From the NCBI GenBank assembly GCA_002173095.1, contig NHBK01000009.1, forward strand, positions 124,001 to 188,000: DNA of 64,000 nt, written 5' to 3'. Positions 1 to 64,000 of the stretch are shown piece by piece. The stretch comes from Hyphomonadaceae bacterium TMED5 (lineage in GTDB: Bacteria; Pseudomonadota; Alphaproteobacteria; Caulobacterales; Hyphomonadaceae). Both the position numbers and the translations under genes were made by a program. Numbering within the stretch: the first letter of the stretch is position 1; each line of letters starts with the position of its first letter. Under the pieces are notes generated by a model. The model saw only the letters and a program-made list of their open reading frames with translations, had not been told where the DNA came from and ran no database searches.

Positions 1-513
1 TGGGCGGGTAGCGGTGTCGATGAGGATGGCATGTTTGAGTTCGCGGTCCAGCCGCTCAGCGTGTCGCGGCCAGATGAGCTCAACTATACGGTGGGATTTG
101 ATTGTTCTGTTGGTGATCTGACCAACGAATGGACGACCAGCACGCTTACCGCCACGCTCTACAGCCTGTATTGGGAAGAAGTCGGGCAGGCCAGTATTTC
201 AGGTCCGGGGCAATATGCCTGCGATATGGGTGAGCCGACGATTGACGTCGCGGCGAGCGCCCGCGCTGACCATGTGAAGATCACGACCAGCGGTGATGAC
301 GGCTTCATGATTGACCGGGTTTCACTTTATAGCGGCGGCGATGAAATCGCCGAATTTCTTGCAGGCGACGGGCGCGGCTGGTGCCTGTCGACCGATCCGG
401 GTGATGCCAACGGACCATGGCTGGCGGCCGCTCTGACGGGCTGTGAGACCGAGCATGTCTGGAGCCTTTCAGACCTGCGGGTACAGCAGATCAATTCTCA
501 ATTTCAGGAATAG
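1..513 (+). CDS. C-terminal part of a secreted four-Cys (GWCLS) repeat protein, cut by the window start
   Basis: The frame is open from base 1, so the gene begins upstream and only its last 170 codons are seen. The visible part is one complete repeat of the module found twice in the next gene. It has an early FDCS cysteine, an ACD cysteine, an IDRVSLY segment, then GWCLSTDPGDANG and a final GC. The four cysteines are spaced as in the neighbour, which suggests two disulfides in a beta-rich extracellular domain (inference). It ends 61 bases before the paralogue on the same strand, so the two are probably a tandem duplication. I do not recognise a named family; the domain faintly resembles PLAT-like beta-sandwiches. 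Function unknown. Confidence 0.75.
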   Translation, partial: WAGSGVDEDGMFEFAVQPLSVSRPDELNYTVGFDCSVGDLTNEWTTSTLTATLYSLYWEEVGQASISGPGQYACDMGEPTIDVAASARADHVKITTSGDDGFMIDRVSLYSGGDEIAEFLAGDGRGWCLSTDPGDANGPWLAAALTGCETEHVWSLSDLRVQQINSQFQE

Positions 514-574
514 GCCGCCCGTCAGGGGGGCGAAAATGCTCGCGATGTGTGTGAGGACGCAAGGAAGACGTTAA

Positions 575-1639
575 ATGAGAGACGTATTGAAAACACTGGC
601 CGTGCTGGCCTCATGTTCTGCGGTGACGCTCAGCTCGGGCTCCGCATTTGCGCAGTCCAATCGCAAGCCGCCCGTACCCCGTGAAGATAATCTGGTACGG
701 GATCGAACACAGTATAATGACCAGTACACCGGTAGCGACTTTGGGATAATCTCGGGTGAAATGATCGAAGCTTGGGATCCAGCTGCCCCAATTTTACGGC
801 CGGGTCATTATCGGCTTCTCATGGATTGCGATGTAGCCGGTGTAGAAAACGAGGGTACCTCAGGATTTTATTTTCAGGTCTGGACTTCGGACCAATCGAC
901 CGAACTTTATACGGATGGGAGGCGAGTTTCAGATGAACGTTGCAACGCTGACGAAGTTCAGTACGATTTTCAGGCATCCATGCACCCCGGGGCCATAACG
1001 TTCGAAGCCGATTCAAATGACGCACTCCTGATCGATCGAGTGAGATTAATAGACTCTCAGGGGGTTTTTCTGGACTGGGGTGAAGACGACGACAAAGGAT
1101 GGTGCCTCTCCCTAGACGAGGAAGATGGAAGTCGCTCCTGGCGATTTGCCGCTGATGATACTTGTAGCCCATACCTTACTTTAGGAGGGCACAACGCAAG
1201 CACCGTAGTCCAAGCCGGTCGAACCGATACCGTCTATCGGTATTCAGTAGATATTGATTGCGATGTTACGGGCGTTGAGAATGAGGGCACAGGGGACCAG
1301 CTGATGATCAGCTATCTGAACGCGCAGGGCGAGACGCTCGGCATGTCCTGGTTCCATGAAGATACCAATGCGCCAATTCTGCCGATTTGCCGCGATATGG
1401 AGGAAGAAACGCTCGTTCGGGGCATTCCTACGACGCTTGAGATCCGCACAACCGGCTCTGACGCGGCGCTGCTCGACCAGATTTACGTCTATCGCGATGG
1501 TGTTGAAGTAAAAGTTCTTGGCGAGAGCAACTCATCTGGCTGGTGCCTCTCAACTGATCGGGGTGATGCCAATGGCAATTGGCGCGGCCATATATTTCAG
1601 GATCAGTGTAGTACGATTTGGCAGTTTGATCTCCGGTAA
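575..1639 (+). CDS. Secreted protein with two four-Cys (GWCLS) repeats
   Basis: A 354-residue protein with a clear signal peptide (residues 1-27, cleavage after AFAQ). Two homologous repeats follow, at about residues 78-197 and 219-345. Each starts with an aromatic/DCDV.GVENEGT segment, carries an (I/L)DR or LDQ strand, and ends with GWCLS (175-179 and 322-326). Each has four cysteines at near-identical spacing: C85, C123, C177, C197 and C229, C272, C324, C345. The second repeat is closer to the upstream partial gene than the first is. Repeat 1 is written with visibly more A/T-rich codons than repeat 2, suggesting separate histories. The start is chosen for the signal peptide and an AAGGAAG ribosome site. 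Family and function not recognised; extracellular or periplasmic location inferred. Confidence 0.85.
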   Translation: MRDVLKTLAVLASCSAVTLSSGSAFAQSNRKPPVPREDNLVRDRTQYNDQYTGSDFGIISGEMIEAWDPAAPILRPGHYRLLMDCDVAGVENEGTSGFYFQVWTSDQSTELYTDGRRVSDERCNADEVQYDFQASMHPGAITFEADSNDALLIDRVRLIDSQGVFLDWGEDDDKGWCLSLDEEDGSRSWRFAADDTCSPYLTLGGHNASTVVQAGRTDTVYRYSVDIDCDVTGVENEGTGDQLMISYLNAQGETLGMSWFHEDTNAPILPICRDMEEETLVRGIPTTLEIRTTGSDAALLDQIYVYRDGVEVKVLGESNSSGWCLSTDRGDANGNWRGHIFQDQCSTIWQFDLR

Positions 1640-1669
1640 TCGCCCAATCTTACCGTAGATCCCCCATGG

Positions 1670-1699
1670 GGGCGTCGGATTTCGGTCCGGCGCCCTTTC
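1670..1699. terminator. Hairpin between convergent genes
   Basis: A 10-bp stem (1670-1679 with 1686-1695, one G-T pair) and a six-base loop lie between two convergent stop codons. A short pyrimidine-rich stretch follows on the plus strand. It probably ends transcription from the secreted-repeat genes; the T-run is weak. Confidence 0.5.
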
Positions 1700-1700
1700 C

Positions 1701-2624
1701 TTATTTGGAGGACGGTTTTCCGCGACCGAAATCGTCGTCTGCCGTGTCCTGCCCTGCATCAATAATGCTTTTACGAATGCCGCGAGACCGATCAAAGAAA
1801 CTGCGCAGCTGTTCGCCGTCACCCCAGCGGATTGCACGTTGGAGAGCTGATAAATCCTCATTGAAACGGCCCAGCATTTCCAGCACGGCTTCCTTATTGT
1901 TCAGGAAGACATCACGCCACATGACAGGGTCGGAGGCAGCGATACGGGTGAAGTCACGAAAGCCACCTGCAGAGAATTTGACGACTTCGCCCTCAGTCAC
2001 GCTTTCAAGATCGTGCGCCGTGCCCACAATGTTGAAGGCGATGAGGTGAGGCAGGTGGGAGGTGATGGCAAGAACGCGGTCATGGCGGGAAACGCTCATT
2101 ACCTCGACCGTACTGCCTAGCGCCTCCCAGAATTTCGTGAGCGTTTGCACGGAGGCTTCATCTTCATGCTCATCGGGCGGAGTGATGATGCACCAGCGGC
2201 CTTCAAACAATGATGCGAAGCCTGCATCCGGACCTGATTTTTCAGTACCGGCGATCGGGTGACCCGCAATGAAGTGGACGCCTTCTGGAATGTGAGGCGC
2301 GACAGCCTCCTGGACCGCAGATTTCACCGAGCCGACGTCTGAAACAATGGCGCCGGATTTGAGGGCAGGGGCCATGGCTTCTGCGATTTCGCCCATCACA
2401 CCGACAGGCGTACACAAAATGATCAGATCAGCGTCTTTGACGCACGCCGTCACGGTGTCAGCAATTTCGCCAAGGCCAATCTCGCCAGCCCGCGCCCGGA
2501 CATCCGCTGAACCATCATAAAGGCAGATTGTTTCGCAAGCGGAATGATCCTTTGCGGCGCGCGCAATGGAGGACCCGATCAGGCCAATACCAATGATTGC
2601 GAGACGGCTTACCGGGCTGGTCAA
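1701..2624 (-). CDS. tyrA: Prephenate/arogenate dehydrogenase (cyclohexadienyl dehydrogenase), TTG start
   Basis: NAD(P)-dependent oxidative decarboxylation of prephenate or arogenate in tyrosine synthesis, cytoplasmic. An N-terminal Rossmann fold carries IIGIGLIGSS immediately after the start. It is followed by LCTPVGVMGEI, SDVGSVK and the conserved GHPIAGTEKSG segment, all hallmarks of the TyrA family. The frame is open back to an ATG at 2672, but that overlaps hisC by 47 bases. A TTG at 2624, two bases after the hisC stop and seven bases after AGGA, puts the Rossmann motif right at the N terminus, so I chose it (307 aa). It is the last gene of a chorismate mutase-like/hisC/tyrA operon. Confidence 0.93.
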   Translation of the reverse strand: MTSPVSRLAIIGIGLIGSSIARAAKDHSACETICLYDGSADVRARAGEIGLGEIADTVTACVKDADLIILCTPVGVMGEIAEAMAPALKSGAIVSDVGSVKSAVQEAVAPHIPEGVHFIAGHPIAGTEKSGPDAGFASLFEGRWCIITPPDEHEDEASVQTLTKFWEALGSTVEVMSVSRHDRVLAITSHLPHLIAFNIVGTAHDLESVTEGEVVKFSAGGFRDFTRIAASDPVMWRDVFLNNKEAVLEMLGRFNEDLSALQRAIRWGDGEQLRSFFDRSRGIRKSIIDAGQDTADDDFGRGKPSSK

Positions 2625-2625
2625 A

Positions 2626-3705
2626 CTATCGTCCTGCCATGAACTGGCTGAGGACAGAAATGATCTGATCATTTGCCTCTTTTACGCCAATGGAAATACG
2701 CAGGCAGTCCGGCAGATTGTAGGATTTTACATCGCGCACAATCAGGCCGTTTTCGCGAAGGAAGGCATAGGCTTTATCCGCCGTGTAGTCGCCAGAGGAC
2801 TGAAATTCAACGAGAATAAAGTTCGCTACGCTTGGGAAGACAGTAAGGCCGAGATTGCTGAGGGCTTCGGAAAGGCGAGCAAGTTCACGCTTGTTGAATT
2901 CTGCCGACTTATCCATGAAGCCTTCGTCCTTTAGCGCGGCAATACCCGCGATCTGAGCGAGGTAACTCACATTGAATGGACCGCGTACACGGTTGATCGC
3001 ATCGATCACGGCAGCAGGGCCATAAGCCCAGCCGAGACGCAGTGCAGCAAGGCCGTGAATCTTCGAAAATGTGCGGGTCATGAGGACGTTTTCAAAGCTG
3101 CCCGCCATTTCCATTCCGGAAGCGTAATCATTTTTGACGACGTATTCTGCATAGGCTGCATCAAGCACCAGAAGCACATCTTCCGGCAGACCGGCATGCA
3201 GGCGTTTGATCTCATCAAATGGCAGGTAAGTGCCGGTCGGGTTGTTCGGATTTGCGACGAAAACGATCTTTGTCTTCTCCGTCACAGCCGCCAGAATGCC
3301 ATCGACATCCGTGGTCATATCAATATCAGGCACGGAAACCGTTTTCGCGCCGGATTGCTGAGCAACAAGCTGGTAGACGAGGAAGCCGTGCTCAGACTGA
3401 ATGATCTCGTCGCCTGCGCTCAGATAAGCGCGCGCCAGAAGCTGGAAGATTTCATCAGAGCCTGCGCCGCAAACAATACGATCAGCGCTCAGACCATAGC
3501 GTTCAGCGATCGCGCTGCGTAGCAAGTTGGACCCGCCATCCGGATAGGTCTCCATATGATCCAGACCAGATGCCAGAACCTCGCGCACGGCTGGTGAATA
3601 GCCGAGGGGGTTCTCATTGGAAGAGAGTTTATAACCTTTTTCAGCGGCAAGGCCGGGAACGTAAGGTTTGATTTCCAGAACATTTGGTAGAGGCTTCGGG
3701 CCCAT
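2626..3705 (-). CDS. hisC: Histidinol-phosphate / aromatic aminotransferase (PLP fold-type I)
   Basis: A 359-residue class II-type PLP aminotransferase. SSNENPLG (28-35), the NPNNPTG cofactor loop (152-158), DAAY (182-185) and the internal-aldimine lysine K215 in FSKIHGLAALRLGWAYG are all present. The family converts imidazole-acetol phosphate to histidinol phosphate. In alphaproteobacteria, copies next to tyrA often also transaminate prephenate or arylpyruvates. Here it lies between a chorismate mutase-like gene and tyrA, with no other his genes in the window. An aromatic role is therefore at least as likely as histidine synthesis (inference from context). Confidence 0.93.
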   Translation of the reverse strand: MGPKPLPNVLEIKPYVPGLAAEKGYKLSSNENPLGYSPAVREVLASGLDHMETYPDGGSNLLRSAIAERYGLSADRIVCGAGSDEIFQLLARAYLSAGDEIIQSEHGFLVYQLVAQQSGAKTVSVPDIDMTTDVDGILAAVTEKTKIVFVANPNNPTGTYLPFDEIKRLHAGLPEDVLLVLDAAYAEYVVKNDYASGMEMAGSFENVLMTRTFSKIHGLAALRLGWAYGPAAVIDAINRVRGPFNVSYLAQIAGIAALKDEGFMDKSAEFNKRELARLSEALSNLGLTVFPSVANFILVEFQSSGDYTADKAYAFLRENGLIVRDVKSYNLPDCLRISIGVKEANDQIISVLSQFMAGR

Positions 3706-3804
3706 GAGAGATCACCGTCATATCGTGTGAGCGTTATGAAGGCTGATCTAGACCAAACTCAGCTTAGATTGAACCCCGATAATCGTCAGGCTATCATTCC
3801 AGGG

Positions 3805-4629
3805 TCAGGCAGGCTTTGAAGGCTCGTCATCATTGGCAGCGAATTTCTGGCCAGGAAGGCTTCCGACGACACGCAGTCCATCAAGGCCGGCGGCACGCGC
3901 AGTCTTGAGGCGTGGGTCGTTTTCGCTAATGGAAACAGGTGTCTCGAACAGAACCAGCGTGCGCGCACGGGCAAATTCTGAGACCTTCAGGCCCAGTTCG
4001 CCAAAGATTTTACTGACCTTATGATGGTCATCATGCGCAATGAACAGTGTGCGGCATCCGGCGTGTTCTGTAACCGGACCTTTCGCCACAATGGCGATAT
4101 TTGGCGATTGATTACCCAGAACTGGCCATGCGCCGATAATGCGCAGATTGTGATAGCGGCTTTCGTTCAACACCGGCCACCATTGGCCAGACCCGGCGAT
4201 TGCGACCCATCCCATAACGCCGACCGTGTTATCGCTGTCGGCAATGGCGGTCAGCGTTTCGCGCGGATCGCTTTCAAATGTCATTGGAAGCTGATGGCCG
4301 AACAGGCCACGAGACTGGTCCCAGATGCGCATTTGTTCCGGCCCGGTCACCATAATGCGTTCAAGACCGGTGGCGATCAGATCGACCTGAAATTCTACAC
4401 CCCAGCGCAGAAGAAGCTCATTGTGATTGGTCGTGGCGGACTGGCGCATAATGCGTTCCAGATTGGCCAGAATGGTCATGGCGGTTGGGTTGCCATTGCC
4501 GATCATTGCAGTGCGCAGGTGCTCGGACGCGACCGCACGACGGCGGATCGCGGTGACGAGATCCGTCTCGGCATCCTTCAATCGAGTTTCCAGCATATCC
4601 AGGCTCACGCGCTGTTTGTCTTCACTCAT
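3805..4629 (-). CDS. Chorismate mutase-like protein, first gene of the aromatic operon
   Basis: A 274-residue protein. The N-terminal ~75 residues are a helical segment resembling an AroQ-type chorismate mutase (MLETRLKDAETDLVTAIRRR, then a conserved-looking LANLERIMRQ). The remainder (~75-260) looks like a degenerate prephenate dehydratase/periplasmic-binding and ACT-like region. Chorismate mutase makes prephenate, the substrate for the downstream TyrA. The start at 4629 gives MSEDKQRV with GAAGGA upstream; the frame extends to 4689 without better support. I cannot confirm all AroQ catalytic residues, so the enzyme assignment rests mainly on position 99 bases upstream of hisC-tyrA. Confidence 0.65.
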   Translation of the reverse strand: MSEDKQRVSLDMLETRLKDAETDLVTAIRRRAVASEHLRTAMIGNGNPTAMTILANLERIMRQSATTNHNELLLRWGVEFQVDLIATGLERIMVTGPEQMRIWDQSRGLFGHQLPMTFESDPRETLTAIADSDNTVGVMGWVAIAGSGQWWPVLNESRYHNLRIIGAWPVLGNQSPNIAIVAKGPVTEHAGCRTLFIAHDDHHKVSKIFGELGLKVSEFARARTLVLFETPVSISENDPRLKTARAAGLDGLRVVGSLPGQKFAANDDEPSKPA

Positions 4630-4941
4630 CCTCGCACCGTCCTTCTGACATGGACTGAAAAGGCCAGCCCTGCCTGAATTCAGAATCACTCCGTATTATG
4701 GACCGGGATAAAATTCGACGCATCCCTCAAATTTCGTGACACCATGGTTAAACCAGAGCGCTCTGTCGGTTCAATCATACCTTGGCCAACAATTGAATGG
4801 GCATAGATTTATTGCAGCGATTTCTGTGGATTGCGGCTCAAATGACGCACTCCGATCAAGCGCGGTCGACGACGTTAGCGTGGAAAAACCGTATCGGAGC
4901 GAGCAAGTATGCCAGTTGTTTCGATATCGAAATGACTGAAA
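4630..4941. other. Intergenic region without a recognised gene
   Basis: About 310 bases between the 5' end of the chorismate mutase-like gene and the 3' end of the cupin-like gene, both on the minus strand. It should contain the promoter of the aromatic operon. Short open frames here lack ribosome sites and protein-like composition. No attenuator leader peptide rich in Tyr or Phe was evident. Confidence 0.5.
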
Positions 4942-5964
4942 TTATCCGCCCATATAGGCGTTGGTGTAGGTATTGGGCCAGAGGAAATTCGTGAAGAGCA
5001 CGGAATAGCTCTGCTCCAATCCGATCACGTGGTGCCACCATCCGACAGGAATGTAGAGGGCGTCGCCGGGGCCGATTTCGCATTCCAGAAGTTGTGGCCT
5101 ACGCTCGGCAGGCGCGGCAAGCATGTCGTCCAATGACCATTGGCTGAAATACTTACGTATTGGTCGCATGCGTGCTTCCTCATAGGAGGGCACGATGTGC
5201 ACTTTTTTGCGCCCGGCAACCTGAATGAGCAGATTATGCGTCAGATCGTGATGGAATGGGGTAAGCGTGCCTTGCGGTCCGATCCATAGAAAGCCGTCAT
5301 TTTCCGATGTGGACTGTGTGTAGCCTGGAATATCGGAGAAATCTTCCCAGAGAGGAGCCAGCGCCTGGCGGTTGGCTGCGCCATTATTCGCCGTCACATA
5401 CATATCGTTGGACGGTTTGCCAGAGCGCAGAAAGTCCGCCATTTCGCCGAATGGGATTTGGGTTTTAAGCTTCAGCTTGTCGATCTCGAAGGACTTGGTG
5501 CTCTCCCGGCCTTTCTGAAGTTCAATCGGCGTATCCCGGCCGACTTTGTCTTCCATATAGTCCGGTGACCATTTTGATAGGGCGGGCCAGTCGTCGACCA
5601 GACCGGTCAGAATGACCGGACGATGCACGCTATAATGCTCTTTCAGAAAGGTTTCTGGCGAAAGGCGCTCGTGGCGCGGAATGGTTCTGCTTTCCGGATG
5701 AAGCCGCTGTGAGGCGCGTTCGGTTTCCAATATCCAGTTTTGCCGCTGAACCATGTCAGAGATGGCAGATGCGCCCTGAAAAAACGGGTTCTGTCGGGCG
5801 AGCTGAATGTGCTTTTGAATATAGTCTGGCGCCCCATAGCCAGACAGCTGAAAACTGATCAGCTGTTCTGAGTGGCCCGCAATCAATCGTGCAGCGACTT
5901 CGCGGGCAAGGTCAGCGTTCAGGCTGGGCTGCGCGCTTGGCATGGGGCCGGTTCTGAGGACCAT
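4942..5964 (-). CDS. JmjC-like cupin (cupin_8) putative 2-oxoglutarate/Fe(II) hydroxylase
   Basis: A 340-residue protein with a C-terminal cupin_8/JmjC fold. The metal site is readable: TPFHHDLTHNLLIQVAG supplies the HxD pair, and GDALYIPVGWWHHV supplies the distal histidine and a typical beta-strand. FIH-like bacterial members hydroxylate protein or peptide side chains using Fe(II), O2 and 2-oxoglutarate; the substrate here is unknown. The N-terminal ~110 residues are helical with no recognised domain. ATG at 5964 has AAGGAG six bases upstream, better than the TTG one codon earlier. It sits alone between the aromatic operon and the hydroxybutyryl-CoA dehydrogenase. Confidence 0.85.
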   Translation of the reverse strand: MVLRTGPMPSAQPSLNADLAREVAARLIAGHSEQLISFQLSGYGAPDYIQKHIQLARQNPFFQGASAISDMVQRQNWILETERASQRLHPESRTIPRHERLSPETFLKEHYSVHRPVILTGLVDDWPALSKWSPDYMEDKVGRDTPIELQKGRESTKSFEIDKLKLKTQIPFGEMADFLRSGKPSNDMYVTANNGAANRQALAPLWEDFSDIPGYTQSTSENDGFLWIGPQGTLTPFHHDLTHNLLIQVAGRKKVHIVPSYEEARMRPIRKYFSQWSLDDMLAAPAERRPQLLECEIGPGDALYIPVGWWHHVIGLEQSYSVLFTNFLWPNTYTNAYMGG

Positions 5965-6037
5965 CAATAACTCCTTCTACTCCATCTTTATAAGGATGGA
6001 GCAGGGAGCAGGTAATCAGAATTTTATGACGGTTTTG

Positions 6038-6916
6038 TCAGCGTGTCGGAACAGGTGCTTCGCCGCGATAATCATAGAAGCCACGGCCCGTTTTGCGCCC
6101 CAGCCAACCGGCTTCGACGTATTTTACGAGCAATGGACACGGACGATATTTCGTGTCGGCAAGGCCATCATGCAGAACCTGCATGATGGAAAGACAGGTA
6201 TCCAGACCGATAAAGTCAGCCAGTTGAAGTGGGCCCATTGGATGGTTCGCACCCAGTTTCATCGCTGTGTCGATGCCTTCAACCGTGCCAACGCCTTCAT
6301 ACAGCGTGTAAACGGCTTCATTAATCATAGGCATAAGAACGCGGTTCACGATGAAGGCCGGAAAGTCCTCAGCATTTGCGACGGTCTTATTGAGGCGCTC
6401 GGCAAATTTGAGCGCCATCTCATAGGTTTCCTGATCCGTCGCCAGACCGCGAATAACCTCGATCAGCTGCATGACAGGAACCGGGTTCATGAAGTGCAGG
6501 CCGATAAAGCGTTCAGGGCGGTCCGTGCCGGAGGCAAGACGGGTAATGGAAATGGATGAGGTGTTAGATGCGAGCCAGGCTGTTTTCGGAACCGCCTCTA
6601 GAAGCCCGTCAAAAATCGAAACTTTGACGGCTTCTTTCTCGGTTGCGGCTTCAATAGCCAGATCCACATCTGCAAAGCTGGAGAGTTGTGTTGAAAAACT
6701 GATACGGCCCATAGCGGCCGTCATCTCGTCCTGGGTGATCAGTTCGCGCGAGACCTGACGAACCATGTTCTTTTCAATGGTTTTTGTCGCTTTTTGCAGA
6801 GACTCTTCTGAAACGTCGCTGATCGCAACCTCATAGCCTGCGAGCGCGCAGACATGCGCAATCCCGTTACCCATCTGACCGGCACCAACGACGCCGACTT
6901 TCTTCAACTCAGTCAT
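6038..6916 (-). CDS. 3-hydroxybutyryl-CoA dehydrogenase
   Basis: A 292-residue NAD(P)-dependent L-3-hydroxyacyl-CoA dehydrogenase. The N-terminal Rossmann fold has VGVVGAGQMGNGIAHV. A conserved EAATEKEAVK and the substrate-site segment FIGLHFMNPVPVMQLIEV (catalytic His) follow, then the C-terminal helical domain with FIVNRVLMPMINEA and KTGRGFYDY at the end. It oxidises 3-hydroxybutyryl-CoA to acetoacetyl-CoA or runs in reverse (PHB, butyrate or ethylmalonyl-CoA pathway carbon). In many alphaproteobacteria this gene follows etfBA; here it is about 19 kb away. ATG 6916 is preferred over a GTG three codons earlier. Confidence 0.95.
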   Translation of the reverse strand: MTELKKVGVVGAGQMGNGIAHVCALAGYEVAISDVSEESLQKATKTIEKNMVRQVSRELITQDEMTAAMGRISFSTQLSSFADVDLAIEAATEKEAVKVSIFDGLLEAVPKTAWLASNTSSISITRLASGTDRPERFIGLHFMNPVPVMQLIEVIRGLATDQETYEMALKFAERLNKTVANAEDFPAFIVNRVLMPMINEAVYTLYEGVGTVEGIDTAMKLGANHPMGPLQLADFIGLDTCLSIMQVLHDGLADTKYRPCPLLVKYVEAGWLGRKTGRGFYDYRGEAPVPTR

Positions 6917-7071
6917 AACCAGCACTTATTCCGATTGTTTTTTCGGGACGCTATCACGAGCGTGTTGCGCCGCAACATGTTTTACTCACAATTCTGATAC
7001 TTTTTAGGAGCGCTGTTGATGCCCCAAGGTCAGGCCTGCTTGTTTTTAAAGGTATATTGTCCGGCGGGTTG

Positions 7072-8001
7072 TCAAGCCCTGAACAGCAGATAAATCAAAT
7101 TTATCAAGGCTATAATCAGGATTATCCGTGCCGCAACCCATGCAGGACGGTGCAGTTTCATGATTTTCTGGGCGGCCGCCGAACCCGTGCCGGTCCTGGA
7201 AATTGTCTTCATTTCCTGACTGACCTTCTCCCAGTGCGTCGGTGTCGTCCGGCCTGTCGCGATTTTTGCAGTGTCGACCAGCTGGCTGATCCAGAGGTTT
7301 TCGTGACGCGTGACATAGTCTCTGCCTGTCTGGTGAGACCAGCCAAAACGTTCATCCAGGTTCAGCAGTATCTCAGGTGAAAGACGGTCTGTCAGACGAG
7401 CCTTTTTCTCCCCATGCTTGGGGGCTGTCTCCTGGCAGACAAGATTTCGCAATCGGTAAGAGAGGAGCTGGAAGGCATCAATTCCTTCGAGGTCTTCACG
7501 GTCCAGAATGGCCAGCCATTCTTCCCAATTCTGGCAGGAAGAGGGTGTATCCATGAGCGTTCGGATATCTTCAATGCTTCGCGTAACCCATGCTCTGTCG
7601 TTTGCTTCATTAGACGCAGGTTTGAATGCCTGAGCGTGTCGCGTGACAGGTTCGAGGGGTTGCAGGTCCTCGATGTCGTCGCCTGAGGGTTCAGTGGGAG
7701 TGTCTGAGGGCGCGTCCCCTTCGGGAGGAGGGCCAAACGGATCAGGGTCGTTTTCAAACTCTTCCTGCAAATTGCTCTCGTCGCCGTCATATTCACGGTT
7801 GGCGGCATATGCGCGTTGTTCCTCTCGCCATTTGATCTGATTAAGCGCGGCTTCCATTGTCTGGCGCAGATGCATGAAGCCTTCCGGGTCGTCATCCGGC
7901 CGGGTTTCTTTCAGGCGTTTGGCGTAGGCGCGCTTTACGTCAGCGGCATGAGCGGTTTCACGGTTCAGCCCGAAATAGGCGAACACATCGTCAGAAGACA
8001 T
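7072..8001 (-). CDS. Divergent J-domain membrane protein, HscC partner (DjlB/DjlC-like)
   Basis: A 309-residue protein. Residues 1-60 read as a J-domain: VFAYFGL, then VKRAYAKRLKETRPDDDPEGFMHLR. The usual HPD tripeptide is RPD (R34-P35-D36). An acidic, proline-rich linker (~75-130) and a middle helical region follow. One hydrophobic C-terminal segment (~286-306) acts as a tail anchor. Its start overlaps the hscC stop by 11 bases, so the two are translationally coupled. J-proteins stimulate Hsp70 ATPase; this one would recruit HscC to the inner-membrane face (inference). Pairing an HscC with a divergent J-protein is known in E. coli. Confidence 0.8.
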   Translation of the reverse strand: MSSDDVFAYFGLNRETAHAADVKRAYAKRLKETRPDDDPEGFMHLRQTMEAALNQIKWREEQRAYAANREYDGDESNLQEEFENDPDPFGPPPEGDAPSDTPTEPSGDDIEDLQPLEPVTRHAQAFKPASNEANDRAWVTRSIEDIRTLMDTPSSCQNWEEWLAILDREDLEGIDAFQLLSYRLRNLVCQETAPKHGEKKARLTDRLSPEILLNLDERFGWSHQTGRDYVTRHENLWISQLVDTAKIATGRTTPTHWEKVSQEMKTISRTGTGSAAAQKIMKLHRPAWVAARIILIIALINLIYLLFRA

Positions 8002-9703
8002 TCTTGTCTTCCAGCCGTTCCAGCATCGGTTCTATGCGCTGCCGGCACTCCGCAATCGTTTTGGCGTCCTGAGTGTGCATTGCGGTTTCAAAGTCATGAA
8101 TGAAATGGCCGACCTGCTGTCGGTCGTGGCCCAACAGGCTTTCGAACAGAGTGGAAAGGCGCGCCATAAAGGCCGTATTTTCTTGCTGTTCGCGCGGATG
8201 AATCTTCAGGCCATCAAGCGCCTGAAGTCTTTGTTCAATTTCCTGCGGGGTCAGCGAGCCCGGATTGCCTTCAATGACGAGGCGTACTTCATTTCCATTG
8301 GAGACGATGCGCGCAATGACTTCCAGAATCCCGGAGGCATCATAGGTGAAGCGGACCTCGACGGCTTCCAGGTCTTTGGTGTTCTTCGGGATTGGCACAT
8401 TCAGACTGCCAATCTGAACATTGTCTTTCACAAATGGCGCTTCGCCCTGAAAGATGCGCAGAAGGATAATGGTCTGGCCAAGCTTTACCGGATAAGTCAG
8501 GTGAGACCGGCTGACCGGCACGATGGTATTGCGTTCAATCAGCGGCGAGAAATGTCCTGCTTCAAAGGCATCCGGACCAACTTCGCGGGAAACCTCATAG
8601 CCCAGCGTGAACGGCGCGACATCGGTCATCACCAGATCGTCTAGCGCGGCATGGCGTGAGGCGAGGCCGGATTGAACACCTGCGCCCAGCGCAACAACAT
8701 GATCCGGGTCGATCTCGTGTTCCGGGAAGCGACGGAAAAGACGCGTAATCAGCCCTCGTATACAGTCCATACGTGTTGCGCCGCCGACCAGAAGAATGCG
8801 GTCAATGTCTTCGGCCTTCAGGCCTGCATCGCTGATGGCACGCTGAATGGGAAGACGAATACGTTTGGTCAGCGGTTCGCATATTTCTGCGAATTTATCA
8901 CGCGTGATGGAGAGCCGGTATTCTTTGCCTTTCAGGCTGAAGTTTGCGCCTGCTTCAAAAGATTCAGTCAGCTTGTGTTTGATTTTATCCGTCGTCGCGC
9001 GCAGACGGGAGGTATCCTCCGGGGACAGATCCTTTGTCTCTATCTCTGCGGTCTGAGCCAGATATTCCATCAGAGTATCGGTGAAGTCCTCCCCGCCCAG
9101 GAAGGCGTCGCCTGAGGAGGCGCGCACTTCCATGACACCAGAAAACATTTCCAGAATAGATACGTCGAACGTGCCACCACCAAGGTCGACGACGAGAAAA
9201 GTAGTTTCCGCCTCTCTGTCCTGTAGGCCATAGGCGAGTGCCGCAGCCGTTGGCTCATTGATCAGGCGTTCTACCTTCAGTCCCGCCATTTCGGCCGCTG
9301 TTTTGGTCGCGCGGCGCTGCACATCATTGAAATAGGCCGGTACGGAAATGATAGCGCGCGAAACTGAGTGCCCTAAATGGGTCTCTGCATCGCTTTTCAG
9401 CGATTTCAGAATAAGTGCTGAAAGCTCTTCGGCGCGGTATGTCTTTTTGCCAAGGCGAGTTTCATGGTCTGTGCCCATATAGCGTTTGAAACGGGCCGTT
9501 GTGAGATTTGGATGCGTGACCAGTCGGTCTTTCGCAGCCTGACCGATGAGCAGGCTTCCGTCATCGCCATAGCCGACAGCTGAAGGTGTCATGAAGCTGC
9601 CGAGAGCATTGGGAATAAGTTCCGGGCCACTCTCAGTGAAAACACTGATCAGTGAATTTGTCGTACCCAGATCGATACCTATGATGATGTCTTTAGCAGT
9701 CAC
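7991..9703 (-). CDS. hscC: HscC-type Hsp70 chaperone
   Basis: A 570-residue Hsp70 with the full ATPase domain. IGIDLGTTNSL is at the N terminus, then VPAYFNDVQRRATK, LINEPTAAALAYG, DLGGGTFDVSILE and VGGATRM. The substrate-binding part is short and ends without the DnaK-type C-terminal tail. The overall length and details (RFKRYMG, PVSRSHLTYPV, KIHPR) match HscC rather than DnaK or HscA. HscC is a specialised chaperone whose E. coli form interacts with sigma-70 and partners with DjlB/DjlC. The start is a GTG with GGGAG ten bases upstream. It forms a two-gene operon with the overlapping J-protein gene. Confidence 0.93.
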   Translation of the reverse strand: MTAKDIIIGIDLGTTNSLISVFTESGPELIPNALGSFMTPSAVGYGDDGSLLIGQAAKDRLVTHPNLTTARFKRYMGTDHETRLGKKTYRAEELSALILKSLKSDAETHLGHSVSRAIISVPAYFNDVQRRATKTAAEMAGLKVERLINEPTAAALAYGLQDREAETTFLVVDLGGGTFDVSILEMFSGVMEVRASSGDAFLGGEDFTDTLMEYLAQTAEIETKDLSPEDTSRLRATTDKIKHKLTESFEAGANFSLKGKEYRLSITRDKFAEICEPLTKRIRLPIQRAISDAGLKAEDIDRILLVGGATRMDCIRGLITRLFRRFPEHEIDPDHVVALGAGVQSGLASRHAALDDLVMTDVAPFTLGYEVSREVGPDAFEAGHFSPLIERNTIVPVSRSHLTYPVKLGQTIILLRIFQGEAPFVKDNVQIGSLNVPIPKNTKDLEAVEVRFTYDASGILEVIARIVSNGNEVRLVIEGNPGSLTPQEIEQRLQALDGLKIHPREQQENTAFMARLSTLFESLLGHDRQQVGHFIHDFETAMHTQDAKTIAECRQRIEPMLERLEDKNVF

Positions 9704-10081
9704 TCAGCCTGTCTCCCAGCACTCACCATTCACTAGTTCTGTGACAATCAGAGGCTGAAGGGCAAGGGTGGGCGCGTAGAAAATACTGTAAAACTCGCAT
9801 TTCACGGCAGAATGAATATCGTTCCGCATACGAAATTAAAATGCCAGCATGCCTAAGATTTCCCGCACAGACCTTCAATAAGCTGTAAACACACTCTGGT
9901 AGATAAATGCGCTGGAGTCTGGCGCAAATAGCGGAATTCGCGTCAGATATGGGTGTGTAATAGTGACTTCGATTTTCCATTTTAATGCTAGTGACTTTGT
10001 GAAAAGCAATGAGTTCTTATTGAAAAACGAAAAATCATTCTTACATAAAGTTCATGTTCAACATGAAAAAGGGGAGTACGT
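9704..10081. other. Divergent promoter region hscC / SPFH gene
   Basis: Some 378 bases between divergently transcribed genes, AT-rich towards the right. An 85-codon open frame on the minus strand (9723-9980) has no ribosome site and does not look protein-like. The notable element is the perfect palindrome at 10051-10067, listed separately. Confidence 0.5.
10051..10067. promoter_or_regulatory. Perfect 8-bp inverted repeat upstream of the SPFH gene
   Basis: TTCATGTT-C-AACATGAA is a perfect 8-bp inverted repeat around a single central base. It lies directly before the GGGGAG ribosome site of the SPFH/NfeD operon. This symmetry fits a dimeric repressor operator; a very short hairpin is less likely with a one-base loop. 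The regulator is unknown. Confidence 0.45.
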
Positions 10082-11026
10082 ATGGAAAATTTAGTTTTCA
10101 TTCTCATTGCAGTCGTTGTCGGCCTGATTGCTGTCAGGACTGCCATCAAATTCGTGCCCCAGGGCTATAACTGGACCGTCGAACGGTTTGGCAAATACAC
10201 CAAAACGCTTGGACCTGGCATGCATGTCATCATTCCGATGATGGATGGCATTGGCCGGAAGATGAATATGATGGAGACGGTGCTGGATGTGCCGCAGCAG
10301 GAAGTCATCACCAAGGATAACGCCATGGTGTCCTGTGACGCTGTCGTGTTCATTCAAGTTGTGGACGCAGTTGCTGCCGCCTATGAGGTAAACGACCTTC
10401 ATCGCGCGATCACGAACTTATCCCTGACGAATATTCGTACGGTTGTCGGTTCGATGGATCTGGACGAAGTCTTGTCCAACCGGGACGATATCAACGCACG
10501 CCTTCTTTCGGTAATTGATGCCGCGACCAATCCATGGGGCGTGAAAGTTACTCGTATAGAGATTGCCGACCTGACGCCGCCAGCGGACATCACAGAAGCT
10601 ATGGCGCGCCAGATGAAAGCAGAGCGTATGAAACGCGCTGAAATCCTGGAAGCTGAAGGCAAGAAGCAGAGCCAGATCCTGCGGGCCGAAGGCGAGAAGC
10701 AGTCTGCAATTCTGGAAGCGGAAGGCCGCCGGGAAGCGGCGTTCAAAGATGCTGAAGCGCGCGAGCGTGAAGGTGAAGCTGAGGCGAAAGCAACGGCATA
10801 TGTTTCCGAGGCGATCGCCACTGGTGATGTCAACGCGGTCAACTACTTCCTTGGTCAGCGTTATATCGAGGCCTTTGAAAAGCTTGCGACGTCCAACCAG
10901 CAGAAGACGGTCATAATTCCGGCCGAATTCTCCAGCATTCTGGGTACGATTGAAGGCATTCGCTCACTGGCTTCCGGTGTCAGCGGTGACCCGAATAAGT
11001 CTGGCCCATGGGGAGATCGGTCCTGA
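10082..11026 (+). CDS. SPFH/Band 7 (stomatin, QmcA-like) membrane protein
   Basis: A 314-residue stomatin/prohibitin-family protein. An N-terminal membrane segment (residues ~4-22) precedes FVPQGYNWTVERFGKYTKTLGPGMHVIIP, the SPFH start. The domain continues through EVITKDNAMVSCDAVVFIQVVD and ends in a long charged, alanine-rich coiled coil (~180-250: RMKRAEILEAEGKKQ and similar). Bacterial members form oligomeric cages in the inner membrane linked to FtsH proteolysis and membrane microdomains. ATG 10082 has GGGGAG at good spacing. The stop overlaps the NfeD start by one base (TGATG), the classic stomatin-NfeD coupling (YbbK/YbbJ in E. coli). Confidence 0.93.
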   Translation: MENLVFILIAVVVGLIAVRTAIKFVPQGYNWTVERFGKYTKTLGPGMHVIIPMMDGIGRKMNMMETVLDVPQQEVITKDNAMVSCDAVVFIQVVDAVAAAYEVNDLHRAITNLSLTNIRTVVGSMDLDEVLSNRDDINARLLSVIDAATNPWGVKVTRIEIADLTPPADITEAMARQMKAERMKRAEILEAEGKKQSQILRAEGEKQSAILEAEGRREAAFKDAEAREREGEAEAKATAYVSEAIATGDVNAVNYFLGQRYIEAFEKLATSNQQKTVIIPAEFSSILGTIEGIRSLASGVSGDPNKSGPWGDRS

Positions 11027-11496
11027 TGGAAATCATAGCGCCATTATTTGAGGTGCTCACGCCCTGGCATTGGCTGGGACTGGCCCTCATCCTTCTCGGG
11101 CTGGAAATGATGTTCGGGACGTATGACCTGCTCTGGCTGGCTGGTGCCGCCTTCCTCACCGCGGCCTATGCCGTCATTGCGCCGGATGGGATTAATGGAT
11201 GGCAGAGCCATCTGGTGGTCTTCTCTATCGCGGGCGTCGCTTTGATCGTGCTAGGGCGCACCGCCTTTGCCAATTTGCGCAAACCAAATTCGGATCGACC
11301 GACCCTGAATATGCGCAATGAATCCCTTGTCGGTAAGACGGCTGTGGCGGTTGGTGACTTTGCGGGCGGCGAAGGCCGGGTCAAAGTCGGAGACAGCACC
11401 TGGATGGCTCATGCGCGCCACGGATCAGTGATTGCTGACGGTATGGAGGTCACGATCGAGGATGTCGATGGGACCATGCTGATCGTGACGGCTTGA
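11026..11496 (+). CDS. NfeD-family membrane protein
   Basis: A 156-residue short NfeD (YbbJ-like) protein. The N-terminal half has hydrophobic helices (TPWHWLGLALILLGLEMMFG and two more to about residue 75). The C-terminal ~60 residues form the OB-fold (LVGKTAVAVGDFAGGEGRVKVGD, then VEDVDGTMLIV-type ending). The family partners with SPFH proteins at the inner membrane. The start at 11026 overlaps the SPFH stop; an ATG at 11008 would overlap 19 bases and lengthen the protein without homology. Confidence 0.92.
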   Translation: MEIIAPLFEVLTPWHWLGLALILLGLEMMFGTYDLLWLAGAAFLTAAYAVIAPDGINGWQSHLVVFSIAGVALIVLGRTAFANLRKPNSDRPTLNMRNESLVGKTAVAVGDFAGGEGRVKVGDSTWMAHARHGSVIADGMEVTIEDVDGTMLIVTA

Positions 11497-11524
11497 TTTA
11501 TCCGCTTAAAGCTGTATCGGGAAC

Positions 11525-11557
11525 GCGCTGACGGTTTTTCTGTCAGCGCTTTTTTTT
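11525..11557 (+). terminator. Rho-independent terminator of the SPFH/NfeD operon
   Basis: A GCGCTGAC/GTCAGCGC stem with a nine-base loop is followed by eight T residues, 28 bases after the NfeD stop. Strong intrinsic terminator. Confidence 0.88.
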
Positions 11558-11588
11558 GTGCGCTGGGCGCATATCTGATTTTTGGGTC

Positions 11589-12380
11589 ATGGGCATGCTC
11601 GAAAAACGGCACTTTTTGATTTTCGCGCTGACACTATTCGCTGCTATCCTGCCAACGGCGGCCGCTGAGACCCATCATGCCTCTGCTGATCAGCTGGACA
11701 TGCGCCGCGAGACTATTCTCGCAGCAGCAGACGCTCAGAGTATCGAAGCCCTTACCCGCCGCGAGCGCACGAATGAAATTCTGGCTCTGCACGGCATTCC
11801 CGTGAATGAAGCTCTGCCAGCGCGCAATGCCGTTGAAGACACGACACGCCGCTCTCGTGACGAGGTTGTTGATCGTCTCATCGCGCTGACTATCACCGCT
11901 GTTCATGCCAGTGAAGCCGACGAGGCGTTGACCCTTTCGCTTATTGAACAATTCCGCGCCGATACGTTTTTCACTGAGGCTGAACAGGCGTTTCTGGCCG
12001 ATCCTGACCCGGATATGGCGCTGCGCGCTCAGTATTCCTGGCAGTTCGAAAATGTCGAAGTTCTGCTCTGGGCGCTCGGCTTCCGGGATATGCTGCTCTA
12101 TCCGAGCAATGAGTGTGATGTGGATGCGATTGCTAACACCATCCTCACGCTTGGAAATGACGGCCTGCGCTCACGTGCGCGCCTGCGGTCTCAGGCCGAG
12201 CTGATGGATCAGGCTGATTTTGTCTATCGTACGCACTGGGCCGTTCGCCAGGCTCAGCTCGAGCGGGAAGCAGTGCCTGCGGGTTTGCTCTGGGATGTCG
12301 TTTACGAGCGCCATTACACGCTCAATTGGTTGATTGGCTATATGGACCAGTCATGGGACGAGGTCTCAACCGACACCTGA
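11589..12380 (+). CDS. Secreted DUF4272-domain protein
   Basis: About 263 residues. The N terminus has a short basic segment, a hydrophobic core (FLIFALTLFAAILPTA) and an AAA/E cleavage site, so it is exported. The C-terminal part matches the DUF4272 signature: repeated arginines with IL-LHGIPVN, a LLWALG-type core, then SQAELMDQADFVYRTHWAVR and a terminal ERHYTLNWLIGYMDQSWDEVSTDT. DUF4272 proteins are mostly cytoplasmic and of unknown function, so the signal peptide is unusual. ATG 11589 and 11595 are both possible. The 3' end overlaps the convergent TMEM175-like gene by 43 bases. Confidence 0.8.
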   Translation: MGMLEKRHFLIFALTLFAAILPTAAAETHHASADQLDMRRETILAAADAQSIEALTRRERTNEILALHGIPVNEALPARNAVEDTTRRSRDEVVDRLIALTITAVHASEADEALTLSLIEQFRADTFFTEAEQAFLADPDPDMALRAQYSWQFENVEVLLWALGFRDMLLYPSNECDVDAIANTILTLGNDGLRSRARLRSQAELMDQADFVYRTHWAVRQAQLEREAVPAGLLWDVVYERHYTLNWLIGYMDQSWDEVSTDT

Positions 12381-13099
12381 TCTTCTGTTGATTCTGAAAC
12401 AGGAAATTTTGTGCGAAGAATTCGGCCTGTCAGGGCAGATAGCGACAGTATGCACGCTGCATATGGGCCGATCGAAGTCATCAAAGCGGTTATCGCGACC
12501 AATATGCATAAGCTCAGGCTGACAATCAGGTGCCAGACCGAACGTCGGGTGAGGGCGATTTCATTCGCATTCAGATCGAGCGCGTCTTTCTTGCGCAAAG
12601 CGTGACCATACATCCCGGCAGTGACCAGAAACACGCAGGCATAACCAATTGCAAAAATGCCAACAATGTTGCCGCTTTGAGCAAACCCCATGCCCGTTTC
12701 GATCATCCGGGACCAGTCTCCCAGCACCGCCCCCAGAACGTAGCCGAATAATCCATCGAATATGAAGCGCAGGGGATAGGCGATGAACAGCACGATCAAT
12801 AGCAGAATGGCGTTCAGAAAGATGATCCATCGATCTGCGATATTATAGCGCCGGAAGAAGACGAAGTGCGAATTCCAGATCATGACGAGAATGCTGAAAC
12901 CGGCAATGACGGGGACAATTTGCCAGAGGTGACCCAGTAATTCGTTATAATTTGTCGGCGGAGAGCTTGCCGATACAAGCATGCCAAAGGCGATGGCGAA
13001 TACGATATCGGACAGGTTTTCAATGCGCGTGACGTTTTCGCCGCGCCATCTGAAATGCGGGTCGTGGTCGTAATGACGTACAATGGTATCGCGCAGCAT
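12338..13099 (-). CDS. TMEM175-family (DUF1211) putative potassium channel
   Basis: A 253-residue membrane protein with about six hydrophobic helices. Residues 25-42 read RIENLSDIVFAIAFGMLV, matching the TMEM175 signature RxxxFSDxVFAI with Leu for Phe. WNSHFVFFRRY (75-85) fits the conserved second-helix motif. Prokaryotic TMEM175 proteins are tetrameric K+-selective leak channels with one six-helix repeat per subunit. The protein is longer than usual at the C terminus (hydrophilic tail with TEDQVSVET). It converges on and overlaps the DUF4272 gene. Confidence 0.82.
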   Translation of the reverse strand: MLRDTIVRHYDHDPHFRWRGENVTRIENLSDIVFAIAFGMLVSASSPPTNYNELLGHLWQIVPVIAGFSILVMIWNSHFVFFRRYNIADRWIIFLNAILLLIVLFIAYPLRFIFDGLFGYVLGAVLGDWSRMIETGMGFAQSGNIVGIFAIGYACVFLVTAGMYGHALRKKDALDLNANEIALTRRSVWHLIVSLSLCILVAITALMTSIGPYAACILSLSALTGRILRTKFPVSESTEDQVSVETSSHDWSI

Positions 13100-13227
13100 G
13101 TCTTCCCCCGGATGCAGCCAGATTAAACTGTTTCAGTGGGGGTTTAACGTCAAGTTTAGTATCGCTCGCTTGGCTCTGTACGCGGGCTGGACTAGTTTCG
13201 CGCAAATATAAAATAGGAGCGGCAGAT

Positions 13228-15393
13228 ATGCCCGTGGCACAGGCCGGTGGCGGCGCTAAGAAAATTCTCTACACGCTGGCGACCGTAAATCGGATCGGTG
13301 TTGCCAAAGCTGCCAAAGCGCTGACCGCAAAGAATACCTGTAAGGCCTGCGCGCTGGGTATGGGTGGCCAGCATGGCGGCATGACGAATGAGCTCGATGA
13401 GTTTCCATCTGTCTGCAACAAGTCCGTACAGGCGCAGTCGACCGACATTCAGGATGAAATTCCGGTAGAGGTGTTCGACCATCCCTTAAGCGATTTTCGT
13501 GACCTGTCTCCGCGCGAAACCGAGCGCCTTGGGCGGCTTGGTTTTCCGGTTTTAAAACGTGCCGGTTCTGATCGGTATGAGAAGCTGGACTGGGATGAGG
13601 CGATGGCGTTTGCGGCGGATCGCCTGTCTGCTACCGCGCCAGAACGAAGCTTTTTCTATTCTTCGGGCCGGTCATCAAACGAGGCTGCATTTGTTTTTCA
13701 GCTTCTGGCGCGTCTCTATGGGACCAATAACGTCAATAACTGCTCATACTATTGCCATCAGGCAACCGGCGTGGCGCTGGGCAGTACGGTCGGAACGGGT
13801 ACGGCCACGGTTGAGCTGGCTGACCTGCAGTCCTGTGATCTGATCTTTGTGATTGGGGCAAACCCGTCTTCCAACCATCCGCGCTTTATTCATCAGTTGA
13901 AAGCCTGCCGTGACCGTGGCGGTGAGGTGATCATCATCAATCCGGCCAAAGAGCCTGGGCTGCAGAAATTTGCTCTGCCTAAAAGCTCCAGATCATTGCT
14001 GTCGGGCGGTAGCGAAATTGCCTCCGAATATGTCCAGCCAAAAATCGGCGAGGACATGGCCCTGTTCAAAGGCATTGCGAAAGCGGTGCTGGAAGATGGT
14101 GCGCTGGATGAAGCTTTCATCGGCTCACACACTGAAGGGTTTGAGGCCTATATCGAGACGCTGCATGCGCTGAGCTGGGATGAGATCACGTCGCGCTGCC
14201 GTGTTGAAGAAACTCAGATCCGCAAGATCGCGAAGCTCTATGCAAACTCGAAATCTGCGGTCTTTGCCTGGGGTATGGGCATGACCCATCATCTGCATGG
14301 CGTCGAAAACATTGAAGAGATTGCAGCGCTGGCATTAATGCGTGGAATGATTGGGCGTCCGGGCGCGGGGCTCTTGCCTCTTCGCGGGCATTCCAACGTT
14401 CAGGGCGTCGGTACAATCGGTGTGAAGCCAGTTCTGGCTGAAGACGTGGTGTCGCGCATCGAGGCACGATTTGGGGTGACACTGCCGGCGGCCAAAGGCA
14501 TGGACACTATGGCCTGCATGCAGGCAGCCGATCATGGTGAGATTGATGCGGCGGTGATTATGGGCGGCAATCTGTTTGCTGCGAACCCGAACTCGGAGTT
14601 TGCCCGCCGCGCACTCGATAAAATCGGGTTTAAACTGTTCCTGACGACCACCATCAATCAGGGCCATGTAGAAGGCTGTGAAAGTGGTGATGTTCTAATC
14701 CTGCCGGTGACGGCGCGGGATGAGGAGTGGGAGCCGACCACGCAGGAAAGCATGTTTAACTATGTGCGCCTGTCTGACGGTGGGATTCACCGTTATAAAG
14801 GCGTGCGCCCGGAAAGCCGCATCCTTTCTGAACTTGGTATGCGTATACTGCCCGATCTGCCTTTTGATTTTGACGCATTCGGGCGTCATAGCTCAGTGCG
14901 GTCTGCGATTGCGGAAGTGCTGCCGGAACTGGCTGATCTTGAGGATATTGATGTTGCGAAACGCGAGTTTCACATTCGTGGCCGTCTGATCCATAGCCCA
15001 GAGTTTAAAACGGCGTCTGGCAAAGCGAGGTTCTGTGCGAACGGACTTCCTGAACCTGATGCAGCCCGCCCGTTCACTTTGGCGACCTTGCGCTCAGAGG
15101 GGCAGTTCAACTCGATTATCTATGAAGAGCGCGATAGCTATCGGGGAACATCGCATCGCTGGCTGGTGATGATGAATGCCGAAGACATTGCGGCGCTGGG
15201 CAAACAGCCAGGCGACAAAGCCGATCTGGTTTCGGATGCTGGCCGGATGGATCAGGTGGAGCTTTATGCTTTTGATGTGCCGAAGGGCAGTATGCTTGCC
15301 TATTATCCGGAAGCGAATGTGCTGACAGGTACGGCTGTGGATCCCCGCAGCGGTACGCCAGCGTTTAAAGGTGTGAAGGTGAGTGTGGAATAA
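13228..15393 (+). CDS. FdhF/YdeP-family molybdopterin oxidoreductase
   Basis: A 721-residue Mo-bis-MGD enzyme of the DMSO-reductase/formate dehydrogenase superfamily. The N terminus has TCKACALGMGGQHGGM, the YdeP-type variant of the metal-cluster region. Next come SSGRSSNEAAF, NNCSYYCHQATG, IGANPSSNHPR, MGMTHHLHGVENIEEI and GHSNVQGVGTIG, and finally the C-terminal cofactor-binding barrel with YRGTSHRW. YdeP proteins resemble formate dehydrogenase H, but their substrate is unsettled; YdeP contributes to acid resistance in E. coli. The start has AGGAG. There is no fdhD, electron-transfer subunit or Mo-cofactor gene nearby. Confidence 0.9.
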   Translation: MPVAQAGGGAKKILYTLATVNRIGVAKAAKALTAKNTCKACALGMGGQHGGMTNELDEFPSVCNKSVQAQSTDIQDEIPVEVFDHPLSDFRDLSPRETERLGRLGFPVLKRAGSDRYEKLDWDEAMAFAADRLSATAPERSFFYSSGRSSNEAAFVFQLLARLYGTNNVNNCSYYCHQATGVALGSTVGTGTATVELADLQSCDLIFVIGANPSSNHPRFIHQLKACRDRGGEVIIINPAKEPGLQKFALPKSSRSLLSGGSEIASEYVQPKIGEDMALFKGIAKAVLEDGALDEAFIGSHTEGFEAYIETLHALSWDEITSRCRVEETQIRKIAKLYANSKSAVFAWGMGMTHHLHGVENIEEIAALALMRGMIGRPGAGLLPLRGHSNVQGVGTIGVKPVLAEDVVSRIEARFGVTLPAAKGMDTMACMQAADHGEIDAAVIMGGNLFAANPNSEFARRALDKIGFKLFLTTTINQGHVEGCESGDVLILPVTARDEEWEPTTQESMFNYVRLSDGGIHRYKGVRPESRILSELGMRILPDLPFDFDAFGRHSSVRSAIAEVLPELADLEDIDVAKREFHIRGRLIHSPEFKTASGKARFCANGLPEPDAARPFTLATLRSEGQFNSIIYEERDSYRGTSHRWLVMMNAEDIAALGKQPGDKADLVSDAGRMDQVELYAFDVPKGSMLAYYPEANVLTGTAVDPRSGTPAFKGVKVSVE

Positions 15394-15396
15394 CGA

Positions 15397-15615
15397 TCAG
15401 GCGTTATCTGCCCGGAGGTTTCCAGCTTTCGGTGAAGTGGTTTCCACCTTTGGTGTGTCCACGTCGTAAGAGACGCGTTCGCCTTCAATCAGTGTGTAGA
15501 GATGCGCGTCTTCGACGGCTTGCATATCCACAGTGACTTCATCAGAGCCGTCTTCCGGCAGGATGATGCCTTTACCTTTTTCAGGATCAAATGATTTGAC
15601 AGTGCCATTGGCCAT
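15397..15615 (-). CDS. Degenerate cold-shock-domain protein
   Basis: A 72-residue protein starting MANGTVKSFDPEKGKGIILPEDG. It aligns over its length with the canonical CspA encoded 217 bases away, but the nucleic-acid-binding surface is altered: W8 to S, Y15 to K, F17 to I (KGYGFI becomes KGKGII), and VFVH to VTVD (F28 to T, H30 to D). The OB-fold skeleton (VTVD, EGERVSYDV) is kept and the protein is more acidic. ATG 15615 has AAGGAG. It may bind RNA weakly or act through another partner (inference). Confidence 0.85.
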   Translation of the reverse strand: MANGTVKSFDPEKGKGIILPEDGSDEVTVDMQAVEDAHLYTLIEGERVSYDVDTPKVETTSPKAGNLRADNA

Positions 15616-15831
15616 GTCTGCTTCTCCTTTCGGATGGAGGCGGATTTCGCCTGTCCATTTAAATTGACCGAGATTGAGAAGAGGGTTTCGGTGGAGCGGG
15701 AAAATATCACCGCGCGGACCAAAAAATTCAGCTAATTTCGATAGAAGAACACTACCGCATCGAGCGGTTGTGTACAAGGTAAGTATGCAGCGAATGCCGG
15801 ATGCGAAAACGCACCCGGCGCCGCAAAGGGC

Positions 15832-16044
15832 TTATTCTGCCGGGCCGAGATTGCCTGCAGACATTTTGCCAGAGCGTTTGTCTTTAACCAGCTCAAAAGA
15901 GACGCGGTCGCCTTCGTCGATTGTGCCGAGAGGGGACTGCTCAACAGCGCTGATGTGTACAAACACGTCATTGCCGCCGTCTTCAGGTTGAATGAAGCCA
16001 TAGCCCTTGGTGGTGTTGAACCACTTAACGGTGCCAGTTGCCAT
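15832..16044 (-). CDS. cspA: Cold-shock protein (CspA family)
   Basis: A 70-residue single cold-shock domain: KWFN (7-10), RNP1 KGYGFI (13-18), RNP2 [10 protein letters not shown] (26-35), then the conserved GDRVSFEL. It binds single-stranded RNA and DNA and acts as an RNA chaperone. It is the complete counterpart of the degenerate paralogue downstream on the same strand; the pair probably arose by duplication. About 200 bases upstream are free of genes and could hold the long leader typical of csp mRNAs. Confidence 0.95.
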
Positions 16045-16254
16045 ATTAGAGGGTATCCTTGGAGTCGCGCGCTGGGCGCATTATGCCTGCGCAAATTTCA
16101 TAGTTTCGAAATTGAGAAGAGGCCTTCAGCTGGAGCGCAGAGGTGGAAAAAGCGCGCGTCGCCTAGATCATCAGCTGAACATCGATAATCTCCGTCTACG
16201 CGAATAGGGCCGAATTGGCAAGGAATTCCAAAAATCACTGGTTTGAGCTCTGGT

Positions 16255-17016
16255 CTAGCGCTTGGAAATGACAAGTGACTGGACGGCCCGCCCGAAAAAG
16301 CCCTTCTCATCGGCCAGCTCACCATAGCCAAGACCGGACCCGTTATTTGAGATCCATGCGTTCGCTGCGAGCATGATCCAGTCTCCGACTGGCTTCCTTG
16401 AAAAGTGCAGTGTCAGGTCTGCATTGATGAAGGTCCACTTGGTGAAGTCGAGACCTGATCCGAACCCATTGCAATAGTCGCCTGTGGCTGCGGCGCGCAT
16501 GAGTGGTGTGGTTGGCATGTCGCCAAAATAGGGCCTTGAAATATGAAACCATGCGCCACGGCGCATATGGGCTGGATGGCCGACCGCTTCCTGAATGGTG
16601 ATGCCGTCATTGAAGCCATTAAAGCGCTCCAGAGGGATGCTCTTTCCGTCGCGTGGATAATGGTCTGTGGGTGGAGCGACCTCTTCTGGCGTATCAAACG
16701 TCTCTTCGCGAATTCGAAGAGCGGCTGCCCGGCAGACTTCTTTACCGTCAGAAATCAGCGTGATGTCGGAGGCCTGAATATTTCGGCCTTCACGCGTGAT
16801 TTTGATGTCCACGTCCAATTCGCCCAGTGGAACCGGGCGCTTCAGGTCTATGGTCAGGCGTGAGACCTGCATCGGGACTTTAGATGGTAGTGTGTCGACC
16901 AGATGCGCAATCAGGCCAGCTGGAGCGCCGCCATGTTGCATGGTCGGGTCCCAGGGGCCTGCCGTGTGTTCACTGGCGATGACTTTCGTCCCGTCGAGCT
17001 CGAAATAAGGTTTCAA
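16255..17016 (-). CDS. Acyl-CoA thioesterase family protein (double hotdog, TesB-like)
   Basis: A 253-residue member of the thioesterase-like superfamily. The first hotdog has DPTMQHGGAPAGLIAHLVD (the QHGGxxAGL motif). The second has WFHISRPYF, then FTKWTFINADLTLHFSRKPVGDWIML and a GxGxxxxxLxDexGxxGRAxQSLVI-like ending. It hydrolyses acyl-CoA thioesters, and exact chain specificity cannot be read. The start is TTG with GGAGG seven bases upstream. It stands alone, followed by the csp genes on the same strand. Confidence 0.88.
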   Translation of the reverse strand: MKPYFELDGTKVIASEHTAGPWDPTMQHGGAPAGLIAHLVDTLPSKVPMQVSRLTIDLKRPVPLGELDVDIKITREGRNIQASDITLISDGKEVCRAAALRIREETFDTPEEVAPPTDHYPRDGKSIPLERFNGFNDGITIQEAVGHPAHMRRGAWFHISRPYFGDMPTTPLMRAAATGDYCNGFGSGLDFTKWTFINADLTLHFSRKPVGDWIMLAANAWISNNGSGLGYGELADEKGFFGRAVQSLVISKR

Positions 17017-17104
17017 GCGATGTCCTCCCGTTATGTATAGTTGGCTAGACTGATCAGGAGTGACGCGCGTAAGTCAATGGCTTTAGTGAAGCTGTGAAAG
17101 GCGG

Positions 17105-17617
17105 CTAGCTTTTCAGATCTGAGGCCCGAAAAATGTCTTGTTTCGCTCGCGCCAGGCGGTTTCGCGTACGGCCGTCGCCGCCCGGACCCAGCTCCAGAAC
17201 GAGGTCTGAAGGCTCCAGAAGATTTCCGTCTTCATCTACAGGGCGAACGCCTGCCAGAGCGAGGCCGGACTGCCGATCGACCAATCTCACAGGCTCATGG
17301 CCTTCGCCATAAAGCTCGCGATTGCCCCAGTCGATAATGGCCAGCATCACGCCTTCCAGCGAGCGGCCTTTATCCGTCAGGTCATACACATAGCTTGTGC
17401 CGCGATCGGCATAAGGCGTGCGGGTAAGCAGCCCTGCCTCCACAAGCTGCTGCAAACGTTCGGTCAGCAGATTTCTGGATATACCGGTATTAGTCAGAAA
17501 CTCACCAAACCGGGTCGCGCCGTAGAAAGCTTCGCGAATGATCAGAAGCGACCAGCGATCGCCCAGAATATTCAGCGTTTCGGCAATGGCGCAGGGATGA
17601 GTGTGTTTGCGTGACAT
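17105..17617 (-). CDS. HxlR-family transcriptional regulator
   Basis: A 170-residue winged-helix protein. Residues ~8-95 carry the HxlR pattern: CAIAETLNILGDRWSLLIIREAFYG, then RFGEFLTNTGISRNLLTERLQQLVEAGLL and the YxLTxKG wing. The N-terminal cysteine C8 is conserved in redox/aldehyde-sensing HxlR proteins. The C-terminal ~65 residues are an extension. It is divergent from an SDR and a HCCA-isomerase-like gene, which it probably controls together with itself. Confidence 0.93.
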   Translation of the reverse strand: MSRKHTHPCAIAETLNILGDRWSLLIIREAFYGATRFGEFLTNTGISRNLLTERLQQLVEAGLLTRTPYADRGTSYVYDLTDKGRSLEGVMLAIIDWGNRELYGEGHEPVRLVDRQSGLALAGVRPVDEDGNLLEPSDLVLELGPGGDGRTRNRLARAKQDIFRASDLKS

Positions 17618-17717
17618 ACGGTTCTCAAAAAACTCCTCTATCCATTTACGCAGATAATGGTTGCATTTCCAGACTAAATATTAAATGGTCCTGAAAAAAG
17701 ACTAAAGGGAGCATGAA
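17618..17717. promoter_or_regulatory. Divergent promoter, HxlR regulator / SDR operon
   Basis: A 100-base AT-rich spacer between divergent starts. It contains a direct repeat AGACTAAA at 17671-17678 and 17699-17706 (28-base period), flanking an AT-rich TAAATATTAAAT stretch. This is the likely binding site of the adjacent HxlR protein (inference). Confidence 0.45.
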
Positions 17718-18455
17718 ATGCCCAAATCTGAAGGCGTATGCCTTGTGATCGGCGCTGGCGATGACACTGGGGCTGCGATTGCTAAAGCTTTTGCGAGTGA
17801 AGGGCTGACGGCGTGTCTGGTGCGCAGGCCCCGCCACGCTGAAGCGCTGGAAGGTCTAGCCCAATCCATCATTGCGGATGGCGGTAAGGCGGTGGCGTGT
17901 CCCTGCGATGCGCGGGATGAAGAGGCAATGGCCACTTTGGTTGAGCGCATAGAAAGCGAGATCGGGCCGATTGAAGTCGCGGTTTTCAATATTGGCGCGA
18001 ATGTACGCTTCTCTATCACTGAAACGACCGGCCGTGTGTTCCGTAAGGTCTGGGAGATGGCGTGTTTTTCAGGCTTCCTAATGGGCCGTGAGGCCGCCGC
18101 CCGTATGAAGATCCGGGGCCGAGGCACAATTCTCTTTACGGGCGCGACGGCAAGTGTGCGCGGCGCGGACGGCTTTGCCGCGTTTTCGGCGGCGAAACAT
18201 GGGCTGCGAGCGCTTGCGCAATCCATGGCGCGCGAACTGGGTCCGCAGAACATTCATGTCGCGCACATCGTGATCGATGGCGCGATCGATTCCAATTTCA
18301 TCCGTGAGAATATTCCCGACGTCGATGCGAAGCGTGATGACGACGCCATTCTGAATCCGGACGATATCGCGACCAATTATGTGATGCTGCACAAACAGCG
18401 AAGAACAGCGTGGACGCACGAGCTCGACCTGCGTCCATGGAAAGAGGCATGGTGA
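17718..18455 (+). CDS. SDR-family protein with Phe in place of the catalytic Tyr
   Basis: A 245-residue short-chain dehydrogenase/reductase fold. The N-terminal nucleotide site reads IGAGDDTGAAIAKAF instead of TGxxxGxG, the usual NNAG is NIGAN, and the YxxxK catalytic pair is F156-S-A-A-K160. The hydride-transfer proton donor Tyr is therefore missing. A WExxxF-type motif and the C-terminal WTHELDLRPW are retained. It may bind NAD(P) without classical catalysis or use another residue. It is followed 11 bases later by the HCCA-isomerase-like gene and is divergent from an HxlR regulator. Confidence 0.85.
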   Translation: MPKSEGVCLVIGAGDDTGAAIAKAFASEGLTACLVRRPRHAEALEGLAQSIIADGGKAVACPCDARDEEAMATLVERIESEIGPIEVAVFNIGANVRFSITETTGRVFRKVWEMACFSGFLMGREAAARMKIRGRGTILFTGATASVRGADGFAAFSAAKHGLRALAQSMARELGPQNIHVAHIVIDGAIDSNFIRENIPDVDAKRDDDAILNPDDIATNYVMLHKQRRTAWTHELDLRPWKEAW

Positions 18456-18466
18456 GGAGAACGCCT

Positions 18467-19072
18467 ATGACAAAGACACTTGAATTCATTTTCGATTTTG
18501 GAAGTCCGAATGCTTATCTCGCCTATCAAATCATGCCGGATGTTCTGGCGTGTACAGGCGCTAAGCTGAAGGTTTCGCCTTGTCTTCTCGGAGGCATTTT
18601 TAAAGCCACGAGCAATCAGCCACCAATGGTGGCCTTTGGTGCGGTGAAGGGAAAGCTTGCCTATGAGCGCTGCGAGATGGAACGCTTCGTGGAGAAGTAC
18701 GGCCTGACAGATTTCAGCATGAACCCGCACTTTCCGGTGAATACGCTTATTCTGATGCGCGGCGCGATTTATGCGGACGCGAAGGGTTTCCTTCCGGCCT
18801 ATCTGGAAGCTGGCCTGAAAGCCATGTGGGAAGACGGGCAGAAAATGGATGACCCGGAGGTGTTTGTCGCTGTGATGAATGCCGCTGATCTGCCGGGTGA
18901 TGAGATACTGGCTGCAACGCAGGACCCGGACGTTAAGGCGGGGCTTGTCGCAAATACGGAAGCGGCTGTTCAAAGAGGCGTGTTCGGTATCCCATCTTTC
19001 TTTGTCGGAGACGAAATGTTCTTCGGTAAAGACAAGCTGCGCGATGCTGAGGAAGAACTTTTGAAAGCCTGA
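18467..19072 (+). CDS. 2-hydroxychromene-2-carboxylate isomerase / GST kappa-like (DsbA fold)
   Basis: A 201-residue thioredoxin/DsbA-fold protein. The start LEFIFDFGSPNAYLAY has the active-site Ser in the position where DsbA has Cys. A helical insert follows, then GVFGIPSFFVGDEMFFGKDKL with the cis-proline. The family includes glutathione-dependent HCCA isomerases of aromatic degradation and GST kappa. ATG 18467 has GAGGAGA upstream; the longer frame from 18410 overlaps the SDR. With the SDR it forms a two-gene operon probably controlled by HxlR. Confidence 0.88.
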   Translation: MTKTLEFIFDFGSPNAYLAYQIMPDVLACTGAKLKVSPCLLGGIFKATSNQPPMVAFGAVKGKLAYERCEMERFVEKYGLTDFSMNPHFPVNTLILMRGAIYADAKGFLPAYLEAGLKAMWEDGQKMDDPEVFVAVMNAADLPGDEILAATQDPDVKAGLVANTEAAVQRGVFGIPSFFVGDEMFFGKDKLRDAEEELLKA

Positions 19073-19080
19073 AGATAAGA

Positions 19081-19112
19081 AAAAGGCGCCAGCATTTCTG
19101 CCGGCGCCTTCT
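19081..19112. terminator. Bidirectional terminator between the HCCA-isomerase-like gene and katG
   Basis: AAGGCGCC/GGCGCCTT inverted repeat between convergent genes. On the minus strand it is followed by a T-rich run, so it serves katG well; on the plus strand TTCTTTC follows. Confidence 0.8.
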
Positions 19113-19132
19113 TTCGTGTGTGGAAGCTTTGA

Positions 19133-21720
<2,588 letters not shown>

Positions 21721-22584
21721 TCAGCTCTTCTTCGCGTAAACCGGGAACATGCTCGCATCGCCATAATCTTTGATCGGGTCGATGGTTTTCAGGGCCTGCA
21801 TATCTTCGTAGGAAATATCGAAATCGAGCTCGGCATTGCTCTTCATATGGTCGGGATTTCCGGTTTTTGGCAGCGGGAGCAGGCCGAGCTGCAATACGTA
21901 GCGAATGCAGAGCTGAGGGACGCTGACATCATATTTATCCGCAACGGATTTGATTGTCTCATTGTCCAGAATTTTGCCGTGGCCGATCGGGGAATAGGCT
22001 TCGACAAGAATGTCTTCGCTCTGACAGAAGTCGATCAGCTTGAAAGGCGTGTTGCTGACATGTGCGAGAATCTGATTGACCATTGGTTTGACAGAGGCGT
22101 TGGAGATCAGGTTCTGCAGGTCTTCTGTTTCGAAGTTTGAAATACCGATTGCTCGAATTTTGCCTGCCTGATGGGCTTCTTCCAAAGCTTTCCATGCTGC
22201 GAGATTGCCTTCGAAATAACGGTCTTCGCCGTTGAACGCTTCCCATGGCTGGGGGCTGTGAATGATCATGAGGTCGATATAGTAGAGCCCGAGATCTTTC
22301 AGTGACCCTTCAATGGATGCAACGGCACCTTCATAAGTTTTGAATTCTGCGCCGAGTTTCGTTTGTACGAAAAGGTCTTCCCGGGCGACCCCGCTGGTTC
22401 GGATGCCTTCGCCTACGCCGTTTTCGTTACCGTAGGCCTGTGCCGTATCGATATGGCGATACCCCTTTTCGATAGCCGCTTTGACTGCGTTTGCTGCATT
22501 TTTGTCCTCAATCATCCATGTGCCGAGGCCGAGTTTCGGAATTTCAACGCCATTGTTGAGTGTGTATGTGTCCTGAAGGATCAT
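21721..22584 (-). CDS. Aldo/keto reductase (2,5-diketo-gluconate reductase-like)
   Basis: A 287-residue NADPH-dependent (beta/alpha)8 reductase. IPKLGLGTWMI and GYRHIDTAQAYGNENGVG supply catalytic Asp and Tyr, VQTKLG the Lys, and IDLMIIHSPQPW the His of the tetrad. The C-terminal LPKTGNPDHMKSN is the cofactor loop. It reduces carbonyl compounds; the substrate is unclear. It is the last gene of a LysR-flanked operon with a cupin, an ADH and a cyclophilin-like protein, suggesting detoxification of reactive aldehydes (inference). Confidence 0.95.
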   Translation of the reverse strand: MILQDTYTLNNGVEIPKLGLGTWMIEDKNAANAVKAAIEKGYRHIDTAQAYGNENGVGEGIRTSGVAREDLFVQTKLGAEFKTYEGAVASIEGSLKDLGLYYIDLMIIHSPQPWEAFNGEDRYFEGNLAAWKALEEAHQAGKIRAIGISNFETEDLQNLISNASVKPMVNQILAHVSNTPFKLIDFCQSEDILVEAYSPIGHGKILDNETIKSVADKYDVSVPQLCIRYVLQLGLLPLPKTGNPDHMKSNAELDFDISYEDMQALKTIDPIKDYGDASMFPVYAKKS

Positions 22585-22634
22585 AATCTTCTCTCTGTTC
22601 TGAATTCTGAGGCGAGTGCGCGTCAGTTTGAGCG

Positions 22635-22988
22635 CTACTCAGCGTGCTCAATGCGTGCCTCGAGCGTGGATGAGGATTTGAACGCATCGAGCGGGCCGGT
22701 AATTCTGCCAAGCTTCACCAGACCCGCGGCGTATTCGAAATCCTCATAAAAAATCGCGAGATTGCCCCACGATGCATAGAAGGTGATGTCGCCTGCACTA
22801 GGCTGGTGGCCAGCTGGGGAATTGCCGGAGTTCAGGCGCTTTGGCAGGCGGCTCACTTTTTCTTTGAGCGCGTAATCGTTGAGCGTGAGCGTCAGGGGCA
22901 GAAGCGATGCAAAATGTTCTGCTGGAGGGCTGGCATTCAGCTCGCCCTTCAAAGCCTGACCGTCAATAGTGATACATATCCGGGTCAT
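22635..22988 (-). CDS. Cyclophilin-like fold protein
   Basis: A 117-residue protein of the small cyclophilin-like family (Cyclophil_like2 type). RICITIDGQALKGELN is followed by FASLLPLTLTLNDYA, a basic KEKVSRLPKRL, and GDITFYASWGNLAIFYEDF then LVKLGRI. These match the conserved strands of that family. Members are widespread in operons with aldo-keto reductases and cupins but have no settled activity. It lies between the ADH (66 bases) and the AKR (50 bases) on the same strand. Confidence 0.85.
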   Translation of the reverse strand: MTRICITIDGQALKGELNASPPAEHFASLLPLTLTLNDYALKEKVSRLPKRLNSGNSPAGHQPSAGDITFYASWGNLAIFYEDFEYAAGLVKLGRITGPLDAFKSSSTLEARIEHAE

Positions 22989-23054
22989 TATATGACTCGC
23001 CTGTGCGGCTGTTCTGGCGGCGACTGGTAAAGGTCACCGCCAGCGCCAAACGGG

Positions 23055-24248
23055 TTAGAATGTTGCCGCGTCGATGACGTAACGATAGCGGGCGTTTTTG
23101 TTCACAACGTCTTCCCACGCCTGATTAATGCCCTCTGACGGGATAATCTCGATCTGCGGAGCGACACCATTTTCGGCGCAATAATTCACGACATCCTGTG
23201 TCTCTTGCATGTTGCCGATGAGGGAGGCGTTGAAGTTTACCCGGCTCGCAGCAAGGCCGAGCGCGTTCACTGTTACTTCAGAGCGTTCCGGAATGCCAAC
23301 CTGTGTGAAGAAGCCGCCTGGTTTCACGACGGATGCATAGCCAGCAACATTGTACTGATATGGAATGGTCGAAATCATGCAGTCGAGCTGGCCCGCATAG
23401 TCGCCAAATGCGTCGTTACTGTCGACCAGGATGACTTCTTTGGCGCCCCAGCTGAGAATGTCTTCGCGCTTGGCTTCTGTCGTCGTGAAAGCATAGACAT
23501 CTGCGCCTTTGGAGACGGCAAGCTTCACAGCCAGATGGCCGAGGCCGCCAATGCCTGCCACGCCGACTTTTACGCCAGGGCCAAGCTCGAATTTCAGGAG
23601 CGGTGAATAGGTCGTCACGCCAGCGCAGAGCAGCGGTGCAGCTTCTTCAAAGCTGATCGTCTCTGGAATGTGCACGGCGTAATGGTCGCGTACGACAATA
23701 TTAGTGGAATATCCGCCCTGAGAAATACCCGTTGGTGAGCGCTCGTCCGGATAGCCGTAAGTAAACACTGTGCCCGGGCTGTATTGCTCGCCGCCATGGG
23801 CGCAGTCATCGCCCGTGCAGCCATCAACCATACAGCCTACGCCAGCACGGTCGCCGACTTTGAATTTCGTTACATTGGCGCCAACCGCGGCAACAATGCC
23901 GACAATCTCATGGCCTGGAACCTGAGGGTAGATCTGTTCGCCCCAATGGCCCTTTTCCTGGTGAATGTCTGAATGGCAGATGCTGGCATATTTGATATCG
24001 ATCAGGATGTCGTTTTCGCCGACTGCGCGGCGTTCGAATGTCCATGGGACCAGCACGCCGGATTCGTCAACGGCAGCATAGCCTTTGGATTGGATAGTCA
24101 TTTGTGTTCCTTCATTGGTGGAACCGAAAGCCGGTGTCATGCCCGATAACAGCATGCCGGTGCCTGCGAGCGTTGAGGTTTGCAGGAAGGCGCGGCGATT
24201 AGTATCGCTCGCCTTCGGCGTTTCGGATTTGTCGTTGGAATTACTCAT
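23055..24248 (-). CDS. Tat-exported zinc alcohol dehydrogenase (YahK/CAD type) with altered structural Zn site
   Basis: 397 residues. The N-terminal ~45 residues are a Tat signal: TNRRAFLQTSTLAG (RR at 18-19), a hydrophobic stretch, then PAFG. A complete cinnamyl-alcohol-dehydrogenase-like MDR follows: SICHSDIHQ and PGHEIVG supply catalytic Zn ligands, and GIGGLGHLAVKLA is the NADP site. The structural Zn loop reads CTGDDCAHGGEQYS, so two of the four usual cysteines are lost. ADHs of this type are normally cytoplasmic; a Tat leader suggests a folded, cofactor-loaded periplasmic enzyme. It lies 29 bases after the cupin gene in the LysR-linked operon. Confidence 0.93.
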   Translation of the reverse strand: MSNSNDKSETPKASDTNRRAFLQTSTLAGTGMLLSGMTPAFGSTNEGTQMTIQSKGYAAVDESGVLVPWTFERRAVGENDILIDIKYASICHSDIHQEKGHWGEQIYPQVPGHEIVGIVAAVGANVTKFKVGDRAGVGCMVDGCTGDDCAHGGEQYSPGTVFTYGYPDERSPTGISQGGYSTNIVVRDHYAVHIPETISFEEAAPLLCAGVTTYSPLLKFELGPGVKVGVAGIGGLGHLAVKLAVSKGADVYAFTTTEAKREDILSWGAKEVILVDSNDAFGDYAGQLDCMISTIPYQYNVAGYASVVKPGGFFTQVGIPERSEVTVNALGLAASRVNFNASLIGNMQETQDVVNYCAENGVAPQIEIIPSEGINQAWEDVVNKNARYRYVIDAATF

Positions 24249-24277
24249 TGGGTCGTCCCCTTTTGTTTTGGGCGGGG

Positions 24278-24763
24278 TCAGTCGTCTGAGCCGGTGCCGT
24301 AGTATTCTTCGTCCGTGACGTGATGCATCCAGTGGACTGGGGTTCCGTCCTGAACTTCCTGAATAGCGATGTGGGTCATGGACGAGTCAGGCGTTGCGCC
24401 ATGCCAGTGAGGCTTGTCTTTCGGGCAAAGCATGATGTCGCCTTCATAGAATTCGACACGCTCCTCGCCTTCGACCTGTGTCCAGCCAACGCCGTCCGTC
24501 ACGATGAGGGTCTGACCCAGCGGGTGGGTGTGCCATGCGGTACGCGCGCCTGGCTCAAATGTTACGATGGCGCCTGAAACGCGGGATGGTTCATCCCGGG
24601 AAAAATTGCCTGTGATCGTTGCGCGCCCTGTGAAGTAGTCTTCAGGGCCTTCAACGGAAACCTGATCGGCTTTGCGCATAATTTCCAATTGCTCTGCTCC
24701 TGCATGGGCGCACGCGGCCTGCAGTGTGGATAAAGCGAGAAGGGAAAATGTGGTTCGGATCAT
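24278..24763 (-). CDS. Exported cupin (hydroxynitrile-lyase/carboxymuconolactone-type family)
   Basis: A 161-residue single-domain cupin preceded by a signal peptide (LLALSTLQAACAHA, residues 1-22). Motif 1 reads FEPGARTAWHTHPLGQTLIV (H, H, Q metal ligands), and motif 2 has GDIMLCPKDKPHWHGA. This strongly resembles Mn-dependent cupins of the Granulicella hydroxynitrile-lyase type, whose natural function is unclear. The C-terminal WMHHVTDEEY is also typical. The start has AGGAG six bases upstream. It is the first gene of the operon divergent from lysR. Confidence 0.9.
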   Translation of the reverse strand: MIRTTFSLLALSTLQAACAHAGAEQLEIMRKADQVSVEGPEDYFTGRATITGNFSRDEPSRVSGAIVTFEPGARTAWHTHPLGQTLIVTDGVGWTQVEGEERVEFYEGDIMLCPKDKPHWHGATPDSSMTHIAIQEVQDGTPVHWMHHVTDEEYYGTGSDD

Positions 24764-24957
24764 GCTTATCTCCTGACACCCTGGTCGGTGCGCTGTTGCG
24801 CCAACACGATGACGGCGCTTGTTGAGGAGAAGATAGCGATCTCAGAGGACGAGATTAGCGGGCGTTTGACCAATGAACTGTTGAGCTATATTCATCAATA
24901 AATGTGGAACAAATACAGCGTTCACGCGATTAAACCGATTGGCAAATTTGAGATCAA
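24764..24957. promoter_or_regulatory. Divergent promoter, cupin operon / LysR gene
   Basis: A 194-base spacer between the two 5' ends. It is AT-rich near the LysR start (AGCTATATTCATCAATAAATG). LysR regulators usually bind such spacers and control both directions; I could not single out one T-N11-A box. Confidence 0.5.
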
Positions 24958-25875
24958 ATGGATATTTCTCGCATAGATATCGCCGATTTCGTGTACTTTA
25001 TGTCGATTGCTAGGTGGGGAAGTTTCCGGCGCGCTGCCGCCGAACTGGACGTAACACCTTCGGCACTCAGTCACGCCATTCGCAGTCTTGAAGAAAGGCT
25101 GGGTGTCAGATTGATCAACAGAACGACGCGAAGTGTGACACTGACCGCTGCCGGTGAGGAACTTCGCGCGAGCATTGATGCACCCTTTCATGAAATTGCG
25201 GAGGCGCGCGAGCGACTGAACAGATATCGCGACGCGCCCGCAGGCCGGGTGCGGATCAATATGCCAGAGGATGCGTTCACGCTGTTGATCGAGCCGGTAA
25301 TGCCCATTTTCGCAGATCGCTATCCAGATGTGGAGGTGGATGTGAGTGTCACCAACCGGCTTATCGATGTGGTGGATGAAGGCTTTGACGCTGGCATTCG
25401 TTATGGTGGTACCGTCCCGGAAGATATGATTGCTCAGCGTCTCAGCCCGGACCTTGTCTGGTTTGCGGCGGCTTCACCAGACTATCTTGAGCGCAATGGC
25501 ATACCGGAGCATCCGGCAGATCTGCGCCGACATAAATGCATCCGGATCAGGCTCGGCAATGACAAGGTCTATGACTGGGAGTTCGGCTCATACGGTCAGG
25601 AGTTCAGCGTCACGACGCCGGGGCAGATGACGGTCGATAATACGCGCGCAATGCTGAGCTTCGGTGTTTCCGGTCTTGGGATAATTTATGCGACCCGTCC
25701 CGTCCTAGCGCCATATCTGGGTAGTGGGCAGCTGCAGCTTATCCTTGAGGATTGGGGCTCGCCCGATGACGGCTTCCACATCTACTATTCGAGCCGCAGG
25801 CAGGTGCCGAATGGCTTGCGGTTATTGATTGAGACAATCCGGGAGGTTGATCCGCTGGGAGGTAAGGCAGGATGA
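24958..25875 (+). CDS. LysR-family transcriptional regulator
   Basis: A 305-residue LTTR. The N-terminal winged helix has FVYFMSIARWGSFRRAAAELDVTPSALSHAIRSLEERLGVRLINRTTRSVTLT, the typical signature. The C-terminal effector domain (from ~90) has AGRVRINMPEDAF and GFDAGIRYGG. It is divergent from the cupin/ADH/cyclophilin-like/AKR operon and probably activates it in response to a small effector (family knowledge; effector unknown). Confidence 0.96.
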   Translation: MDISRIDIADFVYFMSIARWGSFRRAAAELDVTPSALSHAIRSLEERLGVRLINRTTRSVTLTAAGEELRASIDAPFHEIAEARERLNRYRDAPAGRVRINMPEDAFTLLIEPVMPIFADRYPDVEVDVSVTNRLIDVVDEGFDAGIRYGGTVPEDMIAQRLSPDLVWFAAASPDYLERNGIPEHPADLRRHKCIRIRLGNDKVYDWEFGSYGQEFSVTTPGQMTVDNTRAMLSFGVSGLGIIYATRPVLAPYLGSGQLQLILEDWGSPDDGFHIYYSSRRQVPNGLRLLIETIREVDPLGGKAG

Positions 25876-25900
25876 ACGGTTGCGCCCTTAAGCCAGATGC

Positions 25901-25927
25901 AAAAAACCCGGCCAATGGCCGGGTTTT
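25901..25927. terminator. Bidirectional terminator, lysR / etfA
   Basis: AAAAACCCGGCC-AAT-GGCCGGGTTTTT is a 12-bp perfect inverted repeat with A- and T-runs on the two sides. It lies between convergent genes and terminates both. Confidence 0.93.
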
Positions 25928-25953
25928 TCATGAATTAGATTGCGTGGCTGACC

Positions 25954-26883
25954 TTACAGCGCGTCGGTGAGTTCCGGCACGGCGTTGAACAGGTCAGCAA
26001 CGAGGCCGTAATCAGCAACCTGGAAGATTGGTGCTTCTTCGTCCTTGTTGATCGCGACGATGATCTTGGAGTCTTTCATACCTGCAAGGTGCTGAATGGC
26101 GCCGGAAATACCGATGGCGATGTAAAGCTCAGGCGCAACGATTTTACCGGTCTGACCGACCTGATAATCGTTTGGTGCATAACCAGCATCAACAGCTGCG
26201 CGGGATGCGCCGATTGCTGCGCCGAGTTTGTCTGCCAGTGGCTCGAGGACTTTGTTTAACTCTTCTTCAGAACCCAGTGCGCGGCCACCAGAAACGATGC
26301 GCTTAGCAGAGGTGAGTTCTGGACGATCGCTTTCAGCGAGCTCTTCAGAAACGAAAGCAGACTTGCCAGAACCAGTTGGTGCGTCGATCGTCTCGACAGC
26401 AGCAGAACCGCCATCAGCAGCCGCTTCGAAAGCCGTACCGCGAACGGTGACGATTTTCTTCGCGTCAGAGGTTTGAACAGTCTCGATTGCGTTACCAGCG
26501 TAGATCGGGCGGACGAATGTGTCAGCAGACTCTACAGCGATAATGTCAGAGAGCTGCATCACGTCCAGCTTCGCTGCGATACGTGGAGCAACGTTCTTAC
26601 CTGTCGTGGTCGCTGGTGCGAAGAAGGCATCATAGCCATCCATCAGCGGAACAACGAGTGCTTCGACAGCTTCTGCCAAAGCTGCTTCGAGAGCGTCGCT
26701 CTCAGCAACCAGAACTTTGCGAACACCAGAGATTTTCGCGGCAGCTTCAGCAACGGCGCTGACGCCTTTGCCTGCTACGAGAATGTCGATGTCACCGCCG
26801 AAAGCGGCAGCAGCTGAAACGGTTTTTGCGGTCGCGTCGCCGAGGGACGCATTGTCATGATCTGCGAGTACGAGAACAGCCAT
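25954..26883 (-). CDS. etfA: Electron transfer flavoprotein alpha subunit
   Basis: A 309-residue FAD-binding ETF subunit. The N-terminal half reads MAVLVLADHDN and APATTTGKNVAPRIAAKLDV. The C-terminal FAD domain has VSGGRALGS, GASRAAVDAGYAPNDYQVGQTGK and YIAIGISGAIQHLAGMKDSKIIVAINKD. It accepts electrons from acyl-CoA dehydrogenases and passes them to ETF:ubiquinone oxidoreductase. ATG 26883 follows the etfB stop by one base; the frame is open 12 codons further upstream, but inside etfB. Confidence 0.98.
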   Translation of the reverse strand: MAVLVLADHDNASLGDATAKTVSAAAAFGGDIDILVAGKGVSAVAEAAAKISGVRKVLVAESDALEAALAEAVEALVVPLMDGYDAFFAPATTTGKNVAPRIAAKLDVMQLSDIIAVESADTFVRPIYAGNAIETVQTSDAKKIVTVRGTAFEAAADGGSAAVETIDAPTGSGKSAFVSEELAESDRPELTSAKRIVSGGRALGSEEELNKVLEPLADKLGAAIGASRAAVDAGYAPNDYQVGQTGKIVAPELYIAIGISGAIQHLAGMKDSKIIVAINKDEEAPIFQVADYGLVADLFNAVPELTDAL

Positions 26884-26884
26884 A

Positions 26885-27631
26885 TCAGATCGCTCCCTTA
26901 GCTTTGAGTTTAGAAACAAGCGTAGCGACGTCTTCGACTTTTTCGCCCGCTTCGCGAACTGGTGGCTCAGTCACTTTTACAGTGGTGAGACGCGGTGCAA
27001 CATCAACGCCGTAATCACCGATCTCTTTCATGTCGATCGGCTTCTTCTTCGCTTTCATGATGTTTGGCAGAGACGCATAGCGCGGCTCGTTCAGGCGAAG
27101 GTCGGTCGTGACGATTGCTGGCATGTCGAGCGCAACAGTCTGAAGGCCGCCGTCAACTTCGCGAGTGACGTTAGCTTTGCCGTCAGCGATTTCGACTTTT
27201 GAAGCGAAAGTACCTTGTGGCCAGTCGAGCAGAGCAGCGAGCATCTGACCGGTCTGGTTGGAGTCATCATCAATCGCCTGTTTGCCGAGGATAACCAGCT
27301 CTGGGCTTTCTTCAGCGACAACAGCTTTAAGAAGTTTAGCGACTGCGAGTGGCTCAACTTTTTCGTCGGTTTTGATGAGAATGCCGCGATCCGCGCCCAT
27401 AGCGAGGGCGGTACGCAGGGTTTCCTGAGCCTGTTGTGGGCCTATAGAAACAACAACAACTTCAGTTGCTGTGCCAGCCTCTTTCAGGCGAACCGCTTCT
27501 TCGACGGAGATTTCGTCGAATGGGTTCATGGACATTTTGACATTTGCGAGGTCGACACCTGACTGGTCAGGCTTAACACGCGCTTTGACGTTATAGTCGA
27601 TAACCCGTTTGACGGGTACCAGGACCTTCAT
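26885..27631 (-). CDS. etfB: Electron transfer flavoprotein beta subunit
   Basis: A 248-residue AMP-binding ETF subunit: [18 protein letters not shown], then [17 protein letters not shown], the GADRGI/L region, and [26 protein letters not shown] with the recognition-loop leucine area. ATG 27631 has GGAG at good spacing. First gene of the two-gene etfBA operon, partner of the adjacent alpha subunit. Confidence 0.98.
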
Positions 27632-27888
27632 GGCGTTCTCCGTGATCACCGCAGGGCGTTATTTCCCCGCTTATTATTCTTCCGTGTACCTTCTTGCCAA
27701 TACACGTTCGCTGCAGGTGCTAAAGGCTCCATTGGGCGACGTCAAGCTTACGCAAGCGTAAGCAATGTTAGCTGCCTTTACGCGAAACAAAATTGTGTAT
27801 CCGGCATGAATGTCATGTCTTTAGAGAATAATTCACCGGAGCGCCAAAAAAAGACCCGGCGTCAGATTTTTCCGACAGGCGAAACCTT

Positions 27889-28716
27889 TCAGGGCGAAGG
27901 CGTGCCAGTGCGCAGGAGTGTATCACGCCGGGCATTTGGCAAACCCTGTGCAAGATATCCGAAAGTGCCGTTTTCGTTCAGGTCTTCTGCGGCTGAGACG
28001 AAGGTGCCGAGAAGCGCTTTGTAGAGCGATGAGCCGAGGCTCACCCGCCGGACGCCTGCTGCCGCAAGCTCTGGAACGCTATGGCCTGCAGGGCTTGGGC
28101 CCAGCACATTCAGTGGGCGGTCAATTTCAGAGAGGACGGTTCGGATTGCAGAAAGGCTCGGCAGAAAGGGTGCATAGAGCACATTTGCCCCGGCCTCCTG
28201 ATAGGCTTGCAGGCGGGTTATTGTGTCTTTCAAATCTTGTCTACCGCGCAGGTGATTTTCTGCGCGGCCGGTTATCAGGAAGGGAAAGGGCAGGGCGTTT
28301 GCCGCATTAACTGCCGCCGCAACGCGTTCGGCGGCGTGTTTCACCTCATAAATTGTATCGTTTTCCGGATCATAGTCTTCGATAGATCCACCCACGAGAC
28401 CGGTCTCTGCTGCGAGGCGTATTGTTTCCGCGCACATGTCGGGCGCGTGGCCATATCCGTTCTCAAGGTCGGCGGCGATGGGCACATCAACGCCTGCACA
28501 TAAAGCGCGGCAATGGTCGAGCTTTTGGTCGCGGGTCAGTTCATAGTCGAGCACGCCAATTGAATTGGCATAGCCTTGACTGGTGGTGGCCAGCGCCTGA
28601 AATCCCATGCCGACAAGCATACGCGCAGACCCGACATCCCAGGGATTAGGTATGACGAAGCATCCATTGGAATGCATGGCTTTAAAGGCTTCAGCTTTTT
28701 CTGATTGTGATCTCAT
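27889..28716 (-). CDS. Isocitrate lyase/PEP mutase superfamily enzyme
   Basis: A 275-residue (beta/alpha)8 enzyme: FVIPNPWDVGSARML, ALATTSQGYA, then PIAADLENGYGH (metal-binding acidic loop), GGSIEDYDPE and FLITGRAENHL. It lacks the KKCGH motif of true isocitrate lyase. Members cleave or form C-C or P-C bonds next to a carboxylate (oxaloacetate decarboxylase, methylisocitrate lyase, phosphonopyruvate hydrolase); the precise reaction is not readable. ATG 28716 has GGGAGGG four bases upstream; an earlier start at 28764 is less supported. The structured segment at 28834-28931 lies upstream. Confidence 0.88.
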   Translation of the reverse strand: MRSQSEKAEAFKAMHSNGCFVIPNPWDVGSARMLVGMGFQALATTSQGYANSIGVLDYELTRDQKLDHCRALCAGVDVPIAADLENGYGHAPDMCAETIRLAAETGLVGGSIEDYDPENDTIYEVKHAAERVAAAVNAANALPFPFLITGRAENHLRGRQDLKDTITRLQAYQEAGANVLYAPFLPSLSAIRTVLSEIDRPLNVLGPSPAGHSVPELAAAGVRRVSLGSSLYKALLGTFVSAAEDLNENGTFGYLAQGLPNARRDTLLRTGTPSP

Positions 28717-28833
28717 CTGGCCCTCCCGCAGCGATAGATGAGCGCGACGAGGCTCAAAGCGCAATGCGGGAATGCGATAAGGCTGACATTGTGATCTTAG
28801 CTCTTCTGGAATGCCAGAAAAGTAAGGGGTGGA

Positions 28834-28931
28834 GCCGGGTGTTGACGGGGAAACCGCGGGCGAGCGGAACGAGGGCCGAACACCCGGCGCCGGGCAGCCT
28901 GCTGGGCTATTGAGGCTGCCGTTCGGGTGTT
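28834..28931. other. Hairpin cluster with mutually exclusive stems (possible RNA switch or attenuator)
   Basis: GCCGGGTGTT (28834-28843) pairs perfectly with AACACCCGGC (28879-28888). The same middle segment (28879-28886) can instead pair with CGGGTGTT at 28924-28931. A separate 8-bp stem (28893-28900 with 28913-28920) would lie inside the second arrangement. CCGC/GCGG forms an inner hairpin of the first. No known riboswitch consensus was recognised. The strand is uncertain; on the minus strand it precedes the PEP-mutase-family gene by about 120 bases. Confidence 0.4.
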
Positions 28932-29094
28932 AGTTGCTGCTTGGGCGCGGAATGTTTGAAACACGTGGGCCGAGCGTCGTGCGTGGCAGTTCGCGTTGAA
29001 CGCGCGGAGCCAGGCTTGATGTGCTCATGATTTTCTCGGACTCGCCTGACTCAGAGCCTGCTTGCAGGGCGTCACGACATTCACGTGGCTGTTC
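28930..29094 (-). other. In-frame coding-like extension after a TAG stop in the small secreted gene
   Basis: Directly after the TAG of the 70-residue secreted protein, the same frame stays open for 54 codons to a TAA at 28930-28932. The translation is protein-like (begins EQPRECRDALQAG, ends SNIPRPSSN). A 125-codon ancestral gene split by one nonsense codon, or programmed read-through, are both possible. Its 3' end runs up to the hairpin cluster. Confidence 0.4.
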
Positions 29095-29307
29095 CTAGCA
29101 ATCAATGCGGCCGCCATCCCGGCCAGGCCATACATAGCGTTTGTCATCCTGATTCACATAGGTCGTGCCGTCAGGGTAAACTTCCATATGGATTTCAGTT
29201 TCAGGATTCTCTTCCGCGGTATCCACCTGAGCCATAGCTGGCAGGCTGAAAGCAGTCATAGCTGTTGCGATAAATGTAGCTGCGAGAGCTGTTTGAATTT
29301 TTTGCAT
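29095..29307 (-). CDS. Small secreted protein, possibly truncated by a TAG codon
   Basis: 70 residues. A signal peptide (MQKIQTALAATFIATAMTAF, cleaved after AMA) is followed by about 44 mature residues, acidic then with YPDGTTYVNQDDKRYVWPGRDGG. It ends in a single Cys before TAG. AGGA lies upstream of the ATG. No family recognised. The frame continues 54 codons past the TAG, so the annotated protein may be a truncated version. Confidence 0.7.
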   Translation of the reverse strand: MQKIQTALAATFIATAMTAFSLPAMAQVDTAEENPETEIHMEVYPDGTTYVNQDDKRYVWPGRDGGRIDC

Positions 29308-29408
29308 GAGTTTTGTCCTTTTGGGCTATCCCACACGCGGTTACGTGCGGTGCAGCCCGAAGCGGCCAAAATTCTCTGCAGAAAAGTCAGTGGGCGTGTT
29401 TCACGCCA

Positions 29409-29987
29409 TTAGCGGTTCGCGCCGGGCACCCATTTTACGTCGCTTGCGCCATTTTCATTGGCACGTCGGCCTGCCACAAACAGCCAGTCTGACAGGCGGT
29501 TGATGAAAGCGAGCGCTTCGGCCGAAATAATCTCTTCCGGATCATTATAGGCTTCGGCGACATGGCGTTCGGCGCGGCGCGCAGTCGTGCGGCCAAGATG
29601 AAGATAAGACGCGAGCGCAGAGCCACCCGGCAGAATAAAGCTGTCGAGTGGGGCAATATCGCCATTCATCTGGTCGATCTCAGTTTCGAGGCGATCAACC
29701 TGTTTCTGGACTATGCGAAGTGGTTCCCAGTCGAGGTCTTTGCCGCGATCTGGCGTTGCGAGGTCCGCGCCAAGGTCAAACAGATCGTTCTGAATACGGG
29801 AGAGGGCTGCTTTCAGCCAGTCGTCATCGGTACAATTGAGTACGGCAAGGCCAAGGGCCGCATTGACTTCGTCTACTGCACCATAGGCGGCCACGCGCGC
29901 GCACCACTTCGGAACCGGCTTGCCTGTTGCTAGCCGTGTCGTGCCTTTATCGCCTGTGCGAGTGTAGATTTTGTCCAGCTTGACCAT
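29409..29987 (-). CDS. ATP:cob(I)alamin adenosyltransferase, PduO type
   Basis: A 192-residue PduO-type adenosyltransferase. IYTRTGDKGTTRLATG is the N-terminal ATP loop. ARVAAYGAVDEVNAALG, IQNDLFDLGADLATP, FILPGGSALASYLHLGRTTARRAER and FINRLSDWLFVAGR are the conserved trimer-forming helices. It makes adenosylcobalamin, the cofactor of methylmalonyl- and ethylmalonyl-CoA mutases. AGGGGAG precedes the ATG. It is downstream of the twin-TM gene on the same strand, a pairing common in alphaproteobacteria near etfBA. Confidence 0.96.
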   Translation of the reverse strand: MVKLDKIYTRTGDKGTTRLATGKPVPKWCARVAAYGAVDEVNAALGLAVLNCTDDDWLKAALSRIQNDLFDLGADLATPDRGKDLDWEPLRIVQKQVDRLETEIDQMNGDIAPLDSFILPGGSALASYLHLGRTTARRAERHVAEAYNDPEEIISAEALAFINRLSDWLFVAGRRANENGASDVKWVPGANR

Positions 29988-30030
29988 GGCGTGCTCCCCT
30001 TATGACCTGTTCGTTTCTCTGTGCAGGCTT

Positions 30031-30237
30031 TTAGAAGCTGATCATTCCAGATGCAAAGCCAACACCGACAAGTAGCAAAATCGCGATGAACTGAAAGATC
30101 ACGCGCAGGCGCATCAGTTTATTTGAGCGCGTCGTCTGCTCATCATCGGTGCGTACCAGATTGACGATGCCGAGGATCAGAATGACGACGAGGATCGCCA
30201 TGGCGCAATACATGGCGATTGTGAGGGTCTGTTCCAT
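30031..30237 (-). CDS. Twin transmembrane protein (HIG1-like, small)
   Basis: 68 residues with two hydrophobic helices (about 7-27 and 45-65) separated by a charged loop, RTDDEQTTRSNKLMRLRV. The pattern matches the twin-TM/HIG1-like family found upstream of cobalamin adenosyltransferase in alphaproteobacteria. Role unknown; a respiratory supercomplex link is known only for eukaryotic HIG1. ATG 30237 has GGAG five bases upstream; an earlier ATG at 30264 has none. Confidence 0.88.
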   Translation of the reverse strand: MEQTLTIAMYCAMAILVVILILGIVNLVRTDDEQTTRSNKLMRLRVIFQFIAILLLVGVGFASGMISF

Positions 30238-30400
30238 GAGAACTCCGTTTGTTTCTCGAGACATATGGACCTTTCAGGCCGCGATGAACAGGCGTGAATT
30301 GTCACGGGGGAAGATGTGCTAGGCGCTCCGCTTTTGAAGAGCTCGCAAGGCTTGCTGCAACCGTAATGAAACCAGATCGCGTCATGGGCATTGTTTCTCC

Positions 30401-31033
30401 ATGGCTTCATTACCGCATATTTCTTTACCCTTCACGGGATCGCACGCTTCTGGCCAAAAAAGTCGCTGGCGGTCTAAAATCTCAGAATTTCTGGACAGTA
30501 AATGGGCTTTGCCCTTTTGCGCCCTCATTGGTTTTCTGGAAAACTCAATCATTCTGTTTGCGATGGAGCCGCTCTTCCTGCCAGCTATGGCGAGCCGGGG
30601 GCGCGAAGCGTGGAAAGTTGCGGCCGCGCTGCTCGTGGGCAATGTGATTGCCGGCATCATGATGTATTTTCTGGGCATGTGGGCAGCCGACGTTCTTATC
30701 GAACCCATCTTCGCCATGTTCAATGCGTCTGGCAGCTATCATGAGCTGACAACTGAGTTGCAGCAGGATGGATTCTGGCCGCTCTTCATGGTCGGCGTGA
30801 CACCGATCCCGTTTCAGCTGGGTGCAGCAGCTGCGGGTGCCGCTGCCTTTAGTTTCCCGCTTTTCCTGCTCGCTGTCGGGATTTCCCGCTCAATCCGATA
30901 TTTCGCCGAGGCGGGCATCGTAATGGCGCTCGGTGAACGTGGCGAGAAATGGATTGAGGCTCATGAGCTGGAAATCTTCCTGCTCGGCATCGGTGTCTTT
31001 ATCGGTATGGCCGTCGTCTACTTCCTGTTCTGA
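30401..31033 (+). CDS. VTT/SNARE-associated (YqaA/DedA-like) membrane protein
   Basis: A 210-residue membrane protein with about five hydrophobic segments. The core has FLENSIILFAMEPLFLPAMA, AAALLVGNVIAGIMMYFLG, and FWPLFMVGVTPIPFQLGAAAAGAAAFSFPLFLLAVGISRSIRYF, matching the YqaA-type VTT domain (re-entrant loop with the conserved Pro, and a final Arg). DedA/VTT proteins are linked to lipid scrambling and envelope maintenance. The start has no strong ribosome site, so the N terminus is uncertain. Divergent from the twin-TM gene. Confidence 0.82.
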   Translation: MASLPHISLPFTGSHASGQKSRWRSKISEFLDSKWALPFCALIGFLENSIILFAMEPLFLPAMASRGREAWKVAAALLVGNVIAGIMMYFLGMWAADVLIEPIFAMFNASGSYHELTTELQQDGFWPLFMVGVTPIPFQLGAAAAGAAAFSFPLFLLAVGISRSIRYFAEAGIVMALGERGEKWIEAHELEIFLLGIGVFIGMAVVYFLF

Positions 31034-31052
31034 TCACAGGCGCAGCGGCAGA

Positions 31053-31277
31053 CTAGTGGTGCGGGTCGGTATTGATCTTCCCGCACTTGCCGCATTTCAC
31101 GATCAGGCCATGGGCGTCGTGATGCGAAACATTGACGAAGAGCTTGGTTTTACACGCACCGCAGCGATAGGTCTCGTCGCCATCACCTTCTTTGACCGGT
31201 GAGCCCTTTGTGTGCTCCAGAACCTCAAGGCCCGCGACAGCGGTTTCTGGTACGATTTTCATATCAAACTGAGGCAT
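31053..31277 (-). CDS. Small zinc-ribbon protein
   Basis: 74 residues. Two CxxC knuckles form a zinc ribbon, YRCGACKTKLFV and LIVKCGKCGKIN, separated by a His-rich turn (SHHDAHG). The N-terminal half is short and unstructured. GGAAG precedes the ATG. Probably metal-binding; no pathway can be assigned. It converges on the VTT gene. Confidence 0.8.
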   Translation of the reverse strand: MPQFDMKIVPETAVAGLEVLEHTKGSPVKEGDGDETYRCGACKTKLFVNVSHHDAHGLIVKCGKCGKINTDPHH

Positions 31278-31447
31278 GGCTTCTTCCGACTCACTGGTTG
31301 AGCGTTGAACTTATCAGAGAATTTGGGCTGTTCCAGAAGCGATCTTTGTCTGCTGTGGGATTTCACCCACGCATGGGTGGATATTTACAGGCTGTGGGTT
31401 AGAAATTGAACGCTCTGGGCCTTGGTGCCTGATAAGTCTGTTGGTCC

Positions 31448-32182
31448 ATGCTACTTTCCTGGAAACACAAATTTCTCTTCATTCACGTTGCGAAAACGGG
31501 TGGGACGGCGCTGTCTCAGGCGCTGACACCCTATGCGCGATTTGAAGACAGGCTGGCATATGATGGGCTTGGCGTGCCGGGTATGAAAAAGGCTCTGGGG
31601 CTTGCGGCGCGAGGCGGTGATGCCATTGAGAAGTTCTCAGGCCTTCATGCCCATGCGCGTTATTACGAAATCGAGAATGCCTTCGGGAAAGACAAGCTCG
31701 ATCCGCTATTCAAATTCGCATTTGTCCGTAATCCGTACACGCGCACATATAGTCTTTACTCTCATCTGCGCCGCACGCCCGGCCATCACTGGTATTCTCT
31801 CATCAAGGATCAAAGCTTTGAAGAGGCTTTGCCCCTGATGATCGAGCAGGATTGGGTCACCCAGGCTCCGTTTTTCTGTCAAATGCCGCGCCGCGAGATG
31901 CGGGTGAATTTTGTGGGGGCATTCGAAGCGATGGGGCGGGATGTTGCTCATGTCGAACGGCGCACCGGTCTTGAAGAGAAGCTGAAACTGGAGCGTGTGA
32001 ATTTCGATCCAAAGCCTATGCCAAGATTACGGGATCTTTTCGGCGATCAGTTCAAACCGTTCCGAAAGGCCACACGCCATGAGTTTGAAATGTTTGGCTA
32101 TTCGATGAATATCAACCACGCCCATATGCCGCCGGAAACGGGCGCTGTTGCATGCAGCGTTGAGAAGCCAGAAACGGCCTAA
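31448..32182 (+). CDS. Sulfotransferase-family protein (PAPS-dependent)
   Basis: A 244-residue protein of the sulfotransfer_2 family. FLFIHVAKTGGTALSQAL is the 5'-PAPS phosphate-binding loop, and FAFVRNPYTRTYSLYSHLR supplies the 3'-phosphate Arg/Ser site. It transfers sulfate to a carbohydrate or other acceptor, unknown here. No polysaccharide genes adjoin it. Its stop codon overlaps the convergent TfoX-like stop by four bases. Confidence 0.9.
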   Translation: MLLSWKHKFLFIHVAKTGGTALSQALTPYARFEDRLAYDGLGVPGMKKALGLAARGGDAIEKFSGLHAHARYYEIENAFGKDKLDPLFKFAFVRNPYTRTYSLYSHLRRTPGHHWYSLIKDQSFEEALPLMIEQDWVTQAPFFCQMPRREMRVNFVGAFEAMGRDVAHVERRTGLEEKLKLERVNFDPKPMPRLRDLFGDQFKPFRKATRHEFEMFGYSMNINHAHMPPETGAVACSVEKPETA

Positions 32183-32520
32183 TCCTTAGCAGGTTTACGC
32201 GGCTTTTTCGGTTTTGGCGCGGGCAAAGCGGCTGTGGTGATGCGCAGAAATTCGCATACCCAGTCGCGATCTTCCAGCTGATCGCCTGTGATGTGAAAGT
32301 GTGGTTTGGCGTTTGGGTAGGGCGAGCCTTCGGCCTGATCTGGTGAGAACTCCCGGCCTTCATCAGTCGGCTTTATAAACAGCTCGTCATCGCAGACCAG
32401 AGCGACGAATTTGCCATCACAATAGATGCCAAATTCGCCGAACATTTTGCGCGCGGAGACCCTTCCGGCTTCCCCGATCTGCTCGAGGACATAGTCAACG
32501 GTTTCCTGTCTTGATGCCAT
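32179..32520 (-). CDS. TfoX N-terminal-domain protein
   Basis: 113 residues: VDYVLEQIGEAGRVSARKMFGEFGIYCDGKFVALVCDDELFIKP is the TfoX N-terminal signature. A lysine/proline-rich tail (PKPKKPRKPAKD) follows. Only the N-terminal domain is present, as in many short TfoX-like proteins of unknown role outside competence. The start at 32520 is chosen over 32547 because homology begins there. Confidence 0.88.
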   Translation of the reverse strand: MASRQETVDYVLEQIGEAGRVSARKMFGEFGIYCDGKFVALVCDDELFIKPTDEGREFSPDQAEGSPYPNAKPHFHITGDQLEDRDWVCEFLRITTAALPAPKPKKPRKPAKD

Positions 32521-32596
32521 TTTCGTTTTCCAGCTGGGCCTGTGCACTATACTGGCGGTATTCCTCGCATTCCTGAAGTCAGAATCTGTCAGGAGT

Positions 32597-34063
32597 TCAC
32601 ATATCGCTGATAACAGAGACCAGAGAATTCAGGACGACATCTTCACCGGACGGGACAATGGGTGTCGGGATGAAAAGATCAGGTGTGACGCAATCGGAGA
32701 CAGGATCTCCCGACGGGCGAATAATATGCGCCTTCGGAAAGCCCACAACGAGCCCTGTTTCTGGTAGGGTAAAGCTTTCCATCGCGCCATAGGTTGTTGC
32801 CATGTCTGAGGTCTTCTCGCCAGCGATGATGCCCCAGCCATAGTCCTGAAAAATGGCGGCGGTCGTCGTGGCATTTGAATAGGAGTGCCGGTTTACCAGA
32901 ATGTAGACTTCGCCCTCGAACCTTTTGTCGTGCCGGGGCTGGACCCATGGGATTTCGAACTCGAATGTCTCGCCGCGCGGCGTTGCCGCAAATGCGCGGG
33001 CCAGCAGTGCGGAGACGCCGCCCGTCGGATCATTACTGGCCTCAAGTCGCCTCTGGTTGGAGGTCGCGGCCTCGTCACTGGAGCGGATCAGGAACTTCGA
33101 TGCAAACCGAAAGGGTTCGTCTGCAATCCACGCGATAATGGGATCGCTGAAGGAATTGTCGCCGCCTGGATTATCGCGCAGGTCGATGATCAGCGTTTCT
33201 GCGTCTTCTGAAAAGAAGGTTTCAAAAGAGGTATCCACGAACCGGATGAAGGCGGTGGGGTCCCAGACGTTGTCGGGATCTTCAAAATTGTAGAAAGGTC
33301 CTGGACGCAGATAGGCGATTTCATCCGTCAGCATGGTCGCCTCACGGGTTGCTGCGTCCAGGGCGAAAACTTGCGGTGCGTTGGCAGACACGGCCTGCAT
33401 TTCAGCGCGTGTCCGTGCCGGAATTGTCAGCGGGTCAGATATCAGACCATCGCGTTTCAGCCTGAGCTGAAAAGAGTCCCGCTCTCCGAGCTCGACCCAG
33501 AGATATCTGGCGAAGGAAAATTCCAGAAGAGCGCCGGCCATATAAGAGGTGTCCGCGGATACATGGGCGGCGGTTCGTTGTAGCCAGTCTGTCATGCTAA
33601 TGCCGTCGATCGAAATGATCTCATCGCCGACCGAAAGCTCGCTCACACCTGAATAGTTTTCGGCGATAAAAGCGTGACCATCGACAAATCGCAGATAAAG
33701 CGGAAAGGACCGCCCTCCGGCCGCCCGAAATGCCTCATAGACCTCGCCGGGAAAGTCGATACGTGCATGAGCGACATTTCCAAAGGCGGTAAATTTCTGG
33801 AGTTCGATTGCTAGTTCAAACCGGCTGAGGGGCTGTTTCAGGCTGGCATACAGCGTATCAAACCTCGTATCATATTCGTCTTCAGAGCGATGGGCGAAAA
33901 CATCATAGTGCGCGGCGCGCAGCCCATTATAAAGGGTTTGCAATTCGGTTTGCGCGGTTTCCGGTGCGATGCTGGCTTGCCAGTCGCCTGTGGATGCGGA
34001 AGATGCGGGTTGAAGCGCTGCCAGGAGGGTGGCGCTCAGGAGCGTAAGGATAAAGGGTTTCAT
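32597..34063 (-). CDS. Exported S41-family peptidase (tail-specific protease-like)
   Basis: 488 residues with a signal peptide (residues 1-23). A PDZ-like region lies at ~130-180 (ENYSGVSELSVGDEIISIDG). The S41 catalytic core has LIIDLRDNPGGDNS and YILVNRHSYSNATTTAAIF (Ser at 394 or 396), then the Lys-bearing IAGEKTSDMATTYG. It cleaves C-terminal regions of periplasmic or envelope proteins. ATG 34063 has GGAA at 8-base spacing. Divergent from a CadC-like membrane regulator, which may control it. Confidence 0.9.
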   Translation of the reverse strand: MKPFILTLLSATLLAALQPASSASTGDWQASIAPETAQTELQTLYNGLRAAHYDVFAHRSEDEYDTRFDTLYASLKQPLSRFELAIELQKFTAFGNVAHARIDFPGEVYEAFRAAGGRSFPLYLRFVDGHAFIAENYSGVSELSVGDEIISIDGISMTDWLQRTAAHVSADTSYMAGALLEFSFARYLWVELGERDSFQLRLKRDGLISDPLTIPARTRAEMQAVSANAPQVFALDAATREATMLTDEIAYLRPGPFYNFEDPDNVWDPTAFIRFVDTSFETFFSEDAETLIIDLRDNPGGDNSFSDPIIAWIADEPFRFASKFLIRSSDEAATSNQRRLEASNDPTGGVSALLARAFAATPRGETFEFEIPWVQPRHDKRFEGEVYILVNRHSYSNATTTAAIFQDYGWGIIAGEKTSDMATTYGAMESFTLPETGLVVGFPKAHIIRPSGDPVSDCVTPDLFIPTPIVPSGEDVVLNSLVSVISDM

Positions 34064-34140
34064 TGTGAATTCCATGTTTGTTGCGCGATGGACACCGACA
34101 GCGAACCAGATCGTATGCCCATGACCGGAACCTCCTTTTC

Positions 34141-34159
34141 ACCTGACGAAAACCTGACG
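34141..34159. promoter_or_regulatory. Direct repeat operator candidate, ACCTGACG x2 with 11-bp period
   Basis: Two exact ACCTGACG copies start at 34141 and 34152, exactly 11 bases apart, in the divergent promoter of the S41 peptidase and the CadC-like regulator. OmpR/PhoB-type winged helices bind direct repeats with this spacing. The regulator is encoded 39 bases downstream, so autoregulation is plausible (inference). Confidence 0.5.
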
Positions 34160-34197
34160 GGTCGGTTTTACGGCTGTGTATTAGTGGAGAGAGGGAC

Positions 34198-35460
34198 ATG
34201 ACGCCCGGCCTCGCCACTGCTTTGCCGGTACCGCTCACAAACCCTTTTCGGGTTGGTGAGTGGATTGCGGATCCGCGTGCCAACACAATCTCCCGCGATG
34301 GTGAGAGCCTGAGCGTTGAGCCGAAGGTCATGGACGCGCTCACCATTATGGCCGCCGCACCGGGACGGACTTTTCTGCGCGATGAGATTACGGATGCCCT
34401 ATGGCCGGACGTTGTGGTTGGTGAGGACTCTCTTGCGCGCCTCATTTCCAAACTGCGCCGGGCGCTCGGAGATACGACGGACGCGCCTGTCTACATCGAA
34501 ACCATTCCGAAGCGTGGCTACCGGCTGATTGCTGACACGGGCACTGTTGCTCCGAGCGGTGACAATAGAAAAAGGCGTTCGGGTATTCTTGTTAGTGCGC
34601 TGGTCGGTATGGGTGTGTTGGTCGCGATGATCGTGACCGGCCTCCGTCTCGTCGGGCAGGATGATAAATCTCCGGCTATTGAGCTGACGGAACGCGCGCA
34701 TGACCTCTATATGCAGTTCAGCCGCGCGGACAATGAAGCTGCGATTACCCTCTATGAAAGAGCGCTCGAAGCGGACCCGGACTATGCCGAGGCGCTGTCC
34801 GGGCTTGCCAATGCGCTCGTCCAGCGCGTCATTCGTTGGCAGGGCATGCCCGGAGGCGGAATTGAAGCCACCTCACTGACCGAGGCGCTGTCTGCAGGCG
34901 TCACAGGGACACGAAATGCGACCGCTTTGCTGGACCGTGCAGTCGATCTCGGCGAACGTGCGGTGCGTCTTTCACCAGAAGACCCGGACGCACTGAAGGC
35001 TCTTGGATTAGCGCATTCGGCGCGAGGAGAGCTGGATAGGGCACGCGAACTTTATATGCGCGCTGTCTCCGAAGATGAGAATGCGTGGGAGGTCATGGCC
35101 AATCTCGGTGAGCTGGCGTCCCTCACAGGGCAACCGGCCGCCGCACTCGAATGGTATACTCAGGCTTATGAGGCGATGGACAGGATGTATTCTGAGGAGC
35201 CTCAGCGGGTCGGTGCGCTTCGCGCCAGTATGGGAATTCTGATTGGTGATATTTACAGTCAGCAGGGAGAGCTGGAACAGGCTGAAGGCTGGTATCGGCG
35301 CACTCTTGATCAGACGCCGTATGAGCCGGAAGCAACTACGCGACTTGCGCAATTGTTGAGGTCGAGAGGGGAGGAGGCGGGTGCAATCCTGTTGTGTGAA
35401 GAACTTTCTCACAGGGTGGGGGCCATGCCCGAATGTGAGTTTCTTCCTGATCGGGACTGA
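34198..35460 (+). CDS. CadC/ToxR-like membrane-bound transcriptional regulator with TPR domain
   Basis: 420 residues. An N-terminal OmpR-type winged helix (~16-112, with KVMDALTIMAAAPGRTFLRDEI, LARLISKLRRALGD and IETIPKRGYRL) is followed by a single transmembrane helix (~129-150). A periplasmic C-terminal TPR-like region of about 260 residues follows (repeated A-x-LYERALEADPDYAEALSGLA and similar). CadC-like proteins sense outside signals and bind DNA in the cytoplasm. GGAGAGAGG precedes the ATG. Divergent from the S41 peptidase; a direct repeat lies in the shared promoter. Confidence 0.92.
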   Translation: MTPGLATALPVPLTNPFRVGEWIADPRANTISRDGESLSVEPKVMDALTIMAAAPGRTFLRDEITDALWPDVVVGEDSLARLISKLRRALGDTTDAPVYIETIPKRGYRLIADTGTVAPSGDNRKRRSGILVSALVGMGVLVAMIVTGLRLVGQDDKSPAIELTERAHDLYMQFSRADNEAAITLYERALEADPDYAEALSGLANALVQRVIRWQGMPGGGIEATSLTEALSAGVTGTRNATALLDRAVDLGERAVRLSPEDPDALKALGLAHSARGELDRARELYMRAVSEDENAWEVMANLGELASLTGQPAAALEWYTQAYEAMDRMYSEEPQRVGALRASMGILIGDIYSQQGELEQAEGWYRRTLDQTPYEPEATTRLAQLLRSRGEEAGAILLCEELSHRVGAMPECEFLPDRD

Positions 35461-35492
35461 AAAATGAGACCCGTGATCAACGAGTCTCATTT
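35461..35492. terminator. Bidirectional terminator, CadC-like / mcd
   Basis: AAATGAGAC (35462-35470) pairs perfectly with GTCTCATTT (35484-35492) around a 13-base loop. It sits between two convergent genes. Confidence 0.78.
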
Positions 35493-35503
35493 CAAAGTGT
35501 CCG

Positions 35504-37201
35504 TTAGTTTTTCGTGTCGAGCACGCGGCGTGCAATCACCATGGCCTGAATTTCGCCAGCGCCCTCAAAGATATTGAGGATACGAGCATCCTGCAGCACG
35601 CGGCTGACAGGGTATTCAAGCGCAAAGCCATTACCGCCATGGATCTGAACGGCATTGTCCGCAGCAGCCCATGCGGCGCGTGCGCCGAGCAGTTTCGCCA
35701 TGCCAGCTTCCAGATCGCAGCGCTTGTCAGAGTCTTTCTGACGCGCTGAGTAATAGGTGAGCTGACGTACACCGACGAGTTCAGCTGCCATCATGACCAG
35801 CTTGTTTGCAACGCGCGGGAATTCAAAGATCGGACGGCCGAACTGAACGCGGTCCAGTGCGTATTTCAGCCCAAGTTCGAACGCGCATTGCGCAACGCCA
35901 ATGGCGCGTGCTGCGGTTTGAATACGAGCGCCTTCAAAGGTCGCCATGAGGTGTTTGAAGCCCATGCCTTCGACTTCACCGAGCAGATTTTCAGCCGGCA
36001 CAGCAAAGTCGTCAAAGCCGATTTCATATTCCTTCATGCCACGATAGCCGAGCACTTCAATCTCGCCACCCGTCATGCCGTCTGCCGGGAAAGGTGTTTC
36101 GTCATCGCCGCGCGGCTTCTCGCACAGGAACATGGAAAGGCCGGAGAAATTGTTCGTCGCCGGGTCTGTGCGGACGAGCACAGTCATCAGGTCGGCACGG
36201 ACCGGGTGGGTGATCCAGGTCTTGTTGCCGGTGATTTTGTAGGCGTCGCCATCTTTGACAGCTCGTGTTTTGAGTGAACCAAGGTCAGAGCCGGTATTTG
36301 GTTCGGTAAACACAGCAGTTGGCAGGATTTCACCAGAGGCGATCAGCGGAAGGTATTTTTCCTTCTGGGCGTCTGTGCCGCCAATGAGGATCAACTCACC
36401 TGCGATTTCTGAACGGGTGCCAAGAGAGCCCGTGCCGATATAAGCCCGGGACAGTTCCTCAGAGACAACGCACATAGAGGTTTTGCCGAGATCCAGACCG
36501 CCAAATTCTTCCGGAATGGTCAGGCCGAACACGCCGAGCTCGGCCATGTCTTTCACGACGTCCATCGGAATATAGTCATTGTTCAGGTGCCATTCGTGCG
36601 CATACGGAACAATGCGGTCATCAGAGAAACGGCGGAACTGATCACGGATCATGCTCAGCGTTTCATCAAGACCGGTTTCTTCAACCGTTGCGCGGCCAAG
36701 TGCGTCTGGCAGAAATTTTGCCGCCGCAGCCATGCTGGCCTGTGTGATGCCTTCTGTGATGAGCTCCTTCACAACCGGGGTCGCAGCAAGGCTGGCCGCT
36801 GCGTCTTCCACGCCCAGTTCATGTGGGCGGATGATCTCGCCCTGGTTCATCGGAATGCCGCCCACCAGTTCGGCGAGATAGCGGCTGAACAGAATTTGAG
36901 ACAGAAGGGCTTCGATCTCGCCAAACTTGCCTTCATCAGACAGGCGGCGTGCCCAGCTTTCTGTCTCGCGCAGTGTTTCGGCATAGGTGGCAACCCAGCC
37001 AAAGCCGTGCGCGGCATGCTGTTCGATATCCATCTTCTTGCGATCGATCCGGCCATCGGTGGATACGAGCGCGTTCAAAGCCGTTTTCGCTTCCGCAACA
37101 AAAAGGTCGGCTGCTTTTACAGCGTCACCCATTTTGGTGAGAAGGTCGGGCAAAATAATGCTCGCCGGAGCTGTTCCGGCCTCACTTACTGACAAACTCA
37201 T
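35504..37201 (-). CDS. mcd: (2S)-methylsuccinyl-CoA dehydrogenase (ethylmalonyl-CoA pathway)
   Basis: A 565-residue acyl-CoA dehydrogenase with an extra N-terminal ~170-residue helical region, typical of Mcd and absent from ordinary family members. The core has LGVFGLTIPEEFGGLDLG, AVFTEPNTGSDLGSLKTRA, KTWITHP, FGRPIFEFPRVANKL and the C-terminal IHGGNGFALEYPVSRVLQDARILNIFEGAGEIQ. It oxidises methylsuccinyl-CoA to mesaconyl-CoA during acetyl-CoA assimilation and passes electrons to ETF, encoded in this window. No ccr, ecm or meaC lies beside it. Confidence 0.88.
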   Translation of the reverse strand: MSLSVSEAGTAPASIILPDLLTKMGDAVKAADLFVAEAKTALNALVSTDGRIDRKKMDIEQHAAHGFGWVATYAETLRETESWARRLSDEGKFGEIEALLSQILFSRYLAELVGGIPMNQGEIIRPHELGVEDAAASLAATPVVKELITEGITQASMAAAAKFLPDALGRATVEETGLDETLSMIRDQFRRFSDDRIVPYAHEWHLNNDYIPMDVVKDMAELGVFGLTIPEEFGGLDLGKTSMCVVSEELSRAYIGTGSLGTRSEIAGELILIGGTDAQKEKYLPLIASGEILPTAVFTEPNTGSDLGSLKTRAVKDGDAYKITGNKTWITHPVRADLMTVLVRTDPATNNFSGLSMFLCEKPRGDDETPFPADGMTGGEIEVLGYRGMKEYEIGFDDFAVPAENLLGEVEGMGFKHLMATFEGARIQTAARAIGVAQCAFELGLKYALDRVQFGRPIFEFPRVANKLVMMAAELVGVRQLTYYSARQKDSDKRCDLEAGMAKLLGARAAWAAADNAVQIHGGNGFALEYPVSRVLQDARILNIFEGAGEIQAMVIARRVLDTKN

Positions 37202-37543
37202 CTATTGTTTTCTCCCTGAGTGAGCAGAAACTAGCGCGCAGAACTAGGTCTGGCCATATGCTGCAACGCAGCGAGACCATATTTTTTTCGTATGTCCCTG
37301 ACGCGTTTACGGAATGAACTGGACTGATTTCGCGGGATTTCCAGCATAAAATGGGCGCGAAGCGCGGTGTGTCATTGAACTAAAGTTATCCGGGAAGGTC
37401 ATTTCAACGCGCCATGAAAAGCTGGAAAGTTCCCGAATTAAATGTGTTTAATCATGCAGAAAATGCCGGAACTTCACCCCGCCGGAGTGTGTTTCTTCGC
37501 CATGGATCCGCAAGGGATCGTTCAAGGAAAAGGAAATGCTCTT
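37202..37543. other. Divergent promoter region, mcd / PRC-barrel gene
   Basis: About 340 bases between divergent 5' ends. An upstream in-frame extension of the PRC-barrel gene (from 37442) lacks a ribosome site and is rejected as coding. Nothing else recognised. Confidence 0.5.
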
Positions 37544-38071
37544 ATGAAACATTTTATCGCTACGACACTCGTTGCTGCAGCTATGACGACCCCTGCCTTT
37601 GCTGGCAATGAAATGGCTGCTGAAACAGAAACTGCTGTCGCATCTGACGTGATGCTGAACGGCTTTACTGACCAGAGCGACTGGGTTTCCAAGCCAGTAT
37701 TTGACTCTGAAGGTCAGCGCATTGGTGAAGTAGAGCGCGTCTCTTACGACTCTGAAGGCTATGTCGACGATATTGTCGTTGAAGCTGGCGGCATGCTGGA
37801 CATTGGCGGCGAGGAAATCCTCGTAACAGCTGAAGAATATACAGTCGTGACCGCTCAGGGTGACGAAGATGAAGCTGAAATCCGCGTGAATATGACGTCT
37901 GAAGAGTTCGTCACGCTGCCAGCTTTTGATGAGGACCTCGTGTCTGACTACCCACTGTCTGACAACGACCTGATTGATGGCGTTGATGAAAGCCAGGGTG
38001 AAGCCGACACTGAGATCGGTGTAGAAACCGAGCTTGAACTCGACACCAATACAGACCTCGACTTCAAATAA
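37544..38071 (+). CDS. Exported acidic PRC-barrel protein
   Basis: 175 residues. Signal peptide 1-20 (cleaved after AFA). Residues ~45-120 form a PRC-barrel-like domain (SKPVFDSEGQRIGEVERVSYDSEGYVDDIVVEAGGMLDIGGEEILV). The C-terminal 40 residues are very acidic (DESQGEADTEIGVETELELD). PRC-barrels occur in photosynthetic reaction-centre H subunits, RimM and stress-related secreted proteins; no catalytic role is visible here. AAGGA precedes the ATG, and a strong terminator follows. Confidence 0.88.
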   Translation: MKHFIATTLVAAAMTTPAFAGNEMAAETETAVASDVMLNGFTDQSDWVSKPVFDSEGQRIGEVERVSYDSEGYVDDIVVEAGGMLDIGGEEILVTAEEYTVVTAQGDEDEAEIRVNMTSEEFVTLPAFDEDLVSDYPLSDNDLIDGVDESQGEADTEIGVETELELDTNTDLDFK

Positions 38072-38091
38072 TTGATGTCGCGATCTCACGG

Positions 38092-38119
38092 AAAAGCGGT
38101 GCTTCGGCGCCGCTTTTTT
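38092..38119. terminator. Terminator of the PRC-barrel gene (bidirectional)
   Basis: AAAGCGG/CCGCTTT hairpin with T-run on both strands, between the convergent PRC-barrel and Rieske oxygenase genes. Confidence 0.88.
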
Positions 38120-38139
38120 GTTGCGTGTTTTTTAAAGCT

Positions 38140-39231
38140 CTAGCTGCGCCAGCGCAGGAGGCGTGGCTCGATTGGGTTTTCAAACTCGGCTTTGTCCGTG
38201 CGGGCTTTCACCCATGCCCGTTTCAACACCTGATACCATTTTGCCTGCACGTCGATGTCATCAATCCACATCATGGCTTTCTGGTATTTCATGCCCTCAT
38301 TCTGCAAATTCACCATGTCACCATCCTGATTGAGGAACATCCGCGCCGCCGGAATGAGGATTGGTTTCATCACATCCAGCAAAGGCGCGCTGGACCAGAA
38401 GGTGATCTGGGTGATGCGGGTCTTTTTCAGCTCAATCGGTGTCAGGCAGGTGAGGGTGAAAAGCGTGGCTTTGTCATTCTCTACGATTTCCCAGCGGAAG
38501 CCTGGAATTTGAAACGCTATTTCAGTCGAAACCTTGCCGCCAAAAAGTGCCTTGTAAGCGAGTGAGTTGCCCGAAGGCTGGTGACGGTCGATTGCCCAGC
38601 CGCGTGTGCGAGGCACGAACTGTTTTTCCTTCACCCGGAAGCCGGTGGAGGGTGGGCGCCACCACCATTGATTATGAACAAAAGGCACGTGGGCCGGGTC
38701 CATCAAGCCGACAACCGCGTCGTCCATATGCGCGTTGAAAATCTCTGAGACGATGAATTTCGGCTTTTCCGGAATATTGCCAAAGTCTGGTGGTGGTACG
38801 ACGGGCGGCGCGGTCGAGCGCGGGTCGTCGGAAATATATACAAACACCATGCCGTTGGTTTCGTGCACCGGATAGGTGCGGACTTTCACTTTCGATGGAT
38901 CGTAAGGATCGTCCTCGACAAGTGAAGGCATATGTTTGCACACGCCATCTGTTCCAAAGCGCCAGCCATGATATGGGCACTGCACGGTTGGTTCGCCATC
39001 GGTATCAACCTGTTGGCCAGCCGAAAGCGGCACAAGACGGTGCGGGCAGATATCGCGCAGGGCAAACGGCTTTCCAGCAGATGTACGGCCAATCAGAACT
39101 GGCTGGTCGAGCAGCATTTCACGGCGCTGCTCACCCGCTTTCAGGTCTTTCGTTGACGAGATGAAATACCAGCTGTCTGTCAGCCAGCCCTCTTCTGTCT
39201 GTCCCGGACTTGCTTTGCCTGCACTTGCCAT
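38140..39231 (-). CDS. Rieske 2Fe-2S aromatic-ring-hydroxylating oxygenase, alpha-type
   Basis: A 363-residue single-component-like oxygenase. The N-terminal Rieske site reads ICPHRLVPLSAG (CxH) and CPYHGWRF (CxxH). The mononuclear iron site is GLMDPAHVPFVHN (D..H..H). The C-terminal catalytic domain is complete though short. It inserts O2 into an aromatic or heteroaromatic substrate using an external reductase, which is absent here. The M20 peptidase is 12 bases upstream on the same strand, so they are probably co-transcribed. Confidence 0.92.
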   Translation of the reverse strand: MASAGKASPGQTEEGWLTDSWYFISSTKDLKAGEQRREMLLDQPVLIGRTSAGKPFALRDICPHRLVPLSAGQQVDTDGEPTVQCPYHGWRFGTDGVCKHMPSLVEDDPYDPSKVKVRTYPVHETNGMVFVYISDDPRSTAPPVVPPPDFGNIPEKPKFIVSEIFNAHMDDAVVGLMDPAHVPFVHNQWWWRPPSTGFRVKEKQFVPRTRGWAIDRHQPSGNSLAYKALFGGKVSTEIAFQIPGFRWEIVENDKATLFTLTCLTPIELKKTRITQITFWSSAPLLDVMKPILIPAARMFLNQDGDMVNLQNEGMKYQKAMMWIDDIDVQAKWYQVLKRAWVKARTDKAEFENPIEPRLLRWRS

Positions 39232-39242
39232 AGCTTTACCTG

Positions 39243-40739
39243 TTATTCGCTCGCCATTGCCGTCATGATCTGGGCATAGCCTGTCGCCATGCGCTCAAGA
39301 TTATCAACGGCAATGCGCTCATTCGTTCCGTGAAACCCGCTTAGGTCGCCGATAGCTATCACGGCTGGCGCAAATCGGTAGACATTCTCTGAAATTCCTG
39401 TGGTCCAGCGCGCATCCGTCGCACCCAGAACAAGGGCTGGAACAACCGGTACATCGCCGCCCGCTGCTGCGGCCACGGCGGCGAGTGTCTGATAGGCGCG
39501 GCTATCAATTGGTGAGACAGGCGAGGCTTCATTTCCAATGCCTTCGCGCTGAGAGATATCGGCGGTGACGCCATCAATGCCTGAAATGACCTCGCGCACA
39601 TGGGCCAGAACGCTCTCCATCGTATCGGATGGGTGAATGCGGAAATTGACGAGCGCTACAGCGTTTTGCGGAAGAACGTTTTCCTTGATGGAACCCGAAA
39701 TCATGGTCGGCGCAGTCGTGGTGCGGATCATGGCATTGGACGCACCGTCCGCTGAAAACTGACCTTCAATCATCGATCCAAACAGCCACTGATTGGCAAA
39801 GGCCATGCGCGTCATAAAAGGCATATCCGCGGCGAGCGCGGCAATCATATCTGACATTGGCGGTTCGGACAGATTGGAAGGCATTTGTGTTTCATCCAGC
39901 GCGACGAGCGCGCGGGCGAGCTGGATATTCGCCGAGTTGCGCGGCGGTGTGGAGGAGTGGCCACCAGCGGCGCGCGAGGTGATCTCAATCGTGACATAGC
40001 CTTTCTCGGCAATGCCGATCATGCCCACAGTGGTGCCAGTGATCGGGAAGGGATCGACAACCATAAAGCCTTCATCCAGCACCATTTCCATCTCGATGCC
40101 CTGAGATTCGAAATATTCGACGCCTGCACGTGCGCCGCTGCCGGACACTTCTTCATCATGGCCGAACATGATCCAGATGGACCGGGTCGGCTGGAAGCCT
40201 GAATCAACCAGCGCTTCAGCGGCCTCCATGATGGTGATGAGCGAGGTTTTGTCGTCAATCGTACCGCGGCCATAGAGATAGTCGCCGACGATTTCACCGG
40301 AAAATGGCGGCGCATCCCAATCGCCTTCCGTACCGATATTCACCGGGACGACATCCTGGTGCGCCATGAGAAGGATCGGATCGAGCGAAGGGTCAGAACC
40401 TTCCCAGTGATAAAGCAGCGTATAGTCCGCAACTTTCATTTTTTCGGCGGTGGCGTGGAAATCCGGATAGGTGCGTTCCAGCAAGTCTTCCAGTTCCAGC
40501 CATGGACCCTCGCGGCCGGGGCGTGGGTCGCCAGCCGTGAGTGTGATGGTTCGAATCTGAATAGCCGCCGAGACGTTCTCAGAAATCGCTACAGATGAGA
40601 ATGCGGGGACAGTAGGCAGTGCGACGGGGGCTGTGTTGTTGGAGCCGCCAAAAGAAAATGTACGGAAAAGCACCACCGCGATCAGAATGATTAGAAGAAA
40701 TATGAGTAAGCTTATTCCCTGAAAAACCCGTTTCAACAC
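39243..40739 (-). CDS. M20-family metallopeptidase (carboxypeptidase-like), membrane-anchored
   Basis: 498 residues. An N-terminal hydrophobic helix (~9-27) anchors it, probably in the inner membrane facing the periplasm. The M20/M25/M40 core has MAHQDVVPV (metal His/Asp), GRGTIDDKTSLI (bridging Asp), FGHDEEVSGSGA (catalytic Glu) and the C-terminal PFHGTNERI-like FHGTNE. It hydrolyses C-terminal amino acids or N-acyl amino acids. The start is GTG with GGGAG. Overlaps the Rieske gene region by proximity (12 bases), same operon. Confidence 0.93.
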   Translation of the reverse strand: MLKRVFQGISLLIFLLIILIAVVLFRTFSFGGSNNTAPVALPTVPAFSSVAISENVSAAIQIRTITLTAGDPRPGREGPWLELEDLLERTYPDFHATAEKMKVADYTLLYHWEGSDPSLDPILLMAHQDVVPVNIGTEGDWDAPPFSGEIVGDYLYGRGTIDDKTSLITIMEAAEALVDSGFQPTRSIWIMFGHDEEVSGSGARAGVEYFESQGIEMEMVLDEGFMVVDPFPITGTTVGMIGIAEKGYVTIEITSRAAGGHSSTPPRNSANIQLARALVALDETQMPSNLSEPPMSDMIAALAADMPFMTRMAFANQWLFGSMIEGQFSADGASNAMIRTTTAPTMISGSIKENVLPQNAVALVNFRIHPSDTMESVLAHVREVISGIDGVTADISQREGIGNEASPVSPIDSRAYQTLAAVAAAAGGDVPVVPALVLGATDARWTTGISENVYRFAPAVIAIGDLSGFHGTNERIAVDNLERMATGYAQIMTAMASE

Positions 40740-40960
40740 ACTCGCTCTCCCATTTGTTTGCTTTTAACCGGATTTAGCCCGGCTTTCTTTCGAAGTGCAA
40801 ATAGCGAGATTTTTCTGAAATTTTATGGTCCCGATTAACTCTGTAAGGTCTTTGTTCACAATCTCGGATTAGCGTGCGGTCAATTGGTTTTAGGCCAATG
40901 GGGGACAAACCGTGGGGCGGTCTGTTTCCGATTATCTGGGGGAGCCGCAGGGGGCGGTGA

Positions 40961-41479
40961 GTGAGAAATAATAACATCAAAACGCTGATTATGGACGATA
41001 ATCGCCAGATGCGGACGCTGTTGAGTGCCATTCTGGGGGCGTTCGGATTCAAAAATCTGATCGGTGCATCGTCTATTAAGGAAGCTCAGGAGCTTTGGCG
41101 CGAGCACCGTTTCGATCTGGTCATTGTTGACCAGCGAATGGGTGATCAGTCAGGTTTGGATTATGTTCGCTGGTTGCGCCAGAAGCACATCAGTCCAAGC
41201 CCGTTTGTGCCTGTTATTGTCGTGTCTTCCTATTCAGAGAAGACGCGTATCATTGAGGCGATCAATGCGGGCGTGGATGAGTTTCTGGTTAAACCCTTAA
41301 GGCCAGTTGATCTCGCGCGTCGAATTGATTCGGTGACGTATAAGCGCCGGGATTTCGTCCATACGGTCAATTTCTTTGGCCCGGACCGGCGTCGTTTTGA
41401 CAATCCGCATTTTCGGGGCCCGTTCAAACGAATTGATGACCCTCAGATTGCTGAAAACGAAGTTTTCGAATTCGAATAA
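40961..41479 (+). CDS. CheY-like response regulator with basic C-terminal tail
   Basis: 172 residues. A complete receiver domain (~5-125): acidic pair D12-D13, phospho-acceptor D57 in LVIVDQRMGDQSG, Thr/Ser switch in VVSS, K111 in FLVKPL. The ~50-residue tail is Arg- and Phe-rich (NFFGPDRRRFDNPHFRGPFKRIDD) and is not a known output domain. The start is GTG. No histidine kinase is nearby. Similar stand-alone receivers occur in alphaproteobacterial chemotaxis or stress circuits. Confidence 0.92.
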   Translation: MRNNNIKTLIMDDNRQMRTLLSAILGAFGFKNLIGASSIKEAQELWREHRFDLVIVDQRMGDQSGLDYVRWLRQKHISPSPFVPVIVVSSYSEKTRIIEAINAGVDEFLVKPLRPVDLARRIDSVTYKRRDFVHTVNFFGPDRRRFDNPHFRGPFKRIDDPQIAENEVFEFE

Positions 41480-41659
41480 CGCCCAAAACACAAAGCAGTG
41501 TTTGCTGCTGAAGGCCTCTAATTTGAGCATTTCCTGCCCTGTTGCGGCGAGGTTGGGCAGTTTGTTTGCGCGGCCATAAACAGTTTGGCGCGCACTTCAG
41601 TTAATCTGGACAGATGAAAATCACACTCTAGGCTGCGTCCCCAACAACACGTCGGGAAG

Positions 41660-41682
41660 TCAGATGCGCTGGGAGCATCTGA
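41660..41682. promoter_or_regulatory. Leader hairpin upstream of the Na+/alanine symporter
   Basis: TCAGATGC (41660-41667) pairs perfectly with GCATCTGA (41675-41682) across a seven-base loop, 26 bases upstream of the symporter start. It is placed to affect ribosome access. No glycine-riboswitch consensus was seen. Confidence 0.4.
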
Positions 41683-41708
41683 ACTCAGAAAAATAAAAAG
41701 GGCCGCTC

Positions 41709-43160
41709 ATGGAAGCGATTGAGAATTTTTTAGGCACGGCAAACAGTTTTGTCTGGGGGTCAGACGATGTGCCATATCCTCCGGTATTGCTGCTTTTGCT
41801 TGGTGTGGGTCTCTATCTCACAGTGCGCCTCGGCTTTATGCCAATCCGCCGAATTCCATATGCGTTTGGCCAACTCTTCAACAAATCTCATGATCATGAT
41901 GAAGGCGACGTAACGCCATTCGGCGCATTGATGACGGCGCTGTCTTCGACCATTGGTACGGGTAATATTGCCGGTGTGGCGGTGGCTATTGCTATTGGTG
42001 GCCCTGGTGCAGTGTTCTGGATGTGGATGACGGCCCTGGTCGGCATGGCATCTAAATATTGTGAGGGCGTGCTCGCGGTGAAATTCCGTGAAGTTGACGC
42101 CGAAGGCCGCCACGTAGGCGGGCCGATGTATTATATCAAAAACGGTATGGGCAAAGCGTGGACCTGGCTCGCCTTTACTTTTGCAGGTTTTGGTATCCTC
42201 GCGGCATGGGGAACGGGCGCGAGCATTCAGGCGAACTCCATCGCTGACGCACTGAACGCGAACTATGGCATTACGCCTTGGCTGTCCGGTCTTGTTCTGG
42301 CAGGCGGCGCAGCAGCCGTTATTCTGGGCGGCATCTCCCGTATCGCTGCTGTGGCTGAAAAACTGGTTCCTGCAATGGCGATCAGTTATCTGGTCGCGGG
42401 CCTGATCGTGGTTGCGATCAATGCACCGGCTGTTCCGGACGCGTTCATGCGTATCATCACCAATGCTTTTGGTTTCCGTGAAGCTTCTACGGGTATCACG
42501 GTGGGGCTGCTCCTGCTGGCCATGCAAAAAGGTGTCGCACGCGGTATCTTCTCTAACGAGGCGGGTCAGGGCTCTGCGCCAATCGCTCACGCCGCAGCGC
42601 GTAACAACGATCCTGTGAACCAGGGCATTGTTGCGATGCTCGGTACATTCATCGATACGATCATCGTCTGTTCCATCACAGCATTCGTCATTCTGACCTC
42701 GGGCATTATTCCGGAAGGCTGTGAGCCGTTTGTCCGGCCGGATCTGGTCACGCTTCCAGTTGGTTGTGAGACGGGTGCTCCATTGACTGTTATGGCTTTT
42801 GAGCAGGCTCTTCCGGGCATTGGCAGCCATATTGTCGCGATTGGTCTGGCGATCTTCGGCTTCACCACCATTCTCGGCTGGAGCTATTATGGCGAACGCT
42901 GCTGTGAATTCCTCTTCGGCGAGAAGAGCATTTTCATCTTCAAACTGACCTGGATCGTTGTCGTCTTTGGCGGCGCCTTCGTTCTCATGCTTGAGGAAGG
43001 CGGGGCAGTGACTGACGTGGTTAGCCTGTTCTGGCTGGTTGCCGATACGCTGACAGGTCTGATGGCTGCACCAAACCTGATCGCGCTTCTGGTACTATCA
43101 CCGCTCGTTGCGGCCATGACGAAAGCCTATTTCGCGCGGTCTGACACCCCGAACGACTAA
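41709..43160 (+). CDS. Sodium:alanine/glycine symporter (AGCS family)
   Basis: A 483-residue transporter with about 11 hydrophobic helices. The family marks LSSTIGTGNIAGVAVAIAIGGPGAVFWMWMTALVGMASKYCEGVLAVKFR and FSNEAGQGSAPIAHAAA are clear. It imports alanine or glycine with Na+ (or H+). A leader hairpin precedes it and a strong terminator follows, so it is monocistronic. Confidence 0.97.
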   Translation: MEAIENFLGTANSFVWGSDDVPYPPVLLLLLGVGLYLTVRLGFMPIRRIPYAFGQLFNKSHDHDEGDVTPFGALMTALSSTIGTGNIAGVAVAIAIGGPGAVFWMWMTALVGMASKYCEGVLAVKFREVDAEGRHVGGPMYYIKNGMGKAWTWLAFTFAGFGILAAWGTGASIQANSIADALNANYGITPWLSGLVLAGGAAAVILGGISRIAAVAEKLVPAMAISYLVAGLIVVAINAPAVPDAFMRIITNAFGFREASTGITVGLLLLAMQKGVARGIFSNEAGQGSAPIAHAAARNNDPVNQGIVAMLGTFIDTIIVCSITAFVILTSGIIPEGCEPFVRPDLVTLPVGCETGAPLTVMAFEQALPGIGSHIVAIGLAIFGFTTILGWSYYGERCCEFLFGEKSIFIFKLTWIVVVFGGAFVLMLEEGGAVTDVVSLFWLVADTLTGLMAAPNLIALLVLSPLVAAMTKAYFARSDTPND

Positions 43161-43187
43161 GCGTTAAAGTCGGTACAAATTGAAAAT

Positions 43188-43219
43188 GCCCCGGGCCTGT
43201 TATGGTCCGGGGCTTTTTT
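43188..43219 (+). terminator. Rho-independent terminator of the AGCS symporter gene
   Basis: A GCCCCGGGCC/GGTCCGGGGC ten-base stem (one G-T pair) is followed by TTTTTT, 27 bases after the symporter stop. Confidence 0.92.
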
Positions 43220-43310
43220 GTGTCAGCGGCCTGCCTTGTATACGCTGCTACACTGTTCGATAAGCAGAGAAGAGACCTTTTATAAATTACTGCGGGGAGG
43301 CAGAGCACAT

Positions 43311-43961
43311 ATGGTCAAATCATCGGTCAAAGCCGTCATCTGGGATTTTGGGGGCGTGTTTTCGTCTTCTCCATTTGAAGCGTTCAACGTGTATGAAGCG
43401 GAAAACCAGCTGCCAGAAGACATTATTCGTACGATCAATTCGCGAAATCCTGACACCAATGCCTGGGCGCGGCTGGAACGATCTGAACTGACTGCTGATG
43501 AGTTTGACATCGCATTTGCCGCCGAGGCCAAAGAGCTGGGCTATAACATTCCCGGCAAAGATATTCTGGGCCTGCTTTCAGGTCATCTGCGCCCTAAAGT
43601 TTTTGACGCGTTGAAGGCCTGCAAAACGCATTTCAAAGTCGGCTGCATCACCAATAATGCGCCAATTGGCAAAAGCCCAAGCATGACGAGTGACCCTGAG
43701 AAGATCAAAGCTGTGGCAAAAATCTTCGAAACCTTTGATCATGTGATCGAAAGCTCGAAGATCGGCTTGCGCAAACCCGATCCGAAAATATATCAATTGA
43801 TGTGTGAGGCGCTGAATGTTGAGCCCTCAGCGTGTGTGTATCTGGACGATTTAGGCATAAACCTGAAGCCTGCGCGAGCCTTGGGCATGGACACCATCAA
43901 GGTGTTGAACGAAGCCCAGCTCCTCGACGATTTGTCGGAGGCAACCGGACTGGAGTTCTGA
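43311..43961 (+). CDS. HAD-superfamily hydrolase
   Basis: 216 residues. HAD motif I is atypical: AVIWDFGGVFSSSPF (D-x-G-G rather than DxDxT/V). Motif II is GCITNN, K is in KIGLRKPDPKIY and motif III VYLDDLGINL. The pattern matches epoxide-hydrolase-N/HAD-IA-type phosphatases with an alpha-helical cap (~20-90). It likely removes phosphate from a small metabolite. Start at 43311 has GGGGAGG upstream. The stop overlaps the next ATG by one base (TGATG), so the lipoprotein is coupled. Confidence 0.92.
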   Translation: MVKSSVKAVIWDFGGVFSSSPFEAFNVYEAENQLPEDIIRTINSRNPDTNAWARLERSELTADEFDIAFAAEAKELGYNIPGKDILGLLSGHLRPKVFDALKACKTHFKVGCITNNAPIGKSPSMTSDPEKIKAVAKIFETFDHVIESSKIGLRKPDPKIYQLMCEALNVEPSACVYLDDLGINLKPARALGMDTIKVLNEAQLLDDLSEATGLEF

Positions 43962-44563
43962 TGGGTCGCATCAAAACGCTTAAACAAGCGGTTTTATTCT
44001 CAGCGCTGATGGCGATGATTGCGAGTTGCGATCTGTCAGATGAAATTGATGAGCGTCGCGCTGAGGCGACACCCACTCCGGCTGAAGAGATTACAGAACT
44101 CCCTGAGGAGTCTTCAGATATGGAGGCTCTGCCGGAAGCGGTCGCGGCAAAGCGAGACGAAATACTCTCCGTTCTTGAGCGCGATTCAGTTCGCCAAATG
44201 GTTTATCTCGCTGATGATTACGAAGACTTCCGTTCCAATTACGGCGATCTCTCCCATTACGAGCACTGGTATATTCTGCGACGTGCCGGCATTGACCCTG
44301 TTGCCGCAACTCAGCAGATTCTGAACGAACCCTATGGGGTGAAAGATTTCGGTGTTGAGATCTATTACATCTGGCCAGCCTTTGCGGCGCGTACGCCGGA
44401 AGAGCTTTCCAATGACAGGCTTACATTTTCAGAGCGTGCACGCCTTCTTGACCTGATTGGTGAAGATGGCATTGCCCGGCTTGCCGCCGGCGAAAGCTAT
44501 CCGGGCTTTCGGCTCGCAATTCGACAGGATGGAACCTGGGTCTATCTCCTTCAGGATAACTGA
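43961..44563 (+). CDS. Lipoprotein of unknown function
   Basis: 200 residues with a lipobox MIASC at Cys23, an acidic Pro/Glu-rich linker, then a globular C-terminal domain (~65-200). That domain has FRSNYGDLSHYEHWYILRRAGIDP and ends DGTWVYLLQDN. No named family recognised. Start ATG overlaps the HAD stop. It is probably in the outer membrane; function unknown. Confidence 0.82.
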   Translation: MGRIKTLKQAVLFSALMAMIASCDLSDEIDERRAEATPTPAEEITELPEESSDMEALPEAVAAKRDEILSVLERDSVRQMVYLADDYEDFRSNYGDLSHYEHWYILRRAGIDPVAATQQILNEPYGVKDFGVEIYYIWPAFAARTPEELSNDRLTFSERARLLDLIGEDGIARLAAGESYPGFRLAIRQDGTWVYLLQDN

Positions 44564-44571
44564 TCTGAACG

Positions 44572-44585
44572 ACAGAGCGCTCTGT
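44572..44585. promoter_or_regulatory. 14-bp perfect palindrome ACAGAGCGCTCTGT
   Basis: A fully symmetric palindrome 32 bases upstream of the pterin dehydratase start, after the lipoprotein stop. It could be a dimeric repressor site or part of a weak terminator. No T-run follows, favouring an operator (inference). Confidence 0.35.
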
Positions 44586-44617
44586 GCGTTAGTTCTGGTG
44601 AGACAAAGGAGATAATT

Positions 44618-44896
44618 ATGAGCATTATTGAAGCAGGCCTCGCCGTGGCAGACCTTGAAGGCTGGGTTCCGGCTGAAGACGGTAAATCCATTTCCAAATC
44701 TTTTGAATTTGAGGATTTCAAACAGGCATGGGCGTTTATGTCGGCCTGCGCTGACAAGGCCGAAGAGATGGATCACCATCCGAACTGGTCCAATGTTTAC
44801 AATGTTGTGGATGTCGCGCTCATGACCCACGATGCCGGGGGCGTTACGGAAAAGGACATGAAGCTGGCGCGCTATATGAATGAAGTTTCGGGCTGA
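44618..44896 (+). CDS. phhB: 4a-hydroxytetrahydrobiopterin dehydratase (pterin-4-alpha-carbinolamine dehydratase)
   Basis: 92 residues matching the PCD family: WVPAEDGKSISKSFEF, then FMSACADKAEEMDHHPNWSNVYNVVDVALMTHDAGGVTEKD, which holds the active-site histidines (H-H-P and TH). It regenerates pterin cofactor for aromatic amino acid hydroxylases. No phhA is next to it; the following gene is an SDR. Confidence 0.95.
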   Translation: MSIIEAGLAVADLEGWVPAEDGKSISKSFEFEDFKQAWAFMSACADKAEEMDHHPNWSNVYNVVDVALMTHDAGGVTEKDMKLARYMNEVSG

Positions 44897-44961
44897 TTAT
44901 TCATTGCAAAACCATTCGCTCCGTTCCAGTCTCCCCCTCAAAGCAATAAGGGAGAGAGACT

Positions 44962-45732
44962 ATGGGACGTGTTTCCGGCAAAATGGCTATTGTGACAGGT
45001 GCGGCGCAGGGGTTGGGCGCGGCGATTGCCACCATGCTGGCCAAAGAAGGCGCGAAGGTTACGCTCACCGATATCAACGGTGCGGGCGCTGCGGCCATGG
45101 CCGAGACAATCAATGAGAGTTATCCGGGCCAGGCGTTTTCGCTTCAGCATGATGTGACGAGCGAAGATCGCTGGAAAGATGTTGTCGCTGCCGCCGTCGA
45201 GTTTATGGGCGGCGTGAATATTCTGGTGAACAATGCGGGCATTGGTGCCGGCGGCACAGTTGAAGACCTGCCTTTTGCGGACTTCAAGAAAGTGATGGAT
45301 GTGGATGTCGATTCCATCTTCCTCGGATCAAAATATGCGATCCCGGAAATGAAAAAGAGCGCGCCGGGCTCCATCGTCAACATTTCTTCGATTGCCGGTC
45401 TTATCGCCAGCGGAAACTATGTTGCCTACAATACAGCGAAAGCAGGTGCCTGGATGATCTCCAAATCCATCGCGCTCCATTGTGCGAAACGGCAATACGA
45501 TATTCGCTGTAACTCCGTGCACCCAACCTTCATCGACACGCCAATTCTCGACCGCACGAAAGAACAATTCGGCGAAGAACAGGCTCTGGCAAAGCTGGCG
45601 CGTCAGGTGCCGCTGGGCAAAGTGGGCGAGCCGAATGACGTGGCTTTCGCTGTGCTCTATCTCGCATCAGATGAAAGCAAGTTCGTCACGGGCTCTGAAC
45701 TGAAGGTCGATGGCGGCATTTCTGCTATGTAA
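44962..45732 (+). CDS. Short-chain dehydrogenase/reductase (canonical)
   Basis: 256 residues: TGAAQGLGAAIA (cofactor site), NNAGIG, catalytic Ser in NISSIAG, YNTAK (Tyr-Lys), then PTFIDTP and VTGSELKVDGG at the C terminus. Similar to 3-alpha/beta-hydroxysteroid and cyclohexanol-type SDRs; the substrate is not readable. It is 65 bases after phhB and is followed by a terminator. Confidence 0.94.
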   Translation: MGRVSGKMAIVTGAAQGLGAAIATMLAKEGAKVTLTDINGAGAAAMAETINESYPGQAFSLQHDVTSEDRWKDVVAAAVEFMGGVNILVNNAGIGAGGTVEDLPFADFKKVMDVDVDSIFLGSKYAIPEMKKSAPGSIVNISSIAGLIASGNYVAYNTAKAGAWMISKSIALHCAKRQYDIRCNSVHPTFIDTPILDRTKEQFGEEQALAKLARQVPLGKVGEPNDVAFAVLYLASDESKFVTGSELKVDGGISAM

Positions 45733-45739
45733 ATTTCTG

Positions 45740-45778
45740 AAGCGGCGTCTGACCAGGTGCGGTCAAACGCCGCTTTTT
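45740..45778 (+). terminator. Rho-independent terminator after the SDR
   Basis: AAGCGGCGT...ACGCCGCTT stem extended by TGACC/GGTCA with a small loop and a T-run, eight bases after the stop. Confidence 0.9.
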
Positions 45779-45862
45779 TAAAATTGCACGTTCTTCTGGT
45801 TCTTCCATTAACCCTAGACAATGTGGGGTCTAATCATTGCAGGTGATCCTGGGAGAACTGAC

Positions 45863-46282
45863 ATGACGATTATGACCTGGACCCCATCGCTGGATGTGGG
45901 TGTTTCAAAAATGAATGATGAGCATCAGGGTCTACTGAAGCTTATGAACGACCTTCATGATGCACATCAGGCTGGAAAGCGTGGCTTTGAAGTTCTGAAA
46001 ATTCTCGATGCGCTCGGTGCCGCGACTGTGAAACATTTCGCGGATGAAGAAGTCTATATGGAGAGCGTGAATTACCCGAAGCTCAAAACCCATAAGCTCA
46101 TCCATCAGGATCTTCTAAAGAAGTTTGGGACGTTTTCTGAAGCCATTCACGCGAAGAATGGTGAGATCGGCGATGACTTTTTCACTTTCCTGAAGCTGTG
46201 GCTGTCCGCCCATATCAAAGGCATTGATATGGAATATAGCCCGTCACACCTTGCTCAGACCGCACCGAAAAAGTTTGCATAA
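45863..46282 (+). CDS. Bacteriohemerythrin
   Basis: 139 residues, single hemerythrin domain. All seven diiron ligands of the family are visible: H21 (NDEHQGL), H58, E62 (HFADEE), H77 and H81 (THKLIHQDLL), H117 and D122 (AHIKGIDMEY). It binds O2 in the cytoplasm for storage or sensing. The start at 45863 has GGGAG upstream; the longer frame is not supported. Confidence 0.95.
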   Translation: MTIMTWTPSLDVGVSKMNDEHQGLLKLMNDLHDAHQAGKRGFEVLKILDALGAATVKHFADEEVYMESVNYPKLKTHKLIHQDLLKKFGTFSEAIHAKNGEIGDDFFTFLKLWLSAHIKGIDMEYSPSHLAQTAPKKFA

Positions 46283-46301
46283 TTCTGACATTCAAAACTT
46301 G

Positions 46302-46323
46302 AGCGGGCGTGTTTGCGCCCGCT
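46302..46323 (+). terminator. Hairpin after the bacteriohemerythrin gene
   Basis: AGCGGGCG/CGCCCGCT perfect 8-bp stem with a six-base loop, 20 bases after the stop. No T-run follows, so it may be Rho-dependent or a 3' stabiliser. Confidence 0.45.
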
Positions 46324-46441
46324 ATGGCCCTCTTCTGTCTTGACTTTGCCCGGTAGCGGGCGAATTCATGCAGGTGAGCGCCAGAACCGGCTTACCCTCT
46401 TCTGGCCTGTGTGTTGAACAGTGGTTTCAGGAGAAGTGAGT

Positions 46442-47110
46442 TTGCTGGGTTTTCTCAAAGGTGTGATCAAGTTTCAAAACGAAGTGTATCCGAGCAAGCA
46501 GGAATTGTTCGAGCGACTGGCTAAGGGTCAGTCTCCGGAAGCCGTTTTTGTCGCCTGTTCAGATGCACGCGTTGAAACTGCCATGATCACTCAGACAGAT
46601 CCGGGCGAGCTGTTCATTCTCCGAAATGCGGGCAATATCGTGCCGCCGCATACAAGCCAAACTGGCGGTATGACGGCGACGATTGAGTTCGCTATGATGG
46701 TGCTGAACGTGCCGCATATTGTTGTCTGTGGTCACTCAGAATGCGGCGCGATGAAGGGTATTATGAACCCTGAAAGCGTGAAGCACCTTCCGCACGTCAA
46801 GGAATGGCTCGGCTTCTCGCAGGGCGCTGCCGACATTGTAGAAGAGCTGGCGGGCGATAAATCCGACGACGAAAAAATGCGTATGCTGCTCGAAGAGAAT
46901 GTGAAGCTTCAGCTGCAACATCTACGCACTCACCCAAGCGTTATGCGTAAGCTCGCGCGCGGTGACCTCACCCTGCATGGCTGGGTTTACGATATTAAAA
47001 CCGGACAGGTGGATGCCTGGGACGAAGCCGATGGCCGTTTTGAGCCTGTTGATCAGCGCTATGCTGAACTGGCGGCGCAAATGGCTTCAGAAATGAAGTG
47101 CGACCATTAA
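46442..47110 (+). CDS. Beta-class carbonic anhydrase, probable TTG start
   Basis: 222 residues. Zinc ligands C39, H98, C101 and the D41-R43 dyad (CSDAR, then CGHSECGAMKG) are present, with RNAGN and the C-terminal LHGWVYDIKTGQV. It interconverts CO2 and bicarbonate. No ATG start is available: GTG at 46421 has no ribosome site, whereas TTG at 46442 has AGGAG eight bases upstream, so TTG is chosen. Confidence 0.95.
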   Translation: MLGFLKGVIKFQNEVYPSKQELFERLAKGQSPEAVFVACSDARVETAMITQTDPGELFILRNAGNIVPPHTSQTGGMTATIEFAMMVLNVPHIVVCGHSECGAMKGIMNPESVKHLPHVKEWLGFSQGAADIVEELAGDKSDDEKMRMLLEENVKLQLQHLRTHPSVMRKLARGDLTLHGWVYDIKTGQVDAWDEADGRFEPVDQRYAELAAQMASEMKCDH

Positions 47111-47120
47111 ACGGCTAAGT

Positions 47121-47564
47121 TTAGTTACGGTGGATCAGAGCTGATGAGATGGTGACCTCAGCGACACCGTCTCCTAATACCTGATCCACTGCCGTCTGAA
47201 GACGACGGCCAATCATATCCAGATCGGGCACTGTGCCAGGCTCATAGCTGATGGACAGATAGCCATGAACTGCGCGTCGGCATGCGTCGCGCAAACGTGG
47301 CATCTGGGCTTCAGCGCGGCGGCGCTGCGCGGCGTCGTGAATCTCAAGACCCGCATCCAGTGCCATGAGCGACTGAAACATGGAATCGGCCAGAATTGGC
47401 GCGTGAATGCCCGTAATGGCCACATAATCCATAGAGCCGGTAATGCGTGAGCTTGCGCGCTCACCCGCTGCATCGCTGCCTCCGCCCGCCGCATGGGCAG
47501 ATTGGAAGGCAGGGCTGGCCATCATGGCCATTGCGCAAAGGATATATGCGAATTTCAGCTTCAT
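47121..47564 (-). CDS. Exported protein of unknown function
   Basis: 147 residues with a signal peptide (~1-24, cleaved near SAHA). The mature part has MDYVAITGIHAPILADSM, a helical RRRAEAQMPRLRDACRRAV and a final LQTAVDQVLGDGVAEVTISSALIHRN, which faintly recalls FliL-type membrane proteins. No family can be assigned. Both ATG 47576 and 47564 lack a clear ribosome site. It converges on the carbonic anhydrase gene. Confidence 0.75.
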   Translation of the reverse strand: MKLKFAYILCAMAMMASPAFQSAHAAGGGSDAAGERASSRITGSMDYVAITGIHAPILADSMFQSLMALDAGLEIHDAAQRRRAEAQMPRLRDACRRAVHGYLSISYEPGTVPDLDMIGRRLQTAVDQVLGDGVAEVTISSALIHRN

Positions 47565-47620
47565 AGCCGAAATCATAACCGATGCGCGTTAACGCTCAGC
47601 CTTTCCCCGTTAAGCGTTTT

Positions 47621-48532
47621 TCAGCTTTCCGGTAGGATTCCGTTAAAATCAAAGATGGTCGGATCATGCAAATGAGAGGGTCGTGCATGGGACAGCGCGT
47701 GCGCCATCTTTGCTTTCCGACCCGGATTTTTCTGTTCCCATTCGTTCAGCATCAGCTTCATCAGATCGCGCTGAAGCCCGTCCTGAGAGCCACAAAGCGT
47801 GCATGGAATGATTGGGAAATTCATGCCTGTGGCGAATTTCTCAATGTCAGATTCCTCTGACCGGATGAGCGGGCGCAGAACCATCACATCGCCCTCATCA
47901 TTGACGAGTTTTGGCGGCATGGCCGCAAGGCGGCCGCCATGGAAAAGATTCATGAAGAAGGTTTGCAGCGCATCATCCAGATGGTGGCCGAGTACAATGG
48001 CGTCACAGCCCTCTTCGCGCGCCACACGGTAAAGAATGCCTCGGCGCAGACGAGAGCAGAGCGCACAATAAGTCTTGGTCTCAGGCAGCTTATCCGTGAC
48101 GATTGAATAAGTGTCTTCGGTCTCAATGCGATAAGGAACGGCCAGCCCATCGAGATAGTTTGGCAGGGTTTCTTTTGGGAAACCCGGTTGACCCTGATCA
48201 AGATTGCAGGCGACGAGTTCAGCCTGAATAGCGCCCAGATATTTCAACTCCAGAAGAATGGAGAGCAGGGCATAGCTGTCTTTGCCACCCGACAAACAGA
48301 CCAGCCATTTTGCAGGCTGAGACGAGGATTTCGATGTATCGAGGCCATAGGTCTGAATGGTTTCCAGCGCCTGGCGCACAAGGCGCTTGCGGGTTTTCTT
48401 GAAGGTCACGCCATCAGGAGCGTTCGCATAAGCCGCACGAAAGCTTGTTTCGACATCCAGTGTGGTGACGCTGGAGCGGATGGTACGCAGCGGTACATCA
48501 TCATTGAGGCCAATATCGGGAAGCATATCCAC
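47621..48532 (-). CDS. ttcA: tRNA 2-thiocytidine(32) biosynthesis protein TtcA
   Basis: 303 residues. PP-loop SGGKDS (81-86), catalytic/Fe-S cysteines in [11 protein letters not shown] (C156, C159) and [30 protein letters not shown] is typical of the TtcA family. It thiolates cytidine 32 of tRNA using a 4Fe-4S cluster. The start is GTG with AGGA eight bases upstream. Confidence 0.96.
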
Positions 48533-48847
48533 GGCGGAAATCCTGAAAGCGACATGAAAAGGGGAGAGGCTCTGGCGAGCGTTCAGACGTTCCTATCCGA
48601 AAAATCTGATCGCCGCCAGAGTCCGCCCGAAAATGGGCTGATCAGCATTGTGTGTGAGGACGCAGTTAAATGCGTTACTAATCGGCCCGCTGCGAGCCGG
48701 GTGAGTAAACGTGAACGCACATGAACCCAGTGCAACAGATTGCCGGAATACGAACAAAATCTTCAGTTTCACTGCGATAAAACACTGCATTGCTTTGCAG
48801 CTGCGCTTCACTTAGGAGTGGCGCAACAGAACAGAGGACCAGAATTC
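48533..48847. other. Divergent promoter region ttcA / yggT, no gene
   Basis: About 315 bases. An upstream extension of the yggT frame and a minus-strand frame are open but not protein-like. It must hold promoters for both directions. Nothing else recognised. Confidence 0.5.
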
Positions 48848-49144
48848 ATGGGCTATCCGATCTATTGGCTGATCCACAATGTGATCTTCATGTACCAGAT
48901 CGTGGTGTTTATCTATCTGATCACCCGCATTCTTATCCAGTTCGGCGTGGTGAACAGCTATAACCAGTTCGTTCAGTTCATTCTGCGGTTTGGCGCGGCC
49001 CTTGTTGAGCCGGTTCTTGACCCGATCCGGCGTTTCATTCCGGCGATTAATGGCATCGACCTTTCGCCACTTGTTCTTCTCCTGGGACTCGGATTTATCG
49101 ACATTGTGGCGGCTCAATTGCTGCTTTCTCCGGCTCTGAACTGA
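48848..49144 (+). CDS. YggT-family membrane protein
   Basis: 98 residues. Two YGGT-type hydrophobic helices (~10-33 and 70-92) flank the conserved [35 protein letters not shown]. The family is linked to osmotic/cell-envelope maintenance and often sits near pyrroline-5-carboxylate reductase or folD; exact function unknown. ATG 48848 is chosen for family length; the frame opens earlier. FolD starts 11 bases later. Confidence 0.92.
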
Positions 49145-49155
49145 TAGGAATTCAA

Positions 49156-50034
49156 ATGGGCACGCTCATTGACGGCAAAGTGATCGCAGCCAGCATTCGC
49201 GAAGATGTTGGCAAGGAAGTAACCGCGATCAAAGCAGAGCACGGTTTCACACCGGGCCTCGCCGTTGTGCTTGTCGGTGAAGACCCAGCCTCTCAAATCT
49301 ATGTCCGCAATAAGGGCAAGATGACGGAAGAAGCGGGCATGAATTCTTTCACGCACCGTCTGCCGGAAGATGCCACGCAGGAGCAGGTCGAGGATTTACT
49401 CGAGACCCTCAATAATGACGATGCCGTTGACGGCATTCTGCTTCAGCTGCCTTTGCCGAAACATCTAAACGAGGCGAGCGCAATTGAGCGCATCTCACCA
49501 AACAAGGATGTCGATGGCCTGACAGAGGCCTCTGCAGGCCGTCTAGTTCTTGGCAAAAAAGGCATCCGCCCGTGCACGCCTGCTGGCTGTGTGATTCTTG
49601 CCAAGTCTGCGCTGGGCGATGATCTGTCCGGTAAAAGTGTTGTCGTGATTGGCCGGTCCATTCTGGTCGGTAAGCCTGCCGCGCTTTTATTCCTTGAGCA
49701 GAATTGCACGGTGACAATTGCTCACTCCCGCACGAAAGATCTCGCAGATGTGTGCCGTCAGGCCGACATTCTGGTGGCAGCCGTTGGTCGCCCGAAAATG
49801 GTGCCTGCCGAATGGGTGAAGCCAGGTGCATGCGTGATTGATGTCGGCATCAACCGCATTCCAGCCCCTGAAATGGGCGAAGGTAAAACCCGCGTTGTAG
49901 GTGATGTGGATTTTGATGCCTGTAAGGATGTTGCAGGTCAGATTACGCCTGTTCCGGGCAGTGTGGGCCCGATGACGATTGCAGGCCTTCTGGTAAATAC
50001 GCTGACCGCTGCAAAACTGCGCCGCGGGCTATGA
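49156..50034 (+). CDS. folD: Methylenetetrahydrofolate dehydrogenase/cyclohydrolase
   Basis: 292 residues. [19 protein letters not shown] with catalytic Lys, [33 protein letters not shown] (NADP site), and [15 protein letters not shown] at the C terminus. It converts 5,10-methylene-THF through methenyl-THF to 10-formyl-THF. AGGA is six bases upstream. Probably co-transcribed with yggT. Confidence 0.98.
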
Positions 50035-50043
50035 TTCTCAATT

Positions 50044-50071
50044 TCGCTCATTCCTGCGGATGCAGGAATCT
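50044..50071. repeat. Left inverted-repeat palindrome of the GIY-YIG cassette
   Basis: TCGCTCATTCCTGCGGATGCAGGAATCT is itself a hairpin (ATTCCTGC/GCAGGAAT). It matches the reverse complement of 50406-50433 at about 25 of 28 positions. Together they bracket the GIY-YIG gene. Confidence 0.75.
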
Positions 50072-50389
50072 CGAAGAGACGTAGGAGAAGGTGAAATCGG
50101 CGAAACGGTTTTCTGCGTTTACATGATGGCCAACCATCGAAACACCGTGCTGTATATTGGCATGACCGATGATATAAATCGTCGAGCTTACGAACACAGA
50201 AATCATCTGATCAAAGGTTTTACCCATCGATATAACTGTGAAAAGCTTGTTTGGTTTGAAGGGCATTCCAGCCGGGTTTCGGCTTTTACACGCGAGCGAC
50301 AGTTGAAGAAGTGGAAGCGCCAGTGGAAAGAGAGCTTGATAGAGCAAGTCAATCCGGAATGGCGCGATTTGGCGGAAACATTGTTGTAA
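50060..50389 (+). CDS. GIY-YIG nuclease-domain protein, start uncertain
   Basis: 109 residues if begun at ATG 50060. The domain reads VFCVYMMANHRNTVLYIGMTDDINRRAYEHRN (GIY-like VYM, YIG, catalytic Arg), then KLVWFEG and a basic AFTRERQLKKWKRQWKESLIEQVNPEW. This is the small stand-alone GIY-YIG (UvrC/YhbQ-like) family, frequent in alphaproteobacterial genomes. The ATG lies inside the left palindrome and lacks a ribosome site. AGGAG sits eight bases before an ATC at 50096, so the true start codon may have mutated or be non-ATG. Nuclease activity on DNA is inferred from the family. Confidence 0.82.
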   Translation: MQESRRDVGEGEIGETVFCVYMMANHRNTVLYIGMTDDINRRAYEHRNHLIKGFTHRYNCEKLVWFEGHSSRVSAFTRERQLKKWKRQWKESLIEQVNPEWRDLAETLL

Positions 50390-50405
50390 AGGCGCTCTTT
50401 GTGCC

Positions 50406-50433
50406 AGATCCCTGCATGCGCAGGGATGAGCGA
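50406..50433. repeat. Right inverted-repeat palindrome of the GIY-YIG cassette
   Basis: AGATCCCTGCATGCGCAGGGATGAGCGA is a hairpin (ATCCCTGC/GCAGGGAT). It is the inverted near-copy of 50044-50071. It lies between the GIY-YIG and HNH genes. Confidence 0.75.
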
Positions 50434-50443
50434 GGCCGGTAAA

Positions 50444-50734
50444 ATGTCCCAACCCTTCAAGCCTGCCGAATCCGAAGCGTTTAAAACGCTTTGGGTAGCG
50501 CAGAATGGGCTGTGTGCACTATGCGGTGAACCCATGCCCAAGCACCGGTTCGAAATGGCACATCGAACGCTCTGGCAGAAGAAACGTCCCACCTTTGATC
50601 ACATTATTCCCCGGTCAAAACAGGGTGTGGACGATGTTTCCAATCTTCAACTTACGCATGCGGATTGCAATAAACGTAAAGGTTCCAGTGTGTTAGGTGA
50701 TAAGCGAAGCCGGACGCGGAAATTCCCCAAATAA
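50444..50734 (+). CDS. HNH endonuclease-like protein
   Basis: 96 residues. A CxxC pair (C24, C27) precedes DHIIPRSKQGVDDVSNLQLTHADCNKRKG, the HNH beta-beta-alpha metal motif (D52-H53, N67, H72, C75-N76-K77). Such small HNH proteins are widespread; some act in phage packaging or mobile elements, others have no known role. The start at 50444 follows a GAGG site; the longer frame runs into the repeat. It lies just outside the right repeat of the GIY-YIG cassette. Confidence 0.85.
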   Translation: MSQPFKPAESEAFKTLWVAQNGLCALCGEPMPKHRFEMAHRTLWQKKRPTFDHIIPRSKQGVDDVSNLQLTHADCNKRKGSSVLGDKRSRTRKFPK

Positions 50735-50775
50735 TGGAATAAACCTTGCACCGTTTCCGCTGAGAAATCGGGAGA

Positions 50776-51894
50776 ATGGATATGACCGCCGCACGCCAAC
50801 GCTTTGACTCACTGACAGGACTACGTTTCCTGCTCGCTGTATGGATCGCTTACTTTCACGTAGGCCATATGTATGACCATGACGGATTTGGCGCTCTGCC
50901 GTATCTGGAACTGGGTGTTGCCCGCGTTGATGTGTTCTTCGTGCTTTCAGGCTTCGTTCTGACCCATATTTACTGGTCAAACCGTCAACGGCCCTTCGCA
51001 TTTGGCGAGTTTATGGTGGCGCGGATTGCACGCATCTACCCGCTCTATCTTCTCTCTCTCGGTATGATCCTCGGTTATCTGGTGCTTGGTGCATTGATTG
51101 GCCGTGAAGGCGTTTTTGACGGCTATACTCCAGCTGGTCTGGTGGCAAACCTCACCATGACGCAATCTGTTGGCTTTCCGGGTGTGACGAGCTGGAACTT
51201 CCCAGCCTGGGCGATCAGCGCTGAGTTCGCAGGCTATCTGCTGTTTCCATTTTTCATCTGGGTTGCGACCCGCATGTCAAAATACCGTGTGCTGTTCTTC
51301 GGCCTGTGTATTCTGAACGTCTTCGTTGTCGACCAGCTCCACGGCTATTTCCTCGGTCGCGAGCTTTCCAGCTCTACGATCGCATGGGGCGCGCTTCGTG
51401 GTGCTGTTGTGATGCTGGCGGGTGTTGGGGCCCGTGTTGCTTTTGAAGACTTCAATGTCAGCTCTTTCCGTGCAGGTATCTACGCGGTGCTTGGCGCTGT
51501 CTGCGCGCTTCTGGCAGCCGTGAACCATATTGGTACGGTGTTCGTCGCACTGGGTGGATCGCTTATGATTATGGGGCTTGCTCGCATTGATGCGCATGGC
51601 AAATCCACGACGCTGTCCCGCCCAAGCATGTGTGTCCTTGGCAACTGGTCTTATGCAATCTTCATCCTGCACGTGCCGATCTACATCATCATGAAGAATG
51701 GTCTGGATATTCTGGGCATTGGTCTGGAAGTGAATGCACTGACGTCACTGGCATTCACTTTGGTAGTGGTCGCCGTCTCCTGGCCGGTTCACCGCCTCAT
51801 TGAAGAGCCGTGCCGCAAAGTGATCCGCAATGGATTTGAGGGCCGCCGTCGGCAGAAGGTTGCCCCGCAGGATGCGAGTGCGCCTTCTGCCTGA
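50776..51894 (+). CDS. Acyltransferase family 3 membrane protein (OatA/NodX type)
   Basis: 372 residues with about ten hydrophobic helices. The N-terminal acyltransferase_3 signature FDSLTGLRFLLAVWIAYFHVGH is clear. RVDVFFVLSGFVLTHIYW and FMVARIARIYPLYLLSL follow, then a C-terminal PVHRLIEEPCRK. It transfers an acyl group to a surface polysaccharide, lipid A or other acceptor; the acceptor is unknown. Confidence 0.94.
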   Translation: MDMTAARQRFDSLTGLRFLLAVWIAYFHVGHMYDHDGFGALPYLELGVARVDVFFVLSGFVLTHIYWSNRQRPFAFGEFMVARIARIYPLYLLSLGMILGYLVLGALIGREGVFDGYTPAGLVANLTMTQSVGFPGVTSWNFPAWAISAEFAGYLLFPFFIWVATRMSKYRVLFFGLCILNVFVVDQLHGYFLGRELSSSTIAWGALRGAVVMLAGVGARVAFEDFNVSSFRAGIYAVLGAVCALLAAVNHIGTVFVALGGSLMIMGLARIDAHGKSTTLSRPSMCVLGNWSYAIFILHVPIYIIMKNGLDILGIGLEVNALTSLAFTLVVVAVSWPVHRLIEEPCRKVIRNGFEGRRRQKVAPQDASAPSA

Positions 51895-51900
51895 TCGGCT

Positions 51901-53277
51901 CTAGCTTTCAATCGGCATTTGCCAGCTTCCACCAATCGCCGCGTAGAGATTGATCACAGAGATCAGTTGATCGCGGCGATTTTCCAATACGCTCTGAACC
52001 GCAGACTGATAGGTCTGCTGCGCGTTCAGAAGACTAGTCAGGTCATCTGCGCCCACCCGATAGCGAAGCTCTGAAATCTCAAGCGCGCGTGCGGAGGCAT
52101 CTTCTGCAATTTGCAGATCTGGCGCCTGCGCGGTGGCCGAGTTTAGCCCGGAAAGGCTCGTATCCACATCCTGCAAGGCAGAAAGAATGGCCGCACGATA
52201 GCTTGCCAGAGCCGCATCGGCACGCGCCTCTGCCGTTTCCAGTGAGGCATCTAACTGGCCGCCCTGAAAGATCGGGATATTAAGTCCCGCAGACAGGGAA
52301 GCGACCGGGTCCAGACCGCTATTGAGGGCGGTGGAAAGACCCGCCCCGAGATCAAAGCTCGGCAGATAGGCGGCTTCTGCAATGGCCACACTGATATGGG
52401 CAGATTGCAGGTCAACTTCAGAGCTCAGAAGGTCAGGACGACGCGTGAGCAACTCACTCGGCAGACCGGCATCAACGCTCGGCAGTGCAACGCTCATCAG
52501 GTCCGCTTCAGGGACTGAGAAGCCTTGTGGAGCTTCACCCAGAAGAATGGCGAGGCTCGCCTCATAGCTTTCGATCTGGTCCTGAATAGCCGGAATACGT
52601 GCACGCGCAGTAGCGAGGCTCGATTGCTGGCTTGCCAGATCGTAACCGGATACATCACCGGCATTATAGCGCGCTTCGACGATCTGATAGATGCGCTCGC
52701 TAATAGTCAGATTGTCTTTGGCCACCTGCAACGAATAACGCGTCGTCAGAAGGTTGAAGTAGTTGGATGCGACATCGGATTGAACGCTGAGTTCAATCGT
52801 GCGCTGGTCCAATTGTGTACCGAGAAGGCTCAGTCGGCTCACATCGACAGACCGCTGATTGCTTGAGAACAAATCGACCTCATAAGAGGCTGAAAGCCTC
52901 GCTGAGGATGAAATGTCATCAAGACCGGAATCTGAAGATGAAGACGCAGAGGCGCTTCCGCTCAAAGACGGCAGAAGCGACGCACCAGCGCTCGTCACAG
53001 CTGCGCGTGCTGAGCGCAGATTGGCAAGCCCGGTTTCAATCGAGGTGTTATTAGCCAGAGCCCGTTCGATGAGGTCATTCAGCACCGGGTCGTTGAACGT
53101 TACCCACCAATGTGTGTCGGCGCTTCGGATTTCGGCCAGTTCAGCGAGCTCAGCCGAATGGTCGTAAGCCTCTGGAATGGTGACGGGCAGCGGGTCGGTC
53201 TGCACCGTAGGTGTCAGGCTCGCACAGCCAGAAGCCATGATGAGCGTTGAAAGCGAAACAAGTGTCAGTCGGCGCAT
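51901..53277 (-). CDS. Outer-membrane efflux lipoprotein (NodT/OprM, TolC-like)
   Basis: 458 residues. Lipobox MASGC (Cys18), then two outer-membrane efflux protein repeats: long coiled-coil helices with DTHWWVTFNDPVLNDLIERALANN, NYFNLLTTRYSLQVAKDNL, PSFDLGAGLSTAL and SALQDVDTSLSGLNSA. It forms the outer-membrane channel of a tripartite pump. It is the last gene of the macA-macB-nodT operon, four bases after macB. Confidence 0.96.
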   Translation of the reverse strand: MRRLTLVSLSTLIMASGCASLTPTVQTDPLPVTIPEAYDHSAELAELAEIRSADTHWWVTFNDPVLNDLIERALANNTSIETGLANLRSARAAVTSAGASLLPSLSGSASASSSSDSGLDDISSSARLSASYEVDLFSSNQRSVDVSRLSLLGTQLDQRTIELSVQSDVASNYFNLLTTRYSLQVAKDNLTISERIYQIVEARYNAGDVSGYDLASQQSSLATARARIPAIQDQIESYEASLAILLGEAPQGFSVPEADLMSVALPSVDAGLPSELLTRRPDLLSSEVDLQSAHISVAIAEAAYLPSFDLGAGLSTALNSGLDPVASLSAGLNIPIFQGGQLDASLETAEARADAALASYRAAILSALQDVDTSLSGLNSATAQAPDLQIAEDASARALEISELRYRVGADDLTSLLNAQQTYQSAVQSVLENRRDQLISVINLYAAIGGSWQMPIES

Positions 53278-53281
53278 GGTT

Positions 53282-55243
53282 TTACTCCGATGAGAGGGCT
53301 GCGACGGGGTCGAGGCGTGCAGCTTTTCGCGCTGGCAGATAGCCGAAGATGAGGCCTGTCGCGAGCGCAGAGGAAAAGGCGAGGGTGGCGGGCATGCTGG
53401 TGACGTAAACTGTCATCCCCAGCTGCTCCATGATGAAGCAGGCGCCGAGGCCGAAACTGACGCCGACAAGGCCGCCAAGTCCGCCCACTACGAGGGCTTC
53501 CACCACGAACTGGATCATAATGTCAGACCGGCGAGCACCAGTGGCCATTCGGACACCAATCTCACGGGTGCGTTCAGACACGCTGACCAACATGATATTC
53601 ATCACACCAATACCGCCAACAAGCAGAGAAATAGCGGCTACCGAACCCAACAGAATGGAGAAGCTCTCCTGACTGGATTCTACCGATTCAAGCAGTGAAG
53701 CGGTATTGCGCAGCTGGAAGTCTTCCGTGCCGTGTCGGGCGAGCAGAAGCTGTCTGGCTTCTTCCTCTGTCTGGTCGACGCGATCTGTGTCTTCCACTGC
53801 CATGGTGATGTTGGAAAGGTATTCCTGTCCGAAGATGCGCATCATGCCGGTCGTGATCGGGATGAGTGCGATGTCGTCCTCGTCACGACCAAAGCTGTTT
53901 GCGCCTTTTTCTTCCAGAATGCCGGCCACTTCAAAGGGCGCGCCGCCAATGAAAACATATTCGCCAACGGCATCATTTGGTTGGTCGAACAGGTTTCCGG
54001 CAGTCGTCGTGCCCAGCACAACCACGCCCACCCGGTTGGTGACATCCTGTTCGGTGAAGAAGGCACCAGACTGAAGCCCGCGCGTCTGCGCCAGTGGCCA
54101 GTCTTCATTCACGCCTTGAATGGAGGTCCGATAGTCATTACTGCCGACACGCAGCGTCTGATTGCCAGAGCGTGAAGGTACCGAAGCAACGATGTTATCG
54201 AGTTCCGCAAGCGCTTCAGCATCTTCGATTGTCAGGGTCGCAATGGCATCGCCGCGCATACGTGTTCCGGGCGCGCCTGGATTCACGAACAGTAGGTTCG
54301 AGCCCATGGATTCAAACCGGGCCATAACCTCGCGTTGACTGCCCTCACCAATGGCGAGCATAGCGACAACAGCCGATACACCGATCACGACGCCAAGCAG
54401 CGTGAGTGCCGTTCGAAAGAGATTGGCCTGTAGCGAGCGAAAAGCCATTTTCACAGATTCAGCGATCTGCACGAAAACCGATGGCGATTTGCCAGACCGT
54501 TTATAGGTGACTTTCTCGCCCGCGAGCGGGTTGGCGCCATCATCATGGATGATCTTGCCGTCAGAAATTTCGATCACACGTTCTGCGCGCTCGGCCACTT
54601 TCGGATCGTGCGTAATCAGAATGATGGTCCGGCCCTTCAGGTGCATTTCGACCAGCAGGTTGAGAAGCTCGGCACTGGAGCCTGAATCAAGCGCGCCGGT
54701 CGGTTCGTCGGCGAGGATGATTTCAGCGTCATTGATCAGCGCACGGGCCACCGCGACACGTTGTTGCTGACCACCGGAAAGCTGCCCCGGTTTGTGGCCG
54801 CCACGGCCGCCAAGACCGAGCGTTTCGAGCAATTCCTCGGCGCGGTCGCGGCGCTCATCCAGTGACAAGCCTGCATAGATCGCCGGAATTTCGACATTCT
54901 CAGAGGCTGAAATATTGGTCAGCAGGTTATAGCGCTGGAAGATGAAGCCAAAGCTTTCCCGGCGCAGTGTCGCGAGTTCATCATTGTCGAGATCGGCAAC
55001 GTCGCGGCCATTGACCTCATATGAGCCAGAGGTCGGGCGATCGAGACAGCCCAGAATGTTCATCAGTGTAGATTTACCGGAGCCGGACTGGCCGACAATC
55101 GCGATAAACTCGCCCGGATAAACCTTCAGGCTGACGCCATCGAGCGCGCGGACTTCTGCTTCGCCGCTACCATAAATCCGGCGGACATCTTCAAGAGAAA
55201 TGACCGGATCGAGCGTTGTTGTAGTCGTATCCATATCAGTCAC
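53282..55243 (-). CDS. macB: MacB-type ABC transporter (ATPase and FtsX-like permease)
   Basis: 653 residues. N-terminal ABC ATPase: VGQSGSGKSTLMNILGCLD (Walker A), LSGGQQQRVAVARAL, ILADEPTGALDSGSSAELL. Four membrane helices: one at ~280-300 and three at the C terminus (FtsX). A large periplasmic MacB_PCD domain lies between. It exports macrolides, peptides or siderophores together with MacA and TolC. The start is GTG 55243, three bases after macA; ATG 55234 is an alternative. Confidence 0.96.
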   Translation of the reverse strand: MTDMDTTTTTLDPVISLEDVRRIYGSGEAEVRALDGVSLKVYPGEFIAIVGQSGSGKSTLMNILGCLDRPTSGSYEVNGRDVADLDNDELATLRRESFGFIFQRYNLLTNISASENVEIPAIYAGLSLDERRDRAEELLETLGLGGRGGHKPGQLSGGQQQRVAVARALINDAEIILADEPTGALDSGSSAELLNLLVEMHLKGRTIILITHDPKVAERAERVIEISDGKIIHDDGANPLAGEKVTYKRSGKSPSVFVQIAESVKMAFRSLQANLFRTALTLLGVVIGVSAVVAMLAIGEGSQREVMARFESMGSNLLFVNPGAPGTRMRGDAIATLTIEDAEALAELDNIVASVPSRSGNQTLRVGSNDYRTSIQGVNEDWPLAQTRGLQSGAFFTEQDVTNRVGVVVLGTTTAGNLFDQPNDAVGEYVFIGGAPFEVAGILEEKGANSFGRDEDDIALIPITTGMMRIFGQEYLSNITMAVEDTDRVDQTEEEARQLLLARHGTEDFQLRNTASLLESVESSQESFSILLGSVAAISLLVGGIGVMNIMLVSVSERTREIGVRMATGARRSDIMIQFVVEALVVGGLGGLVGVSFGLGACFIMEQLGMTVYVTSMPATLAFSSALATGLIFGYLPARKAARLDPVAALSSE

Positions 55244-55246
55244 CGC

Positions 55247-56536
55247 TTAGCGTGGGCCAAAGCCGCCCGGAGGAGGGCCTGGTGGACGGTCGCCGTTTCC
55301 GCGATTGGATGGCGGTGCGATAGAGGCAGCCGTTGCGCCGCCCGTGACGACGGTTTGCCCTTCGCTCAGGCCAAACAGGATCTCCGCTTGGGTGCGGGTC
55401 TGAAGGCCAACGAGAACAGGCTGTGGGCGAATGGTGCCATCAGCTTCCATGACCAGAACCATGTCGCGCGTTGCATCAGGGTTTTCTTCCAGCGCAGCGG
55501 CAAAGGCAGGTGGTGGGCCACGGCGGGCGGCTTCAGCATTCGCTGCAACATCTTCTGGCAGATCGCGCATTGGTGCGCGGCCCTGAAGGGCAGCAATAGG
55601 CACGAGGAGTGCGTTTTCGGCCTGACCTGTCAGGAAGAAAACCTGCGTCGTCATGTCGGTACGCAGAAGGCCGTCCGGATTATCAACGTCCAGAATGGCT
55701 TTGTAGAGCACAACGTCGTTGACCACTTCCGGCGTTGGCAGCACGCGGCTGACAAAAGATTCCCAGCGCGTGTTGGAATCGCCGAGTGTCGTGAAATAGG
55801 CCGGTTGACCCGTATAGACGCTTAAGACGTCTGCTTCAGACACATCGGTTTCGACCGTCATGTCTGTCAGGTCTGCGATAGACAGAATGGTTGGCGCTGT
55901 CTGATTAGCGTTCAGAGTCTGGCCTTCAGAGGCATCAACCGAAACCACAGTGCCGCTGATTGGCGCGTAAATGCGCGTATATTCAAGCTCGGCAAGGTCG
56001 GCCTGCAGACTGGAGTTTTGTTGAGCGATCTGCGCATCAATGCTTTCAAGCTGAGCTTCCTCGACGGCCAGATTGGCCTGAGCGCTCTCATAGTCGGCGC
56101 GAGAAATTGCGTCGGCTTCAAACAACAGCTCCGCGCGATTTGCTTCAGAACGGGCCAGATCAAGACTTGCTTCCTGTTGTCTGCGAGAGGCATTCAGGCT
56201 GCGTAGCTGAGCGCGTTGGGATTCCACACTGGTTTCAGCGATCGTCGCATCAATCTGGGCGAGCAGCTGACCTTCTTCGACAAGGTCACCTTCTTCGACG
56301 AGCAATTCTTCCAGCAGACCGGATACCTGCGCGCCGACTTCAACCGTTTCGTCCGGCTGAACTGTGCCCGCAGAGGAAATCGAGATTTCCAGATCTCCGC
56401 GTGTGACGTTGGCTGTCTCATATACTGTGCTTTCAGATGCACTCATGGATGAGTAGGCATACCACCCGCCAGCGGCGATGATTGTAGCAACGGGAAGAAT
56501 TACGAGCCACGGTAATCCGCCTTTTTTCCTGGCCAT
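55247..56536 (-). CDS. macA: MacA-type periplasmic adaptor (HlyD/RND family)
   Basis: 429 residues. N-terminal membrane helix (~12-30), then a lipoyl/barrel-sandwich (VEVGAQVSGLLEELLVEEGDLVEEGQLLAQID), a long coiled-coil hairpin (~80-160) and a C-terminal beta-barrel. Residues ~335-429 end in a Pro/Gly-rich tail (PPGPPPGGFGPR). It links MacB to the outer-membrane channel. ATG 56536 is favoured over the GTG four codons earlier. Confidence 0.95.
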   Translation of the reverse strand: MARKKGGLPWLVILPVATIIAAGGWYAYSSMSASESTVYETANVTRGDLEISISSAGTVQPDETVEVGAQVSGLLEELLVEEGDLVEEGQLLAQIDATIAETSVESQRAQLRSLNASRRQQEASLDLARSEANRAELLFEADAISRADYESAQANLAVEEAQLESIDAQIAQQNSSLQADLAELEYTRIYAPISGTVVSVDASEGQTLNANQTAPTILSIADLTDMTVETDVSEADVLSVYTGQPAYFTTLGDSNTRWESFVSRVLPTPEVVNDVVLYKAILDVDNPDGLLRTDMTTQVFFLTGQAENALLVPIAALQGRAPMRDLPEDVAANAEAARRGPPPAFAAALEENPDATRDMVLVMEADGTIRPQPVLVGLQTRTQAEILFGLSEGQTVVTGGATAASIAPPSNRGNGDRPPGPPPGGFGPR

Positions 56537-56626
56537 TGAATTTCTCACTTACTAGTTAGAACGATTATTCTACTAACGATGGCCAAGACGTAATCCGTCG
56601 CGTGTGAACTTCACTTGAACGTGATA

Positions 56627-57850
56627 TTAGCAGTTGGTCCCCGCCGCATGAGCCGATGCCCATGCCCATTGGAAGTTATATCCGCCCAGCCAGCCGGTCA
56701 CATCAACGACTTCGCCAATGAAGTAGAGGCCGGGGCAGAGTTTGCTTTCCATAGTCTTGGATGACAGCTCATCGGTATTGACGCCGCCGACTGTGACTTC
56801 GGCGGTGCGATAGCCTTCTGTCGCGGTGGGCGTGATCTCATGCCGGGCCAGACGCGAGGCCATGATCTCAATGTCCTTATTTGACAATTCACTCATGCGC
56901 TTTGAAAGGCCGGTTTCATTCAGAATGTCATCGGCCAGCCGCGCCGGGAAGAGACCCGTTAGCCAGTCTTTCATGCCCTGCCGCGGTGAAGCCTGACGGG
57001 CATCGCTCAGCGTATCGCGAACATTCTTGCCAGGTGCGTAATTGATCGAAATGCTCTCGCCGGGCTGCCAATAGCTTGAGGCCTGAAGCACGGCGGGGCC
57101 TGATAGCCCACGATGGGTGAAGAGCATGGCTTCATGAAATTCGGTTTTGTCGGCGGTGCGGATATCCACCGGCGTTGCGACACCGGAAAGGCCAGCGAAA
57201 CGTTCGAGCAACGCGCCTGAAAAGGTGAAAGGCACAAGGCCGGGCCGGGTTTCTACAATGGAGTGACCGAACTGACGGGCGATATCATAGCCAAACCCTG
57301 TCGCCCCGATTTTAGGAATGGATAGTCCGCCGGTTGCGATGATCAGTGCTTGGGTCTGTATCTCACCTCGTGAGGTCGCAATCCGGAACTGATCATCTGG
57401 TTTGGTGATTTCGTTGATCTGCGTGTCGAGGAAAAGCTGGCCGCCTGCGGCTTCGAAATCATCGAGCAGGAATTTGATAATCGCAGGCGATTTCTGATCG
57501 CAGAAGAGCTGGCCCAGTGTTTTCTCATGCCAGGTCAGGCCATGTGCCGACATGCGTTCGATGAAATCCCATGGAGTGAAGCGTGCGAGCGCTGACTTCG
57601 CAAAATGCCTGTTGCTGGACAGAAACCGCGAGGCGTGGGTTTCCAGATTGGTGAAATTGCACCTGCCGCCACCTGAAATCCGGATTTTCTCAGCCGGTTT
57701 TCCTGAATGGTCTAGCAGTACAACGCGTTTGCCGCGACGGCCCGCTTCAATACCCGCGAATAGTCCAGCAGCGCCGGCACCAATAATCACCAGATCAGTG
57801 GAGGCTTCAAACGGCCCTAATTTGCCTGAATTCGACCTAATTACAGACAT
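56627..57850 (-). CDS. HI0933/YhiN-family FAD-dependent oxidoreductase
   Basis: 407 residues. DLVIIGAGAAGLFAGIEAGRRGKRVVLLDHSGKPAEKIRISGGGRCNFTN is the diagnostic N-terminal flavin region of the BaiN/HI0933 family. The C-terminal region has GGVNTDELSSKTMESKLCPGLYFIGEVVDVTGWLGGYNFQWAWASAHAAG. The cellular role is not settled. Divergent from the alpha-2-macroglobulin gene. Start at 57850; a TTG seven codons earlier is possible. Confidence 0.94.
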   Translation of the reverse strand: MSVIRSNSGKLGPFEASTDLVIIGAGAAGLFAGIEAGRRGKRVVLLDHSGKPAEKIRISGGGRCNFTNLETHASRFLSSNRHFAKSALARFTPWDFIERMSAHGLTWHEKTLGQLFCDQKSPAIIKFLLDDFEAAGGQLFLDTQINEITKPDDQFRIATSRGEIQTQALIIATGGLSIPKIGATGFGYDIARQFGHSIVETRPGLVPFTFSGALLERFAGLSGVATPVDIRTADKTEFHEAMLFTHRGLSGPAVLQASSYWQPGESISINYAPGKNVRDTLSDARQASPRQGMKDWLTGLFPARLADDILNETGLSKRMSELSNKDIEIMASRLARHEITPTATEGYRTAEVTVGGVNTDELSSKTMESKLCPGLYFIGEVVDVTGWLGGYNFQWAWASAHAAGTNC

Positions 57851-57919
57851 GTCACAGGAATTTGATGACAAAGCGGCATCATTATTTCAAAAAGGTCCGG
57901 TGCTGGAGGAGGGAAACGC

Positions 57920-60900
57920 ATGCGGTACTGGCAGGGATTCATAGTTGCTTTAATAGCAATACTCGTAATCGTTCTGATCCAAAACAGTTTATCTGGGGAT
58001 CAGACCAGTCCGCAGTCAGAAACTCAAAGTCTTCTAAGTTCCTCTGGTAGCGAAGCCAGCTCCGGCTCTTCGGGTGCAAGGGATGCGCAGTCGCTGCGCC
58101 GTATTGAAGAGCGCGACCGCCTGCGTCAGGAGGCTTCGGCGGCGAATGAACAGGATTTCGGCTTTCTGCGCTATCGTGCGGACACATCGGGCGCCGCACC
58201 GCTCGCTTGTCTCGCTTTTTCTGCGCCGCTTAACCCGGAAACCGATTACTCCACCTATGTGGAAGTCAGCCCCGCTACCGCACTCAGCTATTCTGCCAAT
58301 GGACAGGACCTTTGCATTGGTGGCCTGACCTTCGCTGATAGCCGTGAACTGACGCTGCGCGAAGGCTTTCCAGCGCAGGATGGCCGCGTTCTGGAAGAGA
58401 GCGAAACCATGACTGTCGATTTCACGGATCGACCGCCATATGTTGGCTTTTCTGGCAGTGGGGTGATCCTGCCACGTCTTGATGCCGATGGTCTGCCAAT
58501 CGAAACCGTCAATGTGGACAAAGTCCTGATTGAAGTGACGCGCGTGAATGACCGTGCGCTGGCGTTCAAATCCGTGATGGAAGGGTATACCCGCTCTCAG
58601 GGCGGCTATGGTTATCTCTATGGCGAGGAAAATCCGCGCGATGTTGAGACCGAAATCTGGTCAGGCGAAATGGATATTGAGGCGCAGCAGAATGCGCCTG
58701 TTGTCAGCGTATTTCCGCTTGCCGAGGCCATCGGTGAGATGGAGCCTGGCGCATATTTTGTGACCATCACGGATGCGCGTGAAAATCTGGGGCGCGAAGG
58801 CCCGCCGGCGCAGGCCCGACGCTGGATTATTATGACCGACCTCGCGCTATCCAGCTATTGGGGCGAAACCGGCCTCGATGTCGTGGTGCGTTCTCTTCAA
58901 ACGGCCCGTCAGGTTGGCAATGTCACGCTTCAGCTTGTTGCTGAAAGCAATGAAGTGCTCGCAGAAGCCACGACAGATGGCACCCGTGCGGTGCATTTTG
59001 ACCGGGCGCTTCTGAACGGGTCAGGCAATATGCGTCCGCGCATGCTTGCAGCCTTTGGTCCGCAGGGTGATTTTGCCATGCTGGATCTCAACCGTGCACC
59101 GATTGATCTCTCATCTGAGGGGATTGGCGGACGTACGCCGAATTATCCGGTTGATGGCTTCGTCTATACTGAGCGTGGGATTTATCGTCCGGGTGAAACC
59201 ATTCATGCCGCCGCCATGCTCCGCGATGATGCCGGGCGCGCTGTTACAGGGCGTCACGGCCGGTTCATTGTGTATCGACCAAACGGTATGGAAGCGACGC
59301 GTCTTGCCTTTACCGAAACACAGCTTGGCGGCGTGACCTTTGACTATGATCTACCGCGTACAGCATCGCGCGGACAATGGCGTGTCGTCGTAGAAGTCGA
59401 CGGTATCGGCGAAGTCGGCTCGACCCGCGTCTCCGTTGAGGATTTTGTGCCTCAGCGTATCCGCGTGGATGTTGAGGCCGATACCGACACGCCTCTGCGT
59501 CGCGGAGATGCCCGCGAAGTCGATGTGAGTGCCGATTTCCTTTATGGCGCGCCGGGCGCTGGCCTTGTCGTTCAGGCTGAAGCGCGCCTCGAAAGCGATC
59601 CGTCTCCGTTTGATGATTTTGAAGACTATCGCTTCGGTATTCATGACGAAGTGTTCCGTCAGGAAATTATAGAATTTCCGGAACAAATGACCGATGGCGC
59701 AGGGCGCGCAACACTTGCGCTGGACCCGGAAAGCCGGGGCGTAGGCGCGGATATGCCGCTTCGTCTGCGTACGGTTGTCAGCGTGCTGGAGCCGGGTGGC
59801 CGAGCTGTCAGTGACAGCGTGATTATTCCGTATCGCCCGCGTACCTCATATCTGGGTGTGCGCCCGGATTTTGAATACAGCCCATCCCGGAACGAAGCGT
59901 TCTCTTTCGATATTGCCTCAGTCAGCCCGGAAGGTGAGGCGCTGGCGGCAAATGTCGGCTGGCGTCTGATCCAGGTCTATTACACTTATGACTGGTATCG
60001 CGAAGGTGAGGCATGGCGCTGGCGCCGGTCCCGCGTTGTGCGCGAGGTCAATCAGGGCGTTCTGGACATTGGCGCGGGTGAAACGGGCGAGGTCTCGATC
60101 GACCCGCTGGAAGAGTATGGCGATTACCGGATGATCGTCACCGATCGCGATACCAATGAGGAAACCAGCTACCAGTTCTGGGTCGGCTGGGGTGGCCGCG
60201 CGAGCGATGGCGTTGAAGCGCCAGACCGTGTGCGCTTGTCTGTCTCTGAGGATGCACCGACGGAAGGTGAACGCGCGGAACTCACGCTTCTGCCACCTTA
60301 TGCAGGCGAGGCTCAGATTGTCGTTGCGACCGATCACGTTCTGTCTGTCAGCTATATGAGTGTTACCGAGGCGGGCGCTGAAATCTCACTGCCTGTAACG
60401 GCTAAATGGGGCGAGGGCGCATATGTGATGGTGTCTGTTTTCTCTGAACGCGATGCCATTACACAGCCAAGACCGCGCCGCGCAGTAGGCGTGTCCTATG
60501 TGCCGGTGAATACAGAAAGCCGTACATTCGATGTGAGCTTCGATGTGCCTGATCTAGTCCGTCCGCGTACAGAGCAGACCATTGGTGTGACGCTGGAAAA
60601 CGGTCCACGTGAGCCGATCTTCATGACGGTCGCGGCTGTCGATGAAGGCATTCTTCAGCTCACGCGCTTCCAGACGCCTGACCCTGCAGATTGGTATTTC
60701 GGAAAGATGGCGCTGGGCGTCGATATCTATGATGATTATGGCCGCCTGCTTGACCCGAATATGGCTGCGCCGGGCGAAATTCGTTCCGGTGGTGACCAGC
60801 TCGGCGGCGAAGGTCTGACGGTCGTTCCGACCCGCACAGTCGCGCTCTGGTCGGGCATGGTGGATGTAGGTCGCAATGGTCGCGGTGAAGTCACTTTTGA

Positions 60901-62872
60901 TGTGCCGGACTTTAACGGCGAGCTGCGCCTCATGGCCGTGGCCTGGTCTGCCAATGGTGTCGGGTCTGGTGATCAGGCGTTGACGGTTCGTGATGAAGTG
61001 CCGGTTGAGCTTTCCTTGCCGCGCTTCCTCGCGCCGGGCGATGAAGCTGTTGGAACGGCGAGCATAGATAATGTGGAGCTTGTCGCAGGCGAGTTTGATG
61101 CATTGCTACGCTCATCTGGCCCAGTCAGCTTTGCTGATGAGGGGTTTTCCGCCAGCCTTGAAGAAGGTCAGCGCTTCGACCAGCCGGTTGATCTGAGCGC
61201 CGGCGAGGAAGGCGTTTCAACGCTGTCTATCGCCGTCGAAGGCCCGGAGAACTTCTCCGTGGAACGCAGCTATCAAATTCAGACACGCTCGGCCTTCCTT
61301 CCGGAAACGCGTATCACACGCACGCTGATTGGTGCGGGCGATGCCTATTCCATTCCGGATGAGATGCTGGCTGGTTTTGTGCCGGGCTCTGAGGAAACGA
61401 TTGTGTCCTTCTCGGCTCTGCCAATTGATGCCGCTGCGCTTTATGCTTCGCTGTCGCGTTATCCTTATGCGTGTACAGAGCAGATCACGTCACGCGCTCT
61501 GCCGCTGCTCTATTCCGAACAGCTCGCTACGCTTGCTGGTACGCGGGATAATGGCGCGCAGGGACGTGCGCGTCAGGCCGTTCAGGAGGCGGTGAATTCG
61601 CTTCTCAACCGTCAAAGCCCTGATGGTTCGATTGGCCTCTGGCGTGAAGGTGATCGCAATGCCTCGCCGTGGCTTGGCGCTTACGCGACAGACTTCCTGC
61701 TGCGTGCACGCGAAGCGGGGTATGTTGTACCGAGCGAAGCCCTTGAGCGTGCGCTTGGAACGTTGGCGAATGTATCTCAGGGCGAAGCGTGGCGTGTTTA
61801 CGGCTATGATACGGATGTCTGGGAAAGCCGGTGGCATTCAGATACTGAAGATCGCCTGATGCGTCGGTCCGCACCGTTTGCGCTCTATGTTCTGGCCAAG
61901 GCGGGTGAGGCTGATATCTCTCGTGTCCGCTACATGCATGACCGTGAACTCAGCCACATCGAATCTCCGCTTGCGCGGGCGCAGCTGGGTGCCGCGCTCG
62001 CTATTCTGGGGGACCGTTCGCGTGCGACGTCAGCCTTTGAGGCTGCGGTGGACGTGCTCGGCTATGAGAATAATGGCGACTATTATCAGACTTCGTTGCG
62101 TGATCTGGCGGGTATTCTTTCGCTCGCAGCCGAGGTGAATATGACTGATGTCGTTGAGCAGATGTCAGAGCGTCTGGGCGATGATATTCGCGATGCGAAC
62201 CGTCTCACCACACAGGAAAAAGCCTTCCTTCTGCTCGCGCTGGAAGCCATGACACAGGGTGAGGCTACGCCGCTTATCGAGACCGATATTGACGGTTCTG
62301 CGGGCCGTTATGTCATCGGCACTGTTGAGGAAGCGTCTGAGGCGAGCTTCACCAACACGGCCGAAGCGCCTGTCTGGCAGACGACCTATGTGCGCGGCGC
62401 GCCAGTTGAGGCTCCGCCAGCATCGTCTTCTGATTTCACCATCAATAAGCGTCTTTACTCCATGCAGGGTCGACGTCCGGATCTTGGTTCCGTTCAACGG
62501 GGCGACAGGCTGGTCATTGCTCTGACGCTCTTGCCTGAACAGCGCCGGACTAATCCGATGATTGTGGAAGACTTACTGCCTGCGGGCTTTGAGATTGAGG
62601 CTATTCTGCAGCCAAGTGACGGGGTGAGCGAAGACGGTGCCTTCAGCTGGATCGGCGATATCGCAGCACCGAAAATCGCTGAAGCGCGTGATGACCGGTT
62701 CGTTGCGGCGATCGACGTGCGCGAAGATGCTGTTCAGCTTGCCTATGTGGTGCGCGCCGTCACTCCGGGCGAGTTCACCTTCCCGGGCGCCGTGACCGAA
62801 GACATGTATCGGCCGGACGTTTTTGCGCGCTCTCAATCGCAGACTGTGACGATTATCGGTGATGAAGGCTAA
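57920..62872 (+). CDS. Bacterial alpha-2-macroglobulin with thioester, membrane-anchored
   Basis: 1650 residues. An N-terminal hydrophobic helix (~6-22) is followed by a Ser-rich linker; no lipobox Cys is present. A chain of MG beta-sandwich domains follows (PVDGFVYTERGIYRPGETIHAAAMLR and VPTRTVALWSGMVDVGRNGRGEVTFDVPDFNGELRLMAVAWS are family marks). Thioester motif YPYACTEQ has C1185 and Q1188, in the alpha-alpha toroid (LWREGDRNASPWLGAYATDFLLRAREAGY). It traps attacking proteases in the periplasm. pbpC starts inside its last 11 bases, the known A2M-PBP1C partnership. Confidence 0.96.
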   Translation: MRYWQGFIVALIAILVIVLIQNSLSGDQTSPQSETQSLLSSSGSEASSGSSGARDAQSLRRIEERDRLRQEASAANEQDFGFLRYRADTSGAAPLACLAFSAPLNPETDYSTYVEVSPATALSYSANGQDLCIGGLTFADSRELTLREGFPAQDGRVLEESETMTVDFTDRPPYVGFSGSGVILPRLDADGLPIETVNVDKVLIEVTRVNDRALAFKSVMEGYTRSQGGYGYLYGEENPRDVETEIWSGEMDIEAQQNAPVVSVFPLAEAIGEMEPGAYFVTITDARENLGREGPPAQARRWIIMTDLALSSYWGETGLDVVVRSLQTARQVGNVTLQLVAESNEVLAEATTDGTRAVHFDRALLNGSGNMRPRMLAAFGPQGDFAMLDLNRAPIDLSSEGIGGRTPNYPVDGFVYTERGIYRPGETIHAAAMLRDDAGRAVTGRHGRFIVYRPNGMEATRLAFTETQLGGVTFDYDLPRTASRGQWRVVVEVDGIGEVGSTRVSVEDFVPQRIRVDVEADTDTPLRRGDAREVDVSADFLYGAPGAGLVVQAEARLESDPSPFDDFEDYRFGIHDEVFRQEIIEFPEQMTDGAGRATLALDPESRGVGADMPLRLRTVVSVLEPGGRAVSDSVIIPYRPRTSYLGVRPDFEYSPSRNEAFSFDIASVSPEGEALAANVGWRLIQVYYTYDWYREGEAWRWRRSRVVREVNQGVLDIGAGETGEVSIDPLEEYGDYRMIVTDRDTNEETSYQFWVGWGGRASDGVEAPDRVRLSVSEDAPTEGERAELTLLPPYAGEAQIVVATDHVLSVSYMSVTEAGAEISLPVTAKWGEGAYVMVSVFSERDAITQPRPRRAVGVSYVPVNTESRTFDVSFDVPDLVRPRTEQTIGVTLENGPREPIFMTVAAVDEGILQLTRFQTPDPADWYFGKMALGVDIYDDYGRLLDPNMAAPGEIRSGGDQLGGEGLTVVPTRTVALWSGMVDVGRNGRGEVTFDVPDFNGELRLMAVAWSANGVGSGDQALTVRDEVPVELSLPRFLAPGDEAVGTASIDNVELVAGEFDALLRSSGPVSFADEGFSASLEEGQRFDQPVDLSAGEEGVSTLSIAVEGPENFSVERSYQIQTRSAFLPETRITRTLIGAGDAYSIPDEMLAGFVPGSEETIVSFSALPIDAAALYASLSRYPYACTEQITSRALPLLYSEQLATLAGTRDNGAQGRARQAVQEAVNSLLNRQSPDGSIGLWREGDRNASPWLGAYATDFLLRAREAGYVVPSEALERALGTLANVSQGEAWRVYGYDTDVWESRWHSDTEDRLMRRSAPFALYVLAKAGEADISRVRYMHDRELSHIESPLARAQLGAALAILGDRSRATSAFEAAVDVLGYENNGDYYQTSLRDLAGILSLAAEVNMTDVVEQMSERLGDDIRDANRLTTQEKAFLLLALEAMTQGEATPLIETDIDGSAGRYVIGTVEEASEASFTNTAEAPVWQTTYVRGAPVEAPPASSSDFTINKRLYSMQGRRPDLGSVQRGDRLVIALTLLPEQRRTNPMIVEDLLPAGFEIEAILQPSDGVSEDGAFSWIGDIAAPKIAEARDDRFVAAIDVREDAVQLAYVVRAVTPGEFTFPGAVTEDMYRPDVFARSQSQTVTIIGDEG

Positions 62873-64000
62873 GGCTTCAGCTCTTTTGCGGCCTTTAAGT
62901 CGGGCTGGCTTCTGGCTTAAAACCGGAGCCAGTCTCGCTGTCCTGGCCCTGACGATGGTCGCGCTGGATCTTGCCTTTCCGCCCCCGATGGAGGCGGCCA
63001 GATCTGGTTCTCTCATCGTGACGGATGCCCGGGGTATTCCGTTGCGGGCCTTCCCGACCGAAGATGGTCGCTGGCGACTGCGCGCTAATCTGGAAAATAC
63101 TGACCCGCTTTTCATTGAAGCGCTGATCGGCGTTGAGGATGAGCGTTTCTATTCCCATTGGGGCGTGGATGTTCTGGCTGTGGTGCGTGCCAGTGGACAG
63201 GCGCTGACAAATGGCCGGATTGTGTCAGGTGCATCCACCATCACCATGCAGACGGCGCGTCTGCTCGAGCCGCGCCCGAGAAATCTTGGCTCAAAACTGA
63301 TCGAGATGTTCCGTGCATTCCAGTTGGAACGCCGGCTCTCCAAAGATGAGATTTTAGAACTGTATCTCACACTCACGCCCTATGGCGGTAATCTGGAAGG
63401 ATTGCGGTCGGCGAGCTGGGCATATTTTGGCCGGGAGCCAGATCGTCTGTCTGATGATCAGATCGCGCTCTTGCTCGCTTTGCCTCAATCGCCAGAAGTT
63501 CGCCGTCCTGATCTGCGACTGGAAAATGCCCGCGCGGCCCGCGCCCGCCTTCTTGAGCGTATGACGGAATTGGAGCTGATTTCTGTTGCTCGCGCGGATG
63601 AGGCGGCAGAATTGCCTTTGCCGGGACGTCATGCATTCCCGGCGCTTGGCTGGCACGCCAGCGCGCAGATTCGAGACGCTGCGCTGACGGCACAGATCGA
63701 AGATGAGCGGTTCGGAATGCCGCTTGAAGATATCCGCTCCACGCTGGATGCAGGTCTTCAGACGGCGCTTGAAAGCATGCTGCGTGACGCCGCGCTTGAG
63801 CTTTCGCCTGAGGTGCAGATCTCAGCCATAGTTGTTGAAACTGAAAGCCGTTCGGTGCGCGCTATGGTTGGCTCTGCCAGCCGGGAACGGGCAGGGGGCT
63901 GGATCGATCTGACTTCGTCGGCGCGCTCGCCAGGGTCGACCCTCAAGCCCTTCATTTACGGCATTGCCTTTGATGATGGTGTGGCAATGCCTGACACCTT
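62862..64000 (+). CDS. pbpC: Penicillin-binding protein 1C, cut by the window end
   Basis: The first 379 codons are seen; the gene continues beyond the window. N-terminal signal-anchor (about residues 20-45), then the GT51 glycosyltransferase domain with EDERFYSHWGVD and SGASTITMQTARLLEP. Next is the start of the transpeptidase domain; S359 in STLKP is the SxxK active site. It polymerises and crosslinks peptidoglycan, perhaps for repair. It overlaps the alpha-2-macroglobulin stop by 11 bases and is translationally coupled to it. Confidence 0.93.
   Translation, partial: MKAKASALLRPLSRAGFWLKTGASLAVLALTMVALDLAFPPPMEAARSGSLIVTDARGIPLRAFPTEDGRWRLRANLENTDPLFIEALIGVEDERFYSHWGVDVLAVVRASGQALTNGRIVSGASTITMQTARLLEPRPRNLGSKLIEMFRAFQLERRLSKDEILELYLTLTPYGGNLEGLRSASWAYFGREPDRLSDDQIALLLALPQSPEVRRPDLRLENARAARARLLERMTELELISVARADEAAELPLPGRHAFPALGWHASAQIRDAALTAQIEDERFGMPLEDIRSTLDAGLQTALESMLRDAALELSPEVQISAIVVETESRSVRAMVGSASRERAGGWIDLTSSARSPGSTLKPFIYGIAFDDGVAMPDT

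Follow-up and report, generated by a model that had tools for sequence, protein, structure and literature searches.

Background

According to the passages of a 2013 survey that describe them, the CGTC REPs are palindromic repeats reported in five phyla, among them dRS3 of Neisseria, which corresponds to the CGTC-1 REPs, and two repeat families of Rickettsia (Di Nocera 2013, PMC3733652). The same passages give them a stem of 8-9 bp with AT at its end, a loop of 4-5 nt, an unpaired CGTC tag, for which TGTC or CCTC is also seen, and a CCA-type tail (PMC3733652). In those sections of the survey the GTAG-class REPs are tied to RAYTs, a dedicated enzyme of the CGTC REPs was not found, and no transposase gene was flanked by CGTC repeats, a few fortuitous associations aside; the term GIY appears 0 times in its main text (PMC3733652). 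A literature search for GIY-YIG proteins linked to REP or dRS3 elements gave none among the matches listed. A family of site-specific, single-strand-specific nucleases with cognate repeats, named Ssn, has reportedly been described from Neisseria in Nat Commun in 2025, and is said to modulate natural transformation there.

Here we analyse a stretch of 64,000 nt, henceforth the window, from the 3.55-Mb genome of Hyphomonadaceae bacterium TMED5 (G000:C16:124001-188000), in which two REP-like palindromes enclose one intact ORF for a GIY-YIG nuclease.

A GIY-YIG nuclease gene between inverted palindromes

The left palindrome (50044-50071, forward strand) consists of a CGCTC tag, an 8-bp stem closing on a GGAT loop (ATTCCTGC-GGAT-GCAGGAAT) and a CTC tail. 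The right one (50406-50433, reverse strand) is its inverted copy, with 25 of the 28 nucleotides identical after reverse-complementing one of the two, and likewise has an 8-bp stem and a 4-nt loop (ATCCCTGC-ATGC-GCAGGGAT); here the tail, CCAG, comes before the GAGCG tag. Both tags are directed away from the gene, and as single-stranded DNA the two palindromes are predicted to fold with -8.1 and -8.6 kcal/mol (z -3.0 and -2.1). The top inverted match between the flanks of the gene scores 22, as against a maximum of 16.5 in Markov-shuffled sequence, where 0 of 2000 shuffles equal it. The identity and the shuffles bear out an earlier sequence-only reading, by which 28-base inverted hairpins matching at about 25 of 28 positions frame the GIY-YIG gene and nothing else; the palindrome pattern fits these two sites and no others in the window. 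A lone hairpin of such size is not rare, the window holding 3 perfect hairpins (stem of at least 8, loop of 4) against 0-3 per shuffle over ten shuffles; what stands out is that two matching ones, in inverted orientation, enclose a single gene. The right palindrome is not followed by a T-run, and positions 49000-52000 matched nothing in Rfam.

The enclosed ORF (50060-50389, forward strand) encodes 109 aa when counted from the ATG in the left palindrome and belongs to the GIY-YIG superfamily by virtue of its PF01541 domain (E 5e-16) and its conserved residues of the catalytic type. All residues that are invariant in an alignment of 13 sequences are present, including Y21, Y32, G34, R42, H46, E79 and N98; we take these Y, G, R, H, E and N residues to be the catalytic ones of the superfamily. 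The predicted structure is a GIY-YIG domain (pLDDT 89.7) whose matches in the PDB are UPF0213 (E 8e-4, the sole one below E 0.001), Slx1 (E 0.015) and the GIY-YIG domain of UvrC (E 0.06), and a sequence search of the PDB gave no significant relative (best E 0.51). PADLOC left the protein unmatched. As had been noticed from the sequence, the in-frame ATG (50060) falls within the left palindrome, and a possible ribosome site, AGGAG (50082-50098, forward strand), points 8 nt downstream to an in-frame ATC at 50096. The assignment of the start codon is tentative, and in both orthologues (G002 and G006) the ATG lies outside the palindrome. The dN/dS of 0.12 between those orthologues, a comparison for which the window gene itself is too distant, with saturated synonymous sites, indicates that the gene is under purifying selection.

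Comparison with described systems

Set beside the CGTC REPs as the survey's passages portray them, the window palindromes share the 8-bp stem, the 4-nt loop, AT at the stem end and an unpaired tag, and the genome shares inverted dimers, of which there are three of 73 bp here, and intragenic copies (PMC3733652). The tag differs from that portrayal, being GCTC instead of CGTC; the tails read CCAG on the right and CTC on the left. As in REP/REPIN-RAYT systems, an enzyme gene lies between palindromes whose short inverted dimers occur elsewhere in the genome. Those systems, in contrast, have a Y1 tyrosine transposase where the window unit has a GIY-YIG nuclease, the REPs of RAYTs (REPtrons) bear a GTAG tag where the window has GCTC, and copies in the window genome are few, with 8 clear sites. 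Free-standing GIY-YIG homing endonucleases share with our protein the catalytic domain and a possible copying by cut and repair; unlike them, the window unit is edged by palindromes of a repeat family, and not by an intron or a single cognate allele, and the match to a homing-endonuclease family is weak (phrog_7168, E 4e-4).

The closest parallel is provided by a gonococcal protein with 57% identity to the window nuclease over 86 residues, whose gene is set among dRS3 repeats, with 16 dRS3 sites in the surrounding 2.3 kb. We presume this protein to be Ssn. Like Ssn, the window protein is a small GIY-YIG protein whose gene is associated with a cognate repeat; in contrast to Ssn, the gene here forms a single unit with the lone palindrome on either side of it, a few REPIN-like dimers occur elsewhere, and our comparison, which reads sequence alone, records presence and absence of the gene at palindromes. 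We consider it most probable that the window nuclease is of the Ssn type and that the palindromes are its REPs. Two of the Neisseria gonorrhoeae records encountered, NZ_CP119140.1 (locus L271) and NZ_CP119142.1, are chromosome-sized (~2.17 Mb) and filed as plasmids.

Recurrence of the bracketed arrangement

We compared 123 GIY-YIG loci, comprising the 17 matches in the window's genus, the best match of each of 26 further genomes of the family, and 80 loci from named genomes, the latter being the best 80 of at least 513 confirmed in a scan that covered Proteobacteria, Nitrospirota, Bacteroidota, Omnitrophota, candidate phyla and others. A locus was counted as bracketed when the match of its upstream 300 bp to its inverted downstream 300 bp beat all 60 shuffles; three loci with short flanks were excluded, leaving 120. 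Loci from several phyla passed, 91 of the 120 in all (genus 11/17, family 19/26, named genomes 61/77), as against 0 of 29 folD control loci, and 90 of 117 passed once the three loci duplicated in core and flanks were removed (L139/L161, L146/L165, L147/L175). The 29 that did not pass include 6 of the 17 from the genus, one of these being the window locus itself (L058), whose upstream stretch was cut inside the palindrome and which passes with the full flank. Both matched stretches hold a hairpin in 77 of the 91 bracketed loci, and matched hairpin pairs were present at 82 of all 123 GIY-YIG loci versus 0 of 28 folD loci. Many loci share similar palindromes, which is why only 75 of 120 pass when the bar is raised to the 95th percentile of flanks mispaired across other GIY-YIG loci, and why random pairings of upstream and downstream flanks yield matched hairpins in 99 of 400 cases.

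Under a reading rule that itself demands TC at the tag end, the tags among related loci were CGTC (36), GCTC (28), TGTC (25) and others (14), and a CCA tail was read 54 times; the stem, loop and tail of these palindromes resemble those of the CGTC REPs. The tags point outward on both sides in 26 of the 49 loci where both are readable; loci of the L070-L073 group have one side without a palindrome partner. By the bracket counts, the GIY-YIG gene and the palindrome are a real, recurrent pair.

We also considered whether the palindromes are chance or structural hairpins, such as terminators, between which a small gene happens to lie. In the window, lone hairpins of such dimensions do arise by chance; the pair score that no shuffle equalled, the bracketing of GIY-YIG loci and not of folD controls, and the lack of a T-run after the right palindrome are all at odds with such an origin, and we have rejected it as having a negligible chance of being correct.

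Palindromes and nucleases elsewhere in the genome

If the element were abundant in the genome apart from GIY-YIG genes, the link between the two would be doubtful; a genome-wide search for further copies found it to be rare, with 9 sites at no more than 1 mismatch and 0 for the reversed control. These sites are the two at the window gene, another six paired into three 73-bp inverted dimers, one at C19 and two at C21, and one imperfect single. The 73-bp dimers have an outward tag and an inward tail, the same as the gene cassette; the inverted dimer of genome G046 measures 85 bp. Both C21 dimers lie in frame inside one 344-aa ORF that belongs to a multi-copy family, and a comparison aimed at clean target-site edges showed both dimers in G006 and unrelated sequence at that place in G001 and G002. 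Dimers of 73 bp within ORFs were seen at L022:1814-2848 (G000:C21:283313-284347) and L033:975-1047; the in-frame dimers of C21 add peptides such as PAQAGIS...PDSRLRGNER, which to us are reminiscent of the palindromic elements of Rickettsia.

The genome has four PF01541 loci, namely the window gene, two more small genes and one long ORF that we have taken for UvrC. The small gene at C16:284107 (L065) has an imperfect inverted pair of palindromes of another type, and to the left of that at C21:61257 (L070) stand two palindromes, with none seen to the right. Since these two further small GIY-YIG genes adjoin palindromes of different types, three nuclease-palindrome systems may coexist in the source genome.

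Correspondence of palindrome and nuclease types

Palindrome similarity and protein similarity were correlated in a Mantel test (rho 0.27, p <=0.001; 82 loci, 3290 pairs, with pairs of homologous flanks left out). Within the window's genus, with loci clustered on protein identity alone, two flanks resemble each other more when they come from separate genomes but one cluster than when they share a genome and differ in cluster (p 0.0009 to 0.017 for 3 to 6 clusters). Palindrome type thus tends, in these comparisons, to follow the nuclease clade rather than the genome. In the 11 genomes whose GIY-YIG proteins come closest to that of the window (at least 63% identity), the stem at the gene is Y-type in seven and G-type in four, and in 11 of 11 the gene-side type is the commoner of the two when counted genome-wide, a count that includes the gene-side copies and draws on related genomes that are not independent; G034 has a second nuclease copy beside a G-type palindrome. 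On a wider scale, at least 5 palindromes were present in 24 of 58 genomes with a strong GIY-YIG match (E <=1e-15) versus 4 of 43 without one, and 11 of the 58 had neither of the two palindrome types tested. Palindromes can also occur without a strong GIY-YIG match, as the exceptions G013, G033, G081 and G092 illustrate.

This correspondence bears on the possibility that the palindromes are moved by a RAYT or some other transposase and that the GIY-YIG gene between two of them is a passenger or an opportunist. The tie of GTAG-class REPs to RAYTs, as given in the survey's passages, offers a precedent; against this, those passages record no transposase flanked by CGTC repeats beyond the few fortuitous cases (PMC3733652), and a passenger gene is not expected to track palindrome type. 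We accordingly regard this explanation as improbable.

Gain and loss at conserved sites

The gene is variably present at the folD-HNH site, at an oxidoreductase-gene site in a related genus, and at the fnrL-fixJ site of Sphingobium plasmids. In the window the left host neighbour, folD (49156-50034, forward strand), defines the site, and an HNH endonuclease gene (50444-50734, forward strand; PF01844) follows. As the sequence-only reading had noted, this gene begins just outside the right palindrome, which ends at 50433, its ATG being at 50444; a longer HNH frame opens with TTG at 50399. PADLOC found weak matches of the HNH protein to Cas9, PtuB and two other models, and it weakly resembles the HNH domains of Cas9, IscB and PtuB. 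In seven genomes of the genus, the folD-gene-HNH arrangement is seen in three (window, G002 and G006); folD adjoins HNH directly in G001 and G004, at a bare site with neither nuclease nor palindrome; and a lone right palindrome, intact in G003 and decayed in G005, stands between the two genes without a nuclease. Relatives thus do not always carry the nuclease gene, 2 of 7 sites being bare and 2 of 7 holding a solo palindrome. HNH follows folD in 7 of 7 members, and because the pair occurs in four of them without the nuclease, we consider HNH to be a host gene and have rejected it as a member of the cassette. In the folD tree the bare relative G001 groups with the carriers G002 and G006, and therefore either loss in G001 or two gains must be assumed; loss explains the bare site as well as gain does. 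By its distribution and its constraint, the gene at this site looks old, conserved and kept by selection rather than freshly inserted.

At the oxidoreductase site we read 28 of 30 loci, leaving out L303 and L304. Three genomes carry the gene in one orientation with Y-type palindromes (G046, G008 and G043) and three in the opposite orientation with G-type palindromes (G049, G017 and G058); G034 has part of a cassette at the edge of the stretch and G070 a single palindrome. In the other 19 loci, one of which is cut short and several of which have other neighbours, neither the gene nor a Y- or G-type palindrome was found. The loci L275-L279 and L283 show opposite cassette orientations together with different stem types, by species, at one site of this genus. 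G017 has a dimer-gene-dimer arrangement plus further repeats, and G074 has one dimer and no gene, its ends resembling those that face outward in the G017 dimer pair. The single dimer of G074 looks like what recombination between two dimers would leave.

Of the twelve records covering the Sphingobium fnrL-fixJ site we read nine, four of them filled (one frameshifted) and five unfilled; two of the unfilled sites hold a solo double-tagged palindrome (one decayed) and three do not, that of TomTYG65 being occupied by a palindrome of another type. The solo palindrome on the plasmid of Sphingobium sp. TomTYG64 (L306, ~930-970) bears a CGTC tag at either end, as a fusion of two palindromes would, and a decayed version is found in TomTYG74. 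At a Rhizobium plasmid site, 8 of 145 records cover the query and all carry the gene, so that no empty site was read; the 17 listed among the other 137 match only the neighbouring gene or the stretch beyond the nuclease gene. We further compared shared edges in five pairs of related cassettes whose surroundings differ: in L206/L223 (80% core identity) the common DNA runs solely from palindrome to palindrome, and in L173/L194 (97% core identity) it extends further, by ~90 bp to the left and 18 bp to the right. Judged from these sites, the change between filled and empty states may mostly have gone in either direction, and gene loss and gain would also fit passive recombination between repeats.

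These observations leave room for a nuclease that cuts its cognate palindrome without mobilising it, acting on incoming or exposed single-stranded DNA as Ssn reportedly does, with palindromes that regulate or mark its gene and with the changes at sites due to ordinary recombination between repeats. The gonococcal relative amidst its dRS3 sites, the single dimer of G074 with its resemblance to a product of dimer-dimer recombination, and the conservation of the gene at the old folD-HNH site all agree with this. By itself, such an explanation does not account for the layout shared by the short inverted dimers of the genome and the gene unit, nor for cassette relatives whose surroundings differ and whose edges fall at or close to the palindromes, and we hold it to be credible though on the whole doubtful.

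A proposed mechanism

The explanation that we prefer, and consider somewhat probable, is that the GIY-YIG gene and its flanking palindromes constitute one nuclease-REP unit, whose nuclease nicks its own palindrome and which spreads via repair or copying. The small nuclease would recognise palindromes of its own type and nick them, most probably where they fold as single-stranded hairpins, the preference for single strands being one that we presume by parallel with the Ssn nucleases. To our knowledge, GIY-YIG enzymes are not known to join DNA. Repair or copying after the cuts would spread short, REPIN-like inverted dimers (73 bp in this genome) and, now and then, the entire unit with its gene, and recombination between palindromes would delete the gene to leave a solo palindrome or a solo dimer. 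We infer both that the nuclease cleaves its own palindrome and that this cleavage drives the spreading or movement of the palindromes. The sequence-only reading, which saw a REP-like mobile cassette with a GIY-YIG nuclease in place of a RAYT transposase, is largely supported as an analogy with RAYT cassettes in layout: the layout, the recurrence, the dimers and the empty and solo sites speak for it. The HNH gene that it noted stands apart from the cassette.

Conclusions

Comparison of genomes documents the palindromic bracket around small GIY-YIG genes, its recurrence across phyla, the co-variation of palindrome type with nuclease similarity and with the other palindromes of a genome, and the presence and absence of the gene at palindromes. 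We propose the GIY-YIG nuclease as a good candidate for the missing enzyme of the CGTC-type palindromic repeats. More tentatively, and with somewhat less than an even prospect of its being right, we suggest that GIY-YIG proteins are the dedicated enzymes of the CGTC REP super-family at large, with one palindrome type per nuclease clade and a homing-like spread driven by the nuclease. Were this so, several such systems would coexist per genome, and their mobility would proceed via cuts in single-stranded DNA, unlike the transposition of RAYTs. As the palindromes flank the nuclease gene and co-vary with its protein, the question of the enzyme of the CGTC REPs becomes directly testable: each nuclease locus predicts its own substrate, and several nuclease-palindrome pairs per genome would give a ready natural series of nucleases that differ in specificity.
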